A stretch of DNA of 64,000 bases from Mycoplana azooxidifex. Its GTDB lineage: Bacteria > Pseudomonadota > Alphaproteobacteria > Rhizobiales > Rhizobiaceae. The stretch is from positions 1 through 64,000 of the forward strand of contig NZ_JACIEE010000002.1 of assembly GCF_014196765.1 (NCBI RefSeq). The letters are read 5' to 3'. The notes under the pieces were generated by a model. It saw only the letters and a program-made list of their open reading frames with translations, had not been told where the DNA came from and made no database searches. The position numbers and the translations under genes were made by a program. Below, one piece after another: positions 1-64,000 of this stretch; within the stretch, counting starts at the first letter, position 1; each line of letters opens with the position of its first letter.

Positions 1-122
1 TCTGCCTTTGCCGGACGACGTTCAATCCAGGCGCAACCTCCAGCATGTGCCCTCTACCTCAACCGCAGACGCCCTCCCGCGCAGCGGGTTCGTTCTCCGG
101 CCCCATTTCGGACAGAGAAATT

Positions 123-134
123 ATTGTGCACAAT
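123..134. promoter_or_regulatory. Perfect 12-bp palindrome, possible operator
   Basis: ATTGTGCACAAT is a perfect dyad. Such TTGTGCACAA-type dyads are typical of GntR-family operators, but no regulator gene is adjacent here. It lies about 110 bp upstream of a strong intrinsic terminator with no recognisable protein gene between, so it could control a short untranslated transcript. That is inference only. Bases 1-122 hold nothing I recognise. Confidence 0.3.
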
Positions 135-244
135 GCCAACTTCTAGCATTAGCGCTGCGTGTCAGTGCTGGGTCGACCTGAGTCTTAGAATTTGCAAGTC
201 TCTGCGCAATCAGGCCCCCGCAACCAATCATCCCGGAAATCCCC

Positions 245-269
245 AAAAGCCCCGCAGAGGGGCTTTTTT
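245..269 (+). terminator. Rho-independent terminator
   Basis: The arms AAAAGCCCC (245-253) and GGGGCTTTT (259-267) enclose a five-base loop and are followed by a run of T. This is a textbook intrinsic terminator and would also work in reverse because of the A-run on the left. The transcript it ends must start inside or left of the window, since no convincing gene precedes it here. Confidence 0.75.
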
Positions 270-454
270 GCGTTTCTGGCTTCTTACCCGGGATAGCGAG
301 CACAAAGACCCCTCCGCGTAAGTGTCTCCAGATCGCCTTTTGCGTTTGGCCTTCGTGTCAAGTTCGCAGGTGCGCAGCTTTTCCGCGAAATCACGATAGG
401 CTCTCGCGGCTGTCGATGATCCCGAGGATTGCCTCGCGGATTTGCCCCTTGTGG

Positions 455-479
455 GGAACACTACCTCGAACGGGGAGTT
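455..479 (+). promoter_or_regulatory. Candidate EcfG (general stress) promoter
   Basis: GGAAC at 455-459, a 16-base spacer, then AGTT at 476-479 resembles the alphaproteobacterial EcfG consensus GGAAC-N16/17-CGTT, with one mismatch in the -10 element. It lies about 47 bp before the CBS-domain gene, a type of gene often found in the general stress regulon. Only this match was inspected, so chance is possible. Confidence 0.35.
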
Positions 480-525
480 TGCCCGGAGGGTGATTGTCGC
501 CCCCGAATTCGAAGGAGGAAGTGCG

Positions 526-978
526 ATGAGAGTGAGTGAAGTCATGACCCGCGACGTCCGCGTCGCCAATCCGAGCGAGACCATCCGGCAGGCCGCTCGG
601 ATGATGGCCGAAATCGATGCCGGGGTTGTTCCCGTCGGTGACAACGACAGGCTGGTCGGGATGTTGACCGATCGCGACATCGCGATCCGCGCCGTCGCCG
701 ACGGCAAGGGGCCGGATACGACGGTCGGCGAGGTGATGACGACGGACGTGAAGTACTGCTTCGAGGACGAGGAGGCCGAACAGGTGTGCCGGAACCTGGG
801 TGACCAGCAGATCCGCCGCATCCCGGTCGTGGACCGCCAGAAGAGGCTGGTCGGGATTCTCTCGCTGGGAGACCTGGCGATATCCGGCGCCGGCGGGACG
901 GGCGCGACAGGCGAGGCGCTGGCCGCCATCTCTCGGCCGGGCGGGCCGCACTCTCAAACCAGCCGTGACAGGCAATAG
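526..978 (+). CDS. CBS-domain-pair protein
   Basis: A 150-residue soluble protein made almost entirely of two CBS motifs (about residues 1-58 and 69-122), each starting with a V-x-E/D-V-M-T pattern, plus a short Gly/Ser-rich tail. CBS pairs bind adenosyl ligands such as AMP, ATP or SAM and act as energy or ligand sensors; stand-alone versions usually modulate partner proteins, and the partner here is unknown. ATG 526 is chosen over an in-frame ATG at 442 because AAGGAGGAA lies just before it and the family N-terminus starts at MRVSEVMT. It is monocistronic; a possible EcfG stress promoter lies upstream. Confidence 0.9.
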   Translation: MRVSEVMTRDVRVANPSETIRQAARMMAEIDAGVVPVGDNDRLVGMLTDRDIAIRAVADGKGPDTTVGEVMTTDVKYCFEDEEAEQVCRNLGDQQIRRIPVVDRQKRLVGILSLGDLAISGAGGTGATGEALAAISRPGGPHSQTSRDRQ

Positions 979-998
979 CGCCGCGAAGCGGTTAAACA

Positions 999-1064
999 CC
1001 GGCCCCGCTCTTCGCCAATGCTCTCCATCCGCCCGATGGAGTGAGCGCGAAGAGCGGGGTCCGG
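999..1064. repeat. Long inverted repeat in the 979-1316 gap
   Basis: Arms of 17-18 bp (999-1015 and 1047-1064) pair with one bulged base, and an inner dyad CTCCATC/GATGGAG (1023-1029, 1035-1041) extends the cruciform. No T-run follows, so it is not a classic terminator. A second perfect palindrome, CCGGATA-T-TATCCGG, lies at 1094-1108. The rest of the gap to 1316 shows no gene. It may be a REP-like element or mRNA 3' end of the CBS gene. Confidence 0.6.
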
Positions 1065-1316
1065 CGTTCGTCTGCGCGGTGCTCCTGCATCCCCCGGATA
1101 TTATCCGGCGCATACCCTTGCTCGCGGCAATGGCTGAGACGGCAGAAGGGCTGGCACGCGGGTACGGCTTCGCCCGGTGCATTTGATTGCGCCAACCGAT
1201 TGAAGGATAAAGCCTAGGCGAATTTTGCATAGGATGTTGCCCAAATTGAATTGGTCAGCCGCCGCCAATCGTTCCTATGGTCCGCGCCAGGATAACCGGC
1301 GCAGCAAGAGGAACAG

Positions 1317-2168
1317 ATGGGCAGGATCGTCTACGTCCACGGTCATTTCGTACCGGAGGAAGAGGCCCGCATCGGGCTCTTTGATCGCGGCTTCCTGTTC
1401 GGCGATGCCGTCTACGAGGTGACGGCGCTGATTGGCGGACGGATGATCGATAATGACCTGCACCTCGCTCGCCTCGAACGCTCGCTGAAGGAACTCGGCA
1501 TTTCTCTTCCCTTTTCCCGGGAAGAGATTATCGAAATCCAGAACGGGTTGATTGCCCGCAACGCCTTGCAGGATGGCACGGTTTACCTGCATGTCTCGCG
1601 CGGCGAGGCGGACCGCGATTTCTTCCATTCGGATGCACTAGTGCCGCTGCTCGTCGGCTTCACGCAGGCGAAGACCCTGACCGGCACGAAGGCGCAGCAG
1701 AACGGCATAGCGGTCGACCTGGCGGAGGATCCGCGCTGGCAGCGGCGGGATATCAAGACCGCCATGCTGCTCGGCCAGGTCATGGCCAAGCAGGCGGCGC
1801 GCGCCCGCGGTTTCGACGATGTGTGGCTGGTGGAAGAAGGCCTGGTGACGGAAGGCGCGTCCTCTACCGCCCATGTCATCACCGCCGACGGGCGCATCCT
1901 CACCCGCGCTGCCTCAAGGGCGACCCTGCCGGGCTGTACGCAGCGGGCGATTGCCCGGCTCTGTGAAACCGAGGGATTCATGCTTGAGGAGCGGGCCTTC
2001 ACGCCCGAGGAGGCGCAGGCGGCGGCGGAGGCGTTCCAGACCTCGGCGTCCAGTCTCGTCATGCCGGTCGTGCGCATTGGCGACCGGGTGGTCGGCGATG
2101 GCAAGCCCGGCCCGACGACGCGCCGGCTGCAGACCCTTTATCTGGAAGCCGCCGGCGTTCCGTCCTAA
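1317..2168 (+). CDS. D-amino-acid aminotransferase-like (PLP fold type IV)
   Basis: A 283-residue class IV aminotransferase, probably transferring the amino group of D-amino acids such as D-Ala to 2-oxoglutarate. The N-terminal GLFDRGFLFGDAVYE block and the catalytic lysine region RRDIKTAML (K147, which would hold PLP) are typical, and the length matches D-Ala aminotransferases (about 280). AAGAGGAA precedes the ATG. It opens a three-gene set with two peptidases, of which the M55 enzyme is classically specific for D-Ala peptides, which favours a D-amino-acid role over the related branched-chain aminotransferase or aminodeoxychorismate lyase. Confidence 0.85.
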   Translation: MGRIVYVHGHFVPEEEARIGLFDRGFLFGDAVYEVTALIGGRMIDNDLHLARLERSLKELGISLPFSREEIIEIQNGLIARNALQDGTVYLHVSRGEADRDFFHSDALVPLLVGFTQAKTLTGTKAQQNGIAVDLAEDPRWQRRDIKTAMLLGQVMAKQAARARGFDDVWLVEEGLVTEGASSTAHVITADGRILTRAASRATLPGCTQRAIARLCETEGFMLEERAFTPEEAQAAAEAFQTSASSLVMPVVRIGDRVVGDGKPGPTTRRLQTLYLEAAGVPS

Positions 2169-2196
2169 GGAAGGCCGAAGCGTTCGGAGGAATGGA

Positions 2197-3234
2197 ATGA
2201 AGACGGCGCGTGAACTCGGATTGATGCCGGAAAGCCGGCTGAGTGTGGGACCGGACAATGCCATCACCGACGTGCCTGGCGTTGCGGTCGGGCACCGCTC
2301 GCTGCGCAGCGAGGGCATCTTTACCGGCGTGACGGCCGTCGTTCCGCATCCGGGCGATCTGTTCGGCGTAAAGCCGCGCGCAGCCGTCGAGGTCATCAAC
2401 GGCTTCGGCAAATCGGCAGGTCTGATGCAGGTGGCCGAACTCGGCACGATCGAAACGCCGATCCTGCTGACCAATACCTTTGGTGTGGCAGCCTGCACGG
2501 AGGCGCTGATCCGCCGGGCGATTGCCGAAAATCCGGCCATCGGACGGAAAACCTCGACCGTCAATCCGCTGGTCTGCGAATGCAACGACGGCAGCATCAA
2601 CGATATTCAAGCACTGGCCGTCACGCCCGACGATGCCATGGCAGCGCTGGATGCAGCCCGGCCGGGCCCGGTCGAGCAGGGTGCGGTCGGCGCCGGCTCA
2701 GGCATGACGGCTTTCGGCTTCAAGGCGGGCATCGGCACGGCCTCGCGGATCCTGCGTATCGCCGAACGCGATTTCACGCTCGGCACGCTGGTCCTCGCCA
2801 ATTTCGGCGCAGCCGGCGATCTCGTCCTGCCGGATGGCCGTCGGCCTGATCCGCGCGTGCCTGCTGATCCCGAGCACGGCTCGATTATCGTCATCATGGC
2901 GACGGACCTGCCGCTCGACAGCCGGCAACTGCAACGCGTCGCCCGGCGCGGCGGGGCGGGGCTTGCCCGGCTTGGCGCCTTCTGGGGCCATGGCAGCGGC
3001 GACGTCGTTCTCTGTTTCACCACTGCGGACCCGGTGGCGCATGAGCCGAAATCGCCGATCGTCACGCAGGGGCGGCTTTCCGACGATTTCATCGACATCG
3101 CCTTCCGCGCTGCCGCGGAGACCACGCAGGAGGCGGTGCTGAACGCGCTCTGCGCGGCCTCCGCCACACCGGGGCGCAATGGCCGCATCTATCCCGCCCT
3201 GGCAGACTGGCTGAAAGAGAGCACGAATCCATGA
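2197..3234 (+). CDS. P1-family aminopeptidase/D-esterase (DmpA-like)
   Basis: A 345-residue N-terminal-nucleophile hydrolase of the DmpA/BapA family. These precursors cleave themselves into two chains and remove N-terminal amino acids, including D- or beta-amino acids, from peptides or amides. Family landmarks are ITDVPGVAVGH near the start, NDGSIND (130-136), GAGSGM (165-170) and GIGTASR (178-184). I do not assign the nucleophile. The start is ATG 2197, behind CGGAGG; ATG 2192 meets an immediate stop. It lies 28 bp after the aminotransferase and overlaps the next gene by 4 bp, so translation is probably coupled. No signal peptide is evident. Confidence 0.85.
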   Translation: MKTARELGLMPESRLSVGPDNAITDVPGVAVGHRSLRSEGIFTGVTAVVPHPGDLFGVKPRAAVEVINGFGKSAGLMQVAELGTIETPILLTNTFGVAACTEALIRRAIAENPAIGRKTSTVNPLVCECNDGSINDIQALAVTPDDAMAALDAARPGPVEQGAVGAGSGMTAFGFKAGIGTASRILRIAERDFTLGTLVLANFGAAGDLVLPDGRRPDPRVPADPEHGSIIVIMATDLPLDSRQLQRVARRGGAGLARLGAFWGHGSGDVVLCFTTADPVAHEPKSPIVTQGRLSDDFIDIAFRAAAETTQEAVLNALCAASATPGRNGRIYPALADWLKESTNP

Positions 3235-4031
3235 AGGTCTTCATCTCCGCCGATATCGAAGGCACCGCCGGCATCGCCCATTGGGACGAGGCCGAGCGCA
3301 CCCACCCCGACTGGACCGAATTCCGCGCCTTGATGACCGCAGAAGTGGTCGCCGCCTGCGAGGGTGCGCGCGCCGCCGGCGCCACGGAGGTGGTGATCAA
3401 GGACGCCCATGACAGCGGGCGCAACCTGATCCTCGACCGCCTACCCGACTACGCCCGCATCGTGCGCGGCTGGTCCGGCCACCCGGACGCCATGATGTTC
3501 GGCCTTGATGCCGGTTTTGCGGCCGCGATCTTTACCGGCTATCATTCCAAGGCGGGCAGCGAGGCTAATCCGCTCGCCCACACGTCCAACCTGCGCATTT
3601 CGCGCTTGCTGCTGAACGGTGAGGTCGCCTCGGAATTCACAGTCAATGCGCTCTGCGCCGCCGAGTACGGCGTGCCTTCGGTCTTCCTTGCCGGCGATGC
3701 CGGCATCTGTTCGGAGGCGCGGACCATGGTGCCGGGGCTGAAGGCCGTTGAGACGCTGGAAGGCAAAGGCCGCGCTGCAACCTCGATTTCCCCCGCCTGG
3801 TCGCGCCGCCTCATCCGCGAAGGCGTGGCGGAAGCGCTTTCGGGAGATTTCGCGCAGGTGCTGCCGACCAGGGCCGAACACTACGAGGTCGTCATCGAAT
3901 TCAACAACCCGACCGATGCCTATCGTGCCGGCTGGTATCCCGGTGCCTATGCGCACGGCCCCCGCGCCGTCGCCTTCAAGCACGTGGATTTTGCCGAAAT
4001 CTTGCGCGCCCTCGTCTTTCTGAAAGTCTGA
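3231..4031 (+). CDS. M55 family D-aminopeptidase (DppA-like)
   Basis: A 266-residue zinc peptidase of the Bacillus DppA family, which removes N-terminal D-Ala from D-peptides. The known metal ligands are all placed: D8 and E10 in SADIEG, H60 in KDAHDSGRN, H105 in TGYHS and E131 in NGE; H117 fits the catalytic histidine. The length matches the family (about 270). The ATG overlaps the previous stop (ATGA). With the aminotransferase and P1 peptidase upstream it forms a cytoplasmic unit for breaking down D-amino-acid-containing peptides, fitting the Dpp-type importer encoded downstream. Confidence 0.9.
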   Translation: MKVFISADIEGTAGIAHWDEAERTHPDWTEFRALMTAEVVAACEGARAAGATEVVIKDAHDSGRNLILDRLPDYARIVRGWSGHPDAMMFGLDAGFAAAIFTGYHSKAGSEANPLAHTSNLRISRLLLNGEVASEFTVNALCAAEYGVPSVFLAGDAGICSEARTMVPGLKAVETLEGKGRAATSISPAWSRRLIREGVAEALSGDFAQVLPTRAEHYEVVIEFNNPTDAYRAGWYPGAYAHGPRAVAFKHVDFAEILRALVFLKV

Positions 4032-4976
4032 TCAGGCCGGCTCGCGCTGCTCCAGCAGTTGCTTCGCCGTGCGCCACAGGTCCTCGACCTTGCGGCTGCG
4101 GCTTGCGGCTTGCCGGTAGAGGCGGATTTCGAGGTCGAGGTTCCAGCCTGCATCCGCGGATGCGGGCACGAGGCGTCCAGTCTCGATCTCGTCGCGTGCC
4201 AGGCTTTCGGGCAGCCAGCAGACGCCTGCGCCCGTGACCGCCATGTTCATCAGTCCGGCGCTGATCGTGTTTTCATGTGTCGTGCGGCGGCGGAAGGGCG
4301 GGCGGCGCAGGAGCAGGCGCGACAGGGCTACTCCGAAGAAGGAATTGAACCCGTAGCTGAGATAGGGAATGGCAAGCCGCGGCTGCGCGACGGCGTGGTC
4401 GAGGATGTGCAGCCCCGGCTGCGTGCCGCCAGCCATGGAGACCTGTGCCGAGGCAAGCGGGATCAGCCGGTCATGTGCGACCGTCAGCGATGAAAATTGC
4501 CCGCGATCGAGGTGGAATGGCACTTCCGGATGGGCGTAGGTCAGGAAGAAATCCGCCTCGTCGCCAACGAGAGCGTCAAGATTGGCCTCGATGCCGCCGC
4601 GGTCGGGCATGAGCGAGGTGCTGAAGGCGCCGCCCTCCTTTTCCAGGGCCTTCAACCAGTGTGGAAAGAACGTCACCGTCAGCGTATGAAGTGCGGCGAA
4701 GCGGACCAGGCCCGGCTCGTGCGATGGCCGCAATGCTTCGCGTGCCGCATAGAAGGTCCGGATCGCCTCCTGCGCGACCGGCAGGAAGCTGCGCCCCGCC
4801 GCCGTCAATTCAGCCGGCATGGTGGCGCGGCTGATCAGTGTCGCGCCGAGCCAGCTTTCCAACAGCTTGATACGGCGGCTGAAGGCGGGCTGCGTTACAT
4901 TGCGCATGTCCGCCGCTCGTGAAAAACTCGACGTGTCGGCGAGCGTCACGAAGTCCTCCAGCCACTTGATCTCCAC
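4032..4976 (-). CDS. LysR-family regulator, HypT-like
   Basis: A 314-residue LysR regulator: winged helix in the first 60 residues (TQPAFSRRIKLLE recognition region), then a ligand-binding domain. The N-terminus EIKWLEDFVTLADTSSFSRAA resembles HypT/YjiE regulators. I prefer GTG 4976 because GGGAGG lies nine bases before it and it gives the family start; an in-frame ATG at 5003 has no ribosome-binding site. The gene sits head to head with the amidohydrolase-dpp operon and converges on the peptidase operon, so it probably controls one or both. The divergent gap holds repeated GCCAATTCG half-sites. Confidence 0.85.
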   Translation of the reverse strand: MEIKWLEDFVTLADTSSFSRAADMRNVTQPAFSRRIKLLESWLGATLISRATMPAELTAAGRSFLPVAQEAIRTFYAAREALRPSHEPGLVRFAALHTLTVTFFPHWLKALEKEGGAFSTSLMPDRGGIEANLDALVGDEADFFLTYAHPEVPFHLDRGQFSSLTVAHDRLIPLASAQVSMAGGTQPGLHILDHAVAQPRLAIPYLSYGFNSFFGVALSRLLLRRPPFRRRTTHENTISAGLMNMAVTGAGVCWLPESLARDEIETGRLVPASADAGWNLDLEIRLYRQAASRSRKVEDLWRTAKQLLEQREPA

Positions 4977-5041
4977 CCCCGGCTGCCTCCCGATCCAATC
5001 CATTCGTGAAATCGATCATAAGTCATTCAATCGAAATAGGT

Positions 5042-5082
5042 ATGCCAATTCGGCATGGGGTCTTGCCAAAAGCGAATTGGCC
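5042..5082. promoter_or_regulatory. Candidate LysR binding sites
   Basis: ATGCC-AATTC-GGCAT (5042-5056) is a palindrome that fits the LysR T-N11-A pattern. Its nine-mer GCCAATTCG (5044-5052) recurs inverted at 5073-5081. The pair lies between the divergent LysR gene and the amidohydrolase gene, where recognition and activation sites are expected. Confidence 0.45.
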
Positions 5083-5159
5083 AAGCCAGTCACAACCTTT
5101 CACGTTGCATCAGGAGGAACGGGACGCCGGTCTCGGTTGTCCCGACAGGGGAGTGGTGA

Positions 5160-6785
5160 ATGTCCGTTGCAATCGAAGCCGATCTTATCCTGCACAATGG
5201 CCGTCTCTGGCGCGGCCGGGAGGAGGGCATCAGCGAAGCTGTTGCCGTTTGGCAGGGCAAAGTCCTCGCGACGGGCAGCAGTGCCGACATGCTGAGCCTG
5301 AAGGGGCCGCGCACCGAGGTCATCGACCTCGAAGGCCGTTTCGCCAGCCCTGGCCTCATCGACAACCACCTGCATCTCATCTCGACCGGCATCACCATGG
5401 GCTGGGTGGACGCGACGCCCGCCGCCGCGCCGACGCTTGCCACCCTGATGGAGAGGCTTGCCGAGCGCGCAGCCGCAACGCCGAAAGGTGGCTGGGTTCG
5501 TGCCCGCGGCTATGACCAGGTCAAGCTCGATACCGGCCGGCATCCGACGCGCGAAGATCTCGACCGCGCCGTGCCCGATCATCCGGTCTTGCTGACACGC
5601 GCCTGCGGCCATGTCGCCATCGCCAATTCGCTTGCATTGGAGCTTGCAGGCGTAACCGAAGCGACACCGGTGCCGGACGGCGGTGTGATCGGCCTCACCG
5701 ACGGTCGCCTCAACGGTCTTCTGGCCGAAAACGCCATCGGCCTCATCAAGGCCACGATGCCCGCGGTGACGACGGAAGAACTGATCGACGGCATCGAGCG
5801 GGCAGGGCGCTATCTTCTCTCGCTCGGCATAACGAGCTGCATGGATGCGGCGGTCGGCCAGCTCTCGGGCTTTGCGGAAATCCAGGCCTATGAGATGGCG
5901 AAGGTTTCCGGTCGCCTGCCCGTGCGTGTCTGGTTGACGCTGCTCGGCGATCCCGGCGTCTCAATTGTCGAAGATTCCTGGCGCGCCGGGCTTGTCTCCG
6001 GTGCCGGTGACGACATGCTGCGCGTAGGGGCCGTGAAAATCTTCCTTGATGGCTCGGCGGGGGGGCGCACGGCCTGGATGACCAGGCCCTATCAGGGCGA
6101 GCCGCATAATCTCGGCGTACAGATGCTGCCGGACGCCGAGGTGGAGGCGATCGTCAGATCCTGCCACGACCGCGGCTATCAGATGGCCTGCCACGCCATC
6201 GGCGATGGCGCGATCGAGCAGCTCATCACTGCCTATGAGAAGGCCCTTGCGGCGAACCCCGATCCCGATCGGCGCCACAGGATCGAGCATTGCGGTTTCC
6301 CGACGCCCGAGCAGGATGCGCGCATGAAGGCGGCCGGCATCCTGCCCGCGCCGCAGATGGCGTTCATCCACGATTTCGGCGACAGCTACATTTCCGTGCT
6401 GGGCGAAGAACGCGGAAAACCGTCCTACCCGATCGGCAGCTGGATGCGCATGGGTATGAAACCCTCGACCGGTTCGGATTCGCCTGTCTGCTCGCCCGAT
6501 CCCTTCCCGAATCTGCACGCGATGATCACCCGCCAGACCGGCAAGGGCACGGTCATGGAAGACGCCGAACGGCTGAGCCCGGAAGAGGCGCTCCAGGCCT
6601 ACACGGAATACGGCGCCTATTCCCAGAAGGCCGAGGCTGTGAAGGGGCGGCTGGTACCGGGCCAATGGGCCGACATCGCCGTCTTCGACAACGACCTTCT
6701 GGCCGCCGAGCCCGAGACCATCCTGTCGGGCACCCGCTGCCTGTTGACCCTGCTTGCGGGCCGCGTCGTGCATGACGCACGTTGA
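5160..6785 (+). CDS. Amidohydrolase family protein (YtcJ-like)
   Basis: A 541-residue metal-dependent amidohydrolase (amidohydrolase_3 type). The first metal site is H70/H72 in GLIDNHLHL, and GSAGGRTAWMTRPY plus the late GSDSPVCSPDPFP block are typical of YtcJ-like enzymes, which hydrolyse N-acyl, imide or carbamoyl bonds. The exact substrate cannot be read. No signal peptide is seen, so it acts in the cytoplasm. AGGGGAGTGG precedes the ATG. It is the first gene of the dpp-type operon, with 56 bp before the binding-protein gene, so it probably attacks an imported peptide or acylated amino acid. Confidence 0.8.
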   Translation: MSVAIEADLILHNGRLWRGREEGISEAVAVWQGKVLATGSSADMLSLKGPRTEVIDLEGRFASPGLIDNHLHLISTGITMGWVDATPAAAPTLATLMERLAERAAATPKGGWVRARGYDQVKLDTGRHPTREDLDRAVPDHPVLLTRACGHVAIANSLALELAGVTEATPVPDGGVIGLTDGRLNGLLAENAIGLIKATMPAVTTEELIDGIERAGRYLLSLGITSCMDAAVGQLSGFAEIQAYEMAKVSGRLPVRVWLTLLGDPGVSIVEDSWRAGLVSGAGDDMLRVGAVKIFLDGSAGGRTAWMTRPYQGEPHNLGVQMLPDAEVEAIVRSCHDRGYQMACHAIGDGAIEQLITAYEKALAANPDPDRRHRIEHCGFPTPEQDARMKAAGILPAPQMAFIHDFGDSYISVLGEERGKPSYPIGSWMRMGMKPSTGSDSPVCSPDPFPNLHAMITRQTGKGTVMEDAERLSPEEALQAYTEYGAYSQKAEAVKGRLVPGQWADIAVFDNDLLAAEPETILSGTRCLLTLLAGRVVHDAR

Positions 6786-6841
6786 AGGCCTGCGGATTTG
6801 AATCGAAACGATGCCGGAAATGGCACGAGAGGGAGAACGAA

Positions 6842-8434
6842 ATGCTCAAAAGACTGACACTGGCTGCAATGCTCAGCCTCGGCGTGGCTTCCGGGGCGCT
6901 TGCCGCGGGCGAACGCCATGGCGGAACGCTCGTCTTCACCGCGCCCTACGGCTCGAGCTTTGCCACGCTCGACGTGCAGGCAAGCCCGCACACGCAGGAA
7001 GAGTTCATCACCCAGGCCATCCACCGCGCGCTCTATAGCTGGGATTCCATCCAGAACAAGCCGGTGCTGGAACTGGCTGATTCCGAGGAGGTCTCCGAGG
7101 ATGGCACCGTCCACACCTATCACCTGCGCAAGAATGCCGTCTTCCACAACGGCAAGCCGCTGACGGCCGACGACTTCATCTACAGCTACAAGCGCATCGC
7201 CAATCCGAAGAATGCCTTCCCGGGCGCCAGCTACATAGCAAACATCAAGGGTGCGGATGCCTATATCGCCGGCAAGGCGGAGGAAATTTCCGGTCTGAAG
7301 AAGATCGACGATAACACGCTGGAAATCACCTATGTCGGCCCGATCAATCCGGGCTTCCCTCTGATGCAGAACACGACGGTGATCTATCCGTCCAATGTGG
7401 AGGATGAATCGAGCTTCGCCAAGACTCCCGTTGGTCTCGGTGCGTTCGTCTTCAAGGAGCATGTGCCGGGCTCGCAGGTCGTCGTCGAAAAATTCGACAA
7501 GTACTATGAGGAAGGCAAACCCTATCTCGACCGCATCAACATCGTGCTGATGGCCGAAGACGCCGCGCGCGACGTCGCCTTCCGCAACAAGGAAATCGAC
7601 GTCTCGATCCTCGGCCCGACACAGTACCAGGCCTATCAGGGCGAAGATGCGCTGAAGGGGCAGTTGCTTGAAGTCGCCGAGGTCTATACCCGCAATGTCG
7701 GCTTCAACCCGGCCTTCGAACCCTTCAAGGACAAGCGGGTGCGCCAGGCGATCAACCACGCCATCAACGCGCCGCTGATCATCGAGCGCCTCGTCAAGAA
7801 CAAGGCCTATCCGGCTTCCGGCTGGCTGCCGATTTCCTCGCCGGCCTTTGACAAGGACAAGGCGGCCTATGCCTTCGATCCGGAAAAGGCCAAGGCGCTG
7901 CTTGCCGAAGCCGGCTATGCCGATGGCTTCGAGTTCGAGGTGACGGCGAGCCCGAACGAAAGCTGGGGCGTGCCGATCGTCGAGGCTCTGCTGCCGATGT
8001 TGAAGAAGGTCGGCATCACCGTGAAGCCGAAGCCGGTGGAAAGCGCGGCGCTCGGCGACGCGGTCACGTCGAACAACTTCCAGGCGTTCATCTGGTCGAA
8101 CTCGTCCGGTCCCGATCCGCTGAACGCGCTGCGCTGCTTCCATTCCAAGACGGCGCAGTCGGCCTGCAACTATACGAGCTATGCGAGCCCGGAGTTCGAC
8201 AAGCTCTATGAGGCGGCCCAGCAGGAGCGCGACGCGGCCAAGCAGATCGATCTTCTGCGCCAGGCCAACAATATCGTGCAGGACGACGCGCCGGTCTGGT
8301 TCTTCAACTACAACAAGGCGGTCATGGCCTACCAGCCGTGGATCCACGGCCTCGTGCCGAACGCGACGGAGCTGGCGCTCCAGCCCTATGACGAGATCTG
8401 GATCGACGAGAACGCTCCCGACTCGCGCAAGTAA
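6842..8434 (+). CDS. Peptide ABC transporter substrate-binding protein (Dpp/Opp type)
   Basis: A 530-residue periplasmic binding protein of the peptide/nickel family (SBP_bac_5). The N-terminal MLKRLTLAAMLSLGVASGALAA is a typical signal peptide with an AxA cleavage site. Conserved features include EDGTVHTYHLRKNAVFHNGKPLTADDF and RQAINHAI. ATG 6842 follows GAGGGAGAA; an in-frame ATG at 6782 would spoil the signal peptide. It delivers peptides to the two permeases and two ATPases encoded next. A stable intercistronic hairpin follows, which would let it be made in excess over the membrane components. Confidence 0.92.
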   Translation: MLKRLTLAAMLSLGVASGALAAGERHGGTLVFTAPYGSSFATLDVQASPHTQEEFITQAIHRALYSWDSIQNKPVLELADSEEVSEDGTVHTYHLRKNAVFHNGKPLTADDFIYSYKRIANPKNAFPGASYIANIKGADAYIAGKAEEISGLKKIDDNTLEITYVGPINPGFPLMQNTTVIYPSNVEDESSFAKTPVGLGAFVFKEHVPGSQVVVEKFDKYYEEGKPYLDRINIVLMAEDAARDVAFRNKEIDVSILGPTQYQAYQGEDALKGQLLEVAEVYTRNVGFNPAFEPFKDKRVRQAINHAINAPLIIERLVKNKAYPASGWLPISSPAFDKDKAAYAFDPEKAKALLAEAGYADGFEFEVTASPNESWGVPIVEALLPMLKKVGITVKPKPVESAALGDAVTSNNFQAFIWSNSSGPDPLNALRCFHSKTAQSACNYTSYASPEFDKLYEAAQQERDAAKQIDLLRQANNIVQDDAPVWFFNYNKAVMAYQPWIHGLVPNATELALQPYDEIWIDENAPDSRK

Positions 8435-8448
8435 GCCTTGAGAGGTTC

Positions 8449-8471
8449 GGGGGTGGCGTCAAAGCTGCCCC
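8449..8471 (+). other. Intercistronic hairpin after the binding-protein gene
   Basis: GGGGG (8449-8453) pairs with CCCCC (8467-8471) and wobble pairs extend the stem to nine around a five-base loop. With no T-run it is more likely an mRNA stabiliser or partial attenuator than a full terminator. Confidence 0.5.
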
Positions 8472-8517
8472 CGCATCGATTGTCGCGCCCGGAAGGGCGG
8501 CCAAAACGGAACCGCTC

Positions 8518-9453
8518 ATGCTTCGTTTCACCCTGCGCCGCATATTGCAGGTCATCCCGACGGTGGTCGTGGTGGCGCTGCTGATCTTCGTCATCTTCTC
8601 CGTCGTGCCCGGCACCTTCGCCGCCAGCCTCTTTGCCGATGGCAAGCACGCCGCAGATCCGCAGATGATGGCCCGGCTCAACGAGGAGTTCGGGCTGAGC
8701 AAGCCGCTGGCGGAGCGCTTCTGGACCTATGTCACGGATCTGGCGCAGTTCGATCTCGGCACCAGTTTTCGCACCCGCCAGCCGGTGATCGACCTCATCG
8801 GCGACCGGATGGGAGCCTCGTTGCAACTGGCGATCGCCGCCATGCTCTTTGCCCTCGTCATCGGCGTGCCGCTCGGCTTTCTCGCGGCGCTGCGGCCCGG
8901 GTCGGTGCTCGATACGGCGACGATGATCGGCGCCGTGTCGGGTCTTTCCATGCCGCAATTCTGGCTCGGCCTGCTGCTGATGTATCTCTTCGCCCTGCAA
9001 CTGAACTGGCTGCCGAGTTTCGGCTACGGCGACGGGTCGCTGCAGAACCTCATCCTGCCCGCCATCACGCTCGGGGTGACGCCGCTGGCACTTCTCGCGC
9101 GCACCACGCGGGCGGGTGTGCTCGACGTACTCAACGCCGACTTCATCCGCACCGCCCATTCCAAGGGGATGAGCAAGATGAAGGTCGTGCGCTGGCATGT
9201 GGCGCGCAACGCGTTGGTGCTGATCGTCACCACGGTCGGCCTGCAGTTCGGCTCGCTGATCGGCCAGGCCGTCGTCATCGAAAAACTCTTTGCCTGGCCC
9301 GGCATCGGATCGCTTCTGGTCGATAGCGTGGCGATCCGCGACATTCCCGTGGTGCAGGGCACGATCCTCGTCATCGTGCTGTGGTTCCTCATCATCAATA
9401 CGGCCGTCGATCTGATCTATGCCGCGATCGATCCGCGCATCAAGCAGGAGTGA
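8518..9453 (+). CDS. Peptide ABC transporter permease (DppB-like)
   Basis: A 311-residue inner-membrane protein with about six transmembrane segments and the DppB/OppB layout: an N-terminal helix, a periplasmic stretch, then the permease core. The EAA-type cytoplasmic loop that contacts the ATPases is seen as DFIRTAHSKGMSKMKVVRWHVARNA. The N-terminus LRFTLRRILQVIPTVVVVALLIF is a standard first helix. It is separated by 83 bp with a hairpin from the binding-protein gene and by 5 bp from the second permease. Confidence 0.92.
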   Translation: MLRFTLRRILQVIPTVVVVALLIFVIFSVVPGTFAASLFADGKHAADPQMMARLNEEFGLSKPLAERFWTYVTDLAQFDLGTSFRTRQPVIDLIGDRMGASLQLAIAAMLFALVIGVPLGFLAALRPGSVLDTATMIGAVSGLSMPQFWLGLLLMYLFALQLNWLPSFGYGDGSLQNLILPAITLGVTPLALLARTTRAGVLDVLNADFIRTAHSKGMSKMKVVRWHVARNALVLIVTTVGLQFGSLIGQAVVIEKLFAWPGIGSLLVDSVAIRDIPVVQGTILVIVLWFLIINTAVDLIYAAIDPRIKQE

Positions 9454-9458
9454 GGGGA

Positions 9459-10276
9459 ATGCGCCTCGGCTTCAATTTCTGGCTCGGAGCGGCGCTGACG
9501 GCGCTGGTCATCTTTGCCGGCCTGCTCGCCCCGTGGATTGCGCCCTTCGATCCGGTGCTCGATGCGGACCTGATGAATTCCGAACTGCCGCCGGACGCAA
9601 CCTTCTGGTTCGGCACGGATGCCCAGGGGCGTGACGTCTATTCCCGGATCCTGTACGGCGCGCAGATTTCGCTGACCGTCGGCATCGTCTCGCAGGTGAT
9701 CAACTCGCTCATCGGCATTACCCTCGGCATGACGGCCGGTTACTGGGGCGGCTGGTGGGACGACCTGGTGAACGGGCTGACCAACGTGATGCTGGCGATC
9801 CCCTCGCTGATCTTCGCGCTTGCCGTGATGGCGGTGCTGGGGCCCGGCCTGCCATCGCTCCTGATCGCGCTCGGCCTCACGAACTGGAGCTGGACCTGTC
9901 GCATCGCCCGTTCCTCCACCCTGTCACTGAAATCGCAGGGCTACGTCCAGGCCGCGCAGACGTTGGGTTATGGAGATCTGCGCATCATGTTCAGCCAGAT
10001 CCTGCCCAACATGATGGGGCCGATCCTCGTCATGGCGACGCTCGGCATGGGCTCGGCGGTCTTGTCCGAGGCCGCACTCTCCTTCCTCGGGCTCGGCATC
10101 CAGCCGCCGTTTCCGAGCTGGGGCTCGATGCTGACGGATGCGCGCCAGCTCATCCAGCTGGCGCCTTGGGTCGCGATCTTCCCCGGTCTCGCCATCTTCC
10201 TGTCGGTGCTCGGGTTCAACCTTCTCGGCGACGGCCTGCGCGACAGCCTCGACCCGCATATGAGGACGCGCAACCC

Positions 10277-10280
<4 letters not shown>
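9459..10280 (+). CDS. Peptide ABC transporter permease (DppC-like)
   Basis: A 273-residue DppC/OppC-type permease that pairs with the upstream DppB-like protein. Typical features are TFWFGTDAQGRDVYSRILYGAQ after the first helix and LSFLGLGIQPPFPSWG near the end, with about six membrane helices. ATG 9459 follows GAGGGG right after the previous stop. Its own stop overlaps the start of the ATPase gene by 4 bp (ATGA), so the genes are translationally coupled. Confidence 0.92.
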
Positions 10281-11181
<901 letters not shown>

Positions 11182-11185
<4 letters not shown>

Positions 11186-12144
11186 CCGCCCCCCTGCTGC
11201 AGGTCGACAATTTGCATGTGCATTTTCCGATTTCCGGCGGCGGCCTGCTGGGGGCCGGACGGCGGACGCTTTACGCCGTCAACGGCATCAGCTTCGAGCT
11301 GGCCAAGGGCGAATGCCTGTCGATCGTGGGTGAATCCGGCTGCGGAAAGTCCACCACGGCCCTGTCGATCCTCGGGCTGCAGGCCCCCTCGGAAGGAGCG
11401 ATCCGATACCGTGGCCTGCCACTGAGCGGCCCGGGTGCGCCCGGACGGATGCAGCGTGCGAGAGCGGTGCAGATGGTGTTTCAGGACCCCTATGCATCTC
11501 TCAATCCGCGTCAGTCCGTCAAGACGTCCCTGGCGGCTCCCCTGCGGCTTCATGGGATCACGGCGAAGTCCGAAATATCCGACCGCATCGAGGTCATGCT
11601 GGCGAATGTGGGTTTGACACCCGAGCAGGCCAGCCGATATCCGCATGAATTTTCCGGCGGCCAGCGACAGCGCATCGGTATCGCCCGTGCCCTTATCCTC
11701 GAGCCGGAAATCGTGGTTCTGGACGAGCCGGTTTCGGCTCTGGATGTGTCGATCCGTGCGCAAATCATCAATCTTCTGCTGGATCTGCAGGAGAAGCTCG
11801 GCCTGTCCTACCTCATGATCAGCCATGATCTGAGCGTGGTGGAACACATGAGCAACAGGGTGCTCGTGATGTTCGCCGGCCAGGTCGTGGAGGAAGGGCC
11901 GTGGCAACAAATCTTCACCTCGCCCGCCCATCCCTATACGCGCAGGTTGATTGCGGCCATTCCCGATCCGTACGCCGCGATGAACCGGGGGGAGCGACCG
12001 GAGCGCTTTACCGATGTCGCGCTGCCAGCGGGACGCGACTTCTTGTTCGAAGTCGGTACCGCTCCGGATGTTTTTGCGGCACCCGCACCATCCGAACTGA
12101 TCGAGATCGCTGTGGATCACAGGGTCCGGTTGGCTTTGACGTAG
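11182..12144 (+). CDS. Peptide ABC transporter ATPase (DppF-like)
   Basis: A 320-residue ABC ATPase completing the importer: Walker A GESGCGKST, signature FSGGQRQR, Walker B VVLDEPVSALD and switch ISHDLS, with the DppF/OppF landmark MVFQDPYASLNPRQ. The C-terminal 50 residues are poorly conserved in type. The start overlaps the DppD-like stop by 4 bp. Base use looks slightly less GC-rich in the second half than in its neighbours, an impression only. Confidence 0.92.
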
Positions 12145-12177
12145 ATGCTGGACAATTCGGGGGAGATTGGAAGCACA

Positions 12178-12870
12178 ATGGACCGAAAGCCAAAGATAGC
12201 CGTGATCATGGGTGAGAACACCGGTTCAGGTGGTGATCGCTATGATATCTCGAAGCGTTATTTCTCCGCTATCAGCCGAGCCGGGGCCTTTGCCTTCGGC
12301 ATTCCGTACGTGCCTGCCTTGATCGAGCAGGTAGTCGAGGAGTTCGATGGGTTTTTGAGCGTCGGTGGGCGGATAAGCTTTCCCAAGGAATGGTACGTCG
12401 AAGCAGACCAGTCCCAGTACCCACAGTCCGAGCGTCTTGCTGTCGAAGTGGCGTTGATGAAAGGATTTCTCGCTCGCGACAAACCGGTTCTGGGTATCTG
12501 CAATGGCATGCAAATGCTGGGTTGCCTGAACGGCTGCCGCATGGTTTCGGATGTGCATTCCTCGTGGCCAGGTGCGCTCGACCATGACCGATCCGATGCA
12601 CTCCATCCGGTGCATATCCCCGACGGCACCAGAATGTCTGAAATCCTCGATGCCGAGACATTTGACGTGAACACCTTTCATCGGGAGGCGATCGTCGAGA
12701 TATCCGGCAACGTGGTCGTTACCGCCCGCGGGCCGGATGGCGTGGTCGAAGCAATCGAGGTGAAATCACAATCTTTTGCCATGGGTCTTCAGTGGCATCC
12801 AGAATTGCTCGACCCAATAGAGCATCCAGGCGCTCGAATATTTGACGCATTCGTGAAGGCTGCAAGCTAG
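12178..12870 (+). CDS. Gamma-glutamyl hydrolase-like class I amidotransferase (peptidase C26)
   Basis: A 230-residue protein of the C26 / PuuD-like family, which cleaves gamma-glutamyl bonds such as that in gamma-Glu-GABA. The triad is complete: C108 in LGICNGMQ, H207 and E209 in QWHPE. It lacks a signal peptide. I chose ATG 12178 (MDRKPKIAVIMG) over ATG 12145, which abuts the preceding stop without a ribosome-binding site. It ends the peptide-transport operon, suggesting that some imported peptides carry gamma-glutamyl links, as in peptidoglycan stems or glutamylated amines. A PuuA-like ligase and a class III aminotransferase lie in the next locus but belong to other operons. Confidence 0.8.
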   Translation: MDRKPKIAVIMGENTGSGGDRYDISKRYFSAISRAGAFAFGIPYVPALIEQVVEEFDGFLSVGGRISFPKEWYVEADQSQYPQSERLAVEVALMKGFLARDKPVLGICNGMQMLGCLNGCRMVSDVHSSWPGALDHDRSDALHPVHIPDGTRMSEILDAETFDVNTFHREAIVEISGNVVVTARGPDGVVEAIEVKSQSFAMGLQWHPELLDPIEHPGARIFDAFVKAAS

Positions 12871-12895
12871 CGAAAAGCTCTATTTGGCGAGGGCC

Positions 12896-13004
12896 CTACA
12901 GCATGTCGCGCAAAAGTGTGCAGCGGTTTTGCGATTACGACATGCGCAAAATCAAAGGCCTAAAGCGCACGAGCGAATCTGAAAGATCGCGACGCGCTTT
13001 AGGT
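12896..13004 (+). repeat. RIME-like palindromic intergenic repeat, copy 1
   Basis: About 105 bp made of two palindromic modules. The first begins GCATGTCGCGCAAAAGTGTG and folds through AGCGGTTTTGCG; the second is bounded by CTAAAGCGC and GCGCTTTAG arms. The same sequence recurs inverted at 38382-38489. This matches the rhizobial intergenic mosaic element (RIME) type as I know it. It sits between the convergent ends of the C26 hydrolase and aminotransferase genes. Confidence 0.8.
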
Positions 13005-13042
13005 TCGAGCCCTTTCAGGTGATCGCCGGATCAAAGCGGGGA

Positions 13043-14356
13043 TCACCAGCCCGCAAAGTCCACCAGCAGCCTTTCGTCGACCCGTCCCCCGGCGACATCG
13101 GCGAGCGCCTCGTCGAGGATGGCAGCGCCCTCGAGTGCCTGGCTTTCCGTCAATATCAGCGCAGGCGTGAACTCCAGTACGTTGGAATTGATGCCGACAT
13201 AGTAGAGCACGAGGCCGAGCTGGAAGGCGCGGTAGACGGTGAGGGCCGTCTGGCGTGCGGCCGGTTCGCGGCTGGCACGATCCGTCACAAGCTCGACACC
13301 CAGGGCAAGGCCGCGGCCGCGGACGTTGCCGATCAGGGGATGGCGTGTAGAAAGCCGGTCGAGAGCCTCGCGCAGCATCGCCCCCGTCCGTTCCGCATGG
13401 GTGACGAGATGATCGTGTTCGATGGTTTGCAAAACAGCGAGCGCTGCGGCGGCGCAGACGGGATTGCCGTGCACGGTCTGCAGCGAGAAGGCGACGGCGT
13501 GGTTCATGATCGCCTCCGGCCCGACCACCGCGGAGATCGGCAGGCCGCCGCCAAGGCCTTTGCCGAAGACGACGATGTCCGGCTCGATCCCGCAATGTTC
13601 GAAGGCGTTGAAGCGGCCGCTGCGGCCGAGGCCGACCTTCACCTCGTCCGAGACGATGAGGATGCCATGTTTGCGGCAGAGCGCTTCCACTGCCTGGAAA
13701 AACCCGTCCGGCGGCACCAGCATGCCGCCATCCGATTGGATCGGCTCGATGAAGAAGGCAGCAACCTCCTGCGGCGGCACCTCTGTCGCGAAAAGTTTCT
13801 CGATGTCGGCGAGGGCGGCGTCCTTCGCGGCCTCGGGGCTGCCGGCGGCATAGCTGTTCGGATAGGGCACGAGCGTGAGACCGGCGGCGCGCGTGCCCTG
13901 CTGCGCCGGATGGCCGGATATGGCCATGGAGCCGACTGTGCCGCCGTGATAGGCGCCCTCGAAGGCGAGGATGCGCGGCCGGCCGGTGGCGGCGACGACC
14001 ATGCGGGCGACCGTCTCGTTGGCGTCCGAGCCGGAATGACCGAACCAGACGCGACCGCGGGCACGTTCCGGCACGAGCGACAGCAGCTTTTCGGCAAGCA
14101 GGACACACGGTTCGTTCGCGGTGGAGAGGTAGCTCGCGCCCGCCTGATCGGAGAGCGCGCGGTTCACCGCCTCGCGGATCGCGGGATGCGCGTGGCCGAG
14201 GCTCGCGGCACCCCAGGAGGCAGCGAAATCGAGGAGTGTTCGCCCGTCGTCGCCGGTCAGATAAGCGCCGCTGCCGCCGACGACCGCCTGTGGGAAGAAC
14301 CGCAGATGCGCCATTTTCGAGACCGATCGGCTTTCGCGGGCGTAGAGGCCGGACAT
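13043..14356 (-). CDS. Class III aminotransferase (GABA / beta-amino-acid type)
   Basis: A 437-residue fold-type I PLP enzyme of the GabT / omega-amino-acid family. SDEVKVGLGRSG contains the cofactor-binding Asp and FGKGLGGGLPISAVVG the PLP lysine; HSGSDANETVARM is also typical. It moves an amino group from an omega- or beta-amino compound to pyruvate or 2-oxoglutarate. The start is ATG 14356, 14 bp after the preceding hydrolase gene and behind GGAGG. It is the last gene of a nine-gene operon with a Liv-type importer, so its substrate is probably the amine released by the operon's hydrolases. Confidence 0.88.
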   Translation of the reverse strand: MSGLYARESRSVSKMAHLRFFPQAVVGGSGAYLTGDDGRTLLDFAASWGAASLGHAHPAIREAVNRALSDQAGASYLSTANEPCVLLAEKLLSLVPERARGRVWFGHSGSDANETVARMVVAATGRPRILAFEGAYHGGTVGSMAISGHPAQQGTRAAGLTLVPYPNSYAAGSPEAAKDAALADIEKLFATEVPPQEVAAFFIEPIQSDGGMLVPPDGFFQAVEALCRKHGILIVSDEVKVGLGRSGRFNAFEHCGIEPDIVVFGKGLGGGLPISAVVGPEAIMNHAVAFSLQTVHGNPVCAAAALAVLQTIEHDHLVTHAERTGAMLREALDRLSTRHPLIGNVRGRGLALGVELVTDRASREPAARQTALTVYRAFQLGLVLYYVGINSNVLEFTPALILTESQALEGAAILDEALADVAGGRVDERLLVDFAGW

Positions 14357-14370
14357 GCGCCTATCCTCCG

Positions 14371-15039
14371 CTATTTGAAGAAGGCCAGAACCTCGTCGAG
14401 CTGAACGACGTGGCAGTAGATCATGTTGATGATCTCCAGTTCCCGCCGGTGCAGTTCGTCCGTCGCCGCAGCGCCACAATCGTCGACGACGACCACGCCA
14501 AAACTTTCGTCGGCAAGGCTGCGCACGGTGGAGGAGACACACTGGTCGGTGAAGATGCCGCAGCAGATCACGTTCTTGATGCCCATGTTGTGAAGGATGA
14601 GGCGAAGGTTCGTGCCCGTCAGGGCGCTGTCGGTCGTCTTGGTGATGACGATCTCGTCGGCGCGCGGTTCGAGTTCCGGCACCACCTGGCCTTCCGGTAG
14701 CTCCTTGGGCAGCAGCAGGTAGTTGAAGCCGGGCTTCTTCTGGCTCAGCGACCGGTCGCGGCCGTCCGGCTTGAGGCAGGCGATGCGGGCAAAGATGACC
14801 TCCACCTTGCGCTTGCGGCATTCCTCGATCAGCCGCGCGGTGTTCGGGATCACCGTTTTGCGCATGCGCTCGTAGAAGGGTTGCCAGCGGGCGGTTTCCT
14901 CGGCTGTGTCCTTCGGGTCGAGATAGGTGTTCTGGATGTCGATGACGAGCAGCGCCGTTGTCTCCGGCTCCAGCACGATGTCATCCGGCGCCTCGGCATT
15001 GGCGTAGTAGAAGGAACGGTAGGCGGTTTTCCAGCTCAC
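14371..15039 (-). CDS. Isochorismatase-fold cysteine hydrolase 1
   Basis: A 222-residue member of the isochorismatase / N-carbamoylsarcosinase family. The Asp-Lys-Cys triad is clear: D34 in VIDIQN, K134 in VITKTTDSA and C167 in FTDQCVSST. Members cleave amide, carbamoyl or ureido bonds (biuret, ureidoacrylate, N-carbamoylsarcosine, nicotinamide); the substrate here cannot be told. The start is GTG overlapping the permease stop (GTGA), with AAGGAG before it. A paralogue with the same triad lies at the other side of the transporter genes in the same operon. Confidence 0.87.
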   Translation of the reverse strand: MSWKTAYRSFYYANAEAPDDIVLEPETTALLVIDIQNTYLDPKDTAEETARWQPFYERMRKTVIPNTARLIEECRKRKVEVIFARIACLKPDGRDRSLSQKKPGFNYLLLPKELPEGQVVPELEPRADEIVITKTTDSALTGTNLRLILHNMGIKNVICCGIFTDQCVSSTVRSLADESFGVVVVDDCGAAATDELHRRELEIINMIYCHVVQLDEVLAFFK

Positions 15040-16064
15040 TTGACAATCTCCTTCTTGCGACGGGCGCGGGTGAGGATGTGGCCGATCTCGCGGTTCGGGA
15101 ACAGACCGCCGGGCTTGACGATCATCACGGCGATCATGGCGAGCGCCAGCACGATCTCGGTGAGACCGACGACCTGGCCGGCGCCGATGGCGGTGGCGTT
15201 CAGCGCGCTTTCCGTGCCGCGAAGGCCTTCATAGGCGAAGGTGATGAGGATGGTGCCGGCGACGGCGCCGGTCACCGTATTGGCCCCGCCGATCACCAGC
15301 ATGGTGATGATGAGGAAGGTCTCCTTCAGGTAGAAGGCCTTTGGCGCAAAGGAGGTGATGAAGTGGCCCCACAGCGCCCCGCCGATGCCGGCGATGAAGG
15401 CGGCGAGGATGAAGGCGCGCCAGCGCAAGTGCGGGATGTTCGCGCCGAGTGCTGCGGCCGCCACCTCGTCTTCTCGCGAGGCGCGCAAGAGCTTGCCGGT
15501 GCGCGATTCCTTGAAGAGGAGTGCGATGACGATCACGACGGCCGCGACGACGGCGGCGATCGCCATGTCCGTCGTCTTCGGCAGGCCGAAAAGCGTGCGC
15601 GGACCGTTGGTGAGGGCGCTCCAGTTGTTCATGACCGTGTAGAGCACGACGAGCAGCGCGAAGGAGGTGATGACAGCCGCGGCGTCCGAAAGCCGCATCA
15701 GCGGATAGGCGACGAACGCCGCCACGAGCGCGGCCACGACGCCTGCCGCCAGCATGGCGATGTACGGAGAAACTTCGACGACCTTCATGAATTCATAGAG
15801 GTCCGGCAGCGCCATGCCCTTCATCTGGGCCGGAATGGTCAGCACGGCGGAGGTGTAGGCGCCGAGCCCCATGAAGCCGATATGGGCGAAGGAGAGCAGC
15901 CCCGAATTGCCCATGAAGGTCTGCAGGCCGACGACGAGCACCAGCGAGATCAGCAGGTTGGTGGCAATACGATCGTAGAGGCGGATGCCGAGCAACTGGC
16001 TGCCGACGGCGATCGCGACGATGACGGCGATGAGGACAACGGCGGTGATATAGGAGTGTTTCAT
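15036..16064 (-). CDS. Branched-chain-amino-acid-type ABC permease (LivM-like)
   Basis: A 342-residue LivM-type permease with eight or more membrane segments and the usual GNSGLLSFAHIGFMGLGAYTSAVL block near the first third. Its C-terminus ends in a basic stretch. The start is ATG 16064, in KHSYITAVVLIAV. It lies 11 bp after the LivH-like gene and overlaps the hydrolase gene by 4 bp. In this operon the Liv-type importer more likely carries an amide or ureido compound than leucine, because it is flanked by two amide hydrolases and a deformylase-type enzyme. Confidence 0.9.
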   Translation of the reverse strand: MKHSYITAVVLIAVIVAIAVGSQLLGIRLYDRIATNLLISLVLVVGLQTFMGNSGLLSFAHIGFMGLGAYTSAVLTIPAQMKGMALPDLYEFMKVVEVSPYIAMLAAGVVAALVAAFVAYPLMRLSDAAAVITSFALLVVLYTVMNNWSALTNGPRTLFGLPKTTDMAIAAVVAAVVIVIALLFKESRTGKLLRASREDEVAAAALGANIPHLRWRAFILAAFIAGIGGALWGHFITSFAPKAFYLKETFLIITMLVIGGANTVTGAVAGTILITFAYEGLRGTESALNATAIGAGQVVGLTEIVLALAMIAVMIVKPGGLFPNREIGHILTRARRKKEIVK

Positions 16065-16075
16065 GGGTCCGCTCC

Positions 16076-16966
16076 TCAGGTCCGCTGACCGCTCGCCGGG
16101 CCCTTGATGAGGCCCTCCGGACGCCAGAGCAGGATCAGGATGACGAGGCTGAAGGTGAAGGCATCGCGGAACTTCAGCAGGTCCTGCGACAGGGTGTAGT
16201 TGAGCGTCGTGTCGATGAGCGCCAGCAGGAAGCCGCCGACGACGGCGCCGGGCAGGCTCCGCATGCCGCCGATGACGGTGGCGATGAAGGCGACGAGCAG
16301 CGGCTCCAGGCCGACACCCGGCACGACGGTGCCGATGCGCCCGATCCACAGGATGCCGACGACGCCGGCGAGGAAGCCGGACAGCGCGAAGGCCGAGGAG
16401 ATGATGAGGTTCGCCGGCACGCCCAGCATGCGCGCCATGGTGAAGTTCGTCGCCGCGGCGCGCATGGCGATGCCGAGCGTCGTCCTGCGCATGAGGAAGG
16501 CTACGGCGGCGAGCAGCACGATGGAGGCGGCAATGGTGATGAGGTTGCGCACCGGCGTGATCGCGCCGCCGATCGAGACGGTCTGCGAGAAGATGTCCGG
16601 CAGCGGCACGTTGCGCGGGCGCGGCGAGATGAAGAGCAGGGCGGCATTCTGAAGCAGGTTGGAGAAGGCGAAGGAGGTGATCAGCACCGCCGTCACCGAC
16701 TTGGCCCGCACCGGGCGAAAGGCGACATAGTCGGTAATGATACCGAAGACGATCGCCATGCCGACGGCGAGCACCGCCATGATGATCCACGGCAGGCCGG
16801 ATCCGCTGGTGAGGAACATGGTGTAGCCGGCGACCATGATGAGTTCGCCATAGGCGAAGTTCACCAGCCTGAGAATGCCGTAGATGATGACGAGGCCGAG
16901 CGCCATCAGCGCATAGGCGCCGCCGAGGCTCAAGACGTCGATGACGAACTGGATCGCGAAAGCCAT
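16076..16966 (-). CDS. Branched-chain-amino-acid-type ABC permease (LivH-like)
   Basis: A 296-residue LivH-type permease. SLGGAYALMALGLVIIYGILRLVNFAYGELIM at the N-terminus is the family hallmark (given here as part of the first two helices, residues about 12-43), and GGMRSLPGAVVGG near the C-terminus is the conserved loop. It partners the LivM-like protein. It lies 3 bp after the LivF-like gene. Confidence 0.9.
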   Translation of the reverse strand: MAFAIQFVIDVLSLGGAYALMALGLVIIYGILRLVNFAYGELIMVAGYTMFLTSGSGLPWIIMAVLAVGMAIVFGIITDYVAFRPVRAKSVTAVLITSFAFSNLLQNAALLFISPRPRNVPLPDIFSQTVSIGGAITPVRNLITIAASIVLLAAVAFLMRRTTLGIAMRAAATNFTMARMLGVPANLIISSAFALSGFLAGVVGILWIGRIGTVVPGVGLEPLLVAFIATVIGGMRSLPGAVVGGFLLALIDTTLNYTLSQDLLKFRDAFTFSLVILILLWRPEGLIKGPASGQRT

Positions 16967-16969
16967 GGG

Positions 16970-17677
16970 TCAGCCTCCCAGATAGTGCGCGCTGAGATCG
17001 CTGGTGGCGCGTATCTCTTCGGCCGTGCCGGATGTGGCGATCGCGCCCAATCGCATGACGTAGGCGCGGTCGGCGACGGAAAGCGCCTGGTTCACGTTTT
17101 GCTCGACGAGCAGGATGGTGAGGCCGGATTTTTTCAGCGTCTCGATCATCTCGAAGATGCGCTCGACGATGGCCGGCGCGAGGCCGAGCGAGGGCTCGTC
17201 GAGCAGGAGAACGCGCGGCCGCGCCATCAGCGCGCGGGCGATGACGAGCATCTGCTGTTCGCCGCCGGAGAGCGTGCCGGCCGGCTGGTTCGAGCGTTCG
17301 GCGAGGCGGGGGAAGAGCGTGTGCAGCTTTTCGAGGTTTTGCCGGTTGCCGGCCTGGTCGCGGCGGTGGATGTAGGCCCCGAGCATGAGGTTTTCGGCGA
17401 CGGTCAGGTCCGGGAAGACGTCGCGGGTTTCCGGCACGGTGGCAAGCCCCGCGCGGATGACCTGTTCGGGGTTGGCTGTGGTGATGTCCTTGCCTTCGAG
17501 CGCGATCGAGCCACCTGCCGCCTTCAGGGCGCCGGCGATGCACTTGATGGTCGAGGATTTTCCTGCGCCGTTCGCGCCGAGCAGGCTCACCAGTTCGCCC
17601 TTGCCGACGGAGAAACTGACGCCGCGCACGGCGCGGATCGCGCCGTAGCTGACGGAAAGGTCGTTGATCTCAAGCAT
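16970..17677 (-). CDS. Liv-type ABC ATPase (LivF-like)
   Basis: A 235-residue ABC ATPase starting MLEINDLSVSYG, with Walker A GANGAGKSS, signature LSGGEQQM and Walker B LLLDEPSLGLAP, the LivF pattern. ATG 17677 overlaps the end of the LivG-like gene by 8 bp. The predicted protein is the usual LivF length. Confidence 0.92.
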   Translation of the reverse strand: MLEINDLSVSYGAIRAVRGVSFSVGKGELVSLLGANGAGKSSTIKCIAGALKAAGGSIALEGKDITTANPEQVIRAGLATVPETRDVFPDLTVAENLMLGAYIHRRDQAGNRQNLEKLHTLFPRLAERSNQPAGTLSGGEQQMLVIARALMARPRVLLLDEPSLGLAPAIVERIFEMIETLKKSGLTILLVEQNVNQALSVADRAYVMRLGAIATSGTAEEIRATSDLSAHYLGG

Positions 17678-18404
17678 GGGCCGCCCCCTTGCCGAGATAC
17701 GCCTCGATGACGGCCGGATGGCCGCGGACGTGGGCAGCACTGCCCTCCGCGATGGTGCGGCCGGAGGCGAGGACGTGCAGCCGGTGGCAGAGGCGCATGA
17801 TGAGGCCCATGTCGTGATCGATGATGAGAAGGCCGAGGCCGCGCGTCTTCGGCAGCTCGGAAAGGGTGTGGAGCAAGGTTTCCGTTTCCGCGTCGTTCAT
17901 GCCGGCGGCGGGCTCGTCGAGCAGCAGGAAGCGCGGCTCGGCGGCAAGCGCCCGGGCGATTTCGACGCGGCGTTTGTCGCCGTAGCTGAGGCTTTCGCCG
18001 AGTTCGTCGGCTTTTGCCGCCAGGTGGAGTTCGGCGAGCAGATTTTTCGCACGCTCGGTGGCCACAGTGCGGGACGCGCCCTTCGCCAGCGCGGCGGCTT
18101 CGACATTCTCCAGCACCGTCATCGTGTTGAAGAGGCGCACGATCTGGAAGGAGCGGCTGACGCCCGCAAGCGCGATCCGGCGCGGCGAGAGACCCGACAG
18201 CGTCGTGTCGCCCGCGGTGATCGTGCCGGTCGCCAGCTTCACCTGGCCGGTAATGGCGTTGATGAGCGTCGTCTTGCCGGAGCCGTTCGGTCCGATCAGG
18301 CCGACGACTTCCCCGGTCGAGACGGAGAGCGACACATGGTCGAGGGCGCGGAGGCCGGTGAATTCCACCGACACGTCGTTTACCGCGAGGCGCGTTTCAG
18401 GCAT
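17670..18404 (-). CDS. Liv-type ABC ATPase (LivG-like)
   Basis: A 244-residue ABC ATPase with Walker A GPNGSGKTT, signature LSYGDKRR and Walker B LLLDEPAAGMND, the LivG variant in which the signature reads SYG rather than SGG. It follows the binding-protein gene after a 51-bp gap with a strong hairpin. Confidence 0.92.
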   Translation of the reverse strand: MPETRLAVNDVSVEFTGLRALDHVSLSVSTGEVVGLIGPNGSGKTTLINAITGQVKLATGTITAGDTTLSGLSPRRIALAGVSRSFQIVRLFNTMTVLENVEAAALAKGASRTVATERAKNLLAELHLAAKADELGESLSYGDKRRVEIARALAAEPRFLLLDEPAAGMNDAETETLLHTLSELPKTRGLGLLIIDHDMGLIMRLCHRLHVLASGRTIAEGSAAHVRGHPAVIEAYLGKGAAHA

Positions 18405-18422
18405 GGCTTTTCCGAAAATGGA

Positions 18423-18444
18423 GGGCCGGCTTTTCAGCCGGCCC
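18423..18444 (-). other. Intercistronic hairpin after the binding-protein gene
   Basis: Perfect eight-base arms GGGCCGGC (18423-18430) and GCCGGCCC (18437-18444) enclose TTTTCA. The hairpin lies just downstream of the binding-protein stop and upstream of the LivG-like gene, without a T-run, so it probably protects the upstream mRNA rather than ending it. Confidence 0.55.
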
Positions 18445-18455
18445 GAGATGTCCGA

Positions 18456-19628
18456 TCAGGGCTTCGGCAGGGATTCCGGCTTGCGCCATCCGACGAAGCT
18501 CGGCTTGCCGCCCTTGAGTTCGATCACGGCCGCCGCCTTGTTCGGCACATGGCCTTCTTCCGCGGTGCCGTAGTCGAGATCGCCGGTCAGGAGCTTGAAC
18601 TGGCCGTCTTCCAGCGCCTTGGCCACGGCCGCACCATCAGTCGAGCCGGCCGCCTTGATCGCCTCGGCAATCAGCATGATCGTGTCCCAGCCGGTCGAGA
18701 CGAAGGAGGTGTCCGGCGCCTTGCCGTGCATGGTCGTGTAGAGTTCGATGAACTTCGCCATGTCCGGGTGCGCTTCCGGTCCCATCCAGGTGTGCGTGAC
18801 GAAATAGACGTCGTTGCCGAACTTTTCACCGAGCGTTTCGTGCATGGCCGGGTCGTCATAGGCGTCGCCGCCGAGGACCGGTGCGTCGTAGCCGACTTCG
18901 CGCAGGGCGCGGATGATCATGCCGATATCCTGGCCGTAGGACGAGACGAAGATCACGTCCGGCTTCTTGCCGAGCGCCTGGAGACGCGCGAGCTGGGCGG
19001 AAAAGTTGTTGTCGCCGTTGGTGTAGGTGTCTTCCAGCAGGATCTCGCCGCCGTCGGCCTTGAACTGCTCGACGAAATATTTCGACAGCGACTTGGTGTA
19101 GGCGATGAACTGGTCGGTGACGACATAGGCCGTCTTCCAGCCCTTTTCCTTCACCGCGAAGTCGGCCGCCGTCGCGCCCATCGTGGTGTTCCACATGGAG
19201 AGCGTGAACTGCTTGTCGCCGAGCGACCAGGAGGAGTAGAGCGGATCGGAGGCGCAGGTCGAGATGCCGACGAGATCGGCCGACTGGGCCTCGCGGCTCG
19301 CCGGCGAGCCGAAGTCGAAGTCGCAGGGTGCGACGATAACCTGGGCGCCCTTGTCGATCAGTTCGACGGCGACATTGCCGACCGTCACCGGATCGGACTT
19401 GCCGTCGATGTTGATGAACTCGACCTGTTTGCCGAGCACGCCGCCATTGTCGTTGAGGTATTTCACCGCGACCTGCGCGCCGTTGTAGCCGGGCGTGTCG
19501 AGCGGGGCCTGGATGCCCGTCATGGACAATGCGCCGCCGATGACGATCTTGTCGTCCGCGGCGACGGCTGCGGAGGAGGCGAGCGCAAGGCTTGCTGCCG
19601 CCAGAAGCAGTTTGGAAGTCTTCATCAT
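18456..19628 (-). CDS. Liv-type ABC substrate-binding protein
   Basis: A 390-residue periplasmic binding protein (peripla_BP_6). MMKTSKLLLAAASLALASSAAVAA is a signal peptide, followed by the family start DDKIVIGGALSMTGIQAPLDTPG. Family members bind amino acids, amides, urea and other small polar compounds. AAGGGGA precedes the ATG pair. It is the third gene of the operon, 124 bp after the second isochorismatase-fold gene, so a secondary promoter in that gap is possible. Confidence 0.92.
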   Translation of the reverse strand: MMKTSKLLLAAASLALASSAAVAADDKIVIGGALSMTGIQAPLDTPGYNGAQVAVKYLNDNGGVLGKQVEFINIDGKSDPVTVGNVAVELIDKGAQVIVAPCDFDFGSPASREAQSADLVGISTCASDPLYSSWSLGDKQFTLSMWNTTMGATAADFAVKEKGWKTAYVVTDQFIAYTKSLSKYFVEQFKADGGEILLEDTYTNGDNNFSAQLARLQALGKKPDVIFVSSYGQDIGMIIRALREVGYDAPVLGGDAYDDPAMHETLGEKFGNDVYFVTHTWMGPEAHPDMAKFIELYTTMHGKAPDTSFVSTGWDTIMLIAEAIKAAGSTDGAAVAKALEDGQFKLLTGDLDYGTAEEGHVPNKAAAVIELKGGKPSFVGWRKPESLPKP

Positions 19629-19752
19629 GGTCGTTCCCCTTAGTGATGCCGTTCGGCGTTAAATGAATGAGCGGTCCGGCCCTTTTTGTTTTGTTCTCGG
19701 CCTGCTTTCGGATGCTCCTTGTTTTCGTCCCGTCGGTTCGTGCCGGGCAGCC

Positions 19753-20403
19753 TTACTGCCCGATTTCCTTCAAGAGATCGTCGGTCGAGACCTGCCGGCA
19801 ATAGCCCTTGATCGCGCTGAGCGACGTGTTGTGCCGTTCTTCGGAATAGGTGCCGCAGGCGTCCGGCACGAGCGTCACGAGGTAGTTGAGGTCGCAGGCG
19901 TCCCGCACCGCGGATTCCACGCACTGATCGGTCAGAAGTCCACACAGCACGAGTTGTTTTACGCCGAGATTGCGCAGGGTGTAGTCGATATGGGTGGAGA
20001 CGAAAACGCTGGACGAGCTCTTCGGGAAGGCGATCTCGTCCTCCAGCGGTTCCAACTCGTCGATCACCTTGCCGTCCCAGGAGCCCTTCGGCACGTTGAA
20101 GCCGGTGATCTTGTAGTCGAGGCTGCGGTCGCGGCCGTCCTTGGTGAGGCTCTCGATCGTCGTGTGCAGCACCTCGATGCCGGCCTTGCGGAAGCCGGTG
20201 AGCAGGCGTTGCATGTTCGGAATCGCGACCTCGTGGATACGCTTGAAGTAATAGCCGTACTTGCCCTCGATATCCGCGTCGGAAACGTCCTTGAACTCAC
20301 CGCCCTCGCGGCGCACGGAAAAGTTCTGCACGTCGATGAAGAGGATGGCGGAGGCGGCCGGATCGAGCGACACGTCGCGGGTGGTGAGATGGTCAGCGGC
20401 CAT
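19753..20403 (-). CDS. Isochorismatase-fold cysteine hydrolase 2
   Basis: A 216-residue paralogue of the hydrolase at 14371-15039. The triad is D24 in FIDVQN, K128 in AFPKSSSSVF and C161 in LTDQCVESA. Both share the KDGRDRSL-type loop. The start MAADHL (ATG 20403) overlaps the preceding stop (ATGA), so a longer in-frame reading from 20466 is not used. The active-site surroundings differ from the paralogue (SSSVF against TTDSAL), suggesting a different amide or ureido substrate, perhaps a later step in the same pathway. Confidence 0.86.
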   Translation of the reverse strand: MAADHLTTRDVSLDPAASAILFIDVQNFSVRREGGEFKDVSDADIEGKYGYYFKRIHEVAIPNMQRLLTGFRKAGIEVLHTTIESLTKDGRDRSLDYKITGFNVPKGSWDGKVIDELEPLEDEIAFPKSSSSVFVSTHIDYTLRNLGVKQLVLCGLLTDQCVESAVRDACDLNYLVTLVPDACGTYSEERHNTSLSAIKGYCRQVSTDDLLKEIGQ

Positions 20404-21209
20404 CAGGCATTTCCTTCGAGGCTGTCTGCCGCAAGGCGGAGGGGACCGGCGAGGCGATCCGCCCATTCCTGTTGCCCGCGGGCGTCGTTGATGAGGTCGT
20501 TGCGCACTTCGAGAAGCACGTGCGGAATGCCGCGCCGTTCGCCATGCACCGGGATCGTGAAGTCGGAGACGTCGTCGACGTGGTACGGCGCGTTGAGTTT
20601 CACCGTGACGTCCGGATTGGCGACGCGGAAGGTCTCCGCCAGCCGTTCGGAAAAGCGGGCGTCGTGATTGTAGAGAAGGCCGAGTTCGAAATCGCGAACC
20701 GCGCCCGTTGCGCGCATGACCGGCGTGAAGCTGTGCACCGAGACGAGGAAGAGTCGCTTGCCCGCCGCCTGACGCTGGTCGAGCGCGACGGCGATGGCCT
20801 CATGCAAGGGCTGGTGGATTTCCACGTAGCGGCAGCGCCGTTCATGGTCGGAGATGTCCGCGTTGACAGGCACTACGGTGCCGTCGCTTTGCGTGACGAT
20901 GCAATCCTTCGCCTCGAAAGGGCGGTTGCAGTCGATAACGAGGCGGCTATAGCGCTGAAGGATGAGCGCGGCGTCGAGCCGTTCGGCAAGGCCACGCGCC
21001 ACACCTTCGGCGCCGACGTCATAGGCGATGTGCCGATCCATTTCCTCCGGCGCAATGCCGAGGTCGCCGAGCGCCGCAGGCACGGAGCGGCCGGCATGTT
21101 CGCAGGTGATGAAGATGGTCGATGCGCCGGTGGAATTGACCCGCTCCACGGGATCGGGGTCGCCCGCCCGCAGCAATCTGGTCGTGTCGCGATCTGCGAA
21201 CCTGAGCAT
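20403..21209 (-). CDS. N-formylglutamate amidohydrolase family protein
   Basis: A 268-residue zinc-dependent hydrolase of the FGase family (HutG type), which removes formyl or similar acyl groups from N-acylated amino acids. Recognisable blocks are FITCEHAGRSVP, HIAYDVGAEGVARGL, DCNRPF and SVHSFTP. There is no signal peptide. It is first in the operon, head to head with the RpiR regulator across a 157-bp gap. No histidine-degradation genes are nearby, so the substrate is probably not histidine-derived. Confidence 0.85.
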   Translation of the reverse strand: MLRFADRDTTRLLRAGDPDPVERVNSTGASTIFITCEHAGRSVPAALGDLGIAPEEMDRHIAYDVGAEGVARGLAERLDAALILQRYSRLVIDCNRPFEAKDCIVTQSDGTVVPVNADISDHERRCRYVEIHQPLHEAIAVALDQRQAAGKRLFLVSVHSFTPVMRATGAVRDFELGLLYNHDARFSERLAETFRVANPDVTVKLNAPYHVDDVSDFTIPVHGERRGIPHVLLEVRNDLINDARGQQEWADRLAGPLRLAADSLEGNA

Positions 21210-21268
21210 GGGATGGTATCCGTAAGGCGGTCCGGTGAGGGCTGGCGGCGCGGGCTCCGATGACGATC

Positions 21269-21317
21269 AGTCAAAGAAATTTTTCAATCATAGTCAATCC
21301 TATTTTTCCGTTTGACT
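21269..21317. promoter_or_regulatory. Candidate operator region of the RpiR regulator
   Basis: AGTCAAA (21269-21275) and TTTGACT (21311-21317) form an inverted repeat, and a third AGTCAA copy lies at 21292-21297. The AT-rich stretch lies between the divergent amidohydrolase operon and the RpiR gene. It fits a control region, but the binding motif is inferred only from repetition. Confidence 0.4.
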
Positions 21318-21366
21318 AATTTTTTTCATGGCGCAAATATCCGCTCGACAATGGGAACAAACGCCA

Positions 21367-22269
21367 ATGAGCGATGGGAAATCGTCCACGACGGTCCGCA
21401 CGAGGATCCGCGAGGCTGCGGCACAGCTGACCGCCAGCGAGCGCAAGATCGCCAACGCCATCCTTGCGGACTATCCCTTCACCGGCCTCGAAAGCATCCA
21501 GGAACTGGCGGCCAAGACCGGCGTCAGCGCCCCCTCCGTCACCCGCTTCGTCAGCAAGATCGGCTGCGGTGGCTTCCAGGATCTGCAACGCCAGCTGATC
21601 GCCGAATTGAGGGAGGGACAGCGCTCGCCGCTCGACCTCAAATCCAGCCAGAAGCCGGTCGGTCACTCTGAATTCCTGTCGGAATATGTGGCGCGCGTTT
21701 CGGCAGTCATGCAGGAAATGACGGCGACGGTCTCACAGGCGCAGTTCGACGTCCTTGCGAACCTCCTCGCCGACCCATCCCGCAACATCTTCCTGCTCGG
21801 CGGACGCGTGAGCGACAATGTCGCCGCCTTTCTCTCGATCCATCTCCGACAGATCCGCGCCGGCATCTATCACATGGCCGACAACCCGGAATTCTGGCCG
21901 GAGCATGTGCTGCGCATGCGCAGGAAGGATGTCGTGCTGCTGTTCGACTTCCGGCGCTACCAGCTCAGCCTTGCGCGCCTTGCCGAGACGATCTCCGAGA
22001 AGCGTGGCGCGACCATCGTCGTCGTCACCGACAAGTGGATGTCGCCGGCCGCCCGCAGCGCCGATCACATCGTCGCGCTGCCGATCGATGCCGGCACGGC
22101 CTGGGATACGGTGGCGGCCCCGATGGCGCTCGTCGAGGCGCTGATCGTGCGCGTCTCCGAGGCAGATTGGGAAGCGACGCAGAAACGCATCAACGACTGG
22201 GACGGCATCCGCTTCGAGATGCCGGGCCATGACCAGGACAGGATCAACGGGGACGCCGATGAAACGTGA
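21367..22269 (+). CDS. MurR/RpiR-family transcriptional regulator
   Basis: A 300-residue regulator with an RpiR helix-turn-helix (QELAAKTGVSAPSVTRFVSKIG) in the first 80 residues and a SIS sugar-phosphate-binding-type domain after about residue 120. I prefer ATG 21367 (MSDGKSS) behind GGGAAC; ATG 21328 is in frame but lacks a ribosome-binding site. It overlaps the ligase gene and is divergent from the amide-hydrolase/Liv operon, which it presumably controls. RpiR proteins of this subgroup often regulate amino acid or amide catabolism rather than sugars. Confidence 0.87.
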   Translation: MSDGKSSTTVRTRIREAAAQLTASERKIANAILADYPFTGLESIQELAAKTGVSAPSVTRFVSKIGCGGFQDLQRQLIAELREGQRSPLDLKSSQKPVGHSEFLSEYVARVSAVMQEMTATVSQAQFDVLANLLADPSRNIFLLGGRVSDNVAAFLSIHLRQIRAGIYHMADNPEFWPEHVLRMRRKDVVLLFDFRRYQLSLARLAETISEKRGATIVVVTDKWMSPAARSADHIVALPIDAGTAWDTVAAPMALVEALIVRVSEADWEATQKRINDWDGIRFEMPGHDQDRINGDADET

Positions 22270-23572
22270 GGAAATGATGGTCGCCTGCTGCGGCGACCTT
22301 TCGGGCAAGGTGCGCGGCAAGGCCTTTCCGCTGGCGCAGATGGACAAGCGCCTGAAGCGCGGCGTCGGCTGGACGCCGACCAACGTGCAGATCACCTGCT
22401 TCGACAATATCGCCGAAAGCCCCTTCGGTTCGTTCGGCGACCTCGTGCTCATTCCCGATCCCGCCACGCATGTGAGCATCGAAAGCGAGGAGGGCGCGCC
22501 GAACGAGAATTTCGTGCTCGGCAATATCCGCTACACCGACGGCCGGCCCTGGGAATTCTGCACGCGCTCCATCCTCGAAGCCGCCCTTGAACGCCTGCAA
22601 AGGGTGGCGGGCGTCACCCTCTACGGCGCGTTCGAGCACGAGTTCCAGATCAAGCACCTCGTCTCCGAGGTCGGCAAGGCCTTCACGCTCGGCGGTTTCC
22701 AGGAGGAGCGGCATTTCTGCGAGGCGATCATCGCGGCGATGCGCGAGGCGGGCGTCACACCCGACACGATCCTGAAGGAATTCGGCGCCGGCCAGTTCGA
22801 GGTGACGATGGGCCCGCAGAAGGGCGTCACCATCGCCGATCATTCGCTGATCACCCGCGAACTCGTCGGCCTCGTCGCCCGCGAGCTCGGCTACGATCCG
22901 ACCTTCACGCCGATCCGCGATCCGGCCGGCGTGGGCAACGGCGTGCACGTGCACATGAGCGTGCTGGGTTCGACCGGCAAAGCCGTTACCTACGATCCGA
23001 ACGGTAAGCACGAACTTTCCGACGTCGCCGGAAAGTTCGTCGCGGGTATCCTGAAATATCTGGACTCGATCATCGCCATCACTGCGCCGAGCGTCGTCTC
23101 CTACCTGCGCCTCACCCCGCACCGCTGGAGCGCGGCCTTCAACAATCTCGGCTTCCGCGATCGCGAGGCTTCGGTACGTATCTGCCCGGTCTCCGATATC
23201 AGCGACATCGCCCGTGCCGACCAATTCAATTTCGAGTTTCGCGCCGCCGACGGCGCTGCAAACCCGCATCTGGCGCTTGCCGCGATCGTCCATGCCGGCG
23301 TGCAGGGCATCGAGGAAGGGTTGGCGGTGCCGGATGCGACGCAGGAAGACCTTTCGTTGCTGAGCACGAAGGCTCTCGCCGCCCGCGGTTACGTCCGCCT
23401 GCCGCAGACTCTGGAAGCGGCCCTCAAGCGTTTCAGGGACAATGTAACGGTATGCGGGTGGTTCCCGGAAGGCTTTGCCGACGTCTACGTAAAGCACAAG
23501 GAAGGCGAGATTGCCTATCTGGCCGGCAAGACCCAGACGGAAATCTGTGCTGCATACGAGAGCGCTTACTGA
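22259..23572 (+). CDS. Glutamine-synthetase-family ligase
   Basis: A 437-residue type I-like glutamine synthetase fold with a beta-grasp N-terminus (GKVRGKAFP), the metal-binding FEHEFQIK, the FGAGQFEV block and the GNGVHVHMS and RLTPHRWS regions. Such homologues include gamma-glutamylpolyamine and gamma-glutamylmethylamide synthetases, which ligate glutamate to amines. It is unlikely to be the housekeeping enzyme because it sits with a regulator in a catabolic locus and lacks a clear adenylylation-site motif. The start overlaps the regulator by 11 bp. The amine is unknown. Confidence 0.82.
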   Translation: MKREEMMVACCGDLSGKVRGKAFPLAQMDKRLKRGVGWTPTNVQITCFDNIAESPFGSFGDLVLIPDPATHVSIESEEGAPNENFVLGNIRYTDGRPWEFCTRSILEAALERLQRVAGVTLYGAFEHEFQIKHLVSEVGKAFTLGGFQEERHFCEAIIAAMREAGVTPDTILKEFGAGQFEVTMGPQKGVTIADHSLITRELVGLVARELGYDPTFTPIRDPAGVGNGVHVHMSVLGSTGKAVTYDPNGKHELSDVAGKFVAGILKYLDSIIAITAPSVVSYLRLTPHRWSAAFNNLGFRDREASVRICPVSDISDIARADQFNFEFRAADGAANPHLALAAIVHAGVQGIEEGLAVPDATQEDLSLLSTKALAARGYVRLPQTLEAALKRFRDNVTVCGWFPEGFADVYVKHKEGEIAYLAGKTQTEICAAYESAY

Positions 23573-23794
23573 CGCGCATTCTGAAACTCGAAGATTTGCA
23601 ACCAATAGTAAATGCGGAGCTCGCGGGCCGGAGCGCCGATCTGTTGAGCCAGGGCTAAGAGGGTTCCTGCCAGCGCGTGGCGGCCATCGCTCGTGAACGG
23701 AAGGCCGATTGGCAGGGGGAGTTGCGCGACCATCTCCCTGATCGGCAGGAACGTGTTTAGGCGGATGTATGCGCGCCAGCGTGCGAAGGCAGCC

Positions 23795-24472
23795 CTAGCC
23801 TTGGGGGCGAATGATGCCCGTCTCGGTCACGATCACGTCCATCGCGATGTCGTGCATCTGCGGATAGATGGTCGCGAGCTTCGACGCGCCGTAGCCGACG
23901 CCGATGACGCGCGGTCTCGTGGGCATGGTCGCCAGCGTTCGATCGAAGAAGCCCCCTCCATAGCCGAGTCGGTAGCATGCCGGGTCGTATCCGACGACCG
24001 GGGCCAGCACGATGTCCGGGGTGCACGGGCGATGCTCCGCCGGTACGGGGATGTTCCACGCGCCGCGTGTAAGCGCGTCGCCCTCCTGCCAGAGGTGGAA
24101 TTCCAGCGGTCTCCCCGTTTCGACCACGACCGGCAGCGCCGTGCACCCGCCGTGCGCTGCGATCCGCTGGAGCAAGGGCCGGAGGTCCGGCTCTCCGCGG
24201 AACGGCCAATAGGCGCTGACAATGCGGCCGCGGACATCGCCGATCTCGGCAAATACGCCGGCCGCGATTGCTTTTCCCTGGCGCTCCCGCTTCTCGGCGG
24301 GCACGGCGAGACGCTCTGCGATGAGGCGCTCCCGCTCGGCCTTGCGCCAGCGGCTCACATCCTTCCAGGCTTGCAGGTCGAGTGGTCCAGGCAGGCCCAT
24401 ATAGGCGGGGTCGACCTCATGCATGAAGCAGGCCGGCGAGGCGAAGGTGGCGGGGATGTCGTCGTCGGCCAT
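23795..24472 (-). CDS. 5-formyltetrahydrofolate cyclo-ligase family protein
   Basis: A 225-residue enzyme of the 5-FCL family, which converts 5-formyl-THF to 5,10-methenyl-THF with ATP. Family marks are the N-terminal WRKAERERLIAERLAV helix, YWPFRGEPDLRPLL and the phosphate-binding LGYGGGFFDRTL near residue 170, with the late IGVGYGASK. GAGGAG precedes the ATG. It follows the MetB-like gene by 20 bp, linking one-carbon folate recycling with sulfur amino acid metabolism. The gap 23573-23794 holds no recognisable gene. Confidence 0.88.
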   Translation of the reverse strand: MADDDIPATFASPACFMHEVDPAYMGLPGPLDLQAWKDVSRWRKAERERLIAERLAVPAEKRERQGKAIAAGVFAEIGDVRGRIVSAYWPFRGEPDLRPLLQRIAAHGGCTALPVVVETGRPLEFHLWQEGDALTRGAWNIPVPAEHRPCTPDIVLAPVVGYDPACYRLGYGGGFFDRTLATMPTRPRVIGVGYGASKLATIYPQMHDIAMDVIVTETGIIRPQG

Positions 24473-24492
24473 TGCTCCTCTCCTCTGCAGCC

Positions 24493-25659
24493 TCAGCAGG
24501 CGGCAAGACCGGCCTCCAGGCCGGCCAACAGGTCGTCGATGTGCTCGAGCCCGACGGAAAGCCGAAGCAGCCCGTCGCCGATGCCGGCCTTCGCGCGCGC
24601 TTCCGCGCCCATGTCGACATGGGTCATGGTGGCAGGATGCGCGACGAGGCTTTCGACGCCGCCGAGCGATTCGGCCAATGTGAAGTGGCGCACATGGCCC
24701 ACGAAGCGGCGCACGGCCGGCACGCCACCGTCAAGCTCGAAGCTCATCATCGCGCCGAAGCCCTTCTGCTGTCTCGCGGCAAGGGCATGGTCCGGATGAT
24801 CCGCGAGACCGGGATAATGCACGCGGGCAACGGCTGAATGCGAGCGAAGCCGTTGGGCGACCGCCATCGCATTGCGCTCCTGCGCCGCCATGCGTGCAAA
24901 GAGGGTTCTGAGGCCGCGGAGCGTCAGCCAGGAATCGAAGGGCGCTGCAATCGCGCCCGTGGCGTTGGCCCAGCGTTTCAGGTTGCGTGCTTCCTCCGCC
25001 TCGGCCGCAATCACCGCGCCGGCAATGACGTCCGAATGGCCGTTCAGGAATTTGGTCGTCGAATGCAGCACATAGTCGGCGCCGAGCAACAGCGGCTTCT
25101 GCAGGGCCGGGGACAGGAAAGTGTTGTCGACGGCGACGCGTGCCCCGGCCTCCTTGGCAAGGGCGGAGAGAGCGGCGATGTCCACGACGCGCATCAGCGG
25201 ATTGCTCGGGCTCTCGATCAGGACCAGCGCGGGGCGATCCTCAAGCGCGGCCCTGAAGGCAGGGTTATCCGACTGGTCCACCAACTGGAGCGTAAGCTGT
25301 CCAAGTCCGGCACGTTCCTTCAGGAGACGCAGCGTGCCGCCGTAACAATCGTGCGGCGCCAGAACCGCGCTGCCGACAGGAAGCCGGTTCAATAGAAGGT
25401 CGATCGCCGCCATGCCGCTCGGCGTCAGTACGGCGCCGGCGCCGCCCTCCAGCCTGGCGATCGCGTCCCCCAGCAGGTCCCGGGTGGGGTTGCCGACACG
25501 GCCATAGTCATACGCGCGCGGCGTGTCGAACCCGGCAAATTCATAAGTGCTGGAAAGGTAGAGTGGCGGCGCGACCGCGCCGAAAGCGGTATCGCTGGCC
25601 ACGCCGTGCGCCGCGGCAACGGTTTCCGGTTGAACCTGGTTTGCCGCTCGCTCGGACAT
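24493..25659 (-). CDS. Cystathionine gamma-synthase/lyase-like PLP enzyme (MetB-like)
   Basis: A 388-residue Cys/Met-metabolism PLP enzyme. YDYGRVGNPTRDLL, DNTFLSPALQKPLLLGADYV and the PLP lysine in LHSTTKFLNGHSDV are all present. It could act as cystathionine gamma-synthase, gamma-lyase or a related elimination enzyme; sequence alone does not decide. The start is ATG 25659 behind GAGGAG; the longer open frame to 26142 runs across the divergent LysR gene and is not coding. It is divergent from that LysR. Confidence 0.85.
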   Translation of the reverse strand: MSERAANQVQPETVAAAHGVASDTAFGAVAPPLYLSSTYEFAGFDTPRAYDYGRVGNPTRDLLGDAIARLEGGAGAVLTPSGMAAIDLLLNRLPVGSAVLAPHDCYGGTLRLLKERAGLGQLTLQLVDQSDNPAFRAALEDRPALVLIESPSNPLMRVVDIAALSALAKEAGARVAVDNTFLSPALQKPLLLGADYVLHSTTKFLNGHSDVIAGAVIAAEAEEARNLKRWANATGAIAAPFDSWLTLRGLRTLFARMAAQERNAMAVAQRLRSHSAVARVHYPGLADHPDHALAARQQKGFGAMMSFELDGGVPAVRRFVGHVRHFTLAESLGGVESLVAHPATMTHVDMGAEARAKAGIGDGLLRLSVGLEHIDDLLAGLEAGLAAC

Positions 25660-25702
25660 CAACGCATGCTCCTCATGTCGAGCAAGCAAAATGGCCAGCT
25701 TG

Positions 25703-25716
25703 TTGTCTTGTGACAA
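25703..25716. promoter_or_regulatory. Small dyad in the metB-like/LysR gap
   Basis: TTGTC-TTGT-GACAA is a perfect five-base-arm dyad in the 127-bp gap between the divergent MetB-like and LysR genes. It could be a LysR recognition site; the arms are short, so the call is weak. Confidence 0.25.
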
Positions 25717-25786
25717 ATGAATTCTATTGCGGTTTGTCTGCAGTATATTTGCTCTTATTCTCGCAACAATCGGCAGGAGATTCCGG

Positions 25787-26626
25787 ATGGATATCACCAA
25801 TGCACGCACCTTTCTCGAGGTGGTGAAGACCGGCAGCTTCGTCAGCGCCGCGGAGAACCTCCATATCTCGCAGACGGCGGTCAGCGCGCGGATCCGCGTT
25901 CTGGAGGAGCAATTGCAACGTCCCGTCTTCGTGCGCAACAAGGCGGGTGCGCGGCTGACGCCGGCGGGTGAACAGTTCTTCCGCTTTGCAGCGACCCTCG
26001 TCCAGGTCTGGGAGGCGGCACGCAGTACGGTTGCGCTGCCGCCCGGCCGGGCGGCGATGGTGACGATCGGCGCGGAGCTCAGCCTCTGGAGCCCGCTGCT
26101 GAAGCACTGGCTGCTGTGGATGCGGCGCGAATGCCCGAGCATCGCCGTACGAACGACGATCGAGACCGCCGACCGGCTGATGGCGCTCGTGCAGGACGGT
26201 ACCCTCGATGCGGCGGTGCTCTACGGCGCTCTACGCCGCCCGGGCCTCGTTGCGGAGTTGCTGTTCGAGGAGAGGCTCGTGTTGGCCCGCACGACGTCGC
26301 CGACAACGACGGAGGATCCGATCGGCATCGACTGGGGCGCGGATTTCGCCGCAGGTTTCCGCGCTGCTTTTCCCGATCGGCCGAACCCGGCGGTCTCCGT
26401 GAGTCACGGGCCGCTCGCCCTCGACTATATCCTCGCGGCCGGTGGCTCGGGCTATTTTCGCGAGGGGTTCATTCGGCCCCGTATCGAGGACGGGCGGCTG
26501 GAAATCGTGCCCAACAGCCCGGCGTTCGCCTATCCGGCCTATCTCGTCTCCTCGGAAAAAACCGATCCGTCGATGCTCCCGCGTATCCGGGAGGGATTGC
26601 GGTATGCGGCGGCGGATACCCCTTAG
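25787..26626 (+). CDS. LysR-family transcriptional regulator
   Basis: A 279-residue LysR protein, slightly short for the family (about 300). The winged helix is MDITNARTFLEVVKTGSFVSAAENLHISQTAVSARIRVLE in outline (residues 1-40, cited by position), followed by a ligand-binding domain. ATG 25787 follows CAGGAGATT. It is divergent from the MetB-like/5-FCL pair and presumably regulates it. Confidence 0.87.
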   Translation: MDITNARTFLEVVKTGSFVSAAENLHISQTAVSARIRVLEEQLQRPVFVRNKAGARLTPAGEQFFRFAATLVQVWEAARSTVALPPGRAAMVTIGAELSLWSPLLKHWLLWMRRECPSIAVRTTIETADRLMALVQDGTLDAAVLYGALRRPGLVAELLFEERLVLARTTSPTTTEDPIGIDWGADFAAGFRAAFPDRPNPAVSVSHGPLALDYILAAGGSGYFREGFIRPRIEDGRLEIVPNSPAFAYPAYLVSSEKTDPSMLPRIREGLRYAAADTP

Positions 26627-26861
26627 TCTTCAGCATAGGTTGTTGGTCGCAGGGCCGGCGCGTGCAGAGACGATGAAAACCAAGCTGTGCCACGTCAGCC
26701 ATGACAGAACAGGCCGCCGCGCCCGAGCGAACGCACTACGGAACCTTTTCAGATCCGGAAACGATGGCGTTGGCAATCAGCCGGGTCAGGACGGGAGCGA
26801 TAGCCCCTCCGCGCTTGGTTGGAGCCGCGGTCAAGACCTTTCATGGAACGCATGCGCGCGC

Positions 26862-26996
26862 GGCAACGAACTGCGCACCTCCAAGAGCGGTTCGGACACC
26901 TACGTCATCGCCGATGTCAACGGCGACGGCAAGACCGACTTCGCCATCCACACCGACAAGCTCGTCACCCCCGACAAGGCAGATGGCGTGAGCTGA
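26862..26996 (+). pseudogene. 3' remnant of an RTX/M10-type calcium-binding protein gene
   Basis: The frame ending at TGA 26994-26996 reads GNELRTSKSGSDTYVIADVN followed by GDGKTDFAIHTDKL. That is the typical end of secreted RTX or serralysin (M10) C-terminal domains: a hydrophobic strand, then the calcium-loop-like DVNGDGKTDF. No start or glycine-rich nonapeptides precede it; 26627-26861 shows no matching reading frame. It ends 4 bp before the dehydrogenase stop, so it looks like the tail of a deleted gene. Confidence 0.65.
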
Positions 26997-27000
26997 AACG

Positions 27001-27882
27001 TCAAGGCGATCCCCGCAGCATTTCGATGATGGCGGAGAAGTCGCGCCCGCCATTTCCCGCGCTGTCGAAGGCCTTGTAGAGCGTTGCGGCAGCGGCGCCC
27101 AGCGGGGTCGAGGCACCGCTGGCGGCGGCGGCTTCCTGCGAGAGCTTCAGGTCCTTCAGCATCAGCGCTACGGCAAATCCGGGTTTGTAGTCGTTGTTGG
27201 CGGGCGAGGTCGGGACGGGGCCGGGGACCGGGCAGTAGGAGGTGAGCGACCAGCACTGGCCTGAAGACGTCGAGGCCACGTCGAACAGTGCCTGGTGCGA
27301 CAGGCCGAGCCTTTCGCCCAGCGCGAAGGCCTCGCCGACGGCGATCATCGAAATGCCGAGGATCATGTTGTTGCAGATCTTCGCCGCCTGGCCGGCGCCG
27401 TCTGCGCCGCAATGGACGATCTTTTGGCCCATTGCCTCCAGGAACGGTTTGGCGCGATCGAACGCTGCGGTGGAGCCGCCCGCCATGAAGGTGAGCGTTC
27501 CGGCTGCGGCCCCGCCGGTGCCGCCGGAGACCGGTGCGTCCAGCGAGGCGCAACCGGCTGCCAGGGCGATGGAATGTGCCTTACGCGCGCTTTCCACATC
27601 CACCGTCGAGCAGTCGATCAGGAGCGTTCCGGTGGGAACCAGGCTTGCCAGACCTTCCCAAACGGCAACGACATGCTCGCCTTTCGGCAGCATGGTGATC
27701 ACGACCTCTGCGCCGGTCACGGCCTCGGCCAGGGTGGCGGAGGCGTTGATGCCGGCTTGTGCGGCGGCTGCGAGCGAGGCCCCGGAAAGGTCGAACCCCG
27801 AAACCCTGTGGCCTGCCTTGACGAGATTTGCGGCCATCGGGCCACCCATGTTGCCCAATCCGATGAATGCGACCTGTGCCAT
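27001..27882 (-). CDS. 3-hydroxyisobutyrate dehydrogenase-like NAD(P)-dependent oxidoreductase
   Basis: A 293-residue beta-hydroxyacid dehydrogenase. The Rossmann motif FIGLGNMGGPMAANL opens the protein, the substrate-binding block DAPVSGGTGGAAAGTL is near residue 120 and the catalytic lysine lies in GAGQAAKICNNM. It would oxidise 3-hydroxyisobutyrate or a similar beta-hydroxyacid to the semialdehyde. ATG 27882 (MAQVAFIG) follows AAGGA. It is the last gene of the second Liv-type operon, after the GMC oxidoreductase, so it may handle a downstream product of that enzyme. Confidence 0.87.
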   Translation of the reverse strand: MAQVAFIGLGNMGGPMAANLVKAGHRVSGFDLSGASLAAAAQAGINASATLAEAVTGAEVVITMLPKGEHVVAVWEGLASLVPTGTLLIDCSTVDVESARKAHSIALAAGCASLDAPVSGGTGGAAAGTLTFMAGGSTAAFDRAKPFLEAMGQKIVHCGADGAGQAAKICNNMILGISMIAVGEAFALGERLGLSHQALFDVASTSSGQCWSLTSYCPVPGPVPTSPANNDYKPGFAVALMLKDLKLSQEAAAASGASTPLGAAAATLYKAFDSAGNGGRDFSAIIEMLRGSP

Positions 27883-27970
27883 GCTGAGTGTCCTTCGTAG
27901 GCGATGTGTGTGGTTACGGCGCAGACGATGCGCGATCTGAGCGCGCATTCCCGCCCGGGGAATTGCTGGG

Positions 27971-29563
27971 TCACCTCTCCGCCAGGATCATGGCGGCGGC
28001 TTTCTCCGCGATCATGATCGTCGGCGAATTGGTATTGCCGGAGGTGATGCGGGGCATGACGGAGGCATCGGCGATGCGCAGCCTGCCGAGCGCCCGCAGC
28101 TTCAGTTGCGGATCGACGACGCTTTCCGGGTCGGCACCCATCCGGCAGGTGCCGGTCGGATGGAAGATCGTCGTGCCGATGTCGCCCGCCGCCTTTTCGA
28201 GATCCGCATCGGTCTCGAAGGATGGGCCCGGCTTGAATTCCACCGGATTGAAGCGGGCGAAGGCGGGCTGCTCGACAATGCGGCGGGTCAGGCGGATGGC
28301 ACGGACGGCCACGTCGCGGTCGCTCTGTTCGCTGAGGTAGTTCGGGCGGATCTGCGGCTGCAGGGCAAAGTCGGGACCCTTGACATGGACCGAGCCGCGG
28401 CTGTCGGGGCGCAGGTTGCAGACGCTCGCGGTCATCGCCGGGAACGGATGGACGCCTTCGCCGAACTTTTCCAGCGAAACCGGCTGGATATGATACTGCA
28501 GGTCGGGCGTCTCCTTGTCCGGTCCCGAACGGGTGAAGATGCCGAGCTGGCTTGGCGCCATCGCCATCGGGCCGGAGCGCTTCACCAGGTATTCGAGCCC
28601 GATCGACGCCTTGCCGAACAGCGTGCTCGCCTTCTCGTTCAGGGTCGGCACGCCGGTGACCTTGTAGATCAGCCGAAGCTGCAGGTGGTCCTGCAGGTTC
28701 TCGCCCACGCCGTTCACCTCCCTGACGACCTCGATGCCGGCGTCTTTCAGGACATCGCCCCGACCGATGCCGGAGAGTTCGAGCAGGTGAGGGGAGCCGA
28801 TCGCGCCCGCGCTCAGCACCGTCTCGCGTGCCGCATACGCCTTCTTCGCAATGCCGTCGTGCTGGAATTCGACGCCCTTGACCTCGCCGTTTTGGATGAT
28901 CAGGCGGCGCGCATGCGCCTTGGTGAGCACGGTCAGGTTCGGTCGGTTGCGTACCGGCTTGAGGAAGGCCTTGGACGTGTTCCAGCGCACACCCGAACGC
29001 TGGTTGACGTCGAAATAGCCGGAACCCTCGTTGTCGCCGCGGTTGAAGTCCTCGGTCTCGGGGATGCCGGCCTCGCTTGCCGCCTTCTGGAAGGCGCCGA
29101 GCACGGCCCAGCGCACGCGGGCCTTCTCCACGCGCCACTCGCCACCTTCGCCGTGCAGGTCGCTCGTCCCCTTGTAGAAGTCCTCCGATTTCCGGAAGTA
29201 CGGCAGCACGTCGTCCCAACCCCAGCCGGTGCAGCCGAGCTGGCGCCACAGGTCGTAGTCGCGCGACTGGCCGCGCATGTAGATCATGCCGTTGATCGAG
29301 GAGCAGCCGCCGAGCACCTTGCCGCGCGGATAGTTGAGTGCCCGACCATTGAGGCCGGCTTCCTTCTCGGTGGAAAAGCACCAGTCGGTGCGCGGGTTGT
29401 TGATGCAGTAGAGATAGCCGACCGGAATGTGGATCCAGTGATAGTTGTCGCTTCCGCCGGCCTCCAGCAGCAGGACGCGATTGCTGCGATCCGCCGACAA
29501 CCGGTTGGCCAGAACGCAGCCGGCGCTGCCGGCGCCCACGACGATGTAGTCGAACTGTTCCAT
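27971..29563 (-). CDS. GMC-family FAD-dependent oxidoreductase (choline/alcohol dehydrogenase-like)
   Basis: A 530-residue GMC oxidoreductase. The FAD-binding YIVVGAGSAGCVLANRL starts at residue 5, GKVLGGCSSINGMIYMRG is the first GMC signature and FHPTGTCRMG plus SGNTNSPTIMIAEKAA form the C-terminal active-site His/Asn region. It oxidises a primary alcohol to an aldehyde, passing electrons to an acceptor; the substrate is undetermined. No signal peptide is seen. It lies 171 bp after the LivM-like gene of the same operon and 88 bp before the dehydrogenase. Confidence 0.9.
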   Translation of the reverse strand: MEQFDYIVVGAGSAGCVLANRLSADRSNRVLLLEAGGSDNYHWIHIPVGYLYCINNPRTDWCFSTEKEAGLNGRALNYPRGKVLGGCSSINGMIYMRGQSRDYDLWRQLGCTGWGWDDVLPYFRKSEDFYKGTSDLHGEGGEWRVEKARVRWAVLGAFQKAASEAGIPETEDFNRGDNEGSGYFDVNQRSGVRWNTSKAFLKPVRNRPNLTVLTKAHARRLIIQNGEVKGVEFQHDGIAKKAYAARETVLSAGAIGSPHLLELSGIGRGDVLKDAGIEVVREVNGVGENLQDHLQLRLIYKVTGVPTLNEKASTLFGKASIGLEYLVKRSGPMAMAPSQLGIFTRSGPDKETPDLQYHIQPVSLEKFGEGVHPFPAMTASVCNLRPDSRGSVHVKGPDFALQPQIRPNYLSEQSDRDVAVRAIRLTRRIVEQPAFARFNPVEFKPGPSFETDADLEKAAGDIGTTIFHPTGTCRMGADPESVVDPQLKLRALGRLRIADASVMPRITSGNTNSPTIMIAEKAAAMILAER

Positions 29564-29734
29564 GTCGAACTCCGAGCGAGACCTCTCCCGCGAGCCGCAT
29601 GGGCGCCGCAGGCCGGTTTCTCCGTTCCTTGCTGTGGTGGGAGCCGGCTTCCGACACCCTGCCTTTTGCGCCGGAGGCCGCCGGCGCACGTTCTATGGCG
29701 CGCCCGGATGCGTGCCGGGCGCGACCCGATGGTT

Positions 29735-30718
29735 CTAGAAGCCGAGCTTCTTGCCCAGCCGCGAGGCGTAGAATTCACCGACGATGCCGCGGCGGAAGAG
29801 CAGCACGCAGGCCATGAAGACGACGCCGGTGATGATCGTGACCGGGAAGTCGGAGGTCGCGAGGTAATTCTGCAGCGTCACCACCAGTCCGGCGCCGACG
29901 ATCGGCCCGATCAGCGTGCCGATGCCGCCGAGCAGCGTCATCAGGATCACCTCGCCCGACATCTGCCAGCCGACATCGGTGAGCGTGGCAAACTGGAACA
30001 CGAGCGCCTTGACGCCGCCGGCAAGGCCCGTCAGCGCCGCCGACATGACGAAGGCGCCGAGCTTGTAGTTGCGGACCGAATAGCCGAGCGAGATCGCACG
30101 CTGCTCGTTCTCGCGGATCGACTTCAGGATCATGCCGAAGGGCGAGTTGATGAAGCGCCAGATCATCGCAATGCCGATCAGGAAGACGGCCAGCACGAAG
30201 TAGTACATGTTGGTCGGCTGGTTCAGGTCGATCAGGCCGAACAGATGCCCGCGCGGCACCGACTGGATGCCGTCCTCGCCATGGGTGAACCCGGCCTGCA
30301 GGCAGAAGAAATAGAACATCTGCCCGAGCGCCAGCGTGATCATGGCGAAATAGATGCCCTGCCGGCGGATGGCGAAGAACCCGACCACGAGGCCGAGCAA
30401 TGCGGCACCCGCGACGCCGATGAGGATGCCGATCTCGGGGGTGACGCCCCACTCCTTGACCGCATGGGCGGTGAAGTAGGCGGCCCCGCCGAAGAAGGTG
30501 GCGTGTCCGAAGGAGAGCAGCCCGGTATAGCCGAGCAGCAGGTTGAAGGCGCAGGCGAACAGCGCGAAGCACAAGAGCTTCATCAGGAAGATCGGGTAGA
30601 GGAACAGCGGGGCCGCGGCCAGGCACCCTACCGCCACGACCAGCAAGCCGATCTGGACCATGGAGGTATTGCGTTCCGGCTGGACCTTCGTCGCCATTTT
30701 CTCAGAAAGCTCCACCAT
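29735..30718 (-). CDS. Branched-chain-amino-acid-type ABC permease (LivM-like), second system
   Basis: A 327-residue LivM-type permease with about nine membrane helices and the GYTGLLSFGHATFFGGAAYF landmark. I prefer ATG 30718 (MVELSEK) because GGAAGGG lies nine bases before it; the ATG at 30727 is too close to that site. It overlaps or abuts the LivH-like stop. The encoded importer feeds the GMC oxidoreductase and dehydrogenase downstream. Confidence 0.9.
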   Translation of the reverse strand: MVELSEKMATKVQPERNTSMVQIGLLVVAVGCLAAAPLFLYPIFLMKLLCFALFACAFNLLLGYTGLLSFGHATFFGGAAYFTAHAVKEWGVTPEIGILIGVAGAALLGLVVGFFAIRRQGIYFAMITLALGQMFYFFCLQAGFTHGEDGIQSVPRGHLFGLIDLNQPTNMYYFVLAVFLIGIAMIWRFINSPFGMILKSIRENEQRAISLGYSVRNYKLGAFVMSAALTGLAGGVKALVFQFATLTDVGWQMSGEVILMTLLGGIGTLIGPIVGAGLVVTLQNYLATSDFPVTIITGVVFMACVLLFRRGIVGEFYASRLGKKLGF

Positions 30719-30719
30719 G

Positions 30720-31607
30720 TCACGCATCCCTTCCGAAGAGGCCGGCGGGCCGCAGCAGAAGTACGATCGCCATGATTACAAAGATAACGATGTTGGAGGC
30801 TTCCGGATAGAAAACCTTGGTCAGGCCCTCGGCGATGCCGAGCATGTAGCCGGTCACGATAGCCCCCATGATCGAGCCCATGCCGCCGACGACCACCACC
30901 GCAAAGACGACGATGATCATGTTCGAGCCCATCAGCGGTGAGACCTGGTAGATGGGCGCGGCAAGGACGCCGGCAAATGCGGCAAGAGCGGCGCCGAGCG
31001 CGTAGGTGAAGGTCAGGAGCACCGGCACGTTGACACCGAACACCTGCACGAGCGTCGCATTTTCCGTTGCAGCCCGCAGATAGGAGCCGAGTTTTGTCTT
31101 TTCGATCAGCAGCCAGGTGCCGAGGCAGGCAAGCAGCGAGACGACGACCACCCAGCCACGGTAGTTCGGCAGGAACATGAAGCCGAGATTGGTGCCGCCG
31201 GCAAGCAGCGGTGGTGGCGCGTAGGGCTGGCCGGAGGCGCCGTAGAGATAACGGAACGTTCCCTCGATGGTCAGTGCCAGTCCGAAGGTGAACAGCAGGC
31301 CGTAGAGCGGATCGAGATTGTAGAGCCGGCTCAGCATCGTCCGCTCGATGACGGCCCCGAGGAGTCCGACGATGAGGGGCGCGACGATGAGGGCGGCCCA
31401 GTAGCCGATGCCGAAATACTGGAGCAGCAGGAAGGCGACGAAGGCGCCCAGCATGTACTGCGCACCGTGGGCGAAGTTGATGACGCGAAGCAGGCCGAAG
31501 ATGACGGCGAGCCCGAGACTCAACAGCGCGTAGAACGAGCCGTTGATCAGGCCGATCAGCAATTGCCCGAAGAGGGCCTGCATCGGAATTCCGAAAATCA
31601 TGGTCAT
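30720..31607 (-). CDS. Branched-chain-amino-acid-type ABC permease (LivH-like), second system
   Basis: A 295-residue LivH-type permease: INGSFYALLSLGLAVIFGLL then RVINFAHGAQYMLGAF in the first two helices, and VVVGGMGSIMGAIVTGYMLG near the C-terminus. It lies 7 bp after the LivF-like gene and is coupled to the LivM-like gene. Confidence 0.9.
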   Translation of the reverse strand: MTMIFGIPMQALFGQLLIGLINGSFYALLSLGLAVIFGLLRVINFAHGAQYMLGAFVAFLLLQYFGIGYWAALIVAPLIVGLLGAVIERTMLSRLYNLDPLYGLLFTFGLALTIEGTFRYLYGASGQPYAPPPLLAGGTNLGFMFLPNYRGWVVVVSLLACLGTWLLIEKTKLGSYLRAATENATLVQVFGVNVPVLLTFTYALGAALAAFAGVLAAPIYQVSPLMGSNMIIVVFAVVVVGGMGSIMGAIVTGYMLGIAEGLTKVFYPEASNIVIFVIMAIVLLLRPAGLFGRDA

Positions 31608-31614
31608 GACGCGG

Positions 31615-32316
31615 TCAGACCCCCAGGACTTTGTGGAGCATCGGCATCTGGTTGGGCAGTTCCGATACCGGGAAATCCGCCACCATCTGGCCGTGGTCCA
31701 TCAGGTAGAAGCGATCGGCGATCTTGCTGGCGAAGCGAAAATTCTGCTCGACCAGCAACACGGTCATGCCGCGCTCCTTCAGTTTCTTCAGCACTTCGCC
31801 GATGCGCTGCACGATGACCGGGGCAAGCCCCTCGGTCGGCTCGTCGAGCAGCAGCATCTTGACGCCGGTGCGCAGGATGCGGGCCATCGCCAGCATCTGC
31901 TGCTCGCCACCGGAAAGCTTCGTGCCGGGGCTCGTGCGGCGCTCGGCGAGGTTCGGGAAGAGCTCGTAGATCTCGTCCAGCGACATGCCGCCCTTGGCGA
32001 CGACCGGCGGCAGCATGAGGTTTTCTTCCACCGTCAGCGTCGCGAAAATGCCGCGCTCCTCCGGCACGAAGCCGATGCCGGCGTGCGCCGTCTTGTGCAG
32101 CGGCACGTTCATCATGTCCTTGCCGTCGAACAGGATCTGGCCCTTTCGCTCGCGCAGGATGCCGACGATTGTGCGCAGCGTCGTCGACTTGCCGACGCCG
32201 TTGCGGCCGAGAATGGTGATCATCTCTCCTTCGCCGACCGTCATGTCGACGCCGTGCAGCACGTGGCTCTCACCGTACCAGCTGTTGAGGCCCTTGACCT
32301 GAAGCATCGGTTTCAT
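31615..32316 (-). CDS. Liv-type ABC ATPase (LivF-like), second system
   Basis: A 233-residue ATPase with Walker A GRNGVGKST, signature LSGGEQQM and Walker B LLLDEPTEGLAP. GGAGGAGG six bases before ATG 32316 supports that start. The gap to the LivG-like stop is a single base. Confidence 0.92.
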   Translation of the reverse strand: MKPMLQVKGLNSWYGESHVLHGVDMTVGEGEMITILGRNGVGKSTTLRTIVGILRERKGQILFDGKDMMNVPLHKTAHAGIGFVPEERGIFATLTVEENLMLPPVVAKGGMSLDEIYELFPNLAERRTSPGTKLSGGEQQMLAMARILRTGVKMLLLDEPTEGLAPVIVQRIGEVLKKLKERGMTVLLVEQNFRFASKIADRFYLMDHGQMVADFPVSELPNQMPMLHKVLGV

Positions 32317-32317
32317 C

Positions 32318-33100
32318 TCAGGCCTCCTCCGTGCCCATGTAGGCGACGCGGACCTGTTCGTTCTGGCTGACAGTGGCGTAGTCGCCCTCGGCCAGGATTT
32401 CTCCGCGCTGCAGCACGGTGACGTGATGGCAGATGTTGGCCACGACCTTGAGGTTGTGCTCGACCATCAGGATGGCGCGGTCCCTGGAAAGGTCGGTGAT
32501 GAGGTTGGCGATGACGCCGACGTCCTCCTGGCCCATGCCGGCCATCGGCTCGTCGAGCAGCAGCACCTTCGGGTCGAGCGCCAGCGTGGTGGCGATCTCC
32601 AGCGCGCGCTTGCGGCCATAGGACAGGTCGGCGGCGATACCGTTGCGCCATCTGTCGAGGCCGACCATGGAAATCAGTTCGTCGGCGCGTGCGTTCAGGC
32701 TCTTCAGCGACGACATCGGCTTCCAGAACTGGGTGGAAAGGTTGTTCGGCCGCTGCAGCGCCACGCGCACGTTGTCGAGCACTGTCAGATGCGGGAAGAC
32801 CGCGGAAATCTGGAAGGAGCGGACCAGGCCCATGCGGGCCACCTTGTCCGGTGGCGTGTTGGTGATGTCCGTGCCGAGCAGCGTGATCGTGCCGTGCGTC
32901 GGCTGCAGGAACTTGGTCAAAAGGTTGAAGACGGTCGTCTTGCCGGCGCCGTTCGGTCCGATCAGGGCGTGCACGCGGGCGTGATGGACATCGAGGTCGA
33001 CATTCTTCACCGCGGTGAAGCCACCGAAATCGCGCCGAAGACCGCGGGCGGAAAGCACCACCCGCGGATCCGGCTGCGTCTGTCTTTCAGACATGGCCAT
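32318..33100 (-). CDS. Liv-type ABC ATPase (LivG-like), second system
   Basis: A 260-residue ATPase with Walker A GPNGAGKTT, signature LSYGRKRA and Walker B LLLDEPMAGMGQ. Two ATGs (33100 and 33094) are possible and neither has a clear ribosome-binding site; the 14-bp distance from the binding-protein stop suggests translational coupling. Confidence 0.9.
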   Translation of the reverse strand: MAMSERQTQPDPRVVLSARGLRRDFGGFTAVKNVDLDVHHARVHALIGPNGAGKTTVFNLLTKFLQPTHGTITLLGTDITNTPPDKVARMGLVRSFQISAVFPHLTVLDNVRVALQRPNNLSTQFWKPMSSLKSLNARADELISMVGLDRWRNGIAADLSYGRKRALEIATTLALDPKVLLLDEPMAGMGQEDVGVIANLITDLSRDRAILMVEHNLKVVANICHHVTVLQRGEILAEGDYATVSQNEQVRVAYMGTEEA

Positions 33101-33114
33101 ATGAGCGACCAGAC

Positions 33115-34323
33115 TTACTGGCTCACCAGATCGCAGCCGCTCTTGGCCGGATCGATGAAGGCGTCCTTGCCCGGAATGGTCGCCAGTACCTTGAAGTAGT
33201 CCCAGGCGATGTCGCTCTCGCCCGGCTTCTTCACCTCGAGCAGGTACATGTCGTGGATCATGCGACCGTTCGGGGCGACCGTGCCGTTCTGGGCGAACAC
33301 GTCGCTGACCGGCATTTCGTGCAGCGCCTTGGATACGGCGTCGCCATCGTCGGTGCCGGCCTTGTCGATTGCCTTCAGGTACTGGGTCACGGCCGAATAG
33401 GTGCCGGCCTGGACCATGTTGGGCATGCGGCCGGTGCGCTCGAAGAAGCGCTTGCCGAACTTGGCCGACTCTTCGTCGCGGTTCCAGTAGAAGCCCTCGG
33501 TCAGCGTCAGGCCCTGAGCGGCCTCGAGGCCGAGGCCATGGACTTCGGCGAGGGTGAAGAGCAGTGCAGCGAGGCGCTGGCCGCCGGCGACGATGCCGAA
33601 CTCGGCCGCCTGCTTGATCGCGTTTGAGGTGTCGAGGCCGGCATTGGCAAGGCCGATCACCTTGGCGCCGGAGGACTGGGCCTGCAGAAGGAACGAGGAG
33701 TAGTCGGTCGTGCCAAGCGGATGGCGAACCGAGCCTGCGACCGTACCGCCGTTCTCCTTGACGAAAGTGGCCGTGTTTTCTTCCAGCGAGTAGCCGAAGG
33801 CGTAGTCGGCGGTCAGGAAGAACCAGCTGTCGCCGCCCTGCTTCACCAGCGCGCCGCCGGTGCCGACCGCGAGCGAGTGGGTGTCGTAGGCCCAGTGAAA
33901 GCCGTAGGGGCTGCATTGCTTGCCCGTCAATTCCGTCGTCGCAGCACCAGTGTTGATGGTGATCTTCTTCTTTTCCTTGGAAAGCGCCTGCACCGCGAGA
34001 CCGACCGACGACGACGTCAGTTCCATGATGCTGTCGACCTGCTCGGTGTCGTACCACTGCCGGGCGATGTTGGAGGCGATGTCGGCCTTGTTCTGGTGGT
34101 CGGCGGTGACAACCTCTACCGGCGCGCCGGCAGCCTTGCCGCCGTAGTCCTCGACAGCCATCTTCGCGGCCTCATAGGACCACTTGCCGCCGAAATCGGC
34201 ATAAACGCCGGATTGGTCGTTGAGGATGCCGATCTTGACCTTTCCGTCGGAAACGTCGGCGGCAAATGCGGACGTGCCCATGGCCAAAAGAATCGCCGTG
34301 GACGCAATAAGGTTCTTACGCAT
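33115..34323 (-). CDS. Liv-type ABC substrate-binding protein, second system
   Basis: A 402-residue peripla_BP_6 protein with signal peptide MRKNLIASTAILLAMGTSAFAA and mature start DVSDGKVKIGILNDQSGVYAD. The subgroup with this N-terminus often binds compounds other than branched-chain amino acids. ATG 34323 follows GGGAGGAG. It is the first gene of the operon, divergent from a LysR gene across a 170-bp gap with half-sites of the LysR palindrome. Confidence 0.92.
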   Translation of the reverse strand: MRKNLIASTAILLAMGTSAFAADVSDGKVKIGILNDQSGVYADFGGKWSYEAAKMAVEDYGGKAAGAPVEVVTADHQNKADIASNIARQWYDTEQVDSIMELTSSSVGLAVQALSKEKKKITINTGAATTELTGKQCSPYGFHWAYDTHSLAVGTGGALVKQGGDSWFFLTADYAFGYSLEENTATFVKENGGTVAGSVRHPLGTTDYSSFLLQAQSSGAKVIGLANAGLDTSNAIKQAAEFGIVAGGQRLAALLFTLAEVHGLGLEAAQGLTLTEGFYWNRDEESAKFGKRFFERTGRMPNMVQAGTYSAVTQYLKAIDKAGTDDGDAVSKALHEMPVSDVFAQNGTVAPNGRMIHDMYLLEVKKPGESDIAWDYFKVLATIPGKDAFIDPAKSGCDLVSQ

Positions 34324-34357
34324 AGTTCTCCTCCCAGAGATCAACAGATAGGCGGAT

Positions 34358-34377
34358 CTGTTCAAAAATTGGCCGAT
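34358..34377. promoter_or_regulatory. Half-site of the LysR palindrome near the importer operon
   Basis: TCTGTTCA-AAAA-TTGGCCGA copies the left arm and four-base spacer of the perfect dyad at 34465-34484, with a degenerate right arm. It lies about 35-55 bp before the start of the binding-protein gene on the other strand, where an activator site is expected. Confidence 0.45.
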
Positions 34378-34464
34378 CGTCCTCCCGACGATGACCCTCC
34401 CGCCGCTAGTTTCCTAAAATGCCGGATTGACGCAAGGCCTGGCTGAAATTAATTCCAAACAGGG

Positions 34465-34484
34465 TCTGTTCATTTTTGAACAGA
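34465..34484. promoter_or_regulatory. Perfect LysR-type palindrome (autoregulatory operator candidate)
   Basis: TCTGTTCA (34465-34472) and TGAACAGA (34477-34484) flank TTTT. The dyad ends nine bases before the LysR start codon, so a bound regulator would block its own transcription or translation start. The left arm recurs at 34358-34365 near the divergent operon. Confidence 0.6.
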
Positions 34485-34493
34485 TGGAGAAGC

Positions 34494-35429
34494 ATGAGCA
34501 CAAATCCGCATTTCACCTGGGACGACCTCATGTACTTTCTGGCGGTCGCCAGAACAGGACAGCTGTCAACCGCGGCGCGCCAGCTCAGGACCAGTCATGC
34601 GACGGTGTCGCGCCGCATCGACCGGCTCGAATTTGCACTCAAGGTGAAGCTGTTCGAGCGTAATCCGCGGGGCTATGTGCTGACTGCCGTCGGCCAGCGC
34701 TTCATCGACACGGCGGAGAAGATCGAGGCCGAGGCGGACCGGTTGCAGGCGGAAATCTCCGGCGGCGTCACGGCGCAGCGCGGCGTCATCCGCATGAGTG
34801 CGCCGGAGGGCTTTGCCAATTTCTTCTTCGCGCACCGGCTGCGCGATTTTGCGTCGAGCCATCCGAACCTGGCGCTCGAACTGGTGACGATCCAGCAGAT
34901 CATGTCGCTCTCGCGAAAGGAGGCGGATCTGGCGGTCTCCCTCGATCCCCCGAAGGCCGGCCCCTACTATTGCGAGAAGATCGCCGACTACAGCCTGCAC
35001 GTCTATGGCTCCCGTCGCTACCTCGAACGGCACGGGCCGGTCATGAGCCGCGACGAACTACTTCAGCATCCCTTCATCGGCTATATCGAGGACATGATCT
35101 TTGCGCCGGGCCTCGACTATCTCGGCGACGTGCACCCCGGGATTAAGGCGCGCTTCCAGAGTTCGAGCATCTTTGCCCAGCTGACCGCGACCCGCAATGA
35201 GCTCGGCCTTTGCATCCTGCCGCACTTCATCGCCAAGCAATATCCGGAACTGGAGATCGTGCTTGCCGACGAGATCGAGCTTCGACGCAACTACTGGCTG
35301 ATCTGCCACCATGACCTGCGCAGCGTCCCCAGGGTGCGCATGGTGATCGACTTCCTCTTCGACATCGTTCGCTCCAACATGCCGTCCTTCCTGCGGGAAC
35401 TCGATGACACAGCCCGGATACCTGACTGA
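34494..35429 (+). CDS. LysR-family transcriptional regulator
   Basis: A 311-residue LysR regulator with helix-turn-helix TGQLSTAARQLRTSHATVSR in the first 50 residues and a substrate domain after residue 90. It resembles the CrgA/DsdC-like subgroup by its FTWDDLMYFLAVARTG start. ATG 34494 is preceded by ATGGAGAAGC; the upstream in-frame ATG at 34476 falls inside the operator palindrome region. It is divergent from the second Liv/GMC operon and probably controls it. Confidence 0.88.
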   Translation: MSTNPHFTWDDLMYFLAVARTGQLSTAARQLRTSHATVSRRIDRLEFALKVKLFERNPRGYVLTAVGQRFIDTAEKIEAEADRLQAEISGGVTAQRGVIRMSAPEGFANFFFAHRLRDFASSHPNLALELVTIQQIMSLSRKEADLAVSLDPPKAGPYYCEKIADYSLHVYGSRRYLERHGPVMSRDELLQHPFIGYIEDMIFAPGLDYLGDVHPGIKARFQSSSIFAQLTATRNELGLCILPHFIAKQYPELEIVLADEIELRRNYWLICHHDLRSVPRVRMVIDFLFDIVRSNMPSFLRELDDTARIPD

Positions 35430-35504
35430 ACGCATCGTCACGACAGGAGCAGCCGCAAGACGTCGGCTGTCGTGAGGGAGCGGACCCTCTGCTTGACCGT
35501 AGCC

Positions 35505-36536
35505 TTATCGCAGCCGGATAGCCGCAACCTCGAGGGGTTCGTTCCGTCCTCGGATGACATGGAATCCGAGGTGCTCGGCGGCGAAATCCTGTGGCAGGCC
35601 TTGCATGCTGCCGAGCAAATCAGCGGAGACCAAAACAGGCTCGCCGAGCGTCCTGGACAGCGTTTCAAGACGTCCGGTGGTGTTCACGACATCGCCGAAG
35701 TAAGCGATTTTATGCCGCTCAAGACCAACTTCGGCCGTGACCACCCAACCGCAGTGCAGGACAGCGCGAAACTGTGGCACCTGACCGAACCGCGCCTGCC
35801 ACGCGGAAGATTGAGCTTTGATCGTGGCGGCGAAGTCGAATACGCAACGAAGGCATGCGGCATCGCGCATTCCACGACGCATGGGCCACGTAACCAGCGC
35901 CATATCCCCTATATAGTCGTCGATCGAACCTTGGGTTCGTCGAACGGGCGCTGCGAGTGCGTTGAATATCTGTCCCAGGTAGGCCTGGGCCTCCAGATCA
36001 CCATGTTGGTCCGCAAAGTGCGTGGAGCCGGAGACATCCAGGAACAGGAAGATGCGTTCCTCCCTGGTGGGACGGTGGTAACGGCCGAGAAGCAGGCTGA
36101 TGAACAGGCTTGGCCCGATAAGGTCACTTACGCGAAACACGAACGCAACCACCGCGGATACGGCCAGCGAATACAATAGACCGGAGTCCGACATTGCCAT
36201 CGCTTCCCGGGCGGTCTGCATATATCTGAACAAGTGGTGAAGAGCGGTGCCGGCAGCCGCGTTGCCAACCACGATCATCAGCCCATAGATTGCGATCGTG
36301 GCTGGTACGAAGACTGGCGTAGCAGCTTCTCGGATTGCGTTGCGCGATCCACTGAAGAGGACGCCGCGCTCGTACAGGATTATCGGGGTTCCGATAAACG
36401 CTCCACGAATCGCTGAGTGAACGATATCGAGGTTGAAGATCAGCGCGTAAAGGACGCCGGCCAGCGCTCCCACAACAGGTGCAAGGAGCCAGAACCAGGG
36501 CCGGCGAAAATGACGCTGGTCGCGCCGGATATTCAT
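35505..36536 (-). CDS. Membrane-anchored class III adenylate/guanylate cyclase
   Basis: A 343-residue protein with about four or five N-terminal membrane segments (residues about 14-150) and a cytoplasmic class III cyclase domain (about 160-343). Metal-binding D167 (FLFLDVSGST) and D211 (YIGDMALVTW) are present, as are N285 and R289 in FGDVVNTTGRLE, so it should be active. Whether it makes cAMP or cGMP is not decided. ATG 36536 is 10 bp after the epoxide-hydrolase stop and behind GAGG, so the two genes form an operon; an in-frame GTG at 36545 is the alternative. It converges on the LysR gene. Confidence 0.85.
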   Translation of the reverse strand: MNIRRDQRHFRRPWFWLLAPVVGALAGVLYALIFNLDIVHSAIRGAFIGTPIILYERGVLFSGSRNAIREAATPVFVPATIAIYGLMIVVGNAAAGTALHHLFRYMQTAREAMAMSDSGLLYSLAVSAVVAFVFRVSDLIGPSLFISLLLGRYHRPTREERIFLFLDVSGSTHFADQHGDLEAQAYLGQIFNALAAPVRRTQGSIDDYIGDMALVTWPMRRGMRDAACLRCVFDFAATIKAQSSAWQARFGQVPQFRAVLHCGWVVTAEVGLERHKIAYFGDVVNTTGRLETLSRTLGEPVLVSADLLGSMQGLPQDFAAEHLGFHVIRGRNEPLEVAAIRLR

Positions 36537-36546
36537 CCGGGGCACC

Positions 36547-37854
36547 TCACATCAGGGGCCGCAGCGACCTGAACGCCTCTCGGAGCTCGGACGCGAAGAG
36601 TTCCGGTTCTTCCCAGGCAGCAAAGTGGCCGCCCTTGTCGACCTCGTTGAAGTAGATGAGGTTGTGATAGCTCCTCTCGACCCAGCTCTTTGGCGCGCGA
36701 TAGATCTCGCCCGGGAACACCGTCACGGCCGCGGGGATGGAGATATCCACCGCGTTGAAGTTGTTGGCGTTGTTCTCCCAGTAGAGCTGCGCCGACGAGA
36801 TCGCGCTGTTCGTCAGCCAATAGAGCGTGATGTCGTCCAGCATCTCGTCCTTGGTGAGCGAGCGCTCGGCATCGCCGCCGCTATAGGTCCATTGGTTGAA
36901 CTTGTCGTACATCCAGGCGGCGAGGCCGGCGGGTGAATCCGTCAATCCGTAGCCGACCGTCTGCGGCCGGGTCGTCATCATCGTGCCGTAGGCACCGTTC
37001 CTGGTGAAGAAGGTGCTGAGCGCATCGTATGCGGTCCTTTCCTCTTCGGTGAGACCCGCCGGCGCCGGATCGCCCGCACTCATGGCCTTGGCGGCATCAG
37101 GGGGTACCGTTGCAGGCATGTTGACGTGGATTCCGAGCAGACCCTTCAAATTCTGGCGGGCCATCTTGTCCGAAACGACCGAACCCCAGTCACCACCTTG
37201 AGATACATAGCGCTCGTATCCGAGGCGCGTCATGAGAATGTCCCAGGCGAGCCCAATTCGGTCGGCGTTCCAGCCCGGCTCCGTCGGCTGCTCGGAAAAG
37301 CCGTAGCCGGGCATCGAAGGTATGACGACATCGAAGGCATCCTCCGCACGTCCGCCGTAAGCCGTGGGATCGGTAAGCGGACCGATAGCCTTCAGGAGCT
37401 CGAGCACCGAGCCCGGCCAGCCATGGGTAATGATCAGCGGCAAGGCCTTCGGGTGCCTGGAGCGAACGTGGATGAAATGAATGTCGAGACCGTCGATCTC
37501 CGTCACGAACTGCGGCAGCGCATTGAGCTTCGTCTCGACCTTTCGCCAGTCGTAGTCCGTTCCCCAATACCGGACGAGTTCCTGCAGCTTGGCGAGTTGC
37601 ACGCCCTGGGATTGATCGGCGACGGTTTCCCTGGCAGGCCACCGTGTCGCCAGCACGCGTCGGCGCAGGTCCACGAGATCCTCTTCCGGGACGTTGACCT
37701 GGAAAGGGCGGATCGCCTTGCTTTCAGTCGCTGCGGCTTGCTGCACGGGCAGCAGGTTCAAGGCGCCTCCTGCGGCAAGAACAGTCGCTGACGTAACAAG
37801 AGCGGACGTCGCAAGAAAGCGGCGCCGGGTGGGGGATGGCGATAGTGCAGACAT
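36547..37854 (-). CDS. Tat-exported epoxide hydrolase (EHN domain plus alpha/beta hydrolase)
   Basis: A 435-residue epoxide hydrolase. SPTRRRFLATSALVTSATVL at the N-terminus is a twin-arginine signal. An EHN domain (about residues 45-155; PFQVNVPEEDLVDLRRRVLA) precedes the alpha/beta hydrolase fold with LPLIITHGWPGS, the nucleophile-type GGDWGS and the late GGHFAAWEEPE histidine. It would open epoxides in the periplasm. AGGAG precedes ATG 37854. A phased TAAC repeat site lies about 90 bp upstream, and a cyclase gene follows in the same operon. Confidence 0.87.
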   Translation of the reverse strand: MSALSPSPTRRRFLATSALVTSATVLAAGGALNLLPVQQAAATESKAIRPFQVNVPEEDLVDLRRRVLATRWPARETVADQSQGVQLAKLQELVRYWGTDYDWRKVETKLNALPQFVTEIDGLDIHFIHVRSRHPKALPLIITHGWPGSVLELLKAIGPLTDPTAYGGRAEDAFDVVIPSMPGYGFSEQPTEPGWNADRIGLAWDILMTRLGYERYVSQGGDWGSVVSDKMARQNLKGLLGIHVNMPATVPPDAAKAMSAGDPAPAGLTEEERTAYDALSTFFTRNGAYGTMMTTRPQTVGYGLTDSPAGLAAWMYDKFNQWTYSGGDAERSLTKDEMLDDITLYWLTNSAISSAQLYWENNANNFNAVDISIPAAVTVFPGEIYRAPKSWVERSYHNLIYFNEVDKGGHFAAWEEPELFASELREAFRSLRPLM

Positions 37855-37944
37855 GGATATTCTCCTGGTTGGAGGTGCAGGCGGACAGGTCCGGCAAAGC
37901 CTCTTGGTGACCTCCGGCATTCGAGCAGAGGCCGTGGAGAAACA

Positions 37945-37964
37945 CCCGTTATGGGTTGTTATCG
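37945..37964 (-). promoter_or_regulatory. Phased direct-repeat site A (epoxide hydrolase promoter region)
   Basis: On the minus strand it reads CGATAACAACCCATAACGGG: two TAAC units exactly 10 bp apart and ending in TAACGGG. It lies 91-110 bp before the epoxide-hydrolase start. It shares the TAACGGG end with sites B and C and, with C, the CG-N-TAAC-N-ACCCA block. Confidence 0.6.
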
Positions 37965-38157
37965 CTTCATAGGCAGCGAAAGGACGGTCTTGGATCCGAT
38001 CCGGCAGTGCACCAATCGCCGCCCAATGGGGTGGAGATAACTGGTTTGCTCGGATCTGGGCCGCAGTCTAAGAAGGCAGTTTGCGGCGATTGAAACCCAA
38101 GACAGTCGTCGAATACGTGTCTGCAACGCGCTTCCCGATCCACGGCCACGATTACCT

Positions 38158-38186
38158 GCTAACAGCATTTCACAAGCCATAACGGG
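38158..38186 (+). promoter_or_regulatory. Phased direct-repeat site B
   Basis: TAAC (38160), TCAC (38170) and TAACGGG (38180) are spaced exactly 10 bp, preceded by GC. The architecture is identical to site C. It overlaps the last codons of the broken SDR reading frame and points away from the epoxide-hydrolase gene. The rest of the 37855-38169 gap shows no gene. Confidence 0.55.
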
Positions 38187-38331
38187 TTTCCTGCAGCCAT
38201 CTCATAAGCGAAGCCAGTTGGGCGGGCTCCCGTGCCGTGGCCACGAGACGGTGACCGGCGTGAAGCACGGCTTCCGACAAGGCGCGACCGATGCCGCGCG
38301 AACACCTGGTGATGGGCCATCGTTGCGTCAT
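38170..38331 (-). pseudogene. N-terminal fragment of a short-chain dehydrogenase
   Basis: MTQRWPITRCSRGIGRALSE then AVLHAGHRLVATAREPAQLA matches the first 45 residues of SDRs with a classical TGxxxGIG cofactor site, but the frame ends after 53 codons, against about 250-280 in the family. The first glycine of the TG motif is an arginine (TRCSRGIG). A good GGAGGAG site precedes the ATG, so the 5' end is intact and the break is in the 3' part, exactly where site B lies. Confidence 0.75.
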
Positions 38332-38381
38332 GGTCTGCTCCTCCCCGACCGTTTCCCGGCCGTGAATAACCGTTCCGATCC

Positions 38382-38489
38382 GGCTAAGCGCGTCGCGATC
38401 CTTCGGATTCGCTTTACGCGCTTCAAGCCCTTGTTTTTTCGCATGTCGTTGTCGCAAAACCGCTGCACACTTTTGTGCGACATGCTCTA
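38382..38489 (-). repeat. RIME-like palindromic intergenic repeat, copy 2
   Basis: Inverted copy of the element at 12896-13004. Read on the minus strand it starts CTAGAGCATGTCGCACAAAA, keeps GTGTGCAGCGGTTTTGCGA and ends with the TCGCGACGCGCTTAG arm. Differences are mostly small substitutions and a few-base length change in the spacer. Its edge overlaps the stop codon (38487-38489) of the cytochrome gene, and it separates that gene from the broken SDR. Confidence 0.8.
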
Positions 38490-38996
38490 GGGCGCGAACC
38501 GCGTGAAAACGAAATCGTGGCCTTTCACGCGGGCTTCGTGGCACGCGAAGCAGGTTTGGTGCTGCGCTTCGTCGACTGGCTTGCCGCCGACAAATCGACC
38601 GAATCCCCAGCCGCCGGTCTCGGCATACTTCACCGAGTCCTTGACCATGATCTGGACCGTGGTGGCGGCGCCCGGAACGGAGGCGGGTTCGAATTCGGGC
38701 GACTGGACGTGTTTCCAGGCAAGCTTTGCAAGAATGGTTCCGTCGGGAAACGGAAGCGTCGCTCCGCGATACGCCTCGATCGCCACGGCATTGCCCAGAA
38801 CCGCGCGAAGCTCGTTCAAGGGCTCTGCCTCCAGTGCCGGCGCGATCAGTTCCCATTGCCGATATCCCTCGGGAATCGTGACGCCGTAGATCGGCGATGC
38901 GTTCTTCGCAATCGCACCGCTCTCGGCTCCCAGAGCCGCGGCCATTGCAACCGAAGCCAGGGTGACGCCTGACAACAGGAGGTGTGACGGTCTCAT
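38487..38996 (-). CDS. Cytochrome P460-family protein
   Basis: A 169-residue periplasmic haem protein. A signal peptide covers about residues 1-24, and C149-x-x-C152-H153 (TCFACHEARVKGHDF) binds haem c near the C-terminus, as in P460 and cytochrome c'-beta proteins. GTILAKLAWKH carries the lysine region that in true P460 cross-links to haem; whether it does so here is unknown. Known members oxidise hydroxylamine or bind NO. It lies 24 bp after the Tat alpha/beta-hydrolase gene, in one operon. Its stop codon is formed with the edge of the RIME-like repeat. Confidence 0.85.
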   Translation of the reverse strand: MRPSHLLLSGVTLASVAMAAALGAESGAIAKNASPIYGVTIPEGYRQWELIAPALEAEPLNELRAVLGNAVAIEAYRGATLPFPDGTILAKLAWKHVQSPEFEPASVPGAATTVQIMVKDSVKYAETGGWGFGRFVGGKPVDEAQHQTCFACHEARVKGHDFVFTRFAP

Positions 38997-39020
38997 TGGG
39001 TTACTCCGTTCGGCTGGCGT

Positions 39021-40079
39021 TCAGAAGCGGTCGACGTCGATGACGGCCTGGGCGAAGTCTTGCGGCGCTTCCTGTGGCAGATTGTGCCCGATGCCGCCTG
39101 TGATCAGCCGGTGTTCGTATCTGCCGGTGAACTTCTTGGCATAGGCTTCAGGGTCAGGATGCGGCGCGCCGTTTGCATCGCCTTCCATGGTGATGGTCGG
39201 CAAGGCGATGGCGGGAAATGCGGCCAGACGCTCTTCGAACGCGTCGTATTTCGGCTCGCCCTCGGCCAGCCCGAGGCGCCAGCGATAGTTGTGGATCACG
39301 ACGCTGACGTGGTCGGGATTGTCCAAGGCCGCGGCACTGCGCATGAACGTCGCGTCGTCGAAATCCCATTTCGGCGAGGCAAGCTCCCAGATCAGCCTGG
39401 CAAAATCTTGCCGATGCTCGTCATAGCCGGCCCGGCCGCGCTCGGTCGCGAAATAATACTGGTACCACCATTGCAGTTCGGCTTTCGGCGGCAGCGGCAT
39501 CTTGCCGGCTGCGCGACTGCCGATCAGGTAGCCGCTCACCGAGACCATGGCCTTGCAGCGCTCCGGCCACAGCGCCGCAATGACGTTCGCCGAACGCGCG
39601 CCCCAATCATAGCCGGCGAGGATCGCTCTTTCGATCTTCAGCGCGTCCATCATGGCGACAGTGTCGAGCGCCACCGCGGAGGGCTGGCCGTTGCGGACCG
39701 TATCGCTGGAGAGGAAGCGCGTCGTACCGTGGCCGCGCAGATAGGGGACGATCACGCGGTAGCCGGCCGATGCCAGCAAGGGAGCGACATCGGTGAAGCT
39801 GTCGATGTCATAGGGCCAGCCATGCAGCAAGATGACAGCCGGGCCGTCGGCAGGACCTGTCTGCGCATATCCGACATTCACGACGCCGGCGTCGATCTGC
39901 TTCAGCGAAGTGAACGGCGCGCTGGCGCCGGCCGATGGCGTGCGCCGACCTGATCCGCCCGTCTGCGCGCCCGCCGCCGTGATCCCGACGAGCTGCGCTG
40001 CAGCGACGGTCGCGGCAGCGGCACCAAAGAAATACCGGCGACGATAATCGATTTCTTCCGGGATGTTGGTCGTGTCCAT
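39021..40079 (-). CDS. Tat-exported alpha/beta hydrolase (epoxide hydrolase/dehalogenase-like)
   Basis: A 352-residue protein with a twin-arginine-like start (EIDYRRRYFFGAAAATVAAA) and an alpha/beta hydrolase domain. The oxyanion motif is LLHGWPYD, the nucleophile elbow AGYDWGARS carries an aspartate, and the late histidine is in GGIGHNLPQEAP. An Asp nucleophile points to epoxide hydrolase, haloalkane or fluoroacetate dehalogenase chemistry rather than esterase. It follows the Ohr-type gene by 57 bp and precedes the P460 gene. Confidence 0.85.
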   Translation of the reverse strand: MDTTNIPEEIDYRRRYFFGAAAATVAAAQLVGITAAGAQTGGSGRRTPSAGASAPFTSLKQIDAGVVNVGYAQTGPADGPAVILLHGWPYDIDSFTDVAPLLASAGYRVIVPYLRGHGTTRFLSSDTVRNGQPSAVALDTVAMMDALKIERAILAGYDWGARSANVIAALWPERCKAMVSVSGYLIGSRAAGKMPLPPKAELQWWYQYYFATERGRAGYDEHRQDFARLIWELASPKWDFDDATFMRSAAALDNPDHVSVVIHNYRWRLGLAEGEPKYDAFEERLAAFPAIALPTITMEGDANGAPHPDPEAYAKKFTGRYEHRLITGGIGHNLPQEAPQDFAQAVIDVDRF

Positions 40080-40136
40080 TGGTAAACCGTCCCTGTGTCG
40101 TATGTCCGTGAGATGGCGCCGCCCGATCGTGCCGGG

Positions 40137-40553
40137 CTAGACGAGATTGATCGCGACATCGATGTTGCCGCGCGTGGCCTTGGAGTACGGGCAGGTCTGG
40201 TGCGCGGCATCCACGACGGCCTGGGCGACTTCGCGATCGACGCCGGGCAGGCTCACATTGAGGCGGGCGCGCAGGAAATAGGCGTCATCGGAAACGTTCA
40301 GGTCTACCTCGGCATCAATCGCCAGCTCGGCAGGTAGCTTGACGTTCATCTTGCGGGCGGCGATCGCCATCGCACCCTCGAAGCAGGCCGACCAGCCGGC
40401 CGCGAAGAGCTGCTCCGGATTGGTGCCGCTGCCTGGGCCGCCGGGTGTCGAGAGCCTGATGTCCAGCTTGCCGTCGGAACTGCGGGACGCTCCTTCCCGG
40501 CCGCCGGTCGTGCGGACCTTGGCCGTGTAGAGCAGTTTCTCGTTGGTGGTCAT
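40137..40553 (-). CDS. Organic hydroperoxide resistance protein (Ohr/OsmC family)
   Basis: A 138-residue thiol peroxidase. The reactive cysteines C57 (GWSACFEGA) and C121 (HQTCPYSK) and the assisting R19 and E48 are at Ohr-like positions. It reduces organic hydroperoxides with lipoylated partners in the cytoplasm. AAGGA precedes the ATG. It heads the operon Ohr, alpha/beta hydrolase, P460, and is divergent from the large winged-helix regulator, with phased-repeat site C between them. Confidence 0.9.
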   Translation of the reverse strand: MTTNEKLLYTAKVRTTGGREGASRSSDGKLDIRLSTPGGPGSGTNPEQLFAAGWSACFEGAMAIAARKMNVKLPAELAIDAEVDLNVSDDAYFLRARLNVSLPGVDREVAQAVVDAAHQTCPYSKATRGNIDVAINLV

Positions 40554-40585
40554 ATTTGAGTTCCTTCTGAGAAAACATGGGTCGG

Positions 40586-40672
40586 TCAGCTGCGCCCGCC
40601 ATCCAGCGAGATGTCGGCCGTCGTCTTGTCATGGAAGTGTAGGAGGTTGAACGGAATGGACGATGCGGGCAT
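40586..40672 (-). CDS. Possible 28-residue leader ORF upstream of the Ohr gene
   Basis: An ATG at 40672 preceded by AAGGAGA at good distance opens a 28-codon frame, MPASSIPFNLLHFHDKTTAD followed by ISLDGGRS, that stops 32 bp before the Ohr start. It may be a leader peptide or a gene remnant; I recognise no family. The strong ribosome-binding site is the main support. Confidence 0.35.
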   Translation of the reverse strand: MPASSIPFNLLHFHDKTTADISLDGGRS

Positions 40673-40747
40673 GATCGCTCTCCTTGGACCGGCCGGCAGG
40701 GCGGCTTCCTGTCGTCCGGAACACATAGAGTGAGATCGCCCGAGGCG

Positions 40748-40776
40748 CCCGTTATGCATTGTGATGGGTCGTTAGC
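40748..40776 (-). promoter_or_regulatory. Phased direct-repeat site C (regulator/Ohr divergent promoter)
   Basis: On the minus strand TAAC, TCAC and TAACGGG follow one another at 10-bp intervals (GTTA 40751, GTGA 40761, GTTA 40771 on the plus strand). It lies 44-72 bp before the preferred regulator start and about 200 bp before the Ohr gene. Three in-phase repeats fit binding by an OmpR/PhoB-type winged helix such as the one the adjacent regulator carries. Confidence 0.6.
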
Positions 40777-40819
40777 GCTCGCCAGCACAACGAATCTGGA
40801 CATCGTGACAGGGCCATTG

Positions 40820-43663
40820 ATGCATTCGAATGATACGATAAGTTTTGGCCCTTTCACATTGACTGCGAAGGAACGGCTGCTCCTGCGGCAAGGCGCTCCG
40901 GTCGATCTGGGCACGCGCGCTTTCGACATGCTGGCCATGTTGGCCGCGCGTCCCAATCAGATCGTCAGCAAGAAGGATCTGTTGGATCATGTCTGGCCCG
41001 ACGTCACCGTCGAGGAAGGCAGCCTGCGGTTCCACATGGCCAATCTGCGAAAGGCGCTGGGGGACGGCAAGGACGGCGCACGCTACATCGCGACCCTGAC
41101 AGGGCGCGGCTACAGCTTCGTGGCGCCCGTCTCGCGATCGGCCGGTCAAGGAGACGTGCATGAAGACATCGCTACCAGCTATCCGAATGCCAATCTGCCG
41201 AGCCGTCTTACCCGCATGGTCGGGCGCGTCGACGATGTTCTCGTCCTGTCGAACAAGCTGACGGCCAAGCGCTTTGTCACGGTCGTGGGTACGGGTGGGG
41301 TCGGCAAGACCACAGTCGCGGTGGCGGTGGGGCACGACCTGATCGAAGCGTTCGCCGGCGCCGTGCACTTCGTCGATCTGGGGGCACTGAGCGATCCCGG
41401 CCTGGTTGCGACCACAGTGGCCTCAATGCTGGGGTTGTCGCTTCAATCCGATGATCCTGCGCCCGCTTTGATCTCATACCTTGCGGACAAGCGTATCCTT
41501 CTGATCCTCGATACTTGCGAGCATGTCATAGACGCGGCGGCAGACTTGACGTTCCGCATTTTCGCCGCCGCGCCGCAAGTCCATATTCTGACGACGAGCC
41601 GCGAACCTCTTCAAGTCGAAGGCGAGCACGTCTACAAGCTGGCGCCGCTCGCTTGCGCGCCGGACGGTCTGGAACTCACCGCGACCGTTGCGCAAACCTA
41701 CCCGGCGACCCAGCTGTTCGTGGAGCGCGCGGCTGCAAGCGGCACCCGGATTGACCTCGACGATGCGGATGCCGCAATCATCGCCGGCATTTGCCGGAAG
41801 CTCGACGGCGTGCCGCTCGCGATCGAACTGGCGGCCGGACGGGTTGCGAGCTACGGCCTCCAGAAGACCGCGGCACTTCTCGACGAGCGCCTGACGCTGT
41901 TGTGGCCGGGGCAACGCACCGCGCCGCCGCGCCAGAAAACCCTTCAGGCCACGCTGGACTGGAGCTATGGGCTCCTGTCCGATTTCGAGCGCCAGGTGCT
42001 TCGGCGCCTTGCCGTGTTTGTCGGCCATTTTTCGATCGAGGCCGCCCTGGAGGTCGTGACGAGCGCGACCGTCGATGACGCGCATGTATTTGCCGCCATC
42101 GACAGCCTCATCGCCAAATCGATGGTCGCGACAAGGCCCGCTGGCGCGACGATGCGTTACCGCCTGCTCGACACGACGCGGGCCTATGCCTTCCAACTCG
42201 ACGTCGACGATGCCGAACTCGCGACCCTGGCCGCACGTCATGCGACCCACCATCTGCGCTGGCTGGAAGAGACAGGCGCCGAATGGCCGACCCTGTCGAG
42301 CGCGAAGCAAAGGTCGCTTCACCTCGCCGGCCTCGCCAATGTGCGCGCGGCTTTGGAATGGTGCTTCGGACCCGGCGGGAATACCGAAATCGGCATCCTG
42401 CTCGCTGCCGCTGCCGCTCCTGTCTTTCTGTCGATGTCTTTGCTCACCGAATGCCACCGGTGGTCGGCTCAGGCGGTTCTTGCCCTCGACGACACCACAC
42501 GCGGGGGGCGGGAGGAAATGCATCTCCAGGCGGCACTGGGCGTATCTCTGATGTTCACGCACGGAGGAAGAGATGCAGCGCACATGGCATTGAGCAGGAG
42601 CTTTGCCATTGCCGACCGATCTGGCGATGCGCTCGATCAGCTTCAGATTCTCGGGCCGCTGCAGATGTTCTACCTGCGCACCGGGGAGTTCAGGACTGCG
42701 CTGCACTACGCGGAACGCTGTTCCGTCATCGCCGGGACGCTTGAGGACTCTGTCTCCACCACGTTGGCGCATTCCTTGATGGGGATTTCGCTCCACCTCA
42801 GCGGAGAGCTTTACCGTGCGCAGACTGCGCTCGAAGCGGCGTTGCGGCATGGGCCGCGTTCCGACCGAACCACGACAAACTATCTCGGCTTCGACGGCAA
42901 GATTCTCGCTGGTGCGATTCTGGCAAGGACACTTTGGCTGCAAGGCTTTCCGGATCGGGCAATGGAGCAGGCGCTACAGACGATCAGGGATGCCGAGACC
43001 CTGGACCATCCATTGACGCTCTCCATCGCGCTGGTCTGGGCCGTCTCCGTATTTCTGTGGATCGGAGACATCGAGAACGCAGACACGCACATCGATCGCC
43101 TTTTCTCCCAGGCAGAATTTCATTCTCTCGGTCCTTATCTCGCCGTGGGACGCGGCTTCAGGGGGGAGATCGCCATTCGTCGAGGCGACGCAAGCAACGG
43201 TGTCGATGTCCTTCAGCGCTCTCTGGCAGAACTCCATGCTGCGCCCTACGAACTGCTCACCACGCCGCTCAATATCGCGCTCATTCAGGGCCTCGCAGCA
43301 ACCGGCCGATTTGCTGAAGCTTTCGCGCTGATCGACACCACAATCCGGTTGGTCGAGGCCAACGGGGAACTCGGCTACCTCCCGGAGTTGTTACGCGTCA
43401 GGGGCGGCCTTGTTCTGGCAGCGCCGCGACCCGCCATCGACGAGGCGGAACTGTATTTCAGGCGAGCACTCGAACTCAGCCGCCGCCAGGGCGCGCGGGC
43501 ATGGGAATTGCGCACCGCCACCGACCTGGCCGCCCTTTTGGCCGCCCGCGGGCAATGTGAGGATGCCCGAGCCCTTCTCCAGCCAATCTTCGCTTGGTTC
43601 GCGAAGAGTTTGGAGACGGCCGATCTGAAGTCAGCCGCACGCTTGCTGGCGATGCTGAATTGA
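40820..43663 (+). CDS. Winged-helix / NB-ARC-like ATPase / TPR transcriptional regulator
   Basis: A 947-residue signal-sensing regulator. Residues 1-105 form an OmpR/PhoB-type winged helix (SLRFHMANLRKALGD, GRGYSFVAPV). A P-loop ATPase follows with Walker A GTGGVGKTT (157-165) and Walker B ILLILDTCEHV, then KTLQATLDWSYGLL of STAND-type ATPases and a long helical TPR-like C-terminal half. I prefer ATG 40820; in-frame starts at 40754 (ATG) and 40730 (GTG) would overlap site C. It is divergent from the Ohr operon. The ligand is unknown. Confidence 0.88.
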   Translation: MHSNDTISFGPFTLTAKERLLLRQGAPVDLGTRAFDMLAMLAARPNQIVSKKDLLDHVWPDVTVEEGSLRFHMANLRKALGDGKDGARYIATLTGRGYSFVAPVSRSAGQGDVHEDIATSYPNANLPSRLTRMVGRVDDVLVLSNKLTAKRFVTVVGTGGVGKTTVAVAVGHDLIEAFAGAVHFVDLGALSDPGLVATTVASMLGLSLQSDDPAPALISYLADKRILLILDTCEHVIDAAADLTFRIFAAAPQVHILTTSREPLQVEGEHVYKLAPLACAPDGLELTATVAQTYPATQLFVERAAASGTRIDLDDADAAIIAGICRKLDGVPLAIELAAGRVASYGLQKTAALLDERLTLLWPGQRTAPPRQKTLQATLDWSYGLLSDFERQVLRRLAVFVGHFSIEAALEVVTSATVDDAHVFAAIDSLIAKSMVATRPAGATMRYRLLDTTRAYAFQLDVDDAELATLAARHATHHLRWLEETGAEWPTLSSAKQRSLHLAGLANVRAALEWCFGPGGNTEIGILLAAAAAPVFLSMSLLTECHRWSAQAVLALDDTTRGGREEMHLQAALGVSLMFTHGGRDAAHMALSRSFAIADRSGDALDQLQILGPLQMFYLRTGEFRTALHYAERCSVIAGTLEDSVSTTLAHSLMGISLHLSGELYRAQTALEAALRHGPRSDRTTTNYLGFDGKILAGAILARTLWLQGFPDRAMEQALQTIRDAETLDHPLTLSIALVWAVSVFLWIGDIENADTHIDRLFSQAEFHSLGPYLAVGRGFRGEIAIRRGDASNGVDVLQRSLAELHAAPYELLTTPLNIALIQGLAATGRFAEAFALIDTTIRLVEANGELGYLPELLRVRGGLVLAAPRPAIDEAELYFRRALELSRRQGARAWELRTATDLAALLAARGQCEDARALLQPIFAWFAKSLETADLKSAARLLAMLN

Positions 43664-43727
43664 CGTGGAATGGCGGCGCAGTTGACCAGCGGAGCGCAGT
43701 CTTGCCATTGCCCCGACCTGCCGTCCC

Positions 43728-43988
43728 TTGGGCGGCATCGTGTTCGGCCACGGCCGGGAATGCGTGTTTTCGGGAGACATCATCCATCATCCGATCCAGC
43801 TCAAATATCCGCAACTGAGCTGCATGGGCTGCGAGGACCAGGCGCTATCGGCGCGGACCCGAACCTCGTTGCTGGATGGCATTGCAGAGACCGATACGAT
43901 GCTGATGGCCGGACACTTCCTTGCGCCACATGCAACTCATATCGAAACTGAAGGCGAAGGTTTTCGCATGCGGTGTTCGGAATGCTAG
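43728..43988 (+). pseudogene. C-terminal fragment of an MBL-fold metallo-hydrolase
   Basis: The frame contains VFSGDIIHHPIQLKYPQ and MLMAGHFLAPHATHIETEGE with GFRMR, the conserved end of MBL-fold hydrolases carrying the last metal-binding Asp (SGD) and His (AGHF). The HxHxDH N-terminal half is missing and the upstream 64 bp do not encode it. The remaining gap to 44026 shows no other gene. The family is about 280-330 residues, so about two-thirds is lost. Confidence 0.7.
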
Positions 43989-44026
43989 CTTCGCTGGCCG
44001 CAGATTGAGTTTTTTGGGAGAGAGAC

Positions 44027-45151
44027 ATGAAGATCAGAGCAGCCATGCTTCGCCAGATGGGCGCGAGCATGCCCTATGCGGAGAGCAAGCCGCTGGAAAT
44101 CGCGGAGCTTGAGCTGGACCGCCCGGGACGGGGAGAGGTTCTGGTGCGTATCCGCGCGGCCGGACTCTGCCATTCGGATCTCTCGGTCATCAACGGCAAC
44201 AGGCCTCGTCCGATGCCGATGGCGATCGGCCATGAGGCAGCGGGCGAGGTCGTCGAACTCGGAGAGGGCGTCGACGATCTTGAAATCGGCGATCATGTCG
44301 TGCTCGCCTTCGTGCCGAGTTGCGGCCATTGCCTGCCCTGCTCGGAAGGCCGACCGGCGCTTTGCGAACCGGGCGCGGCAGCCAACGGCAAGGGTACTTT
44401 GCTCACCGGCAGTATCCGGCTGCGCTCTCATGGCGAACCGGTTCATCATCATATCGGCTGCTCGGCCTTTGCCGAGCATGCCGTCGTGTCGCGCCGCTCG
44501 ATCGTCAAGGTCGACAAGGACCTGCCGTTCAACGAGGCGGCGCTTTTCGGCTGCGCCGTGCTGACGGGTGTCGGCGCGGTGGTGAATACCGCAAAGGTCC
44601 AGGCGGGGCAGACCACCGTCATCATCGGCCTGGGCGGCGTGGGTTTGGCCGCTCTCTTGGGAGCGATCTCTGCCGGTGCTGCACAGGTGATCGCTGTCGA
44701 TCTTTCGGCCGAGAAACTGGAAATTGCCCGCCATCTCGGGGCTACGGCGACGGTCAATGCCCGTGATGCGGATGCTGTCGAAAAAGTCCGGCAGCTCACC
44801 AATGGCGGTGCCGATTTCGCCTTTGAATTTGCCGGCTCCGAGAAGGCGTTGGAAAGCGCCTACAGGATGACCCGGCGCGGCGGCACGACGGTGACGGCAG
44901 GGCTGCCGGCGCCGACCGCCGCACTGCCCGTCAATATCGTTAGCCTGGTGGCGGAGGAGCGTACGCTGAAAGGCAGCTATATCGGCACCTGCGTCCCGGT
45001 TCGCGATATTCCACGCTATGTCTCCCTCTATAAGTCGGGGCGGCTGCCGGTGAACAAGTTGCTCAGCGGCTCCATAAGGCTGGACGAAATCAACGAAGGC
45101 TTCGACCGCCTGCATAAGGGCGAGGTGATCCGATTGGTGGTCGAGATGTGA
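44027..45151 (+). CDS. Zinc-dependent alcohol dehydrogenase (class III-like MDR)
   Basis: A 374-residue medium-chain dehydrogenase. The catalytic zinc site begins with GLCHSDLS and GHEAAGEV, the structural-zinc cysteines are in CGHCLPCSEGRPALC and the NAD fold has IIGLGGVGLAALLGA. It oxidises an alcohol or a thiol adduct with NAD. GGGAGAGAGAC precedes the ATG. It is the last plus-strand gene of the accessory block and converges on the SDR; the gap 45152-45341 shows nothing I recognise. Confidence 0.9.
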   Translation: MKIRAAMLRQMGASMPYAESKPLEIAELELDRPGRGEVLVRIRAAGLCHSDLSVINGNRPRPMPMAIGHEAAGEVVELGEGVDDLEIGDHVVLAFVPSCGHCLPCSEGRPALCEPGAAANGKGTLLTGSIRLRSHGEPVHHHIGCSAFAEHAVVSRRSIVKVDKDLPFNEAALFGCAVLTGVGAVVNTAKVQAGQTTVIIGLGGVGLAALLGAISAGAAQVIAVDLSAEKLEIARHLGATATVNARDADAVEKVRQLTNGGADFAFEFAGSEKALESAYRMTRRGGTTVTAGLPAPTAALPVNIVSLVAEERTLKGSYIGTCVPVRDIPRYVSLYKSGRLPVNKLLSGSIRLDEINEGFDRLHKGEVIRLVVEM

Positions 45152-45341
45152 CGCGGCATCCTTCGCGCGGCGGAGCCGGCAGATTCCAACTGGCTGGCAC
45201 TTCCGACCAGATTGTTGCTCCGTCGGTGACGGATGTCCTTATAGCTGACGGAGGCGGTGCTCATCCTCCGGCAACTCTCTCTCCAACCTCAAGCCGAGGA
45301 AAACCTGACAACGCCAACAGCGTTCCACGCGTCCAGGATGC

Positions 45342-46127
45342 TCACGACATGATAAGTCCGCCATCGATATTGATCGTCTGGCCCGTGATGTAGGCTGCGT
45401 CTGCCGACGCGAGGAAGGCGACGAGCGCGCCGACTTCGGCGGGCGTGCCGGCGCGGCCCATCGGGATGCCTTCGACCCATTCGGCCATCAATTCACCTGG
45501 GCCATATTCGCCGAGCATCTGGCCCCAGACGCGGTCGTTGTAGTCCCACATCTCGGTGTGGATGATGCCGGGGCAGATGGAGTTGGCGGTAATGCCTTCG
45601 CGGGCCAGTTCCTTGGCAAGGCTCTGCGTGAGGCCGACGACGCCGAACTTCGAGGCGGCGTAGTGCGGGGTATAGATAAAGCCCTGGCGGGCCTGGCCGG
45701 AAGCGGTGTTGATCAGGCGGCCCTTCGTGCCGCTGGCGCGGAAGCGGCGGATCGCCTCCTGGCAGCACAGGAAGACGCCCTTGGTGTTGACGTCGAGGTT
45801 GAGGTCCCACTCGCGCTCGGTGAGGTTCTCAACCTTGGCGATGGTGATGACGCCGGCATTCTGCACGGAAACGGAGATCGCACCGAGCTTGGCTTCGGCC
45901 TCGCCATAGGCTTCCTGCACGGCCTTGGCGTCGGTCACGTCGAGCGCAAGGCCGAGGACCTCGGCGCCGGTTTCCTGGGCGAGCGCTGTTGCGGCCTCGA
46001 CCGTGTCCTTCTCGATTGCTGCAATCGCGACCTTCGCGCCCTCTTCGGCAAAGCGCTTGGCGATGCCGCGGCCGATGCCCTTGTTGCCTCCGGTGACGAA
46101 AACCGTCTGGCCTGCAAAACGTCTCAT
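45342..46127 (-). CDS. Short-chain dehydrogenase/reductase (polyol or sugar type)
   Basis: A 261-residue classical SDR: cofactor motif TGGNKGIG, NAG in VQNAGV, Ser in INTASGQ and the YAASK active site. It ends NIDGGLIMS, typical of sorbitol/xylitol-type dehydrogenases. It probably oxidises a polyol or reduces a ketose. It is the last gene of the minus-strand transketolase operon, 49 bp after the SorC regulator. Confidence 0.87.
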   Translation of the reverse strand: MRRFAGQTVFVTGGNKGIGRGIAKRFAEEGAKVAIAAIEKDTVEAATALAQETGAEVLGLALDVTDAKAVQEAYGEAEAKLGAISVSVQNAGVITIAKVENLTEREWDLNLDVNTKGVFLCCQEAIRRFRASGTKGRLINTASGQARQGFIYTPHYAASKFGVVGLTQSLAKELAREGITANSICPGIIHTEMWDYNDRVWGQMLGEYGPGELMAEWVEGIPMGRAGTPAEVGALVAFLASADAAYITGQTINIDGGLIMS

Positions 46128-46176
46128 GGTCTTCTCTCCATAATGAGCAGCAGGCCGATGACTGGTCCGGGATGGA

Positions 46177-47127
46177 TCAGGCCGTCAGCCGGGCTGCTGT
46201 GAACTTGTCGGTGACGAGCACATCGATGACGCCCAGCTTCAGGGCACCGGCGATGGCCTGGGTTTTGGATTCGCCGCCCGCCAGCGCCATGACGCGGCTG
46301 GTCCTGCGCAGTTCCTCCAGCGAAAGGCCGATGACGCGGTCGTTGAGCGGCGTTTCGACCGGCTTTCCGTCCTTGTCGTAGAACCGGTAGGAAATCTCGC
46401 CCACCGCGCCGGCCTCATGCAGCATCGCCATTTCCTGGCGGGAAAAGGTGTTGCCGGATCGGGCGAGAAGCTCTGACGGCTCCACGGCGCCGATGCCGAC
46501 GATCGCAAGGCTGAGACGGCCGAAGAGATCCATCGTCTCGCGCACGACAGGGTCGGCGAGCATGACGAGCTTGGCTTCACGCGACGACGTGATGCCCTGA
46601 ACGAGAAGCAGGCGCGGTTCGCCGCCGGTGAGACGAGCAAGGCGTGCGGTCAGCTGTGTGGCGTGGGTCTGCACGGAAGCATCGCCCATGCCGCCGAGGA
46701 TCTGCACGATGTACTTGGCCTTGGCGTTCTTCAGCGGATGAATGTTGTCGACCATGCGCAGGATGGTCTGGCTCCAGCTCGAGACGCCGACGATTTCGTC
46801 CTGTTGCAGCGTGACTTCCAGGAAATGCGCTGCGGCCTCCCCGATACGGGCCATGATCGCGCCATCACGGTCTTCCGAGCAGTCGATGACGATGGCTTCG
46901 GTGAGGCTATAGCGTTCGCGCAGGGCGGTTTCCAGATCGGCGAAGGTGCCGGCCGGGGGAATGACCGTCGTGCGCACGATGTCTTCCTGCTCGGCCCGCT
47001 TCAGCATGCGCGAAACGGTGGCCTGCGACATGTGCATGAGTTCTGCGATCTCTGCCTGCCGCTTGCCCTCGATATGGTACATCTGGGCAATGCGGGCGAT
47101 CAGTCGCAACTCGTTGAGCCGTCCCAT
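46177..47127 (-). CDS. SorC-family sugar-binding transcriptional regulator
   Basis: A 316-residue regulator: helix-turn-helix MYHIEGKRQAEIAELMHMSQ in the first 45 residues and a SugarP_isomerase-like effector domain with GMGDAS and VVGIGAVE-type loops. SorC proteins usually bind a phosphorylated sugar. It lies 21 bp after the FGGY kinase gene; a perfect dyad GTGAAT-TTTT-ATTCAC sits 14-29 bp before its start. It likely controls both divergent arms of the locus. Confidence 0.9.
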   Translation of the reverse strand: MGRLNELRLIARIAQMYHIEGKRQAEIAELMHMSQATVSRMLKRAEQEDIVRTTVIPPAGTFADLETALRERYSLTEAIVIDCSEDRDGAIMARIGEAAAHFLEVTLQQDEIVGVSSWSQTILRMVDNIHPLKNAKAKYIVQILGGMGDASVQTHATQLTARLARLTGGEPRLLLVQGITSSREAKLVMLADPVVRETMDLFGRLSLAIVGIGAVEPSELLARSGNTFSRQEMAMLHEAGAVGEISYRFYDKDGKPVETPLNDRVIGLSLEELRRTSRVMALAGGESKTQAIAGALKLGVIDVLVTDKFTAARLTA

Positions 47128-47140
47128 GGAACCTCCAGCA

Positions 47141-47156
47141 GTGAATTTTTATTCAC
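47141..47156. promoter_or_regulatory. SorC-type palindrome, copy 1
   Basis: GTGAAT (47141-47146) and ATTCAC (47151-47156) flank TTTT. The dyad overlaps the stop codon of the kinase and lies just before the regulator start. Its core TGAATTTTTATTCA matches TGAATAAATATACA at 50494-50507 in 10 of 14 positions, the differences falling among A/T bases. Confidence 0.5.
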
Positions 47157-48618
47157 CCATAGAGGAAGGACCCGACACGGTCGAGCGGTAGATTGCGTCC
47201 CTCCAGACAAGAAGCCGTTCCGCAGCGTCGGAAGCGCGCGGGGCGATGGCGTTCACAGCTCGCGGCAGGGCGGAAATGGCGGCTAAATCCGGCCAGACGC
47301 CGAGCGACAGGCCGGCGAGATAGGCTGCCCCAAGGGCGGAGGCCTCGGGCGCGTCGCACTGGATGACTGCATGGTTCAGCGTATCGGCGACGCACTGCAT
47401 GAGGAAGGTGTTCTTGCTCGGGCCGCCATCGGCATAAAGCCGACCGAGCGGCGTCGGCGATTGTGACACCATGGCCTTGAAAACGTCATGCACCTGGAAG
47501 GCGATGGAATCGGTCACTGCGCGGGCCATCTGGGCGCGGGTGGTGTTGAAGGTCACGCCGGAGAACAGCGCCCGTGCGTCGGCGTGCCAGTGAGGCGCGC
47601 CGAGGCCGACGAAGGCGGGCACGAAACCGGGGCCGCCGGGTGCAGCGGTTGCTGCGAGTTCGGTCAGCGCCTGCACATCTGGAAGGCCGAGCATATCGGC
47701 CATCCAGGGCAGGGCGGCGGCCGACACCAGGATATTGCCTTCGAAAGCATAGGTCGGCTTGCCGTCGATCGACCAGGCGATGGTCGTGGTGATGCCCTGT
47801 TCGGGCGCGATGAAGCGGGGCAGGGTCGTCATGATCGATGAGCCCGTGCCGAAGGTCACCTTGCCGTCGCCGGGATTGAAGGCACCGTGGCCGAAGAGCG
47901 CGGCATGGCTGTCGCCGATGGCCGAGGCGATCGGAATGCCATCGGCAAGGCCCGGCACGTTTTTCGTCACGCCGAAGCGCGAAGCGCTGTCACGCACCTC
48001 GGGCAAGGCGGATTTGGTCACGCCGAAGAGTTCGCAGAGTTCGTCACACCAGACCTGCCGGTTGAGGTCGTAAAGCTGGCTGCGGGCGGCATTGGCGGCG
48101 TCACAGGCATGGACTGCGCCATCCGTGAAGCAATGGATCAGCCAGGCGTCGATCGTGCCGAGCCGTACACTCTGCCCGGTCGGCACGCGGTCCAGCAGCC
48201 ACTTGATCTTCGGACCGGGGAACATCGGATCGATCGGGAGGCCGGTGAGCGCCTGAACGCGCGGCGCATGGCCGGCGGCAATCAGCTTGGCACAGTCCGG
48301 CGCGCTGCGGCGGCACTGCCAGCTGACCACCGGGCCGAGCGGCTTGCCCGTTGCCGCATCCCATACGGTGACGGATTCGCGCTGGTTGGAGATGGCGATG
48401 CCGAGGATCTCGACGGCGGGCGCCGCCTCGAGGCATGCCGCGATCGCTTCCTGAACGGATTCCCAAAGGCGTAGCGGACTTTGCTCCACCCAGCCCGGCT
48501 GCGGATGTTCGATGCCGACCGGAGACGCGCCACGCGCCAAAATCTCGCCGCCGGTGGAGACAAGCACGGCCTTTGAATTCGTGGTGCCTTGGTCGATGGC
48601 GAGAATAGCGGTCGTCAT
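47149..48618 (-). CDS. FGGY-family carbohydrate kinase
   Basis: A 489-residue sugar kinase. LAIDQGTTNSKAVLV is the N-terminal phosphate-binding loop, and GDSHAALFGHGAF, GTGSSIMTTL and the LYADGGPSKNTFLMQCVADTL block follow in order. It resembles glycerol/xylulose kinases, but context (split transketolase and SDRs) suggests it phosphorylates a ketose made by an SDR. ATG 48618 (MTTAILAIDQG) is chosen over an in-frame start at 48657. An intercistronic hairpin separates it from the transketolase gene. Confidence 0.9.
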   Translation of the reverse strand: MTTAILAIDQGTTNSKAVLVSTGGEILARGASPVGIEHPQPGWVEQSPLRLWESVQEAIAACLEAAPAVEILGIAISNQRESVTVWDAATGKPLGPVVSWQCRRSAPDCAKLIAAGHAPRVQALTGLPIDPMFPGPKIKWLLDRVPTGQSVRLGTIDAWLIHCFTDGAVHACDAANAARSQLYDLNRQVWCDELCELFGVTKSALPEVRDSASRFGVTKNVPGLADGIPIASAIGDSHAALFGHGAFNPGDGKVTFGTGSSIMTTLPRFIAPEQGITTTIAWSIDGKPTYAFEGNILVSAAALPWMADMLGLPDVQALTELAATAAPGGPGFVPAFVGLGAPHWHADARALFSGVTFNTTRAQMARAVTDSIAFQVHDVFKAMVSQSPTPLGRLYADGGPSKNTFLMQCVADTLNHAVIQCDAPEASALGAAYLAGLSLGVWPDLAAISALPRAVNAIAPRASDAAERLLVWRDAIYRSTVSGPSSMGE

Positions 48619-48646
48619 AGCGGCTCCGGTGAACGGAAATTGGGGA

Positions 48647-48678
48647 GGGCGCGGCACAAGGGAGGTGCTGCCGCGCCC
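48647..48678 (-). other. Intercistronic hairpin between transketolase and kinase genes
   Basis: Perfect 10-bp arms GGGCGCGGCA (48647-48656) and TGCCGCGCCC (48669-48678) with a 12-base loop. No T-run. It probably adjusts relative expression of the transketolase subunits and the kinase. Confidence 0.55.
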
Positions 48679-48702
48679 GGCACGAAATCTAGTCGCACGC
48701 GA

Positions 48703-49671
48703 TCACGTGCGGGAAGACTTTCGCGCAATCAAGTCGATCGCCGCTTCGGCGATGCCGGCGGGGGACATGCCGAACTCGTCCAGCAGGAATTCGGCGGACC
48801 CGGTGGGTGCAAAGATGCCGGGAACACCGAGGATCTTCATCGGTACGGGCGCTTCTGCCACGACGACTTCGGCGATGGCGGAGCCGAGGCCGCCGAAGGT
48901 GGAGTGCTCCTCCGCCGTCAGGATTGCGCCGGTTTCCCGGGCCGCGGCCACGACGGCTTCGACGTCGATCGGGCGCACGGTCGCCATGTTGAGGACGCGC
49001 GCCTCGATGCCCTGTTCGGCGAGGATGGCGGCCGCCTTCACCATGCGGTGGGTGACGGTGCCATTGGCTATGAGCGTGATCGCGTCGCCATCGCGCAGCA
49101 GATTGGCCTTGCCCAGCTCGAATTTGTGGCCGGCCGGAAGCAGGTCCGGAACGCCAACGCGGGAGAGGCGCAGGAAGACGGGGCCGTCATAGGTCGCGGC
49201 CCATTCCACGGCTGCCGCCGTTTCGATGGAATCGCACGGTGCGACGACCGGCAGGTTCGGCAGCACGCGGGTCCAGGCGAAATCCTCGATGGAATGGTGC
49301 GTCGGGCCGAGCTCGCCATAGGCCATGCCGGACGAGATGCCGATGAGCTTCACATTGGCGTTGGAATAGGCGATGTCGGCCTTGATCTGTTCCAGCGAGC
49401 GGCCGGTCAGGAAGCAGGCAGCACCACAGACGAAGGGCAACAGCCCGCCATTGGCAAGACCGGCGCCGACGCCGACCAGGGCCTGTTCGGCAATGCCGAC
49501 ATTGACGAGGCGCTCGGGCCACTTGGACTTGAAGCCGCCGAGCTTGGACGAGCCGACCGAGTCGTTGCAGACGGCCACGATCCTGGGGTTATCGGCGCCC
49601 AGGCGTTCCAGCACGGCGACGAAGGCGTCACGGCAGTCGTGCAGCTTGGGAGAAGGTGTCACGGCGTTCAT
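48703..49671 (-). CDS. Transketolase C-terminal subunit (split transketolase)
   Basis: A 322-residue protein equal to the Pyr and C-terminal domains of transketolase: VNVGIAEQALVGVGAGLA, HHSIEDFAWTRVLPNLPV and VLNMATVRPID. It forms the heteromer with the N-terminal subunit and would transfer a two-carbon ketol. The start is ATG 49671, giving a TGATG junction with the N-subunit stop, so the two are made in equal amounts. Confidence 0.9.
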   Translation of the reverse strand: MNAVTPSPKLHDCRDAFVAVLERLGADNPRIVAVCNDSVGSSKLGGFKSKWPERLVNVGIAEQALVGVGAGLANGGLLPFVCGAACFLTGRSLEQIKADIAYSNANVKLIGISSGMAYGELGPTHHSIEDFAWTRVLPNLPVVAPCDSIETAAAVEWAATYDGPVFLRLSRVGVPDLLPAGHKFELGKANLLRDGDAITLIANGTVTHRMVKAAAILAEQGIEARVLNMATVRPIDVEAVVAAARETGAILTAEEHSTFGGLGSAIAEVVVAEAPVPMKILGVPGIFAPTGSAEFLLDEFGMSPAGIAEAAIDLIARKSSRT

Positions 49672-50480
49672 CAAAGGGCCTCCGAAAGCTCAGCCACGGC
49701 AATCTTGTACTGTTCGGCATTCGGCACCTTGTGGTGCCAGTCGACCTTGTCCTGCATGAAGGAAATGCCGTGGCCCTTGTTGGTATGGGCGACGATGCAG
49801 TGCGGGCGGCTGCCACGCTTTTCCAGCGCCGGAACGATCTCGTCCATGGCATTGCCGTTGATCTCGGTGACATCCCAGCCGAAGGCCGCGAGCTTGGGGG
49901 GGAACGGCGCCAGATTGTTGGTGTCCTTCAGCGACGCACCCTGCTGGAAGCGATTGTGGTCGATGATGAGCGTCAGGTTGTCGAGGCCGAACTGCGCGGC
50001 CGACGCGATGGCCTCCCAGTTGGAGCCCTCCTGCATCTCGCCGTCACCCGTCAGCACATAGGTGCGGTAGGCGGCACCCGTCAGCTTGGCGGCTTTCGCC
50101 ATGCCGACGGAAACCGGCAGGCCGTGGCCGAGCGGACCGGTATTGGTCTCGACGCCGGGCACCTTGTTGCAGTTCGGGTGCCCGTTGAGGCGCGAATGCG
50201 GCTTCAGAAAGGTCGCGACCTCTTCCTCGGGAATGAAGCCACGCTTGGCGAGCGTCACATAAAGCGCGAGCGCCACATGGCCCTTCGACAGCACGAAACG
50301 ATCGCGATCGGGATGCTTCGGCTGGTCGGGCCAGATGCGCAGCACGCGAAAATAGAGCGCGGTCAGGATGTCGATGGCGGACATCTCGCCGCCGATATGG
50401 CCCGCGCCAGCTTCAAAAACCGCCTGCAGATCGCGAAGGCGGATCTGTCGAGCGATGCGGTCGAGATCGTTCGGCTGCAT
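49671..50480 (-). CDS. Transketolase N-terminal subunit (split transketolase)
   Basis: A 269-residue thiamine-diphosphate-binding half of transketolase. The TPP motif is GDGEMQEGSNWEAIASAAQF followed by LDNLTLIIDHN; GHIGGEMSAIDILTALYF and VLSKGHVALALY are the family N-terminal blocks. It opens the minus-strand arm of the divergent sugar locus. Split enzymes like this are known in transketolase-type apiose and sulfo-sugar pathways; here the substrate is not known. Confidence 0.9.
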   Translation of the reverse strand: MQPNDLDRIARQIRLRDLQAVFEAGAGHIGGEMSAIDILTALYFRVLRIWPDQPKHPDRDRFVLSKGHVALALYVTLAKRGFIPEEEVATFLKPHSRLNGHPNCNKVPGVETNTGPLGHGLPVSVGMAKAAKLTGAAYRTYVLTGDGEMQEGSNWEAIASAAQFGLDNLTLIIDHNRFQQGASLKDTNNLAPFPPKLAAFGWDVTEINGNAMDEIVPALEKRGSRPHCIVAHTNKGHGISFMQDKVDWHHKVPNAEQYKIAVAELSEAL

Positions 50481-50493
50481 GAAACCCTCTTGA

Positions 50494-50507
50494 TGAATAA
50501 ATATACA
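50494..50507. promoter_or_regulatory. SorC-type palindrome, copy 2 (divergent promoter region)
   Basis: TGAATAAATATACA lies 14-27 bp before the transketolase N-subunit start. An overlapping wider dyad pairs AAATATA (50499-50505) with TATATTT (50516-50522). Near the other end of the 209-bp gap GCATA-TT-TATGC (50635-50646) is a third dyad, 44 bp before the permease start. The gap is AT-rich compared with its surroundings. Confidence 0.45.
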
Positions 50508-50689
50508 CTGATAGATATATTTGCAGGAATGACCGCCAAGTCAAGCGGAAATGGTATTTGAGTATCCTGAAAAATTCAAATATGTCGCCTTGACACTCTC
50601 CAAGGAGTCGCGGTACGAATTTACACACAGTCTTGCATATTTATGCTAGAAGCCAAACGCGAAGCCGCGAACGGCCGGGAGGAGTGCAC

Positions 50690-51664
50690 ATGGTGGCGGA
50701 TGTGAAAGAAAGACAGGGGTTCGCAGGCGTCGTGCTGCCGTCCTTGCGCGGCGCCACGGGGCCGCTGATCGGCCTCATCGTGCTGTGCCTCTTTCTGACC
50801 TTTGCGACGGACAAGTTCCTGTCGGTGCGCAACTTCCTCAATGTGCTCGACCAGATCACGGTGCTGGGCGTCATGGCTGTCGGCATGACGTTCGTCATCC
50901 TGATCGGCGGTATCGACCTTGCGGTCGGCTCGGTCATGGCGTTGGCGATGATGGTGCTCGGTTATCTCAACGTCGTCGCCGGCGTGCCGATGGGGATCGC
51001 CATTCCGCTCGCCCTGCTCGCCGCCTCACTGAACGGGCTTGTCGCAGGCCTGTTGATCACGCGCTTCAACGTGCCGGCCTTCATCGCGACGCTCGCGATG
51101 ATGTCGATCACGCGCGGCCTTGCGAACATGATCACCGACGGCCAGCAGATCATCGGCTTTCCGGCCTGGTTCAACATGATGGCCATCGTGCGCTTCGGCG
51201 GCTTCCTGACGCTGACGGTCGCCGTGATGATCGTGGTCTTCATTGTCGGTCTGCTCTATCAGCGCTACCGCCACGGCGGGCGCGTGCTCTACGCCATCGG
51301 CGGCAATGCCGAAGTGGCGCGCCTTGCCGGCATCAATGTCCAGCGTGCGACCGTACTTGTCTATGTCGTGTGCAGCTTCCTCGCCGGCCTCTCGGGCATG
51401 GTGCTCGCCGCTCGCCTCGACTCCGTCCAGCCGTCCTCGGGCGTTTCCTATGAACTCGACGCCATCGCAGCGGTCGTCATCGGCGGTACGTCGCTGTCGG
51501 GCGGCACGGGCGGCATTGGCGGCACCATCATCGGCGTCCTTATCATCGGCGTGCTGCGCAACGGCCTCAACCTGCTCAGCGTCTCGCCCTTCATGCAGCA
51601 GGTCATCATCGGCGCCGTCATCGTGCTCGCCGTTACGGCCGAAACCTACCGCAAGCGCAAGTAA
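50690..51664 (+). CDS. Ribose-type ABC transporter permease
   Basis: A 324-residue RbsC-like permease with about eight to ten membrane helices and the hallmark VLIGGIDLAVGSVMALAMM and LDAIAAVVIGGTSLSGGTGG loops. ATG 50690 follows GGGAGGAG; an upstream in-frame ATG at 50633 falls in the operator region. It is the first gene of the import arm. Confidence 0.9.
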   Translation: MVADVKERQGFAGVVLPSLRGATGPLIGLIVLCLFLTFATDKFLSVRNFLNVLDQITVLGVMAVGMTFVILIGGIDLAVGSVMALAMMVLGYLNVVAGVPMGIAIPLALLAASLNGLVAGLLITRFNVPAFIATLAMMSITRGLANMITDGQQIIGFPAWFNMMAIVRFGGFLTLTVAVMIVVFIVGLLYQRYRHGGRVLYAIGGNAEVARLAGINVQRATVLVYVVCSFLAGLSGMVLAARLDSVQPSSGVSYELDAIAAVVIGGTSLSGGTGGIGGTIIGVLIIGVLRNGLNLLSVSPFMQQVIIGAVIVLAVTAETYRKRK

Positions 51665-51671
51665 AGACTTT

Positions 51672-51697
51672 CACCCCCGCTGCCGGAGCGGCGGGGT
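51672..51697 (+). other. Intercistronic hairpin after the permease gene
   Basis: CACCCCCGCTGC and GCGGCGGGGTG pair with one bulge around CGGA just after the permease stop. No T-run. It lies upstream of the binding-protein gene and could protect that gene's mRNA end. Confidence 0.45.
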
Positions 51698-51788
51698 GGG
51701 GAAAACGGTTCGCAATCGTGCGGGCCGGCAAAAGGGAAGGTGGCTACCTGCGAGGGCAGGCGCCGCCGGGTAACTCGGAGGAGAAACC

Positions 51789-52721
51789 ATGGAACTGTCC
51801 AAACTGCTGATGGCGGCAACCGCCGCTTCTGTTCTCGCACTTCCGGCATCCGCCGCCGAAGTGAAGAAGATCGGCCTAGCCGTCCCGAACCTGCAGGCCG
51901 ACTTCTTCAACCAGATCAAGCTCGGCGTCGAAAAGCACGCCAAGGAAAAGGGCATTGAAGTCGTCGTCGTCGATGCGAAAAACGACACCAACACGCAGGT
52001 CAGCCAGGTTCAGGACCTGATGACGCAGGACATCAACGCCTTCATCTATATCCCGGCCGGCGCTGCCGCCGCTGCCGTCCCGACCCGCCTTGCCCGCGAA
52101 GCCGGCATCCCCGTGATCAACGTCGACCGCACGCCCGAGGGCGCGCCGGGTGACACCTTCATCGCCGGCGAAAGCGTGGAATCCGCCTACGAAGTTTGCA
52201 AGTATATCATCGGCAAGGCCGGCGGTTCGGGCAAGATGGCGATCATCCACGGCCAGAAGGGCACGACGCCGGAAGTCGATCGTTTTGCCGGCTGCAAGCG
52301 CGCCATCGACGAGAACACGGGCGTCGAACTGGTCGATCAGCAGTGGAGCAACATGTGGTCGGCCGACGAAGGTTTTAACATCGCGCAGAACATGCTGCAG
52401 GCAAACCCTGACATCACGATCATCTTCGGCCAGGCCGATGGTCTCGCGATGGGGGCTGCCAAGGCGGTCGACGTTGCCAACCTCTCCGACAAGGTGATCA
52501 TTGGCGGGTACGACGGTGACGTCTCGGCCCTCGAATACCTCGCCAAGTGCAATGGTCCGTTCATCGCGACTGCCACGCAGAGCACGCAGAAGATGGGCGT
52601 GCTGGCCGTCGAATCCGCGCTCGCTGTCGCAGCCGGCCAGAAGGTGGAGGAGCGCCAGACGCCGAACGCCGTTCTGACGACCTGCGAAAACGCGCCGGAA
52701 TTCGTGAAGAGCCACCCGTAA
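51789..52721 (+). CDS. Ribose-type ABC substrate-binding protein
   Basis: A 310-residue peripla_BP_4 protein with signal peptide MELSKLLMAATAASVLALPASA and the RbsB-like start KIGLAVPNLQADFFNQIKLG. VINVDRTPEG and IIFGQADGLAMGAAKAV line the sugar site. The family binds pentoses, hexoses and polyols. GGAGGAG precedes the ATG. It is 124 bp after the permease and 25 bp before the ATPase. Confidence 0.92.
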   Translation: MELSKLLMAATAASVLALPASAAEVKKIGLAVPNLQADFFNQIKLGVEKHAKEKGIEVVVVDAKNDTNTQVSQVQDLMTQDINAFIYIPAGAAAAAVPTRLAREAGIPVINVDRTPEGAPGDTFIAGESVESAYEVCKYIIGKAGGSGKMAIIHGQKGTTPEVDRFAGCKRAIDENTGVELVDQQWSNMWSADEGFNIAQNMLQANPDITIIFGQADGLAMGAAKAVDVANLSDKVIIGGYDGDVSALEYLAKCNGPFIATATQSTQKMGVLAVESALAVAAGQKVEERQTPNAVLTTCENAPEFVKSHP

Positions 52722-52746
52722 GCCGGACCCGAAAGGCAGCAGCGCC

Positions 52747-54234
52747 ATGACGAACCGCTCTCCCATCCTGTCGCTCCGTGGAATCCAGAAATCCTACGGT
52801 CCGATCAAGGTGCTCCACGGTGTCGATCTCGACATCTATCCGGGAGAGGTCGTGGCGCTGCTCGGTGAAAACGGTGCCGGAAAATCGACCCTGTCGAACA
52901 TCATTTCCGGCACCGTCCAGCCCTCCGCGGGCGACATGACCTGGCTCGGCAAGCCCTACGCTCCTGCCAACCCTCGCGCCGCGATCGACGAGGGCGTCGG
53001 CATGATTCATCAGGAACTGAAGCTGCTGCCAAAACTCTCCATCGCCGAGAACGTCTTCGTCGGCCGCTACCCGATGAAGTCCGGCCGTCTCGACCGCAAG
53101 GTGATGGAGGAGCGTGCGCGCGTCGGCCTTCGCCGCCTCGGTCTCGACGTTCCGCCCGATCGCCTCGTCGAAGGTCTTTCGACCGGCAAGCAGCAGCTCA
53201 TCGAAATCGCCAAGGCGCTGACGCTGAACGCCCGCCTCCTCATCCTCGACGAGCCGACGGCCGCGCTTGGCGGCGAGGAAACCCAGCTCCTTTTCCGGCA
53301 GATCGAACGGCTGAAATCCGAAGGCGTCGGCATCATCTATATCTCGCATCGGCTCGAAGAGATCCGCCAGATCACGGATCGCATCGTCGTCATGCGCGAT
53401 GGCGCCAAGGTGCAGGAATTCGACCGTGGCGACGTGCCGGTCCGCACCATCGTCGAGGCGATGGTCGGGCGCTCGCTTGAACGCATGTTTCCCACGCTTC
53501 CCGTCCCGACGGATGAGGTGACGCTGGAGGTGCGCGGCCTCTCCGCGCCATCGAAAGCCTTTCGCGACATCAGTTTTTCCGTCCGCAAGGGCGAAGTCTT
53601 CGGCATCGCCGGCCTCATGGGGGCGGGCCGCACCGAGCTTGTGCGCGCCATCACCGGCGCCGACCCAATCGCCAGTGGCGAGGTTCTTTTGCACGGCAGG
53701 CCCGTCACGCCGCGTTCACCGACCGATGCGATCCGCAACGGCATCGTGCTCGTGCCTGAAGATCGCAAGCTCCAGGGTGTGGTGCTCGACCATTCGATCG
53801 CGGAGAACATCGGATACGCCAACCTCGGCGAGGTCGCCCACAATGGCTGGCTCTCCTCCCGCCGCATCCGCGAATTTGCCGAGGACTACATCAAGCGGTT
53901 CGGCGTGAAGGGGCGCGGCGGCCAGAATGCGGGCGAACTCTCGGGCGGCAACCAGCAGAAGGTCGTGCTCGCCAAGTGGCTGGCGCGGAAGCCGCAAGTG
54001 GTGGTGCTGGACGAGCCGACGCGCGGCATCGACGTCGGCGCCCGTTCGTCAATCTACGATCTCATCATGGACCTCGCGCGCGAAGGTGTTGCGGTCATCG
54101 TGGTCAGCTCGGATCTCGAGGAGGTTCTTGGCGTCTCCAGCCGCATCATGGTGATGGCGCAGGGCAAGCAGGCCGGAATCTTGAACCGCGAGGACGCGAA
54201 CGACGTCTCGGTCATGGAACTGGCAACGATCTGA
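52747..54234 (+). CDS. Ribose-type ABC transporter ATPase (RbsA-like, two ABC domains)
   Basis: A 495-residue fused ATPase. Domain 1 has Walker A GENGAGKST, a degenerate signature STGKQQ and LILDEPTAALG; domain 2 has the degenerate P-loop GLMGAGRTE, signature LSGGNQQK and VVLDEPTRGID. This arrangement is standard for RbsA/XylG/MglA. It ends 14 bp before the SDR gene. Confidence 0.93.
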   Translation: MTNRSPILSLRGIQKSYGPIKVLHGVDLDIYPGEVVALLGENGAGKSTLSNIISGTVQPSAGDMTWLGKPYAPANPRAAIDEGVGMIHQELKLLPKLSIAENVFVGRYPMKSGRLDRKVMEERARVGLRRLGLDVPPDRLVEGLSTGKQQLIEIAKALTLNARLLILDEPTAALGGEETQLLFRQIERLKSEGVGIIYISHRLEEIRQITDRIVVMRDGAKVQEFDRGDVPVRTIVEAMVGRSLERMFPTLPVPTDEVTLEVRGLSAPSKAFRDISFSVRKGEVFGIAGLMGAGRTELVRAITGADPIASGEVLLHGRPVTPRSPTDAIRNGIVLVPEDRKLQGVVLDHSIAENIGYANLGEVAHNGWLSSRRIREFAEDYIKRFGVKGRGGQNAGELSGGNQQKVVLAKWLARKPQVVVLDEPTRGIDVGARSSIYDLIMDLAREGVAVIVVSSDLEEVLGVSSRIMVMAQGKQAGILNREDANDVSVMELATI

Positions 54235-54248
54235 ACAAGGAAGAAATC

Positions 54249-55037
54249 ATGTCCGACATCACGCTCAATGCGCCGAAGCTGTTCGATCTCTCCGGCAATG
54301 TCGCCTTCGTCACGGGCGCCGGCAGCGGTATAGGCCAGCGCATCGCCATCGGCCTTGCCCAGTGCGGCGCCGACGTCGCGCTGCTCGACCGCCGCAGCGA
54401 TGACGGTCTTGCCCGGACGGCCGATTTCATCGCACGCGCCGGTCGCCGGAGCATCCAGGTCGCCGCCGATGTAACCAGCGGTGCGGCGCTGACCGATGCC
54501 GTCAATCGCACCGAAAAGGAACTCGGCCCCCTCACGCTCGCCGTCAATGCGGCTGGCATCGCCAATGCCAATCCGGCGGAGGACATGGAGGAAAGCCAGT
54601 TCCAGACGATGATGGACATCAACCTGAAAGGTGTCTTCCTCTCCTGCCAGGCGGAGGCGCGCGTGATGCTGAAGAACGGCCGCGGCTCGATCGTCAACAT
54701 CGCCTCCATGTCCGGCGTCATCGTCAACCGCGGCCTCAGCCAGTGCCACTACAACGCCTCCAAGGCTGGTGTTATCCACATGACGAAGTCCATGGCGATG
54801 GAGTGGGTCGGCCGCGGTATCCGTGTCAACACGATCAGCCCCGGCTATACGGCGACGCCGATGAACACGCGGCCGGAAATGGTGCACCAGACGAAACTAT
54901 TTGAAGAGCAGACGCCGATGCAGCGCATGGCCAACGTCAACGAAATGGTCGGTCCCGCCGCCTTCCTGCTGTCGGACGCTGCAAGTTTCGTGACGGGCGT
55001 CGACCTTCTGGTCGATGGCGGCTTCTGCTGCTGGTAA
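54249..55037 (+). CDS. Short-chain dehydrogenase/reductase (sugar/polyol type)
   Basis: A 262-residue SDR with TGAGSGIG, NAAG in AVNAAGIA, Ser in VNIASMSG and CHYNASKAGV (Tyr and Lys of the active site), ending VDGGFCCW. It is like ribitol/arabinitol/gluconate-type dehydrogenases. ATG 54249 follows AAGGAAG. With the SDR at 45342 on the other arm it gives the locus two dehydrogenases, which fits a polyol-to-ketose step at one end and an inter-conversion at the other. Confidence 0.87.
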   Translation: MSDITLNAPKLFDLSGNVAFVTGAGSGIGQRIAIGLAQCGADVALLDRRSDDGLARTADFIARAGRRSIQVAADVTSGAALTDAVNRTEKELGPLTLAVNAAGIANANPAEDMEESQFQTMMDINLKGVFLSCQAEARVMLKNGRGSIVNIASMSGVIVNRGLSQCHYNASKAGVIHMTKSMAMEWVGRGIRVNTISPGYTATPMNTRPEMVHQTKLFEEQTPMQRMANVNEMVGPAAFLLSDAASFVTGVDLLVDGGFCCW

Positions 55038-55104
55038 TATCCTGAAGGCCAGTCGAAAGCCGGCCTCTTGCATTTCCGTGCGGAAATTCCTTATTTACGC
55101 GTGT

Positions 55105-55240
55105 TCTCAGGGCGGGGTGAAACTCCCCACCGGCGGTATCCGGAGCGATCCGGGAGCCCGCGAGCGCTTCCATGCAAGTGGAAGGTCAGCAGATCCGGTG
55201 CGATGCCGGAGCCGACGGTTACAGTCCGGATGGAAGAGGG
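55105..55240 (+). promoter_or_regulatory. FMN riboswitch (RFN element)
   Basis: All conserved RFN blocks are present in order: TCAGGGCGGGGTGAAACTCC, CACCGGCGGT, AGCCCGCGAGC, CAGATCCGGTG, GATGCCGGAGCCGACGGT, ACAGTCCGGATGGAAGAG. The variable hairpin is CTTCCATGCAAGTGGAAG. It would sense FMN and lower expression of the ribB-like gene that starts 95 bp later. Confidence 0.95.
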
Positions 55241-55253
55241 CATGTCTGCACGA

Positions 55254-55271
55254 CCGCTCCTGTCGGAGCGG
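55254..55271 (+). other. Hairpin in the riboswitch expression platform
   Basis: CCGCTCC (55254-55260) and GGAGCGG (55265-55271) enclose TGTC just after the aptamer. There is no T-run, so control may be by translation rather than by intrinsic termination, or the hairpin may compete with an anti-structure not resolved by eye. Confidence 0.4.
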
Positions 55272-55335
55272 CTGTGGGCCTGTTCGCCCAAGGGATTGAA
55301 AACGCCGATAGCGGCAACCCTTGAAAGGCAATGAA

Positions 55336-55971
55336 ATGGCACTCTCGAAAATTGAAGACGCTATAGCGGCACTGGCGCGCGGCGGCATGGTCGTGGTCGT
55401 CGATGACGAAGGCCGCGAGAACGAAGGCGACATCATCGTCGCGTCTGAAGCGGTAACGCCGGAAGCGATCGCCTTCATGATGAAGCACGCCCGCGGCCTC
55501 ATCTGCGTGGCGATGGAAGGCGAGCGGCTCGATGCACTCGACATCCCGCTGATGGTTCCGCAGAACACCGAGTATCACAAAACGGCCTTCACAGTTTCCG
55601 TCGACTATCTTCCAGGGACGACCACCGGCATTTCCGCGGCCGACCGCGCAGCGACCGTGAAGGCGCTGATGGATCCCGCGACCGCGCCTGAAGACTTCGC
55701 CCGCCCGGGCCATATCTTCCCCCTGCGCGCGCATCCGCGCGGCGTGCGTGGTCGTCCGGGCCATACCGAGGCCGCCGTCGATCTCGCCCGCCTTGCGGGC
55801 AAGGCGCCGTCGGGCGTGATCTGCGAGGTCGCCAACGATGACGGCACCATGGCCCGGCTGCCCGAACTGGTTGCCTTCGCCGAACTTTACCAACTGCCGC
55901 TGATCAGCATTGAAGACCTGATCACCTATCTCGAGGTACGGCTGAACAACAGTTCTGCGGAGGCAGCGTAG
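55336..55971 (+). CDS. ribB: 3,4-dihydroxy-2-butanone 4-phosphate synthase
   Basis: A 211-residue RibB: it turns ribulose 5-phosphate into formate and the four-carbon precursor of riboflavin. VVDDEGRENEGDIIVASE is the acidic metal/substrate loop and RPGHIFPLRA with PGHTEAAVDLARLAG the C-terminal active site. It lacks the GTP cyclohydrolase II domain of RibBA. ATG 55336 lies behind AAAGG; TTG 55321 is in frame but less likely. It is controlled by the upstream FMN riboswitch and converges on the GntR gene. Confidence 0.93.
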   Translation: MALSKIEDAIAALARGGMVVVVDDEGRENEGDIIVASEAVTPEAIAFMMKHARGLICVAMEGERLDALDIPLMVPQNTEYHKTAFTVSVDYLPGTTTGISAADRAATVKALMDPATAPEDFARPGHIFPLRAHPRGVRGRPGHTEAAVDLARLAGKAPSGVICEVANDDGTMARLPELVAFAELYQLPLISIEDLITYLEVRLNNSSAEAA

Positions 55972-56005
55972 GCCTACTCAAATCCCATTTGACGGCAGGA
56001 CCGCC

Positions 56006-56707
56006 CTACTCGAACAGGTCGGGATTGGCGGCTTCGATTTGGGGCAGATCGGCGAGGATGCCGTTGAGGTGGCTGCGCATGGCGGCCTCGGCGGCGTCCG
56101 CGTTGCGCGTGTCGATGGCGTTGATGATCGCCTCGTGCTCGGTGATCAGCCGCGACATGGAATCGGGATGACGGAGCTGGAGATTGCAGACCCTGTCCAT
56201 GTGCGCCTTGATGTCGGAAATCGCGTTCCAGGCGAGCCCGCAGCCGGCCCCTTCCGCAATCGCGATATGAAACTGCTCGTCCTCGCGGCGAAAGGCGTTG
56301 TGGTCGTGCGTCGCCATCGCCGCCTTCTGGCGGGCGAGGATCGTATCGATCTTGCGCCGCGTCCAGCTGTCGAAGGTTTCGCTGGCGCGCCGCGCCACGG
56401 CAGTCTCTATCGCCTCGCGCACGAATCGGGCTTCCATCATCTGCCGCGCTGAAATCCGCACGACGACGGTACCCCTGTTCGGACGGATATCCACCAGCTT
56501 CGACTTGCCGAGCGCGATCAGCGCCTCGCGCACCGGCTGGCGCGACACGCCCATGCGGGTCGCGATTTCCTGCTCGGAAAGCCGCATGCCGGGAGCGAGT
56601 TCCAACTGGATGATGGACTCGCGCAGGTCCCGTTCGACCTGCGCCGCCGCGGTTTCGCCGGTGTCGATCTTCAGGGATTCAAGGTTCATCTCTTTCGCCG
56701 CCGTCAT
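56006..56707 (-). CDS. GntR-family regulator, FadR/FCD subfamily
   Basis: A 233-residue regulator: winged helix LSEQEIATRMGVSRQPVREALIAL in residues about 40-70 (given in two overlapping parts, RLSEQEIATRMG and VSRQPVREALIAL), then an all-helical FCD domain with metal-type residues D and H in FRREDEQFHIAIAE. Such regulators typically sense uronates or carboxylates. It is divergent from the aldehyde-dehydrogenase/uronate operon and likely represses it. ATG 56707 is used; ATG 56689 is possible. Confidence 0.88.
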   Translation of the reverse strand: MTAAKEMNLESLKIDTGETAAAQVERDLRESIIQLELAPGMRLSEQEIATRMGVSRQPVREALIALGKSKLVDIRPNRGTVVVRISARQMMEARFVREAIETAVARRASETFDSWTRRKIDTILARQKAAMATHDHNAFRREDEQFHIAIAEGAGCGLAWNAISDIKAHMDRVCNLQLRHPDSMSRLITEHEAIINAIDTRNADAAEAAMRSHLNGILADLPQIEAANPDLFE

Positions 56708-56730
56708 GCGTTGACATCCAATTTAAACCA

Positions 56731-56750
56731 CCATACAGTACCATACAATT
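56731..56750. promoter_or_regulatory. 10-bp direct repeat, candidate GntR operator
   Basis: CCATACAGTA is followed directly by CCATACAATT, i.e. on the other strand TGTATGGT units 10 bp apart. It lies in the gap between the GntR gene and the divergent aldehyde dehydrogenase, 24-43 bp before the GntR start. Confidence 0.5.
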
Positions 56751-56834
56751 CAAACGCAACAGAAATCCGGTGGCCTGAAAACCGGATTAAAGTCAGGGAG
56801 GGGTCGGCGCTATGCGTCCGGCCTGGGAGAGATA

Positions 56835-58349
56835 TTGCTGTCCAATTTCATTGCACCCGATTCCAACGATCCGCGCCTCGGCATTAAATCCCGCTACCGG
56901 ATGCTTGTCGATGGCAAGTCGGTCGACGCCGCTTCGGGCAAGACGATCGACCGCGTGAGCCCCGGCCATGCGGGCGTCGTGGTCGGAACCTGGCCGGAAG
57001 CCTCGGCTGACGATGTGCGTCTGGCGGTCGCTGCGGCGCGTCGGGCTTTCGATACCGGCCCCTGGCCGCGCATGTCGGGCGCGGAGCGCTCGCGCCTGAT
57101 GTTCAAGGTGGCGGACCTTATCCTTGCGCATCAGGAAGAACTGGCGCTTGCCGAGAGCCTGGAGGTCGGCAAGCCGATCGCCCAGGCCCGCGGCGAGATC
57201 GGTTTCTGCGCCGATCTCTGGTCCTATGCCGCCGGTCAGGCCCGTGCGCTGGAAGGCCAGACGCATAACAATATCGGCGACGACCGCCTGGGCCTCGTCC
57301 TGCGCGAGCCGGTCGGCGTCGTCGGCATCATCACGCCCTGGAATTTCCCCTTCATCATCGCCTCCGAGCGGGTGCCTTGGGCGATCGGCGCCGGCTGCAC
57401 GGTGGTGCTGAAACCGTCCGAGTTCACCTCGGGAACGTCGATCCGCATGGCGGAACTGGCGCGCGAGGCCGGCATTCCCGACGGCGTCTTCAACGTCGTC
57501 ACCGGCTATGGCGATCCGGCCGGCCAGGTGCTCGCTGAAGACCCCGGCGTCGATATGGTCGCCTTTACCGGCTCGGTGCGGGTCGGCACGAAGCTCGGCG
57601 AGATCGCGGCGCGCAGCGTCAAGCGCGTCGGGCTGGAGCTTGGCGGCAAGGGCCCGCAGATCGTCTTTGCCGATGCGGATCTCGACGCGGCCGCCGACGG
57701 CATCGCCTACGGCGTCTACCACAATGCCGGCCAGTGCTGCATTTCCGGCAGCCGCCTACTCGTGCAGGAGGGCATCCGCGATGCGCTGATGGAGCGCCTG
57801 CTCGACATTTCTCGGAAGGTCACCTTCGGCGATCCGCTGAACGAGCGTACCAAGATCGGCGCGATGATCTCGGAGGCGCATGCGGACAAGGTGCATTCCT
57901 ATGTGGAGGCCGGTATCGCCTCCGGCGCCGAACTGCTGCTCGGCGGTGAAAGGGTCGGCAGGGAGGCCGGTCTCTATTACGCGCCGACGGTCTTCGGCGG
58001 CGTGACGCCGGACATGTCGATCGCCCGGGAGGAAATCTTCGGACCGGTCCTGTCCACGCTGACGTTCAAGACGGCGGACGAGGCCGTGGCGCTGGCGAAT
58101 GCCAGCGAGTTCGGCCTTTCAGCCTCGGTCTGGTCGACCAATCTGGAAAACGCGCTGCAGAGCATCCGCCGCATCCGCGCCGGCCGCTGCTGGATCAACA
58201 GCGTTATCGACGGCACGCCGGAACTGCCGATCGGCGGCTACAAGAAGAGCGGCCTCGGCCGCGAACTCGGCCGCTACGGCTTCGACGAATATTCCCAGTT
58301 CAAGGGCGTCCACGTGACGCTCGGTCGCCCGGCACCCTGGTTCACGTAA
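56835..58349 (+). CDS. NAD(P)-dependent aldehyde dehydrogenase
   Basis: A 504-residue aldehyde dehydrogenase. The catalytic cysteine is in YHNAGQCCISGSR, the general-base glutamate in LELGGKGPQIVF, and PWNFPFIIASERVPWAI is the cofactor/substrate block. The start is TTG 56835 behind GGGAGA. It opens the plus-strand operon with a Frc-like importer and Kdu enzymes. It may oxidise a semialdehyde of sugar-acid breakdown, but the substrate is not evident. Confidence 0.9.
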   Translation: MLSNFIAPDSNDPRLGIKSRYRMLVDGKSVDAASGKTIDRVSPGHAGVVVGTWPEASADDVRLAVAAARRAFDTGPWPRMSGAERSRLMFKVADLILAHQEELALAESLEVGKPIAQARGEIGFCADLWSYAAGQARALEGQTHNNIGDDRLGLVLREPVGVVGIITPWNFPFIIASERVPWAIGAGCTVVLKPSEFTSGTSIRMAELAREAGIPDGVFNVVTGYGDPAGQVLAEDPGVDMVAFTGSVRVGTKLGEIAARSVKRVGLELGGKGPQIVFADADLDAAADGIAYGVYHNAGQCCISGSRLLVQEGIRDALMERLLDISRKVTFGDPLNERTKIGAMISEAHADKVHSYVEAGIASGAELLLGGERVGREAGLYYAPTVFGGVTPDMSIAREEIFGPVLSTLTFKTADEAVALANASEFGLSASVWSTNLENALQSIRRIRAGRCWINSVIDGTPELPIGGYKKSGLGRELGRYGFDEYSQFKGVHVTLGRPAPWFT

Positions 58350-58511
58350 TCGAGCACAGGAAAACAAAGAAATAGAGCCACTTCGCTTGGGAGAAAGGTG
58401 GAGTGGCTGGGGAGGAAAATCTCGGCCGGCGTGATCTTTGGTCGGAGCCCGCCAGCCGAGACTTGTTGGGTCTTTCGACCCGCATTGCACATCCAAAGGG
58501 AGGATACGCAA

Positions 58512-59462
58512 ATGAAACTGTCCAAGCTCAAAACCGCAGCGCTCGCTGCGGGCATTGCCGCCATGATGACGTCGACGGCGCTGGCCGCAGACGTCAAGGC
58601 AACGATGATCATCTATCTCGATCCGAGTGTTCAGTTCTTTAACCCCGTGGTTAAGGGCGCGCAAGACGCCGCCGCTCAGTTCGGCGTCGATCTCGACGTG
58701 CAGTATGCCAACAACGATCCGGTCCGCCAGAACGACCTGATCGAAAGCGCGACGGCCAGTGGTGTCGATGGCATTGCCGTCGCCATTTCCTCGTCGGATG
58801 CCTTCGATGAAAGCATCTGCGCTGCCGTTAAGGCCGGCATCGTCGTCATCGGCTTCAACAACGACGATCTGGAAGGCGCCAAGGGCAATTGCCGCCAGGC
58901 CTACGTGGGCATGGACGAGTTTGCCTCCGGCTATGAACTCGGCAACCGCATGATCAAGGAGTTCGGCCTGAAATCCGGCGACGTCGTCTTCAACCCGCGC
59001 GAAATTCCAGAGGCGAGCTTCGCCGTCGCCCGCGGCGGCGGCATCGAGAAGGCGATGACCGAAGCCGGCATCAAGGTGGAGACGGTGCGCGCCGGCCTCG
59101 ATCCGGCGGAAGCGCAGAACATCATGGCGCAGTTCCTGATCGCCAATCCGAACGTCAAGGCGGTGTTCGGCACGGGCTCTGTCACCTCGACAGTCGGTGC
59201 AGGCGCGATCAAGGATGCCGGCGTCGATATCCCCTTCGGCGGCTTCGATCTTGCGGTCGAGATCGTCAATGCAGTCGAGTCCGGTGCGATGTTCGCGACC
59301 ATGGACCAGCAGCCCTATCTGCAGGGCTACTATCCGATCGCCCAGATTGCACTCTCGAAGAAGTACGGGCTGACGCCGACCGATGTCGACACCGGGCAGG
59401 GCGCCTTCCTCGACAAGTCGCGCATCAGTTCGGTCAAGCCGCTCATCGGCAGCTTCCGCTAA
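58512..59462 (+). CDS. Sugar ABC transporter substrate-binding protein (Frc/Rbs type)
   Basis: A 316-residue peripla_BP_4 protein with signal peptide MKLSKLKTAALAAGIAAMMT and AxA cleavage at ALAADV. ATMIIYLDPSVQFFNPVVKG starts the mature lobe. AGGGAGGA precedes ATG 58512. A hairpin (AGCCACT 58376-58382 with AGTGGCT 58402-58408) lies in the 162-bp gap before it. In this operon it probably binds a uronate-type monosaccharide or its derivative. Confidence 0.9.
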   Translation: MKLSKLKTAALAAGIAAMMTSTALAADVKATMIIYLDPSVQFFNPVVKGAQDAAAQFGVDLDVQYANNDPVRQNDLIESATASGVDGIAVAISSSDAFDESICAAVKAGIVVIGFNNDDLEGAKGNCRQAYVGMDEFASGYELGNRMIKEFGLKSGDVVFNPREIPEASFAVARGGGIEKAMTEAGIKVETVRAGLDPAEAQNIMAQFLIANPNVKAVFGTGSVTSTVGAGAIKDAGVDIPFGGFDLAVEIVNAVESGAMFATMDQQPYLQGYYPIAQIALSKKYGLTPTDVDTGQGAFLDKSRISSVKPLIGSFR

Positions 59463-59473
59463 CTGGATCCCGT

Positions 59474-59504
59474 GGGAACCTGCCGGCGCGCCCGGCGGGT
59501 TCCC
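59474..59504 (+). other. Strong intercistronic hairpin after the binding-protein gene
   Basis: GGGAACC-T-GCCGG (59474-59486) pairs with CCGGC-G-GGTTCCC (59492-59504) in a 13-bp stem with one wobble, five-base loop and no T-run. It would raise the binding-protein to permease ratio. Confidence 0.6.
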
Positions 59505-59531
59505 CGTTCCCCAACGATCGAGTGCCAGACC

Positions 59532-60550
59532 GTGACACCTATCCTAGCCGAAAGTGCCGCGCCCCGGTCGCGGACCCAAAGACAGTCCATTCTGAGACAA
59601 ATCATGGGCATGCCCGCAGGTGCCATCTTCCTCGTCTTCATGACGTTGCAGATCGTCTGCATCGCCGGCGCACTGCTCTTTCCGAATGAGTTCCGCTATC
59701 TGTCGCCGCAGAACCTGACGATCCTTATGAAGGCGATCCCCGTGCTCGGGTGCCTGGCGCTCGGCGCGGGCGTCTTGATGATCGCCGGCGAATTCGACCT
59801 TTCCATCGGCTCCGTCTACACGTTCACGGCCGTCCTGATGGCCTCGCTCGTCGGGGCCGGGCTGAGCGCCTTCGTCGCCGCACCGCTCGGCATTCTGGCC
59901 GGCGTGATGATCGGGCTGCTCAATGGCCATATCACGCTGCGCTTTGGCCTGCCGTCCTTCATCGTGACGCTGGGCGGCCTGCTGTTCTGGCGCGGCGCGG
60001 TACTGCTCTATAATGGCGCGGTCCAGGTACGCTTCGATCCGGAGCCGATCTTTACCAGCCTCTTTTCCGGAACGCTCCTCGGTATCAATGCCGCCTTCAT
60101 CTGGATCGTCCTCTTCGTTGTCGGCTTCCATTTCCTCGTCCACCGCCATCGCTTCGGCAACCACGTCTTCGCGACAGGTGGAAATCGCGCTGCCGCTGAG
60201 GCAATCGGCATCAATACGAACCGTGTGAAACTCATCGCCTTTGCCATTGCGGGCGGCATGGCGGCGGTTGCGGGCATTCTTGCCACGACCCGCGTCGGCA
60301 GCGTGCAACCGGGTCAGGGCGCCGGCCTCGAGCTCCAGGCGATCGCCGCATGCGTCATTGGTGGCCTGTCGCTGCGCGGCGGCCGGGGCGCGATCATCGG
60401 CATCTTTCTCGGCGTGCTGCTCATCCACACGATCACCGACGTGCTGCTCCTCTTGCGCGCACCGGGTTTCTATCTCGACATGTTCATCGCAACGCTGATC
60501 GTGCTGGCCGCCATCTTCAACCATCTCATCGAGCGGCGAGGGCTTGCGTG

Positions 60551-60551
<1 letters not shown>
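59532..60551 (+). CDS. Sugar ABC transporter permease (FrcC/RbsC-like)
   Basis: A 339-residue permease with about eight to ten helices and the family loops MIAGEFDLSIGSVYTFTAVL and LQAIAACVIGGLSLRGGRGA. The start is uncertain: GTG 59532 is my choice, ATG 59604 would shorten the N-terminal tail and GTG 59472 falls in the hairpin. The stop and the next ATG share one base (TGATG). Confidence 0.85.
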
Positions 60552-61288
<737 letters not shown>

Positions 61289-61319
61289 TTCCTATTTCTG
61301 AAAGCAAGAGGCAAAAGCC

Positions 61320-62162
61320 GTGACAATTACCGTATCAGTACGCCAAGTCGTCGGACCGGAGGATGCCGAAAGGCGCAATACCCAGGGCCTGCGCGATGGC
61401 TTTGTGATCGAGGATCTGTTCCGCCCGGGCGAGATCAACCTCACCTACAGCCATCTCGACCGCATGATTGTCGGCGGCGTCGTGCCGGCCTCCGGGACGC
61501 TTGTGATCGACCATGTTCCCGAGACGGGAACGGAGCAGTTTCTCGAACGCCGCGAAGCGGCAATCGTCAATATCGGTGGCGCCGGCACGGTCAGCGTCGG
61601 CGGAAAGGACTATGTGCTCGGCTTTCAGGAGGCCGTCTATGTCGGAATGGGGCAGGGCGCGCTCGGCTTTGCGAGCGAGGATCCGCAAGCGCCGGCCCTG
61701 TTCTACGTCCTGAGCGCACCCGCGCATCGCACCTGCCGGACCGTGCACATCACGCGCGACATGGCGAAGAAGGTTGTCCTGGGTTCCGCAAACGAATCCA
61801 ATGCCCGCACGATCAATCAGTACGTGCATCCGGACGTCTGCGAGAGTTGCCAGTTGTTGGTCGGTCTCACCATGTTCGAGCCGGGCTCGGTGTGGAACAC
61901 CATGCCGGCGCATGTGCACGACCGCCGTATGGAGGTCTATCTCTATTTCGGCATGGACGAGGCGACGCGGATCTTCCACTTCATGGGCAAACCGAGCGAG
62001 ACGCGGCATGTCGTCCTCAAGAACCTTGAAGCCGTGCTGTCGCCGGGCTGGTCGATCCACTCCGGCGCCGGTACCGGGCGTTACGCCTTCATCTGGGCCA
62101 TGGCCGGCGATAACATGAGTTTTACCGACATGGACAAGGTGCCGATGGAAGAGCTTCGATGA
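61320..62162 (+). CDS. kduI: 5-keto-4-deoxyuronate isomerase
   Basis: A 280-residue KduI cupin-fold isomerase converting 5-keto-4-deoxyuronate to 2,5-diketo-3-deoxygluconate. The metal site is in MPAHVHDRRMEVYLYF and HSGAGTGRYAFIWAMAGDN near the end is typical. The start is GTG 61320 after AGAGG. Its stop overlaps the kduD-like start (ATGA). Length and motifs match the family. Confidence 0.92.
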   Translation: MTITVSVRQVVGPEDAERRNTQGLRDGFVIEDLFRPGEINLTYSHLDRMIVGGVVPASGTLVIDHVPETGTEQFLERREAAIVNIGGAGTVSVGGKDYVLGFQEAVYVGMGQGALGFASEDPQAPALFYVLSAPAHRTCRTVHITRDMAKKVVLGSANESNARTINQYVHPDVCESCQLLVGLTMFEPGSVWNTMPAHVHDRRMEVYLYFGMDEATRIFHFMGKPSETRHVVLKNLEAVLSPGWSIHSGAGTGRYAFIWAMAGDNMSFTDMDKVPMEELR

Positions 62163-62914
62163 TCCGCTTCGATCTTGCCGGCCGCTCTGCGATCGTCACC
62201 GGCGCCAATACCGGCATCGGCCGGGCCATCGCCGTTGGGCTTGCGCAAGCAGGTGCCGATATCGTCGGTGTCGGTCGGTCGACCATGACGGAGACCGAGG
62301 CTGATGTCGTTTCCACTGGACGACGGTTCGTTTCCGTTACGGCCGACCTGTCCAAATCGGGCATCGGCGCAAAGGTCATCGCGGAGGCTCTCGCGGCCGG
62401 TGCTGCGCCGGACATCCTCGTCAACAATGCCGGCATCATCCGCCGCGCCGATGCCATCGAGTTCACCGAGGAGGATTGGGATGCGGTGCTCGACACCAAC
62501 CTGAAATCCGTATTCTTTCTCTGTCAGGCCTTTGCGAAGGCGGCGATTGCGGCCGGGCGGCCGGCGAAGATCATCAACATCGCTTCGCTTCTCTCCTTCC
62601 AGGGCGGCATTCGTGTGCCGTCCTACACCGCGGCAAAGAGCGGCCTTGCGGGTCTCACGAAGCTGATGGCGAACGAATGGGCGGCCAAGGGCATCAACGT
62701 CAACGCCATTGCGCCGGGCTATGTCGAGACCAACAATACGGCAGCCCTGCGGGCAGACGCAGAGCGCAACGCCGACATATTGAAGCGCATTCCGGCCGGG
62801 CGTTGGGCGCAGCCTGACGATATTGTTGGCGCCGCGGTCTTCCTTGCGGCCCCCGCATCTGACTATATCCATGGCACCATCCTGCCGGTCGACGGCGGCT
62901 GGCTTGCCCGATGA
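62159..62914 (+). CDS. kduD: 2-dehydro-3-deoxy-D-gluconate 5-dehydrogenase (KduD-like SDR)
   Basis: A 251-residue classical SDR with TGANTGIG, NNAGIIRR, Ser in INIASLLSF and YTAAKSGLAG. GIRVPSYTAAKSG and the VDGGWLAR end are characteristic of KduD, which reduces diketo-deoxygluconate to KDG. It directly follows and overlaps kduI. Confidence 0.9.
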   Translation: MIRFDLAGRSAIVTGANTGIGRAIAVGLAQAGADIVGVGRSTMTETEADVVSTGRRFVSVTADLSKSGIGAKVIAEALAAGAAPDILVNNAGIIRRADAIEFTEEDWDAVLDTNLKSVFFLCQAFAKAAIAAGRPAKIINIASLLSFQGGIRVPSYTAAKSGLAGLTKLMANEWAAKGINVNAIAPGYVETNNTAALRADAERNADILKRIPAGRWAQPDDIVGAAVFLAAPASDYIHGTILPVDGGWLAR

Positions 62915-62924
62915 AAGAACCGAA

Positions 62925-63263
62925 ATGCCTTACTATTCGTTGCCTGAAAACATCGTCTGGACCGAAGTTGCGCCGGGAAACCACCGCGCAGTCTTGAGCG
63001 AGCGTCCGGAACTGATGCTGGTTGCCTTCCGCTTCGACAAGGGTGCCGTTGGCGCATTGCACTCGCACCCGCATACGCAGGTAAGCTACGTTGCCGAGGG
63101 AAACTTCGACGTCACGGTAGATGGCGTCACCAGCCACCTTGGCCCGGGAAGCAGCTTCATTGTCGCGCCAGATCTTGTCCATGGGGTGGTGGCTCTGACG
63201 GACGGGCTATTGATCGACACGTTTACTCCGCGACGCGACGACTTCCTGATGTCTCCATCGTGA
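62925..63263 (+). CDS. kdgF: Cupin of KdgF type (unsaturated uronate linearisation)
   Basis: A 112-residue single cupin. GALHSHPHTQVSYVAEGNF holds the metal-binding histidines, and GVTSHLGPGSSFIVAPDLVHG the second cupin motif; DTFTPRRDDFL is the KdgF C-terminus. KdgF opens 4,5-unsaturated uronates to the keto form before KduI. It follows kduD by 10 bp, which strengthens the call. ATG 62925 gives MPYYSLPENIVW. Confidence 0.85.
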   Translation: MPYYSLPENIVWTEVAPGNHRAVLSERPELMLVAFRFDKGAVGALHSHPHTQVSYVAEGNFDVTVDGVTSHLGPGSSFIVAPDLVHGVVALTDGLLIDTFTPRRDDFLMSPS

Positions 63264-63301
63264 TGCGGCAGTAGCTGCGCAAAAGCAGGTCGGTGGGGCA
63301 G

Positions 63302-63329
63302 GAGTGGCGATCTTTGTGTAGCCACTCCC
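63302..63329. terminator. Bidirectional hairpin between convergent genes
   Basis: GGAGTGGC (63302-63309) and GCCACTCC (63322-63329) form an eight-base perfect stem with a 12-base loop between the convergent KdgF and TctA genes. There is no T-run, so terminator activity is likely but unproved. Confidence 0.4.
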
Positions 63330-63335
63330 GCCGCG

Positions 63336-64000
63336 TCAAGCCTGGGAGGGCTTCAGGGTGCGCTGGTAGAGGCGGTTGAGCCAGGGAAGCACGATGACCA
63401 GCACCGTGGCGATCAAGATCGCCAGCGAAATGGGATGCGAGTAGAAGACGCTGGGGTCGCCGCGGGAGGCGATCAGGGTCCGGCGGACGCCGAGTTCCAG
63501 GAGCGGGCCGAGTACCACGCCCATGATCAGCGGCACGGAGGGATACTTCAGCTTCGCCATCACATATCCGAGCACGCCGAAGACGGCCATGATCAGCAGC
63601 GCCTCCAGACTGAGGTCGATGCTGTAGATACCGTAGATGACGATGCCCATGACGACCGAGAACAGCAGCCCGCGCGAGACGAAGATCGCCGCTGCGAGAA
63701 GCGGGGTCAGAAGGATGGTGATGAACACCAGCGCCAGGTTGCCGATGTAGAAGGTACCGAACAGCGTCCAGACGAACTCGCCCTGTTCCTGAAACAGGCG
63801 CGGCCCGGGTTGCAGGCCGACCATCAGCAGGCCGGCGAGCAGGACTGCGGTCGTGGCGGAGCCCGGAATGCCGAGCGTGAACAGCGTGACCATGTTGCCG
63901 TAGGAGGCGCTGTTGTTGGCGGCTTCCGGGGCGGCGACGCCGTCGAGCGCACCCTTGCCGAAAGTCTCGGGTTCCTTCGACATCTTCTTGGCCGCGCCAT
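63336..64000 (-). CDS. Tripartite tricarboxylate transporter permease (TctA-like), partial
   Basis: The C-terminal 221 residues of a TctA-family permease (about 500 residues in the family). FGKGALDGVAAPEAANNSA with LFTLGIPGSATTAVLLAGLL is the conserved central block and several membrane helices follow. The frame is open to the right edge: codons GAAKK precede the ATG at 63983, which is internal, so the gene starts outside the window. TctA partners TctB and a TctC binding protein in proton-coupled carboxylate uptake. Confidence 0.9.
   Translation of the reverse strand, partial: GAAKKMSKEPETFGKGALDGVAAPEAANNSASYGNMVTLFTLGIPGSATTAVLLAGLLMVGLQPGPRLFQEQGEFVWTLFGTFYIGNLALVFITILLTPLLAAAIFVSRGLLFSVVMGIVIYGIYSIDLSLEALLIMAVFGVLGYVMAKLKYPSVPLIMGVVLGPLLELGVRRTLIASRGDPSVFYSHPISLAILIATVLVIVLPWLNRLYQRTLKPSQA

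Follow-up and report, generated by a model that had tools for sequence, protein, structure and literature searches.

The question raised by this locus is whether three groups of phased TAAC/TCAC repeats, found in a 64-kb stretch of Mycoplana azooxidifex DNA (the window, meaning the whole stretch analysed), are operators of the large regulator encoded beside them and, if so, which genes they serve. The repeats lie at three places:

37945-37961, minus strand: site A, a pair of repeats (TAACAACCCA-TAACGGG) ahead of an epoxide hydrolase gene
38160-38186, plus strand: site B, three repeats, recognised by pattern and matrix, beside the break of a truncated short-chain dehydrogenase (SDR) gene
40748-40774, minus strand: site C, three direct repeats of 10 bp (TAACGACCCA-TCACAATGCA-TAACGGG), the predicted operator/-35 region of the ohr operon

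The full sequences are TAACAACCCATAACGGG for site A and TAACGACCCATCACAATGCATAACGGG for site C, both on the minus strand, and TAACAGCATTTCACAAGCCATAACGGG for site B on the plus strand. Site A equals site C minus its middle TCAC unit, and it was scored as a two-repeat site because the unit upstream of it reads TATG. In the window, TAACN6TMACN6TAACGGG was matched exactly by B and C alone, with no match in 100 shuffles, and the sole exact match to TAACN6TAACGGG was A; when one mismatch was allowed in the latter, three matches (A, B and C) were obtained against 0.13 expected. A scoring matrix was then built from 30 sites of other genomes, with 1.36 Mb of letter-reversed loci as the null. B, C and A scored 39.7, 38.6 and 24.2, respectively, against a null maximum of 12.3, so that the phased repeats pointed out by the first-pass annotation are real and far from chance. 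Sites A and C are oriented towards the epoxide hydrolase and Ohr operons, respectively, and B faces away from both, an arrangement that the first-pass annotation did not mention.

The three-unit form was equally specific in the 5.88-Mb source genome, where B and C were again the only exact matches and the reversed pattern gave none. Five exact places were found with the shorter TMACN6TAACGGG, namely A, B, C, one on C5 and one on C12; the place on C12 reached a matrix score of just 8.6 and that on C5 had none above 0. Allowing one mismatch in this two-unit form was uninformative, as it returned 28 places versus 115 for the reversed control. The candidate at C7:362137 (TGACAGCCCATAACGGG) scored only 2.8, and the loci of the further ohr copies of this genome (C7, C2:530771 and C11) contained no motif match.

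The candidate binder is the product of the gene adjoining site C:

40820-43663, plus strand: REG, 947 amino acids, with a Trans_reg_C winged helix (residues 26-100), an NB-ARC/STAND NTPase domain (from residue 132) and C-terminal TPR repeats

The winged helix scored 64 bits with PF00486 (cut-off 26.2), which bears out the earlier assignment of an OmpR/PhoB-type domain at the start of the protein; the N-terminus is PhoB/ToxR/CadC-like. NB-ARC (32.5 bits, cut-off 23.5) and TPR_12 (30.9, cut-off 30.1) identify REG as a STAND NTPase regulator, and residues G157, G160, G162 and K163 of its P-loop (GTGGVGKTT) were invariant in 21 homologues. A Pfam search (E 0.001) revealed no receiver domain, and the winged helix sits near the N-terminus, so REG is not built like a two-component response regulator. 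Nor is it built like a SARP, since no BTAD match was found at the same threshold and just some 30 residues separate the winged helix from NB-ARC. The structure model of REG was of moderate quality (mean pLDDT 79.1, pTM 0.58). Its best fold match was 6mfv, a STAND-TPR protein, with an overall TM-score as low as 0.27, and therefore the structure comparison, in which MalT domain III also appeared among the matches, supports the domain class only.

Conservation of the sites beside orthologous regulators was then analysed in 31 genomes carrying REG, that is, the orthologous winged-helix/NB-ARC/TPR regulator. The pattern TMAY-N6-TMAY-N6-WAACGGG had 40 matches in these genomes and its reversed version had none; exact matches were present in 27 of the 31 and absent from 4. 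With these counts and those of the source genome (2 versus 0 reversed), the three-unit form does not occur at random. All but two of the 40 matches lay at most 3 kb from a homologue of REG, the epoxide hydrolase (EH), Ohr, the alpha/beta hydrolase (ABH) or cytochrome P460, a tally that counts REG paralogues of 43-47% as REG homologues; the AraC-type and redoxin queries, which had been added after the loci were inspected, were needed for none of these 38 associations. A site was found upstream of REG in 30 of 32 orthologue loci, as the first-pass annotation would predict, the two exceptions being L019 and L030, the latter with an imperfect site elsewhere in the locus. Genome-wide occurrence and conservation beside orthologues, two checks set by the first-pass annotation, thus both speak for its interpretation, which is supported in part. 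None of 10 remoter loci had a site upstream, and none of the 10 scored above 15.9. In a sample of the class not screened for REG the pattern did not outnumber its reversed control (10 versus 18 places). A stricter form of the motif, searched among 201 relatives, was found only in the source genome.

The association also held in the opposite direction. Genome G323 was picked out by the motif alone, having 2 sites 3 kb apart, and its locus, when examined afterwards, proved to contain REG (54%), EH, Ohr and 4 scoring sites. Target operons located away from REG retained the site as well (ABH-P460 in L122, ABH in L128). Records with a site were named Mesorhizobium, Bradyrhizobium, Reyranella, Chelatococcus, Gluconacetobacter, Acetobacter and others, and among 12 lineages mean pairwise identity was 0.74 within the site, 0.46-0.53 immediately flanking it and 0.27-0.32 further away. 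That the repeats are chance or mobile sequence with no regulatory role has next to no probability in view of the 40 matches against 0 reversed, the constant -10 spacing described below and the conservation across many genera; the one observation in its favour, that site B resembles a leftover of rearrangement, could apply to B alone.

These data also bear on the identity of the binder. Another regulator of the neighbourhood might bind the sites and REG be a mere passenger; an example is the AraC-type protein encoded behind the site in L117-L121, five loci of Bradyrhizobium type. However, a homologue of this protein lay within 3 kb of 7 of the 40 matches, versus 36 of 40 for the REG family, and 10-bp direct repeats are typically used by OmpR-type winged helices, all of which makes a binder other than REG highly improbable. 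Within the REG family, the recognition-helix region reads [SN]LRF[HQ] in the listed orthologues except L027. An SLRFH helix as a code for users of TAACGGG was ruled out, because L027 (NLRVH) carries the sites, and it is also contradicted by diverged paralogues (43-44%, SLRVH helix) that adjoin such sites in L118, L120 and L147; given these paralogues, the motif may be read by more than one family member.

Alignment of the sites yielded the consensus C-T[AC]A[CT]-A-N5-T[AC]A[CT]-AA-N4-[TA]AACGGG-N20-TA, made up of 10-bp units repeated head to tail, one to each turn of DNA. Bases outside the search pattern were conserved too, namely the C preceding the first unit and the A that comes after TMAY in the first two units, and a fourth TMAY-like unit upstream was seen, under a loose pattern, in only 7 of 30 sites and is not a general feature. 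In 26 of the 30 non-redundant sites from other genomes, GGG was followed by TA at a distance of exactly 20 bp. This fixed spacing is a new observation of the present analysis and places the last repeat in the -35 position, ahead of a rhizobial-type -10 (CTATgt); the aligned sites had no evident -35 box and no CTTGAC-like -35 at 17 bp. The corresponding -10 elements in the window are:

40722-40727, minus strand: -10-like hexamer TATGTG of site C, beginning 20 bp after GGG, the spacing conserved in those 26 of 30 sites
37919-37924, minus strand: TCGAAT, a weak -10 candidate for site A, at the conserved distance and with the conserved TA missing

Judged by this layout, site C is a complete predicted promoter and site A a weaker, two-repeat form.

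A fixed -35-like block with a -10 at constant spacing is also what promoters of ECF-type sigma factors show, and TAACGGG-N20-TA could be such a promoter, something else binding the upstream repeats. We regard this as very unlikely: what is conserved is one of three phased TMAY copies, a repetition superfluous for a sigma factor, the sites go together with REG, and no sigma factor was found among the eight window proteins searched. Somewhat less improbable, but still unlikely, is that REG acts as a repressor that blocks the -35 region until a signal releases it. The overlap of the last repeat with the -35 position would suit steric repression too; against this, a conserved -10 lacking a CTTGAC-like -35 at 17 bp is expected of activator-dependent promoters, and the repeats keep a single fixed distance upstream of the -10, like activator sites. 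The conserved signal very probably marks genes switched on by REG. We thus consider it likely, from the sequence comparisons, that the sites are one family of REG-bound, activator-dependent promoters of an Ohr/epoxide-hydrolase detoxification regulon, C and A being active and B a remnant.

The genes that sites C and A face are as follows:

40137-40553, minus strand: Ohr family peroxiredoxin, 138 amino acids (TIGR03561 above its cut-off)
39021-40079, minus strand: ABH, 352 amino acids
38487-38996, minus strand: cytochrome P460 domain protein, 169 amino acids
36547-37857, minus strand: EH (EHN plus abhydrolase), 436 amino acids; the open frame permits an earlier start at 37920
35505-36545, minus strand: adenylate/guanylate cyclase-domain protein, 346 amino acids, directly after EH

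Ohr, ABH and P460 make up the usual predicted target, an operon for the detoxification of peroxides and epoxides, frequently with EH or an SDR added, and in some genomes a redoxin-domain protein is encoded nearby. The proposed link of site C to the Ohr/hydrolase/P460 operon is strong. Control of the EH/cyclase operon by site A, also proposed earlier, is plausible insofar as the site is followed first by an EH homologue in L010, L011, L013, L014, L016 and L029, six further loci, but A consists of only two repeats and misses the TA of the conserved -10, and no homologue of the cyclase was found among the related loci compared. Self-control of REG, likewise proposed earlier, does not emerge from the 11 loci compared: candidate REG starts were located at widely differing distances from the site, 10 loci having candidates, of which the nearest-to-gene ones lay at 85 to 309 bp, and L008 having none. 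The conserved -10, moreover, is oriented towards the enzyme operon.

Two further features suggest that the region has been rearranged:

38173-38346, minus strand: SDR remnant (adh_short at 21.1 bits, under the curated threshold of 26.6)
40586-40672, minus strand: open frame of 28 codons (MPASS...), lying between site C and ohr

DNA homology of the SDR remnant to SDR genes of other loci ends at about 38212, and translated homology at about 38195-38212. Since site B faces no gene, has no -10 at the conserved distance and abuts this truncated gene, it is probably a relic, the remnant of a displaced promoter. DNA homology of the MPASS frame to L010 and L011 extends across the operator, past the EH start codon, and breaks off a few codons further on, so the frame is probably what is left of a lost EH copy. 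Leaving aside the sites themselves, no clear homologue of the interval between A and B (37965-38157) was seen among the loci compared.

As to mechanism, REG protomers would bind head to tail, most likely one per repeat, and be held together by the NTPase domain upon sensing of a signal, which may be an organic peroxide or an epoxide. As the last repeat occupies the -35 position and a -10 is present with no evident -35 box, bound REG may substitute for sigma region 4 or clamp it, and so activate transcription, recruiting RNA polymerase in the manner of AfsR and PhoB. In the window, C would drive ohr-ABH-P460 and A, more weakly, EH-cyclase.

Several known systems resemble parts of this scheme. 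The head-to-tail repeats of pho boxes replace the -35 in PhoB-dependent promoters; REG shares the DNA-binding domain family of PhoB/OmpR response regulators, whereas its NTPase and TPR domains take the place of phosphorylation control. MalT likewise combines a STAND NTPase with a TPR-like sensor, but it carries a C-terminal LuxR-type HTH and uses other boxes. The ohr gene, a predicted target of REG, is elsewhere controlled by OhrR, a MarR-type peroxide sensor; here regulator and operator are of another class and no MarR-type family was matched among the eight window proteins searched, so that the arrangement is not that of an OhrR-controlled ohr. A resemblance in architecture exists with AfsR of Streptomyces (SARP-NOD-TPR), whose direct repeats overlap the -35 and precede a weak promoter and whose protomers, side by side, engage the afs box and sigma region 4 (PMC10936776). 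Both AfsR and REG have a winged helix, a STAND NTPase and TPRs, and direct repeats at or near the -35 as in SARPs; AfsR differs in the BTA domain that follows its DNA-binding domain, in its target genes and in its 11-bp repeats, the period being 10 bp at REG sites. PimR of Streptomyces natalensis (SARP-LAL) binds a triplet as its main operator and a doublet as its secondary one, in the form of cooperative monomers (PMC5930380), comparable to the three repeats of C and the two of A, although its heptamers have 4-bp spacers (11-bp period) and its operator stays clear of the -35. AfsR and PimR thus combine a STAND-type regulator with direct repeats, as do REG loci. The TAACTGA repeats of Beggiatoaceae were rejected as the same element, being described as tandem heptamers just upstream of start codons (PMC4679880).

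In the one open-access library searched, we found neither a description of a REG-type regulon or its operator nor a described binding site for winged-helix/STAND/TPR regulators outside SARPs. The alphaproteobacterial regulators of this type are, to our knowledge, a large and little-studied family. The present data provide a concrete predicted operator, promoter layout and target set for such a regulator, suggest a route of Ohr peroxiredoxin control other than OhrR, and make signal transfer from a STAND NTPase to promoters testable in Proteobacteria. For the mapping of such regulons in other genomes the consensus is ready to use. More tentatively, and less likely than not, the whole alphaproteobacterial family might share one operator logic, with three, sometimes four, 10-bp TMAY units placed head to tail, of which the last replaces the -35 and selects the family member (TAACGGG for REG, TAACTC-like for others). 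The NTPase domain would assemble a row of DNA-binding domains, as a proteobacterial counterpart of AfsR-type sigma adaptation, and the REG branch would govern a response to organic-peroxide/epoxide stress that does not depend on OhrR. Near REG paralogues of the source genome, a related triple repeat with a -10 (L077:4928) had a 62-position score of 14.0 versus a null maximum of 11.7, and a four-unit array was found near a REG paralogue in L150.

The three phased repeat sites that the first-pass annotation had proposed to define a candidate regulon of the 947-residue regulator (REG) were all found in the window sequence, and a scan of the 5.88-Mb genome for the three-unit motif, TAACN6TMACN6TAACGGG, returned two of them (B and C) as its sole exact matches, the reversed pattern giving none.

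Candidate operators of REG and neighbouring features in the window
37945-37961, minus strand: site A, the sole exact TAACN6TAACGGG match in the window
38160-38186, plus strand: site B, exact TAACN6TMACN6TAACGGG match
40748-40774, minus strand: site C, exact TAACN6TMACN6TAACGGG match
40820-43663: REG (Trans_reg_C winged helix, NB-ARC and TPRs)
Divergent from REG: ohr, an Ohr family peroxiredoxin above the curated cut-off
Divergent from REG, with ohr: alpha/beta hydrolase (ABH) and cytochrome P460 genes
Beyond the ohr/ABH/P460 genes: short-chain dehydrogenase (SDR) remnant, under the Pfam cut-off
Behind site A: epoxide hydrolase (EH), then a cyclase-domain protein
40672-40586, between site C and ohr: 28-codon frame

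The three-unit motif had no match in 100 shuffles of the window, and TAACN6TAACGGG with one mismatch allowed matched sites A, B and C in the window against 0.13 matches expected. Site C is oriented towards the ohr operon and site A, which equals site C minus its middle unit, towards the EH operon; site B points in the opposite direction. TMACN6TAACGGG occurred exactly at five places in the genome and, with one mismatch, at 28 against 115 for the reversed control; the two-unit form by itself is not genome-wide specific.

A single scan of genome contigs for REG relatives yielded 42 loci, 32 with orthologues of at least 49% identity and 10 with remoter relatives (31-41%). A first position matrix was built on eight sites (B, C and those of L016, L029 and L035). 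Conservation beside orthologous regulators was evident: a site scoring 18.9 to 46.2 lay upstream of REG, on the enzyme-operon strand, in 30 of the 32 orthologue loci (in L028, ahead of the first of two tandem copies). No REG-upstream site was present in L019, with just a weak opposite-strand match (16.3; 12.2 in the second matrix), or in L030, where an imperfect site (20.0) lies at another place of the locus, and nothing in the 10 remoter loci scored above 15.9. Ohr and ABH were both encoded upstream of REG on the opposite strand in 26 of the 32 loci by our count, 23 of which also held P460, whole or partial. The tandem REG orthologues of L028 (4078-9835, Acidisphaera sp. S103) show 60 and 62% identity to REG of the window and share one divergent site. 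A Bradyrhizobium-type REG locus with its sites appears nearly unchanged in L022, a record titled Frankia sp. RB7, a label that is probably wrong.

Upstream of REG, EH comes first in L010, L011, L013, L014 and L029. The start of the 28-codon frame coincides with the EH start-codon position of L010 and L011, DNA homology stopping a few codons in, and loci without EH at that place (L003, L006) align across the same stretch; an EH copy has probably been lost between site C and ohr. The intergenic stretch 38378-38490 resembles a dispersed rhizobial repeat: parts of it show 75-83% similarity to places in the Mesorhizobium loci L114, L115 and L124.

A search for TMAYN6TMAYN6WAACGGG across the orthologue genomes, all but that of L017 (31 of 32), gave 40 matches in 27 of them and none with the reversed pattern. 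The four genomes lacking an exact match were those of L019, L030, L024 and L025, the last two having variant sites upstream of REG. All matches except those of L123 and L124 (38 of 40) had a homologue of REG, EH, Ohr, ABH or P460 no more than 3 kb away. The nearest same-strand downstream homologue was Ohr for 17, EH for 6, an AraC-type gene for 6, a redoxin-domain gene for 3, REG for 2, ABH for 2, SDR for 1 and none for 3, assignments that use extrapolated tblastn starts and include two negative distances and one weak AraC match (L028, 31%). The query proteins for AraC and redoxin came post hoc from L117 and L116, respectively; the 38/40 association is independent of both.

Among 201 relatives, own genome counted, the stricter TMACN6TCAYN6TAACGGG occurred in the own genome alone, and 14 encoded a REG homologue with an E-value of 1e-100 or lower. 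After the own genome, genome G154 came closest (60%; the rest at most 46%); its site ends in CAACGGG, outside the search pattern, and scores 36.4 (L146). Across 385 genomes of the class, TMAYN6TMAYN6TAACGGG occurred at 10 places in 7 genomes against 18 places for the reversed control (our count); outside REG carriers the pattern would be no more frequent than expected by chance, in a class sample unsorted by REG carriage. The ten places comprised the two own sites, two in genome G323 (35.9 and 39.3) and six others scoring 6.6 to 19.9. G323 had been singled out by the motif alone, from two sites 3 kb apart, and the stretch (L145) encodes REG, EH and Ohr (54, 59 and 51% identity) with four scoring sites, a motif-based prediction that came true.

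The ABH-P460 operon of L122 (Bradyrhizobium sp. LHD-71), on a different contig from the REG orthologue, has a site to itself, in L128 an ABH gene has one, and in Mesorhizobium G201, G203 and G205 (L114-L116) a second site precedes a second REG (46-47% identical), with EH further downstream; the site therefore accompanies targets and not REG alone. A conserved second site class lies near 5.2-6.4 kb in L117-L121, from Bradyrhizobium-type genomes, before an AraC-type gene adjoining REG paralogues. A redoxin-domain protein (L116:8544-10133; homologues in L016 and L035) is encoded behind or near a site, and its N-terminal half seems, by our reading, membrane-spanning; it is possibly a further regulon member that supplies reducing power.

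Thirty non-redundant sites, all from outside the window, were stacked after near-identical rows had been dropped and four pattern matches (L117, L119, L123, L124) removed by hand. Beyond the pattern-fixed bases, a C before the first unit and an A after TMAY in units one and two were conserved, and TA stood exactly 20 bp after GGG in 26 of the 30 sites (next-best offset, 2/30). The rhizobial sigma-70 consensus is given as CTTGAC-N17-CTATAT (PMC2873474); if CTAT is taken as the -10, the -35 hexamer would overlap the last repeat at its GGG end; on inspection no CTTGAC-like box was seen at that position of the aligned sites. Identity among 12 lineages was highest within the site (0.74) and fell to 0.46-0.53 for the adjoining stretches, -10 included, and to 0.27-0.32 further out, a contrast partly due to the pattern-based choice of sites. 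Leave-one-out scores for the 30 sites ranged from 22.8 to 41.9 (maximum in letter-reversed loci, 12.3).

With a 62-position matrix that takes in the -10 region, site C scored 56.1, A 29.6 and B 29.0 (null maximum 11.7). By its sequence, site C is a predicted complete promoter of the family; site A consists of two units, with TCGAAT in the -10 position. The three units of site B are perfect, but it lacks a -10, and no gene was seen ahead of it in its direction. The SDR remnant remains homologous to other SDR genes as far as about 38195-38212, leaving 10 to 26 bp to site B, which is best read as a remnant carried there by rearrangement.

The winged helix of REG is similar to those of PhoB, ToxR and CadC. 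AfsR, as described in PMC10936776, likewise joins a winged helix to NTPase and TPR parts, recognises direct repeats that extend over the -35 and contacts region 4 of sigma, and PimR has a triplet as main and a doublet as secondary operator (PMC5930380). Because the domain search gave neither a BTAD nor a receiver match, REG is neither a SARP nor a response regulator, though it probably works like them. Activation would be likelier than repression, since the -10 is kept and the -35 is not, and the enzyme set hints at an organic peroxide or an epoxide as the signal. An AlphaFold model of REG from 21 homologues (mean pLDDT 79.1, pTM 0.58) best matched the STAND-TPR protein 6mfv in the PDB (TM-score 0.27, normalised by query length); CED-4 and MalT domain III also matched but ranked lower. 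No description of the regulator, operator or regulon was found in the one open-access library searched. Winged-helix activators on direct repeats at -35 are a known general kind; new here would be a putative one that combines a STAND/TPR body with a 10-bp period and lacks the SARP domain.

In the own genome, at G000:C7:274108-277767, another pair of ABH and Ohr genes (Ohr 69% identical) flanks a two-component system, consisting of a histidine kinase and a response regulator of the OmpR type; the repeat motif is absent from this region (L156, L082). A second REG-like gene at G000:C14:7872-9608 (L074, L126), 57% identical to residues 367-946, matched neither the winged helix nor the P-loop part, and the stretch examined held no motif; the gene is probably truncated. 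Near REG paralogues, at L077:4928 (by our arithmetic G000:C13:38435, minus strand), a related triple repeat, TAACAACATT-TCACATGCGT-TAACTCACC, is followed by GGATATGT and may be an operator variant of another family member.
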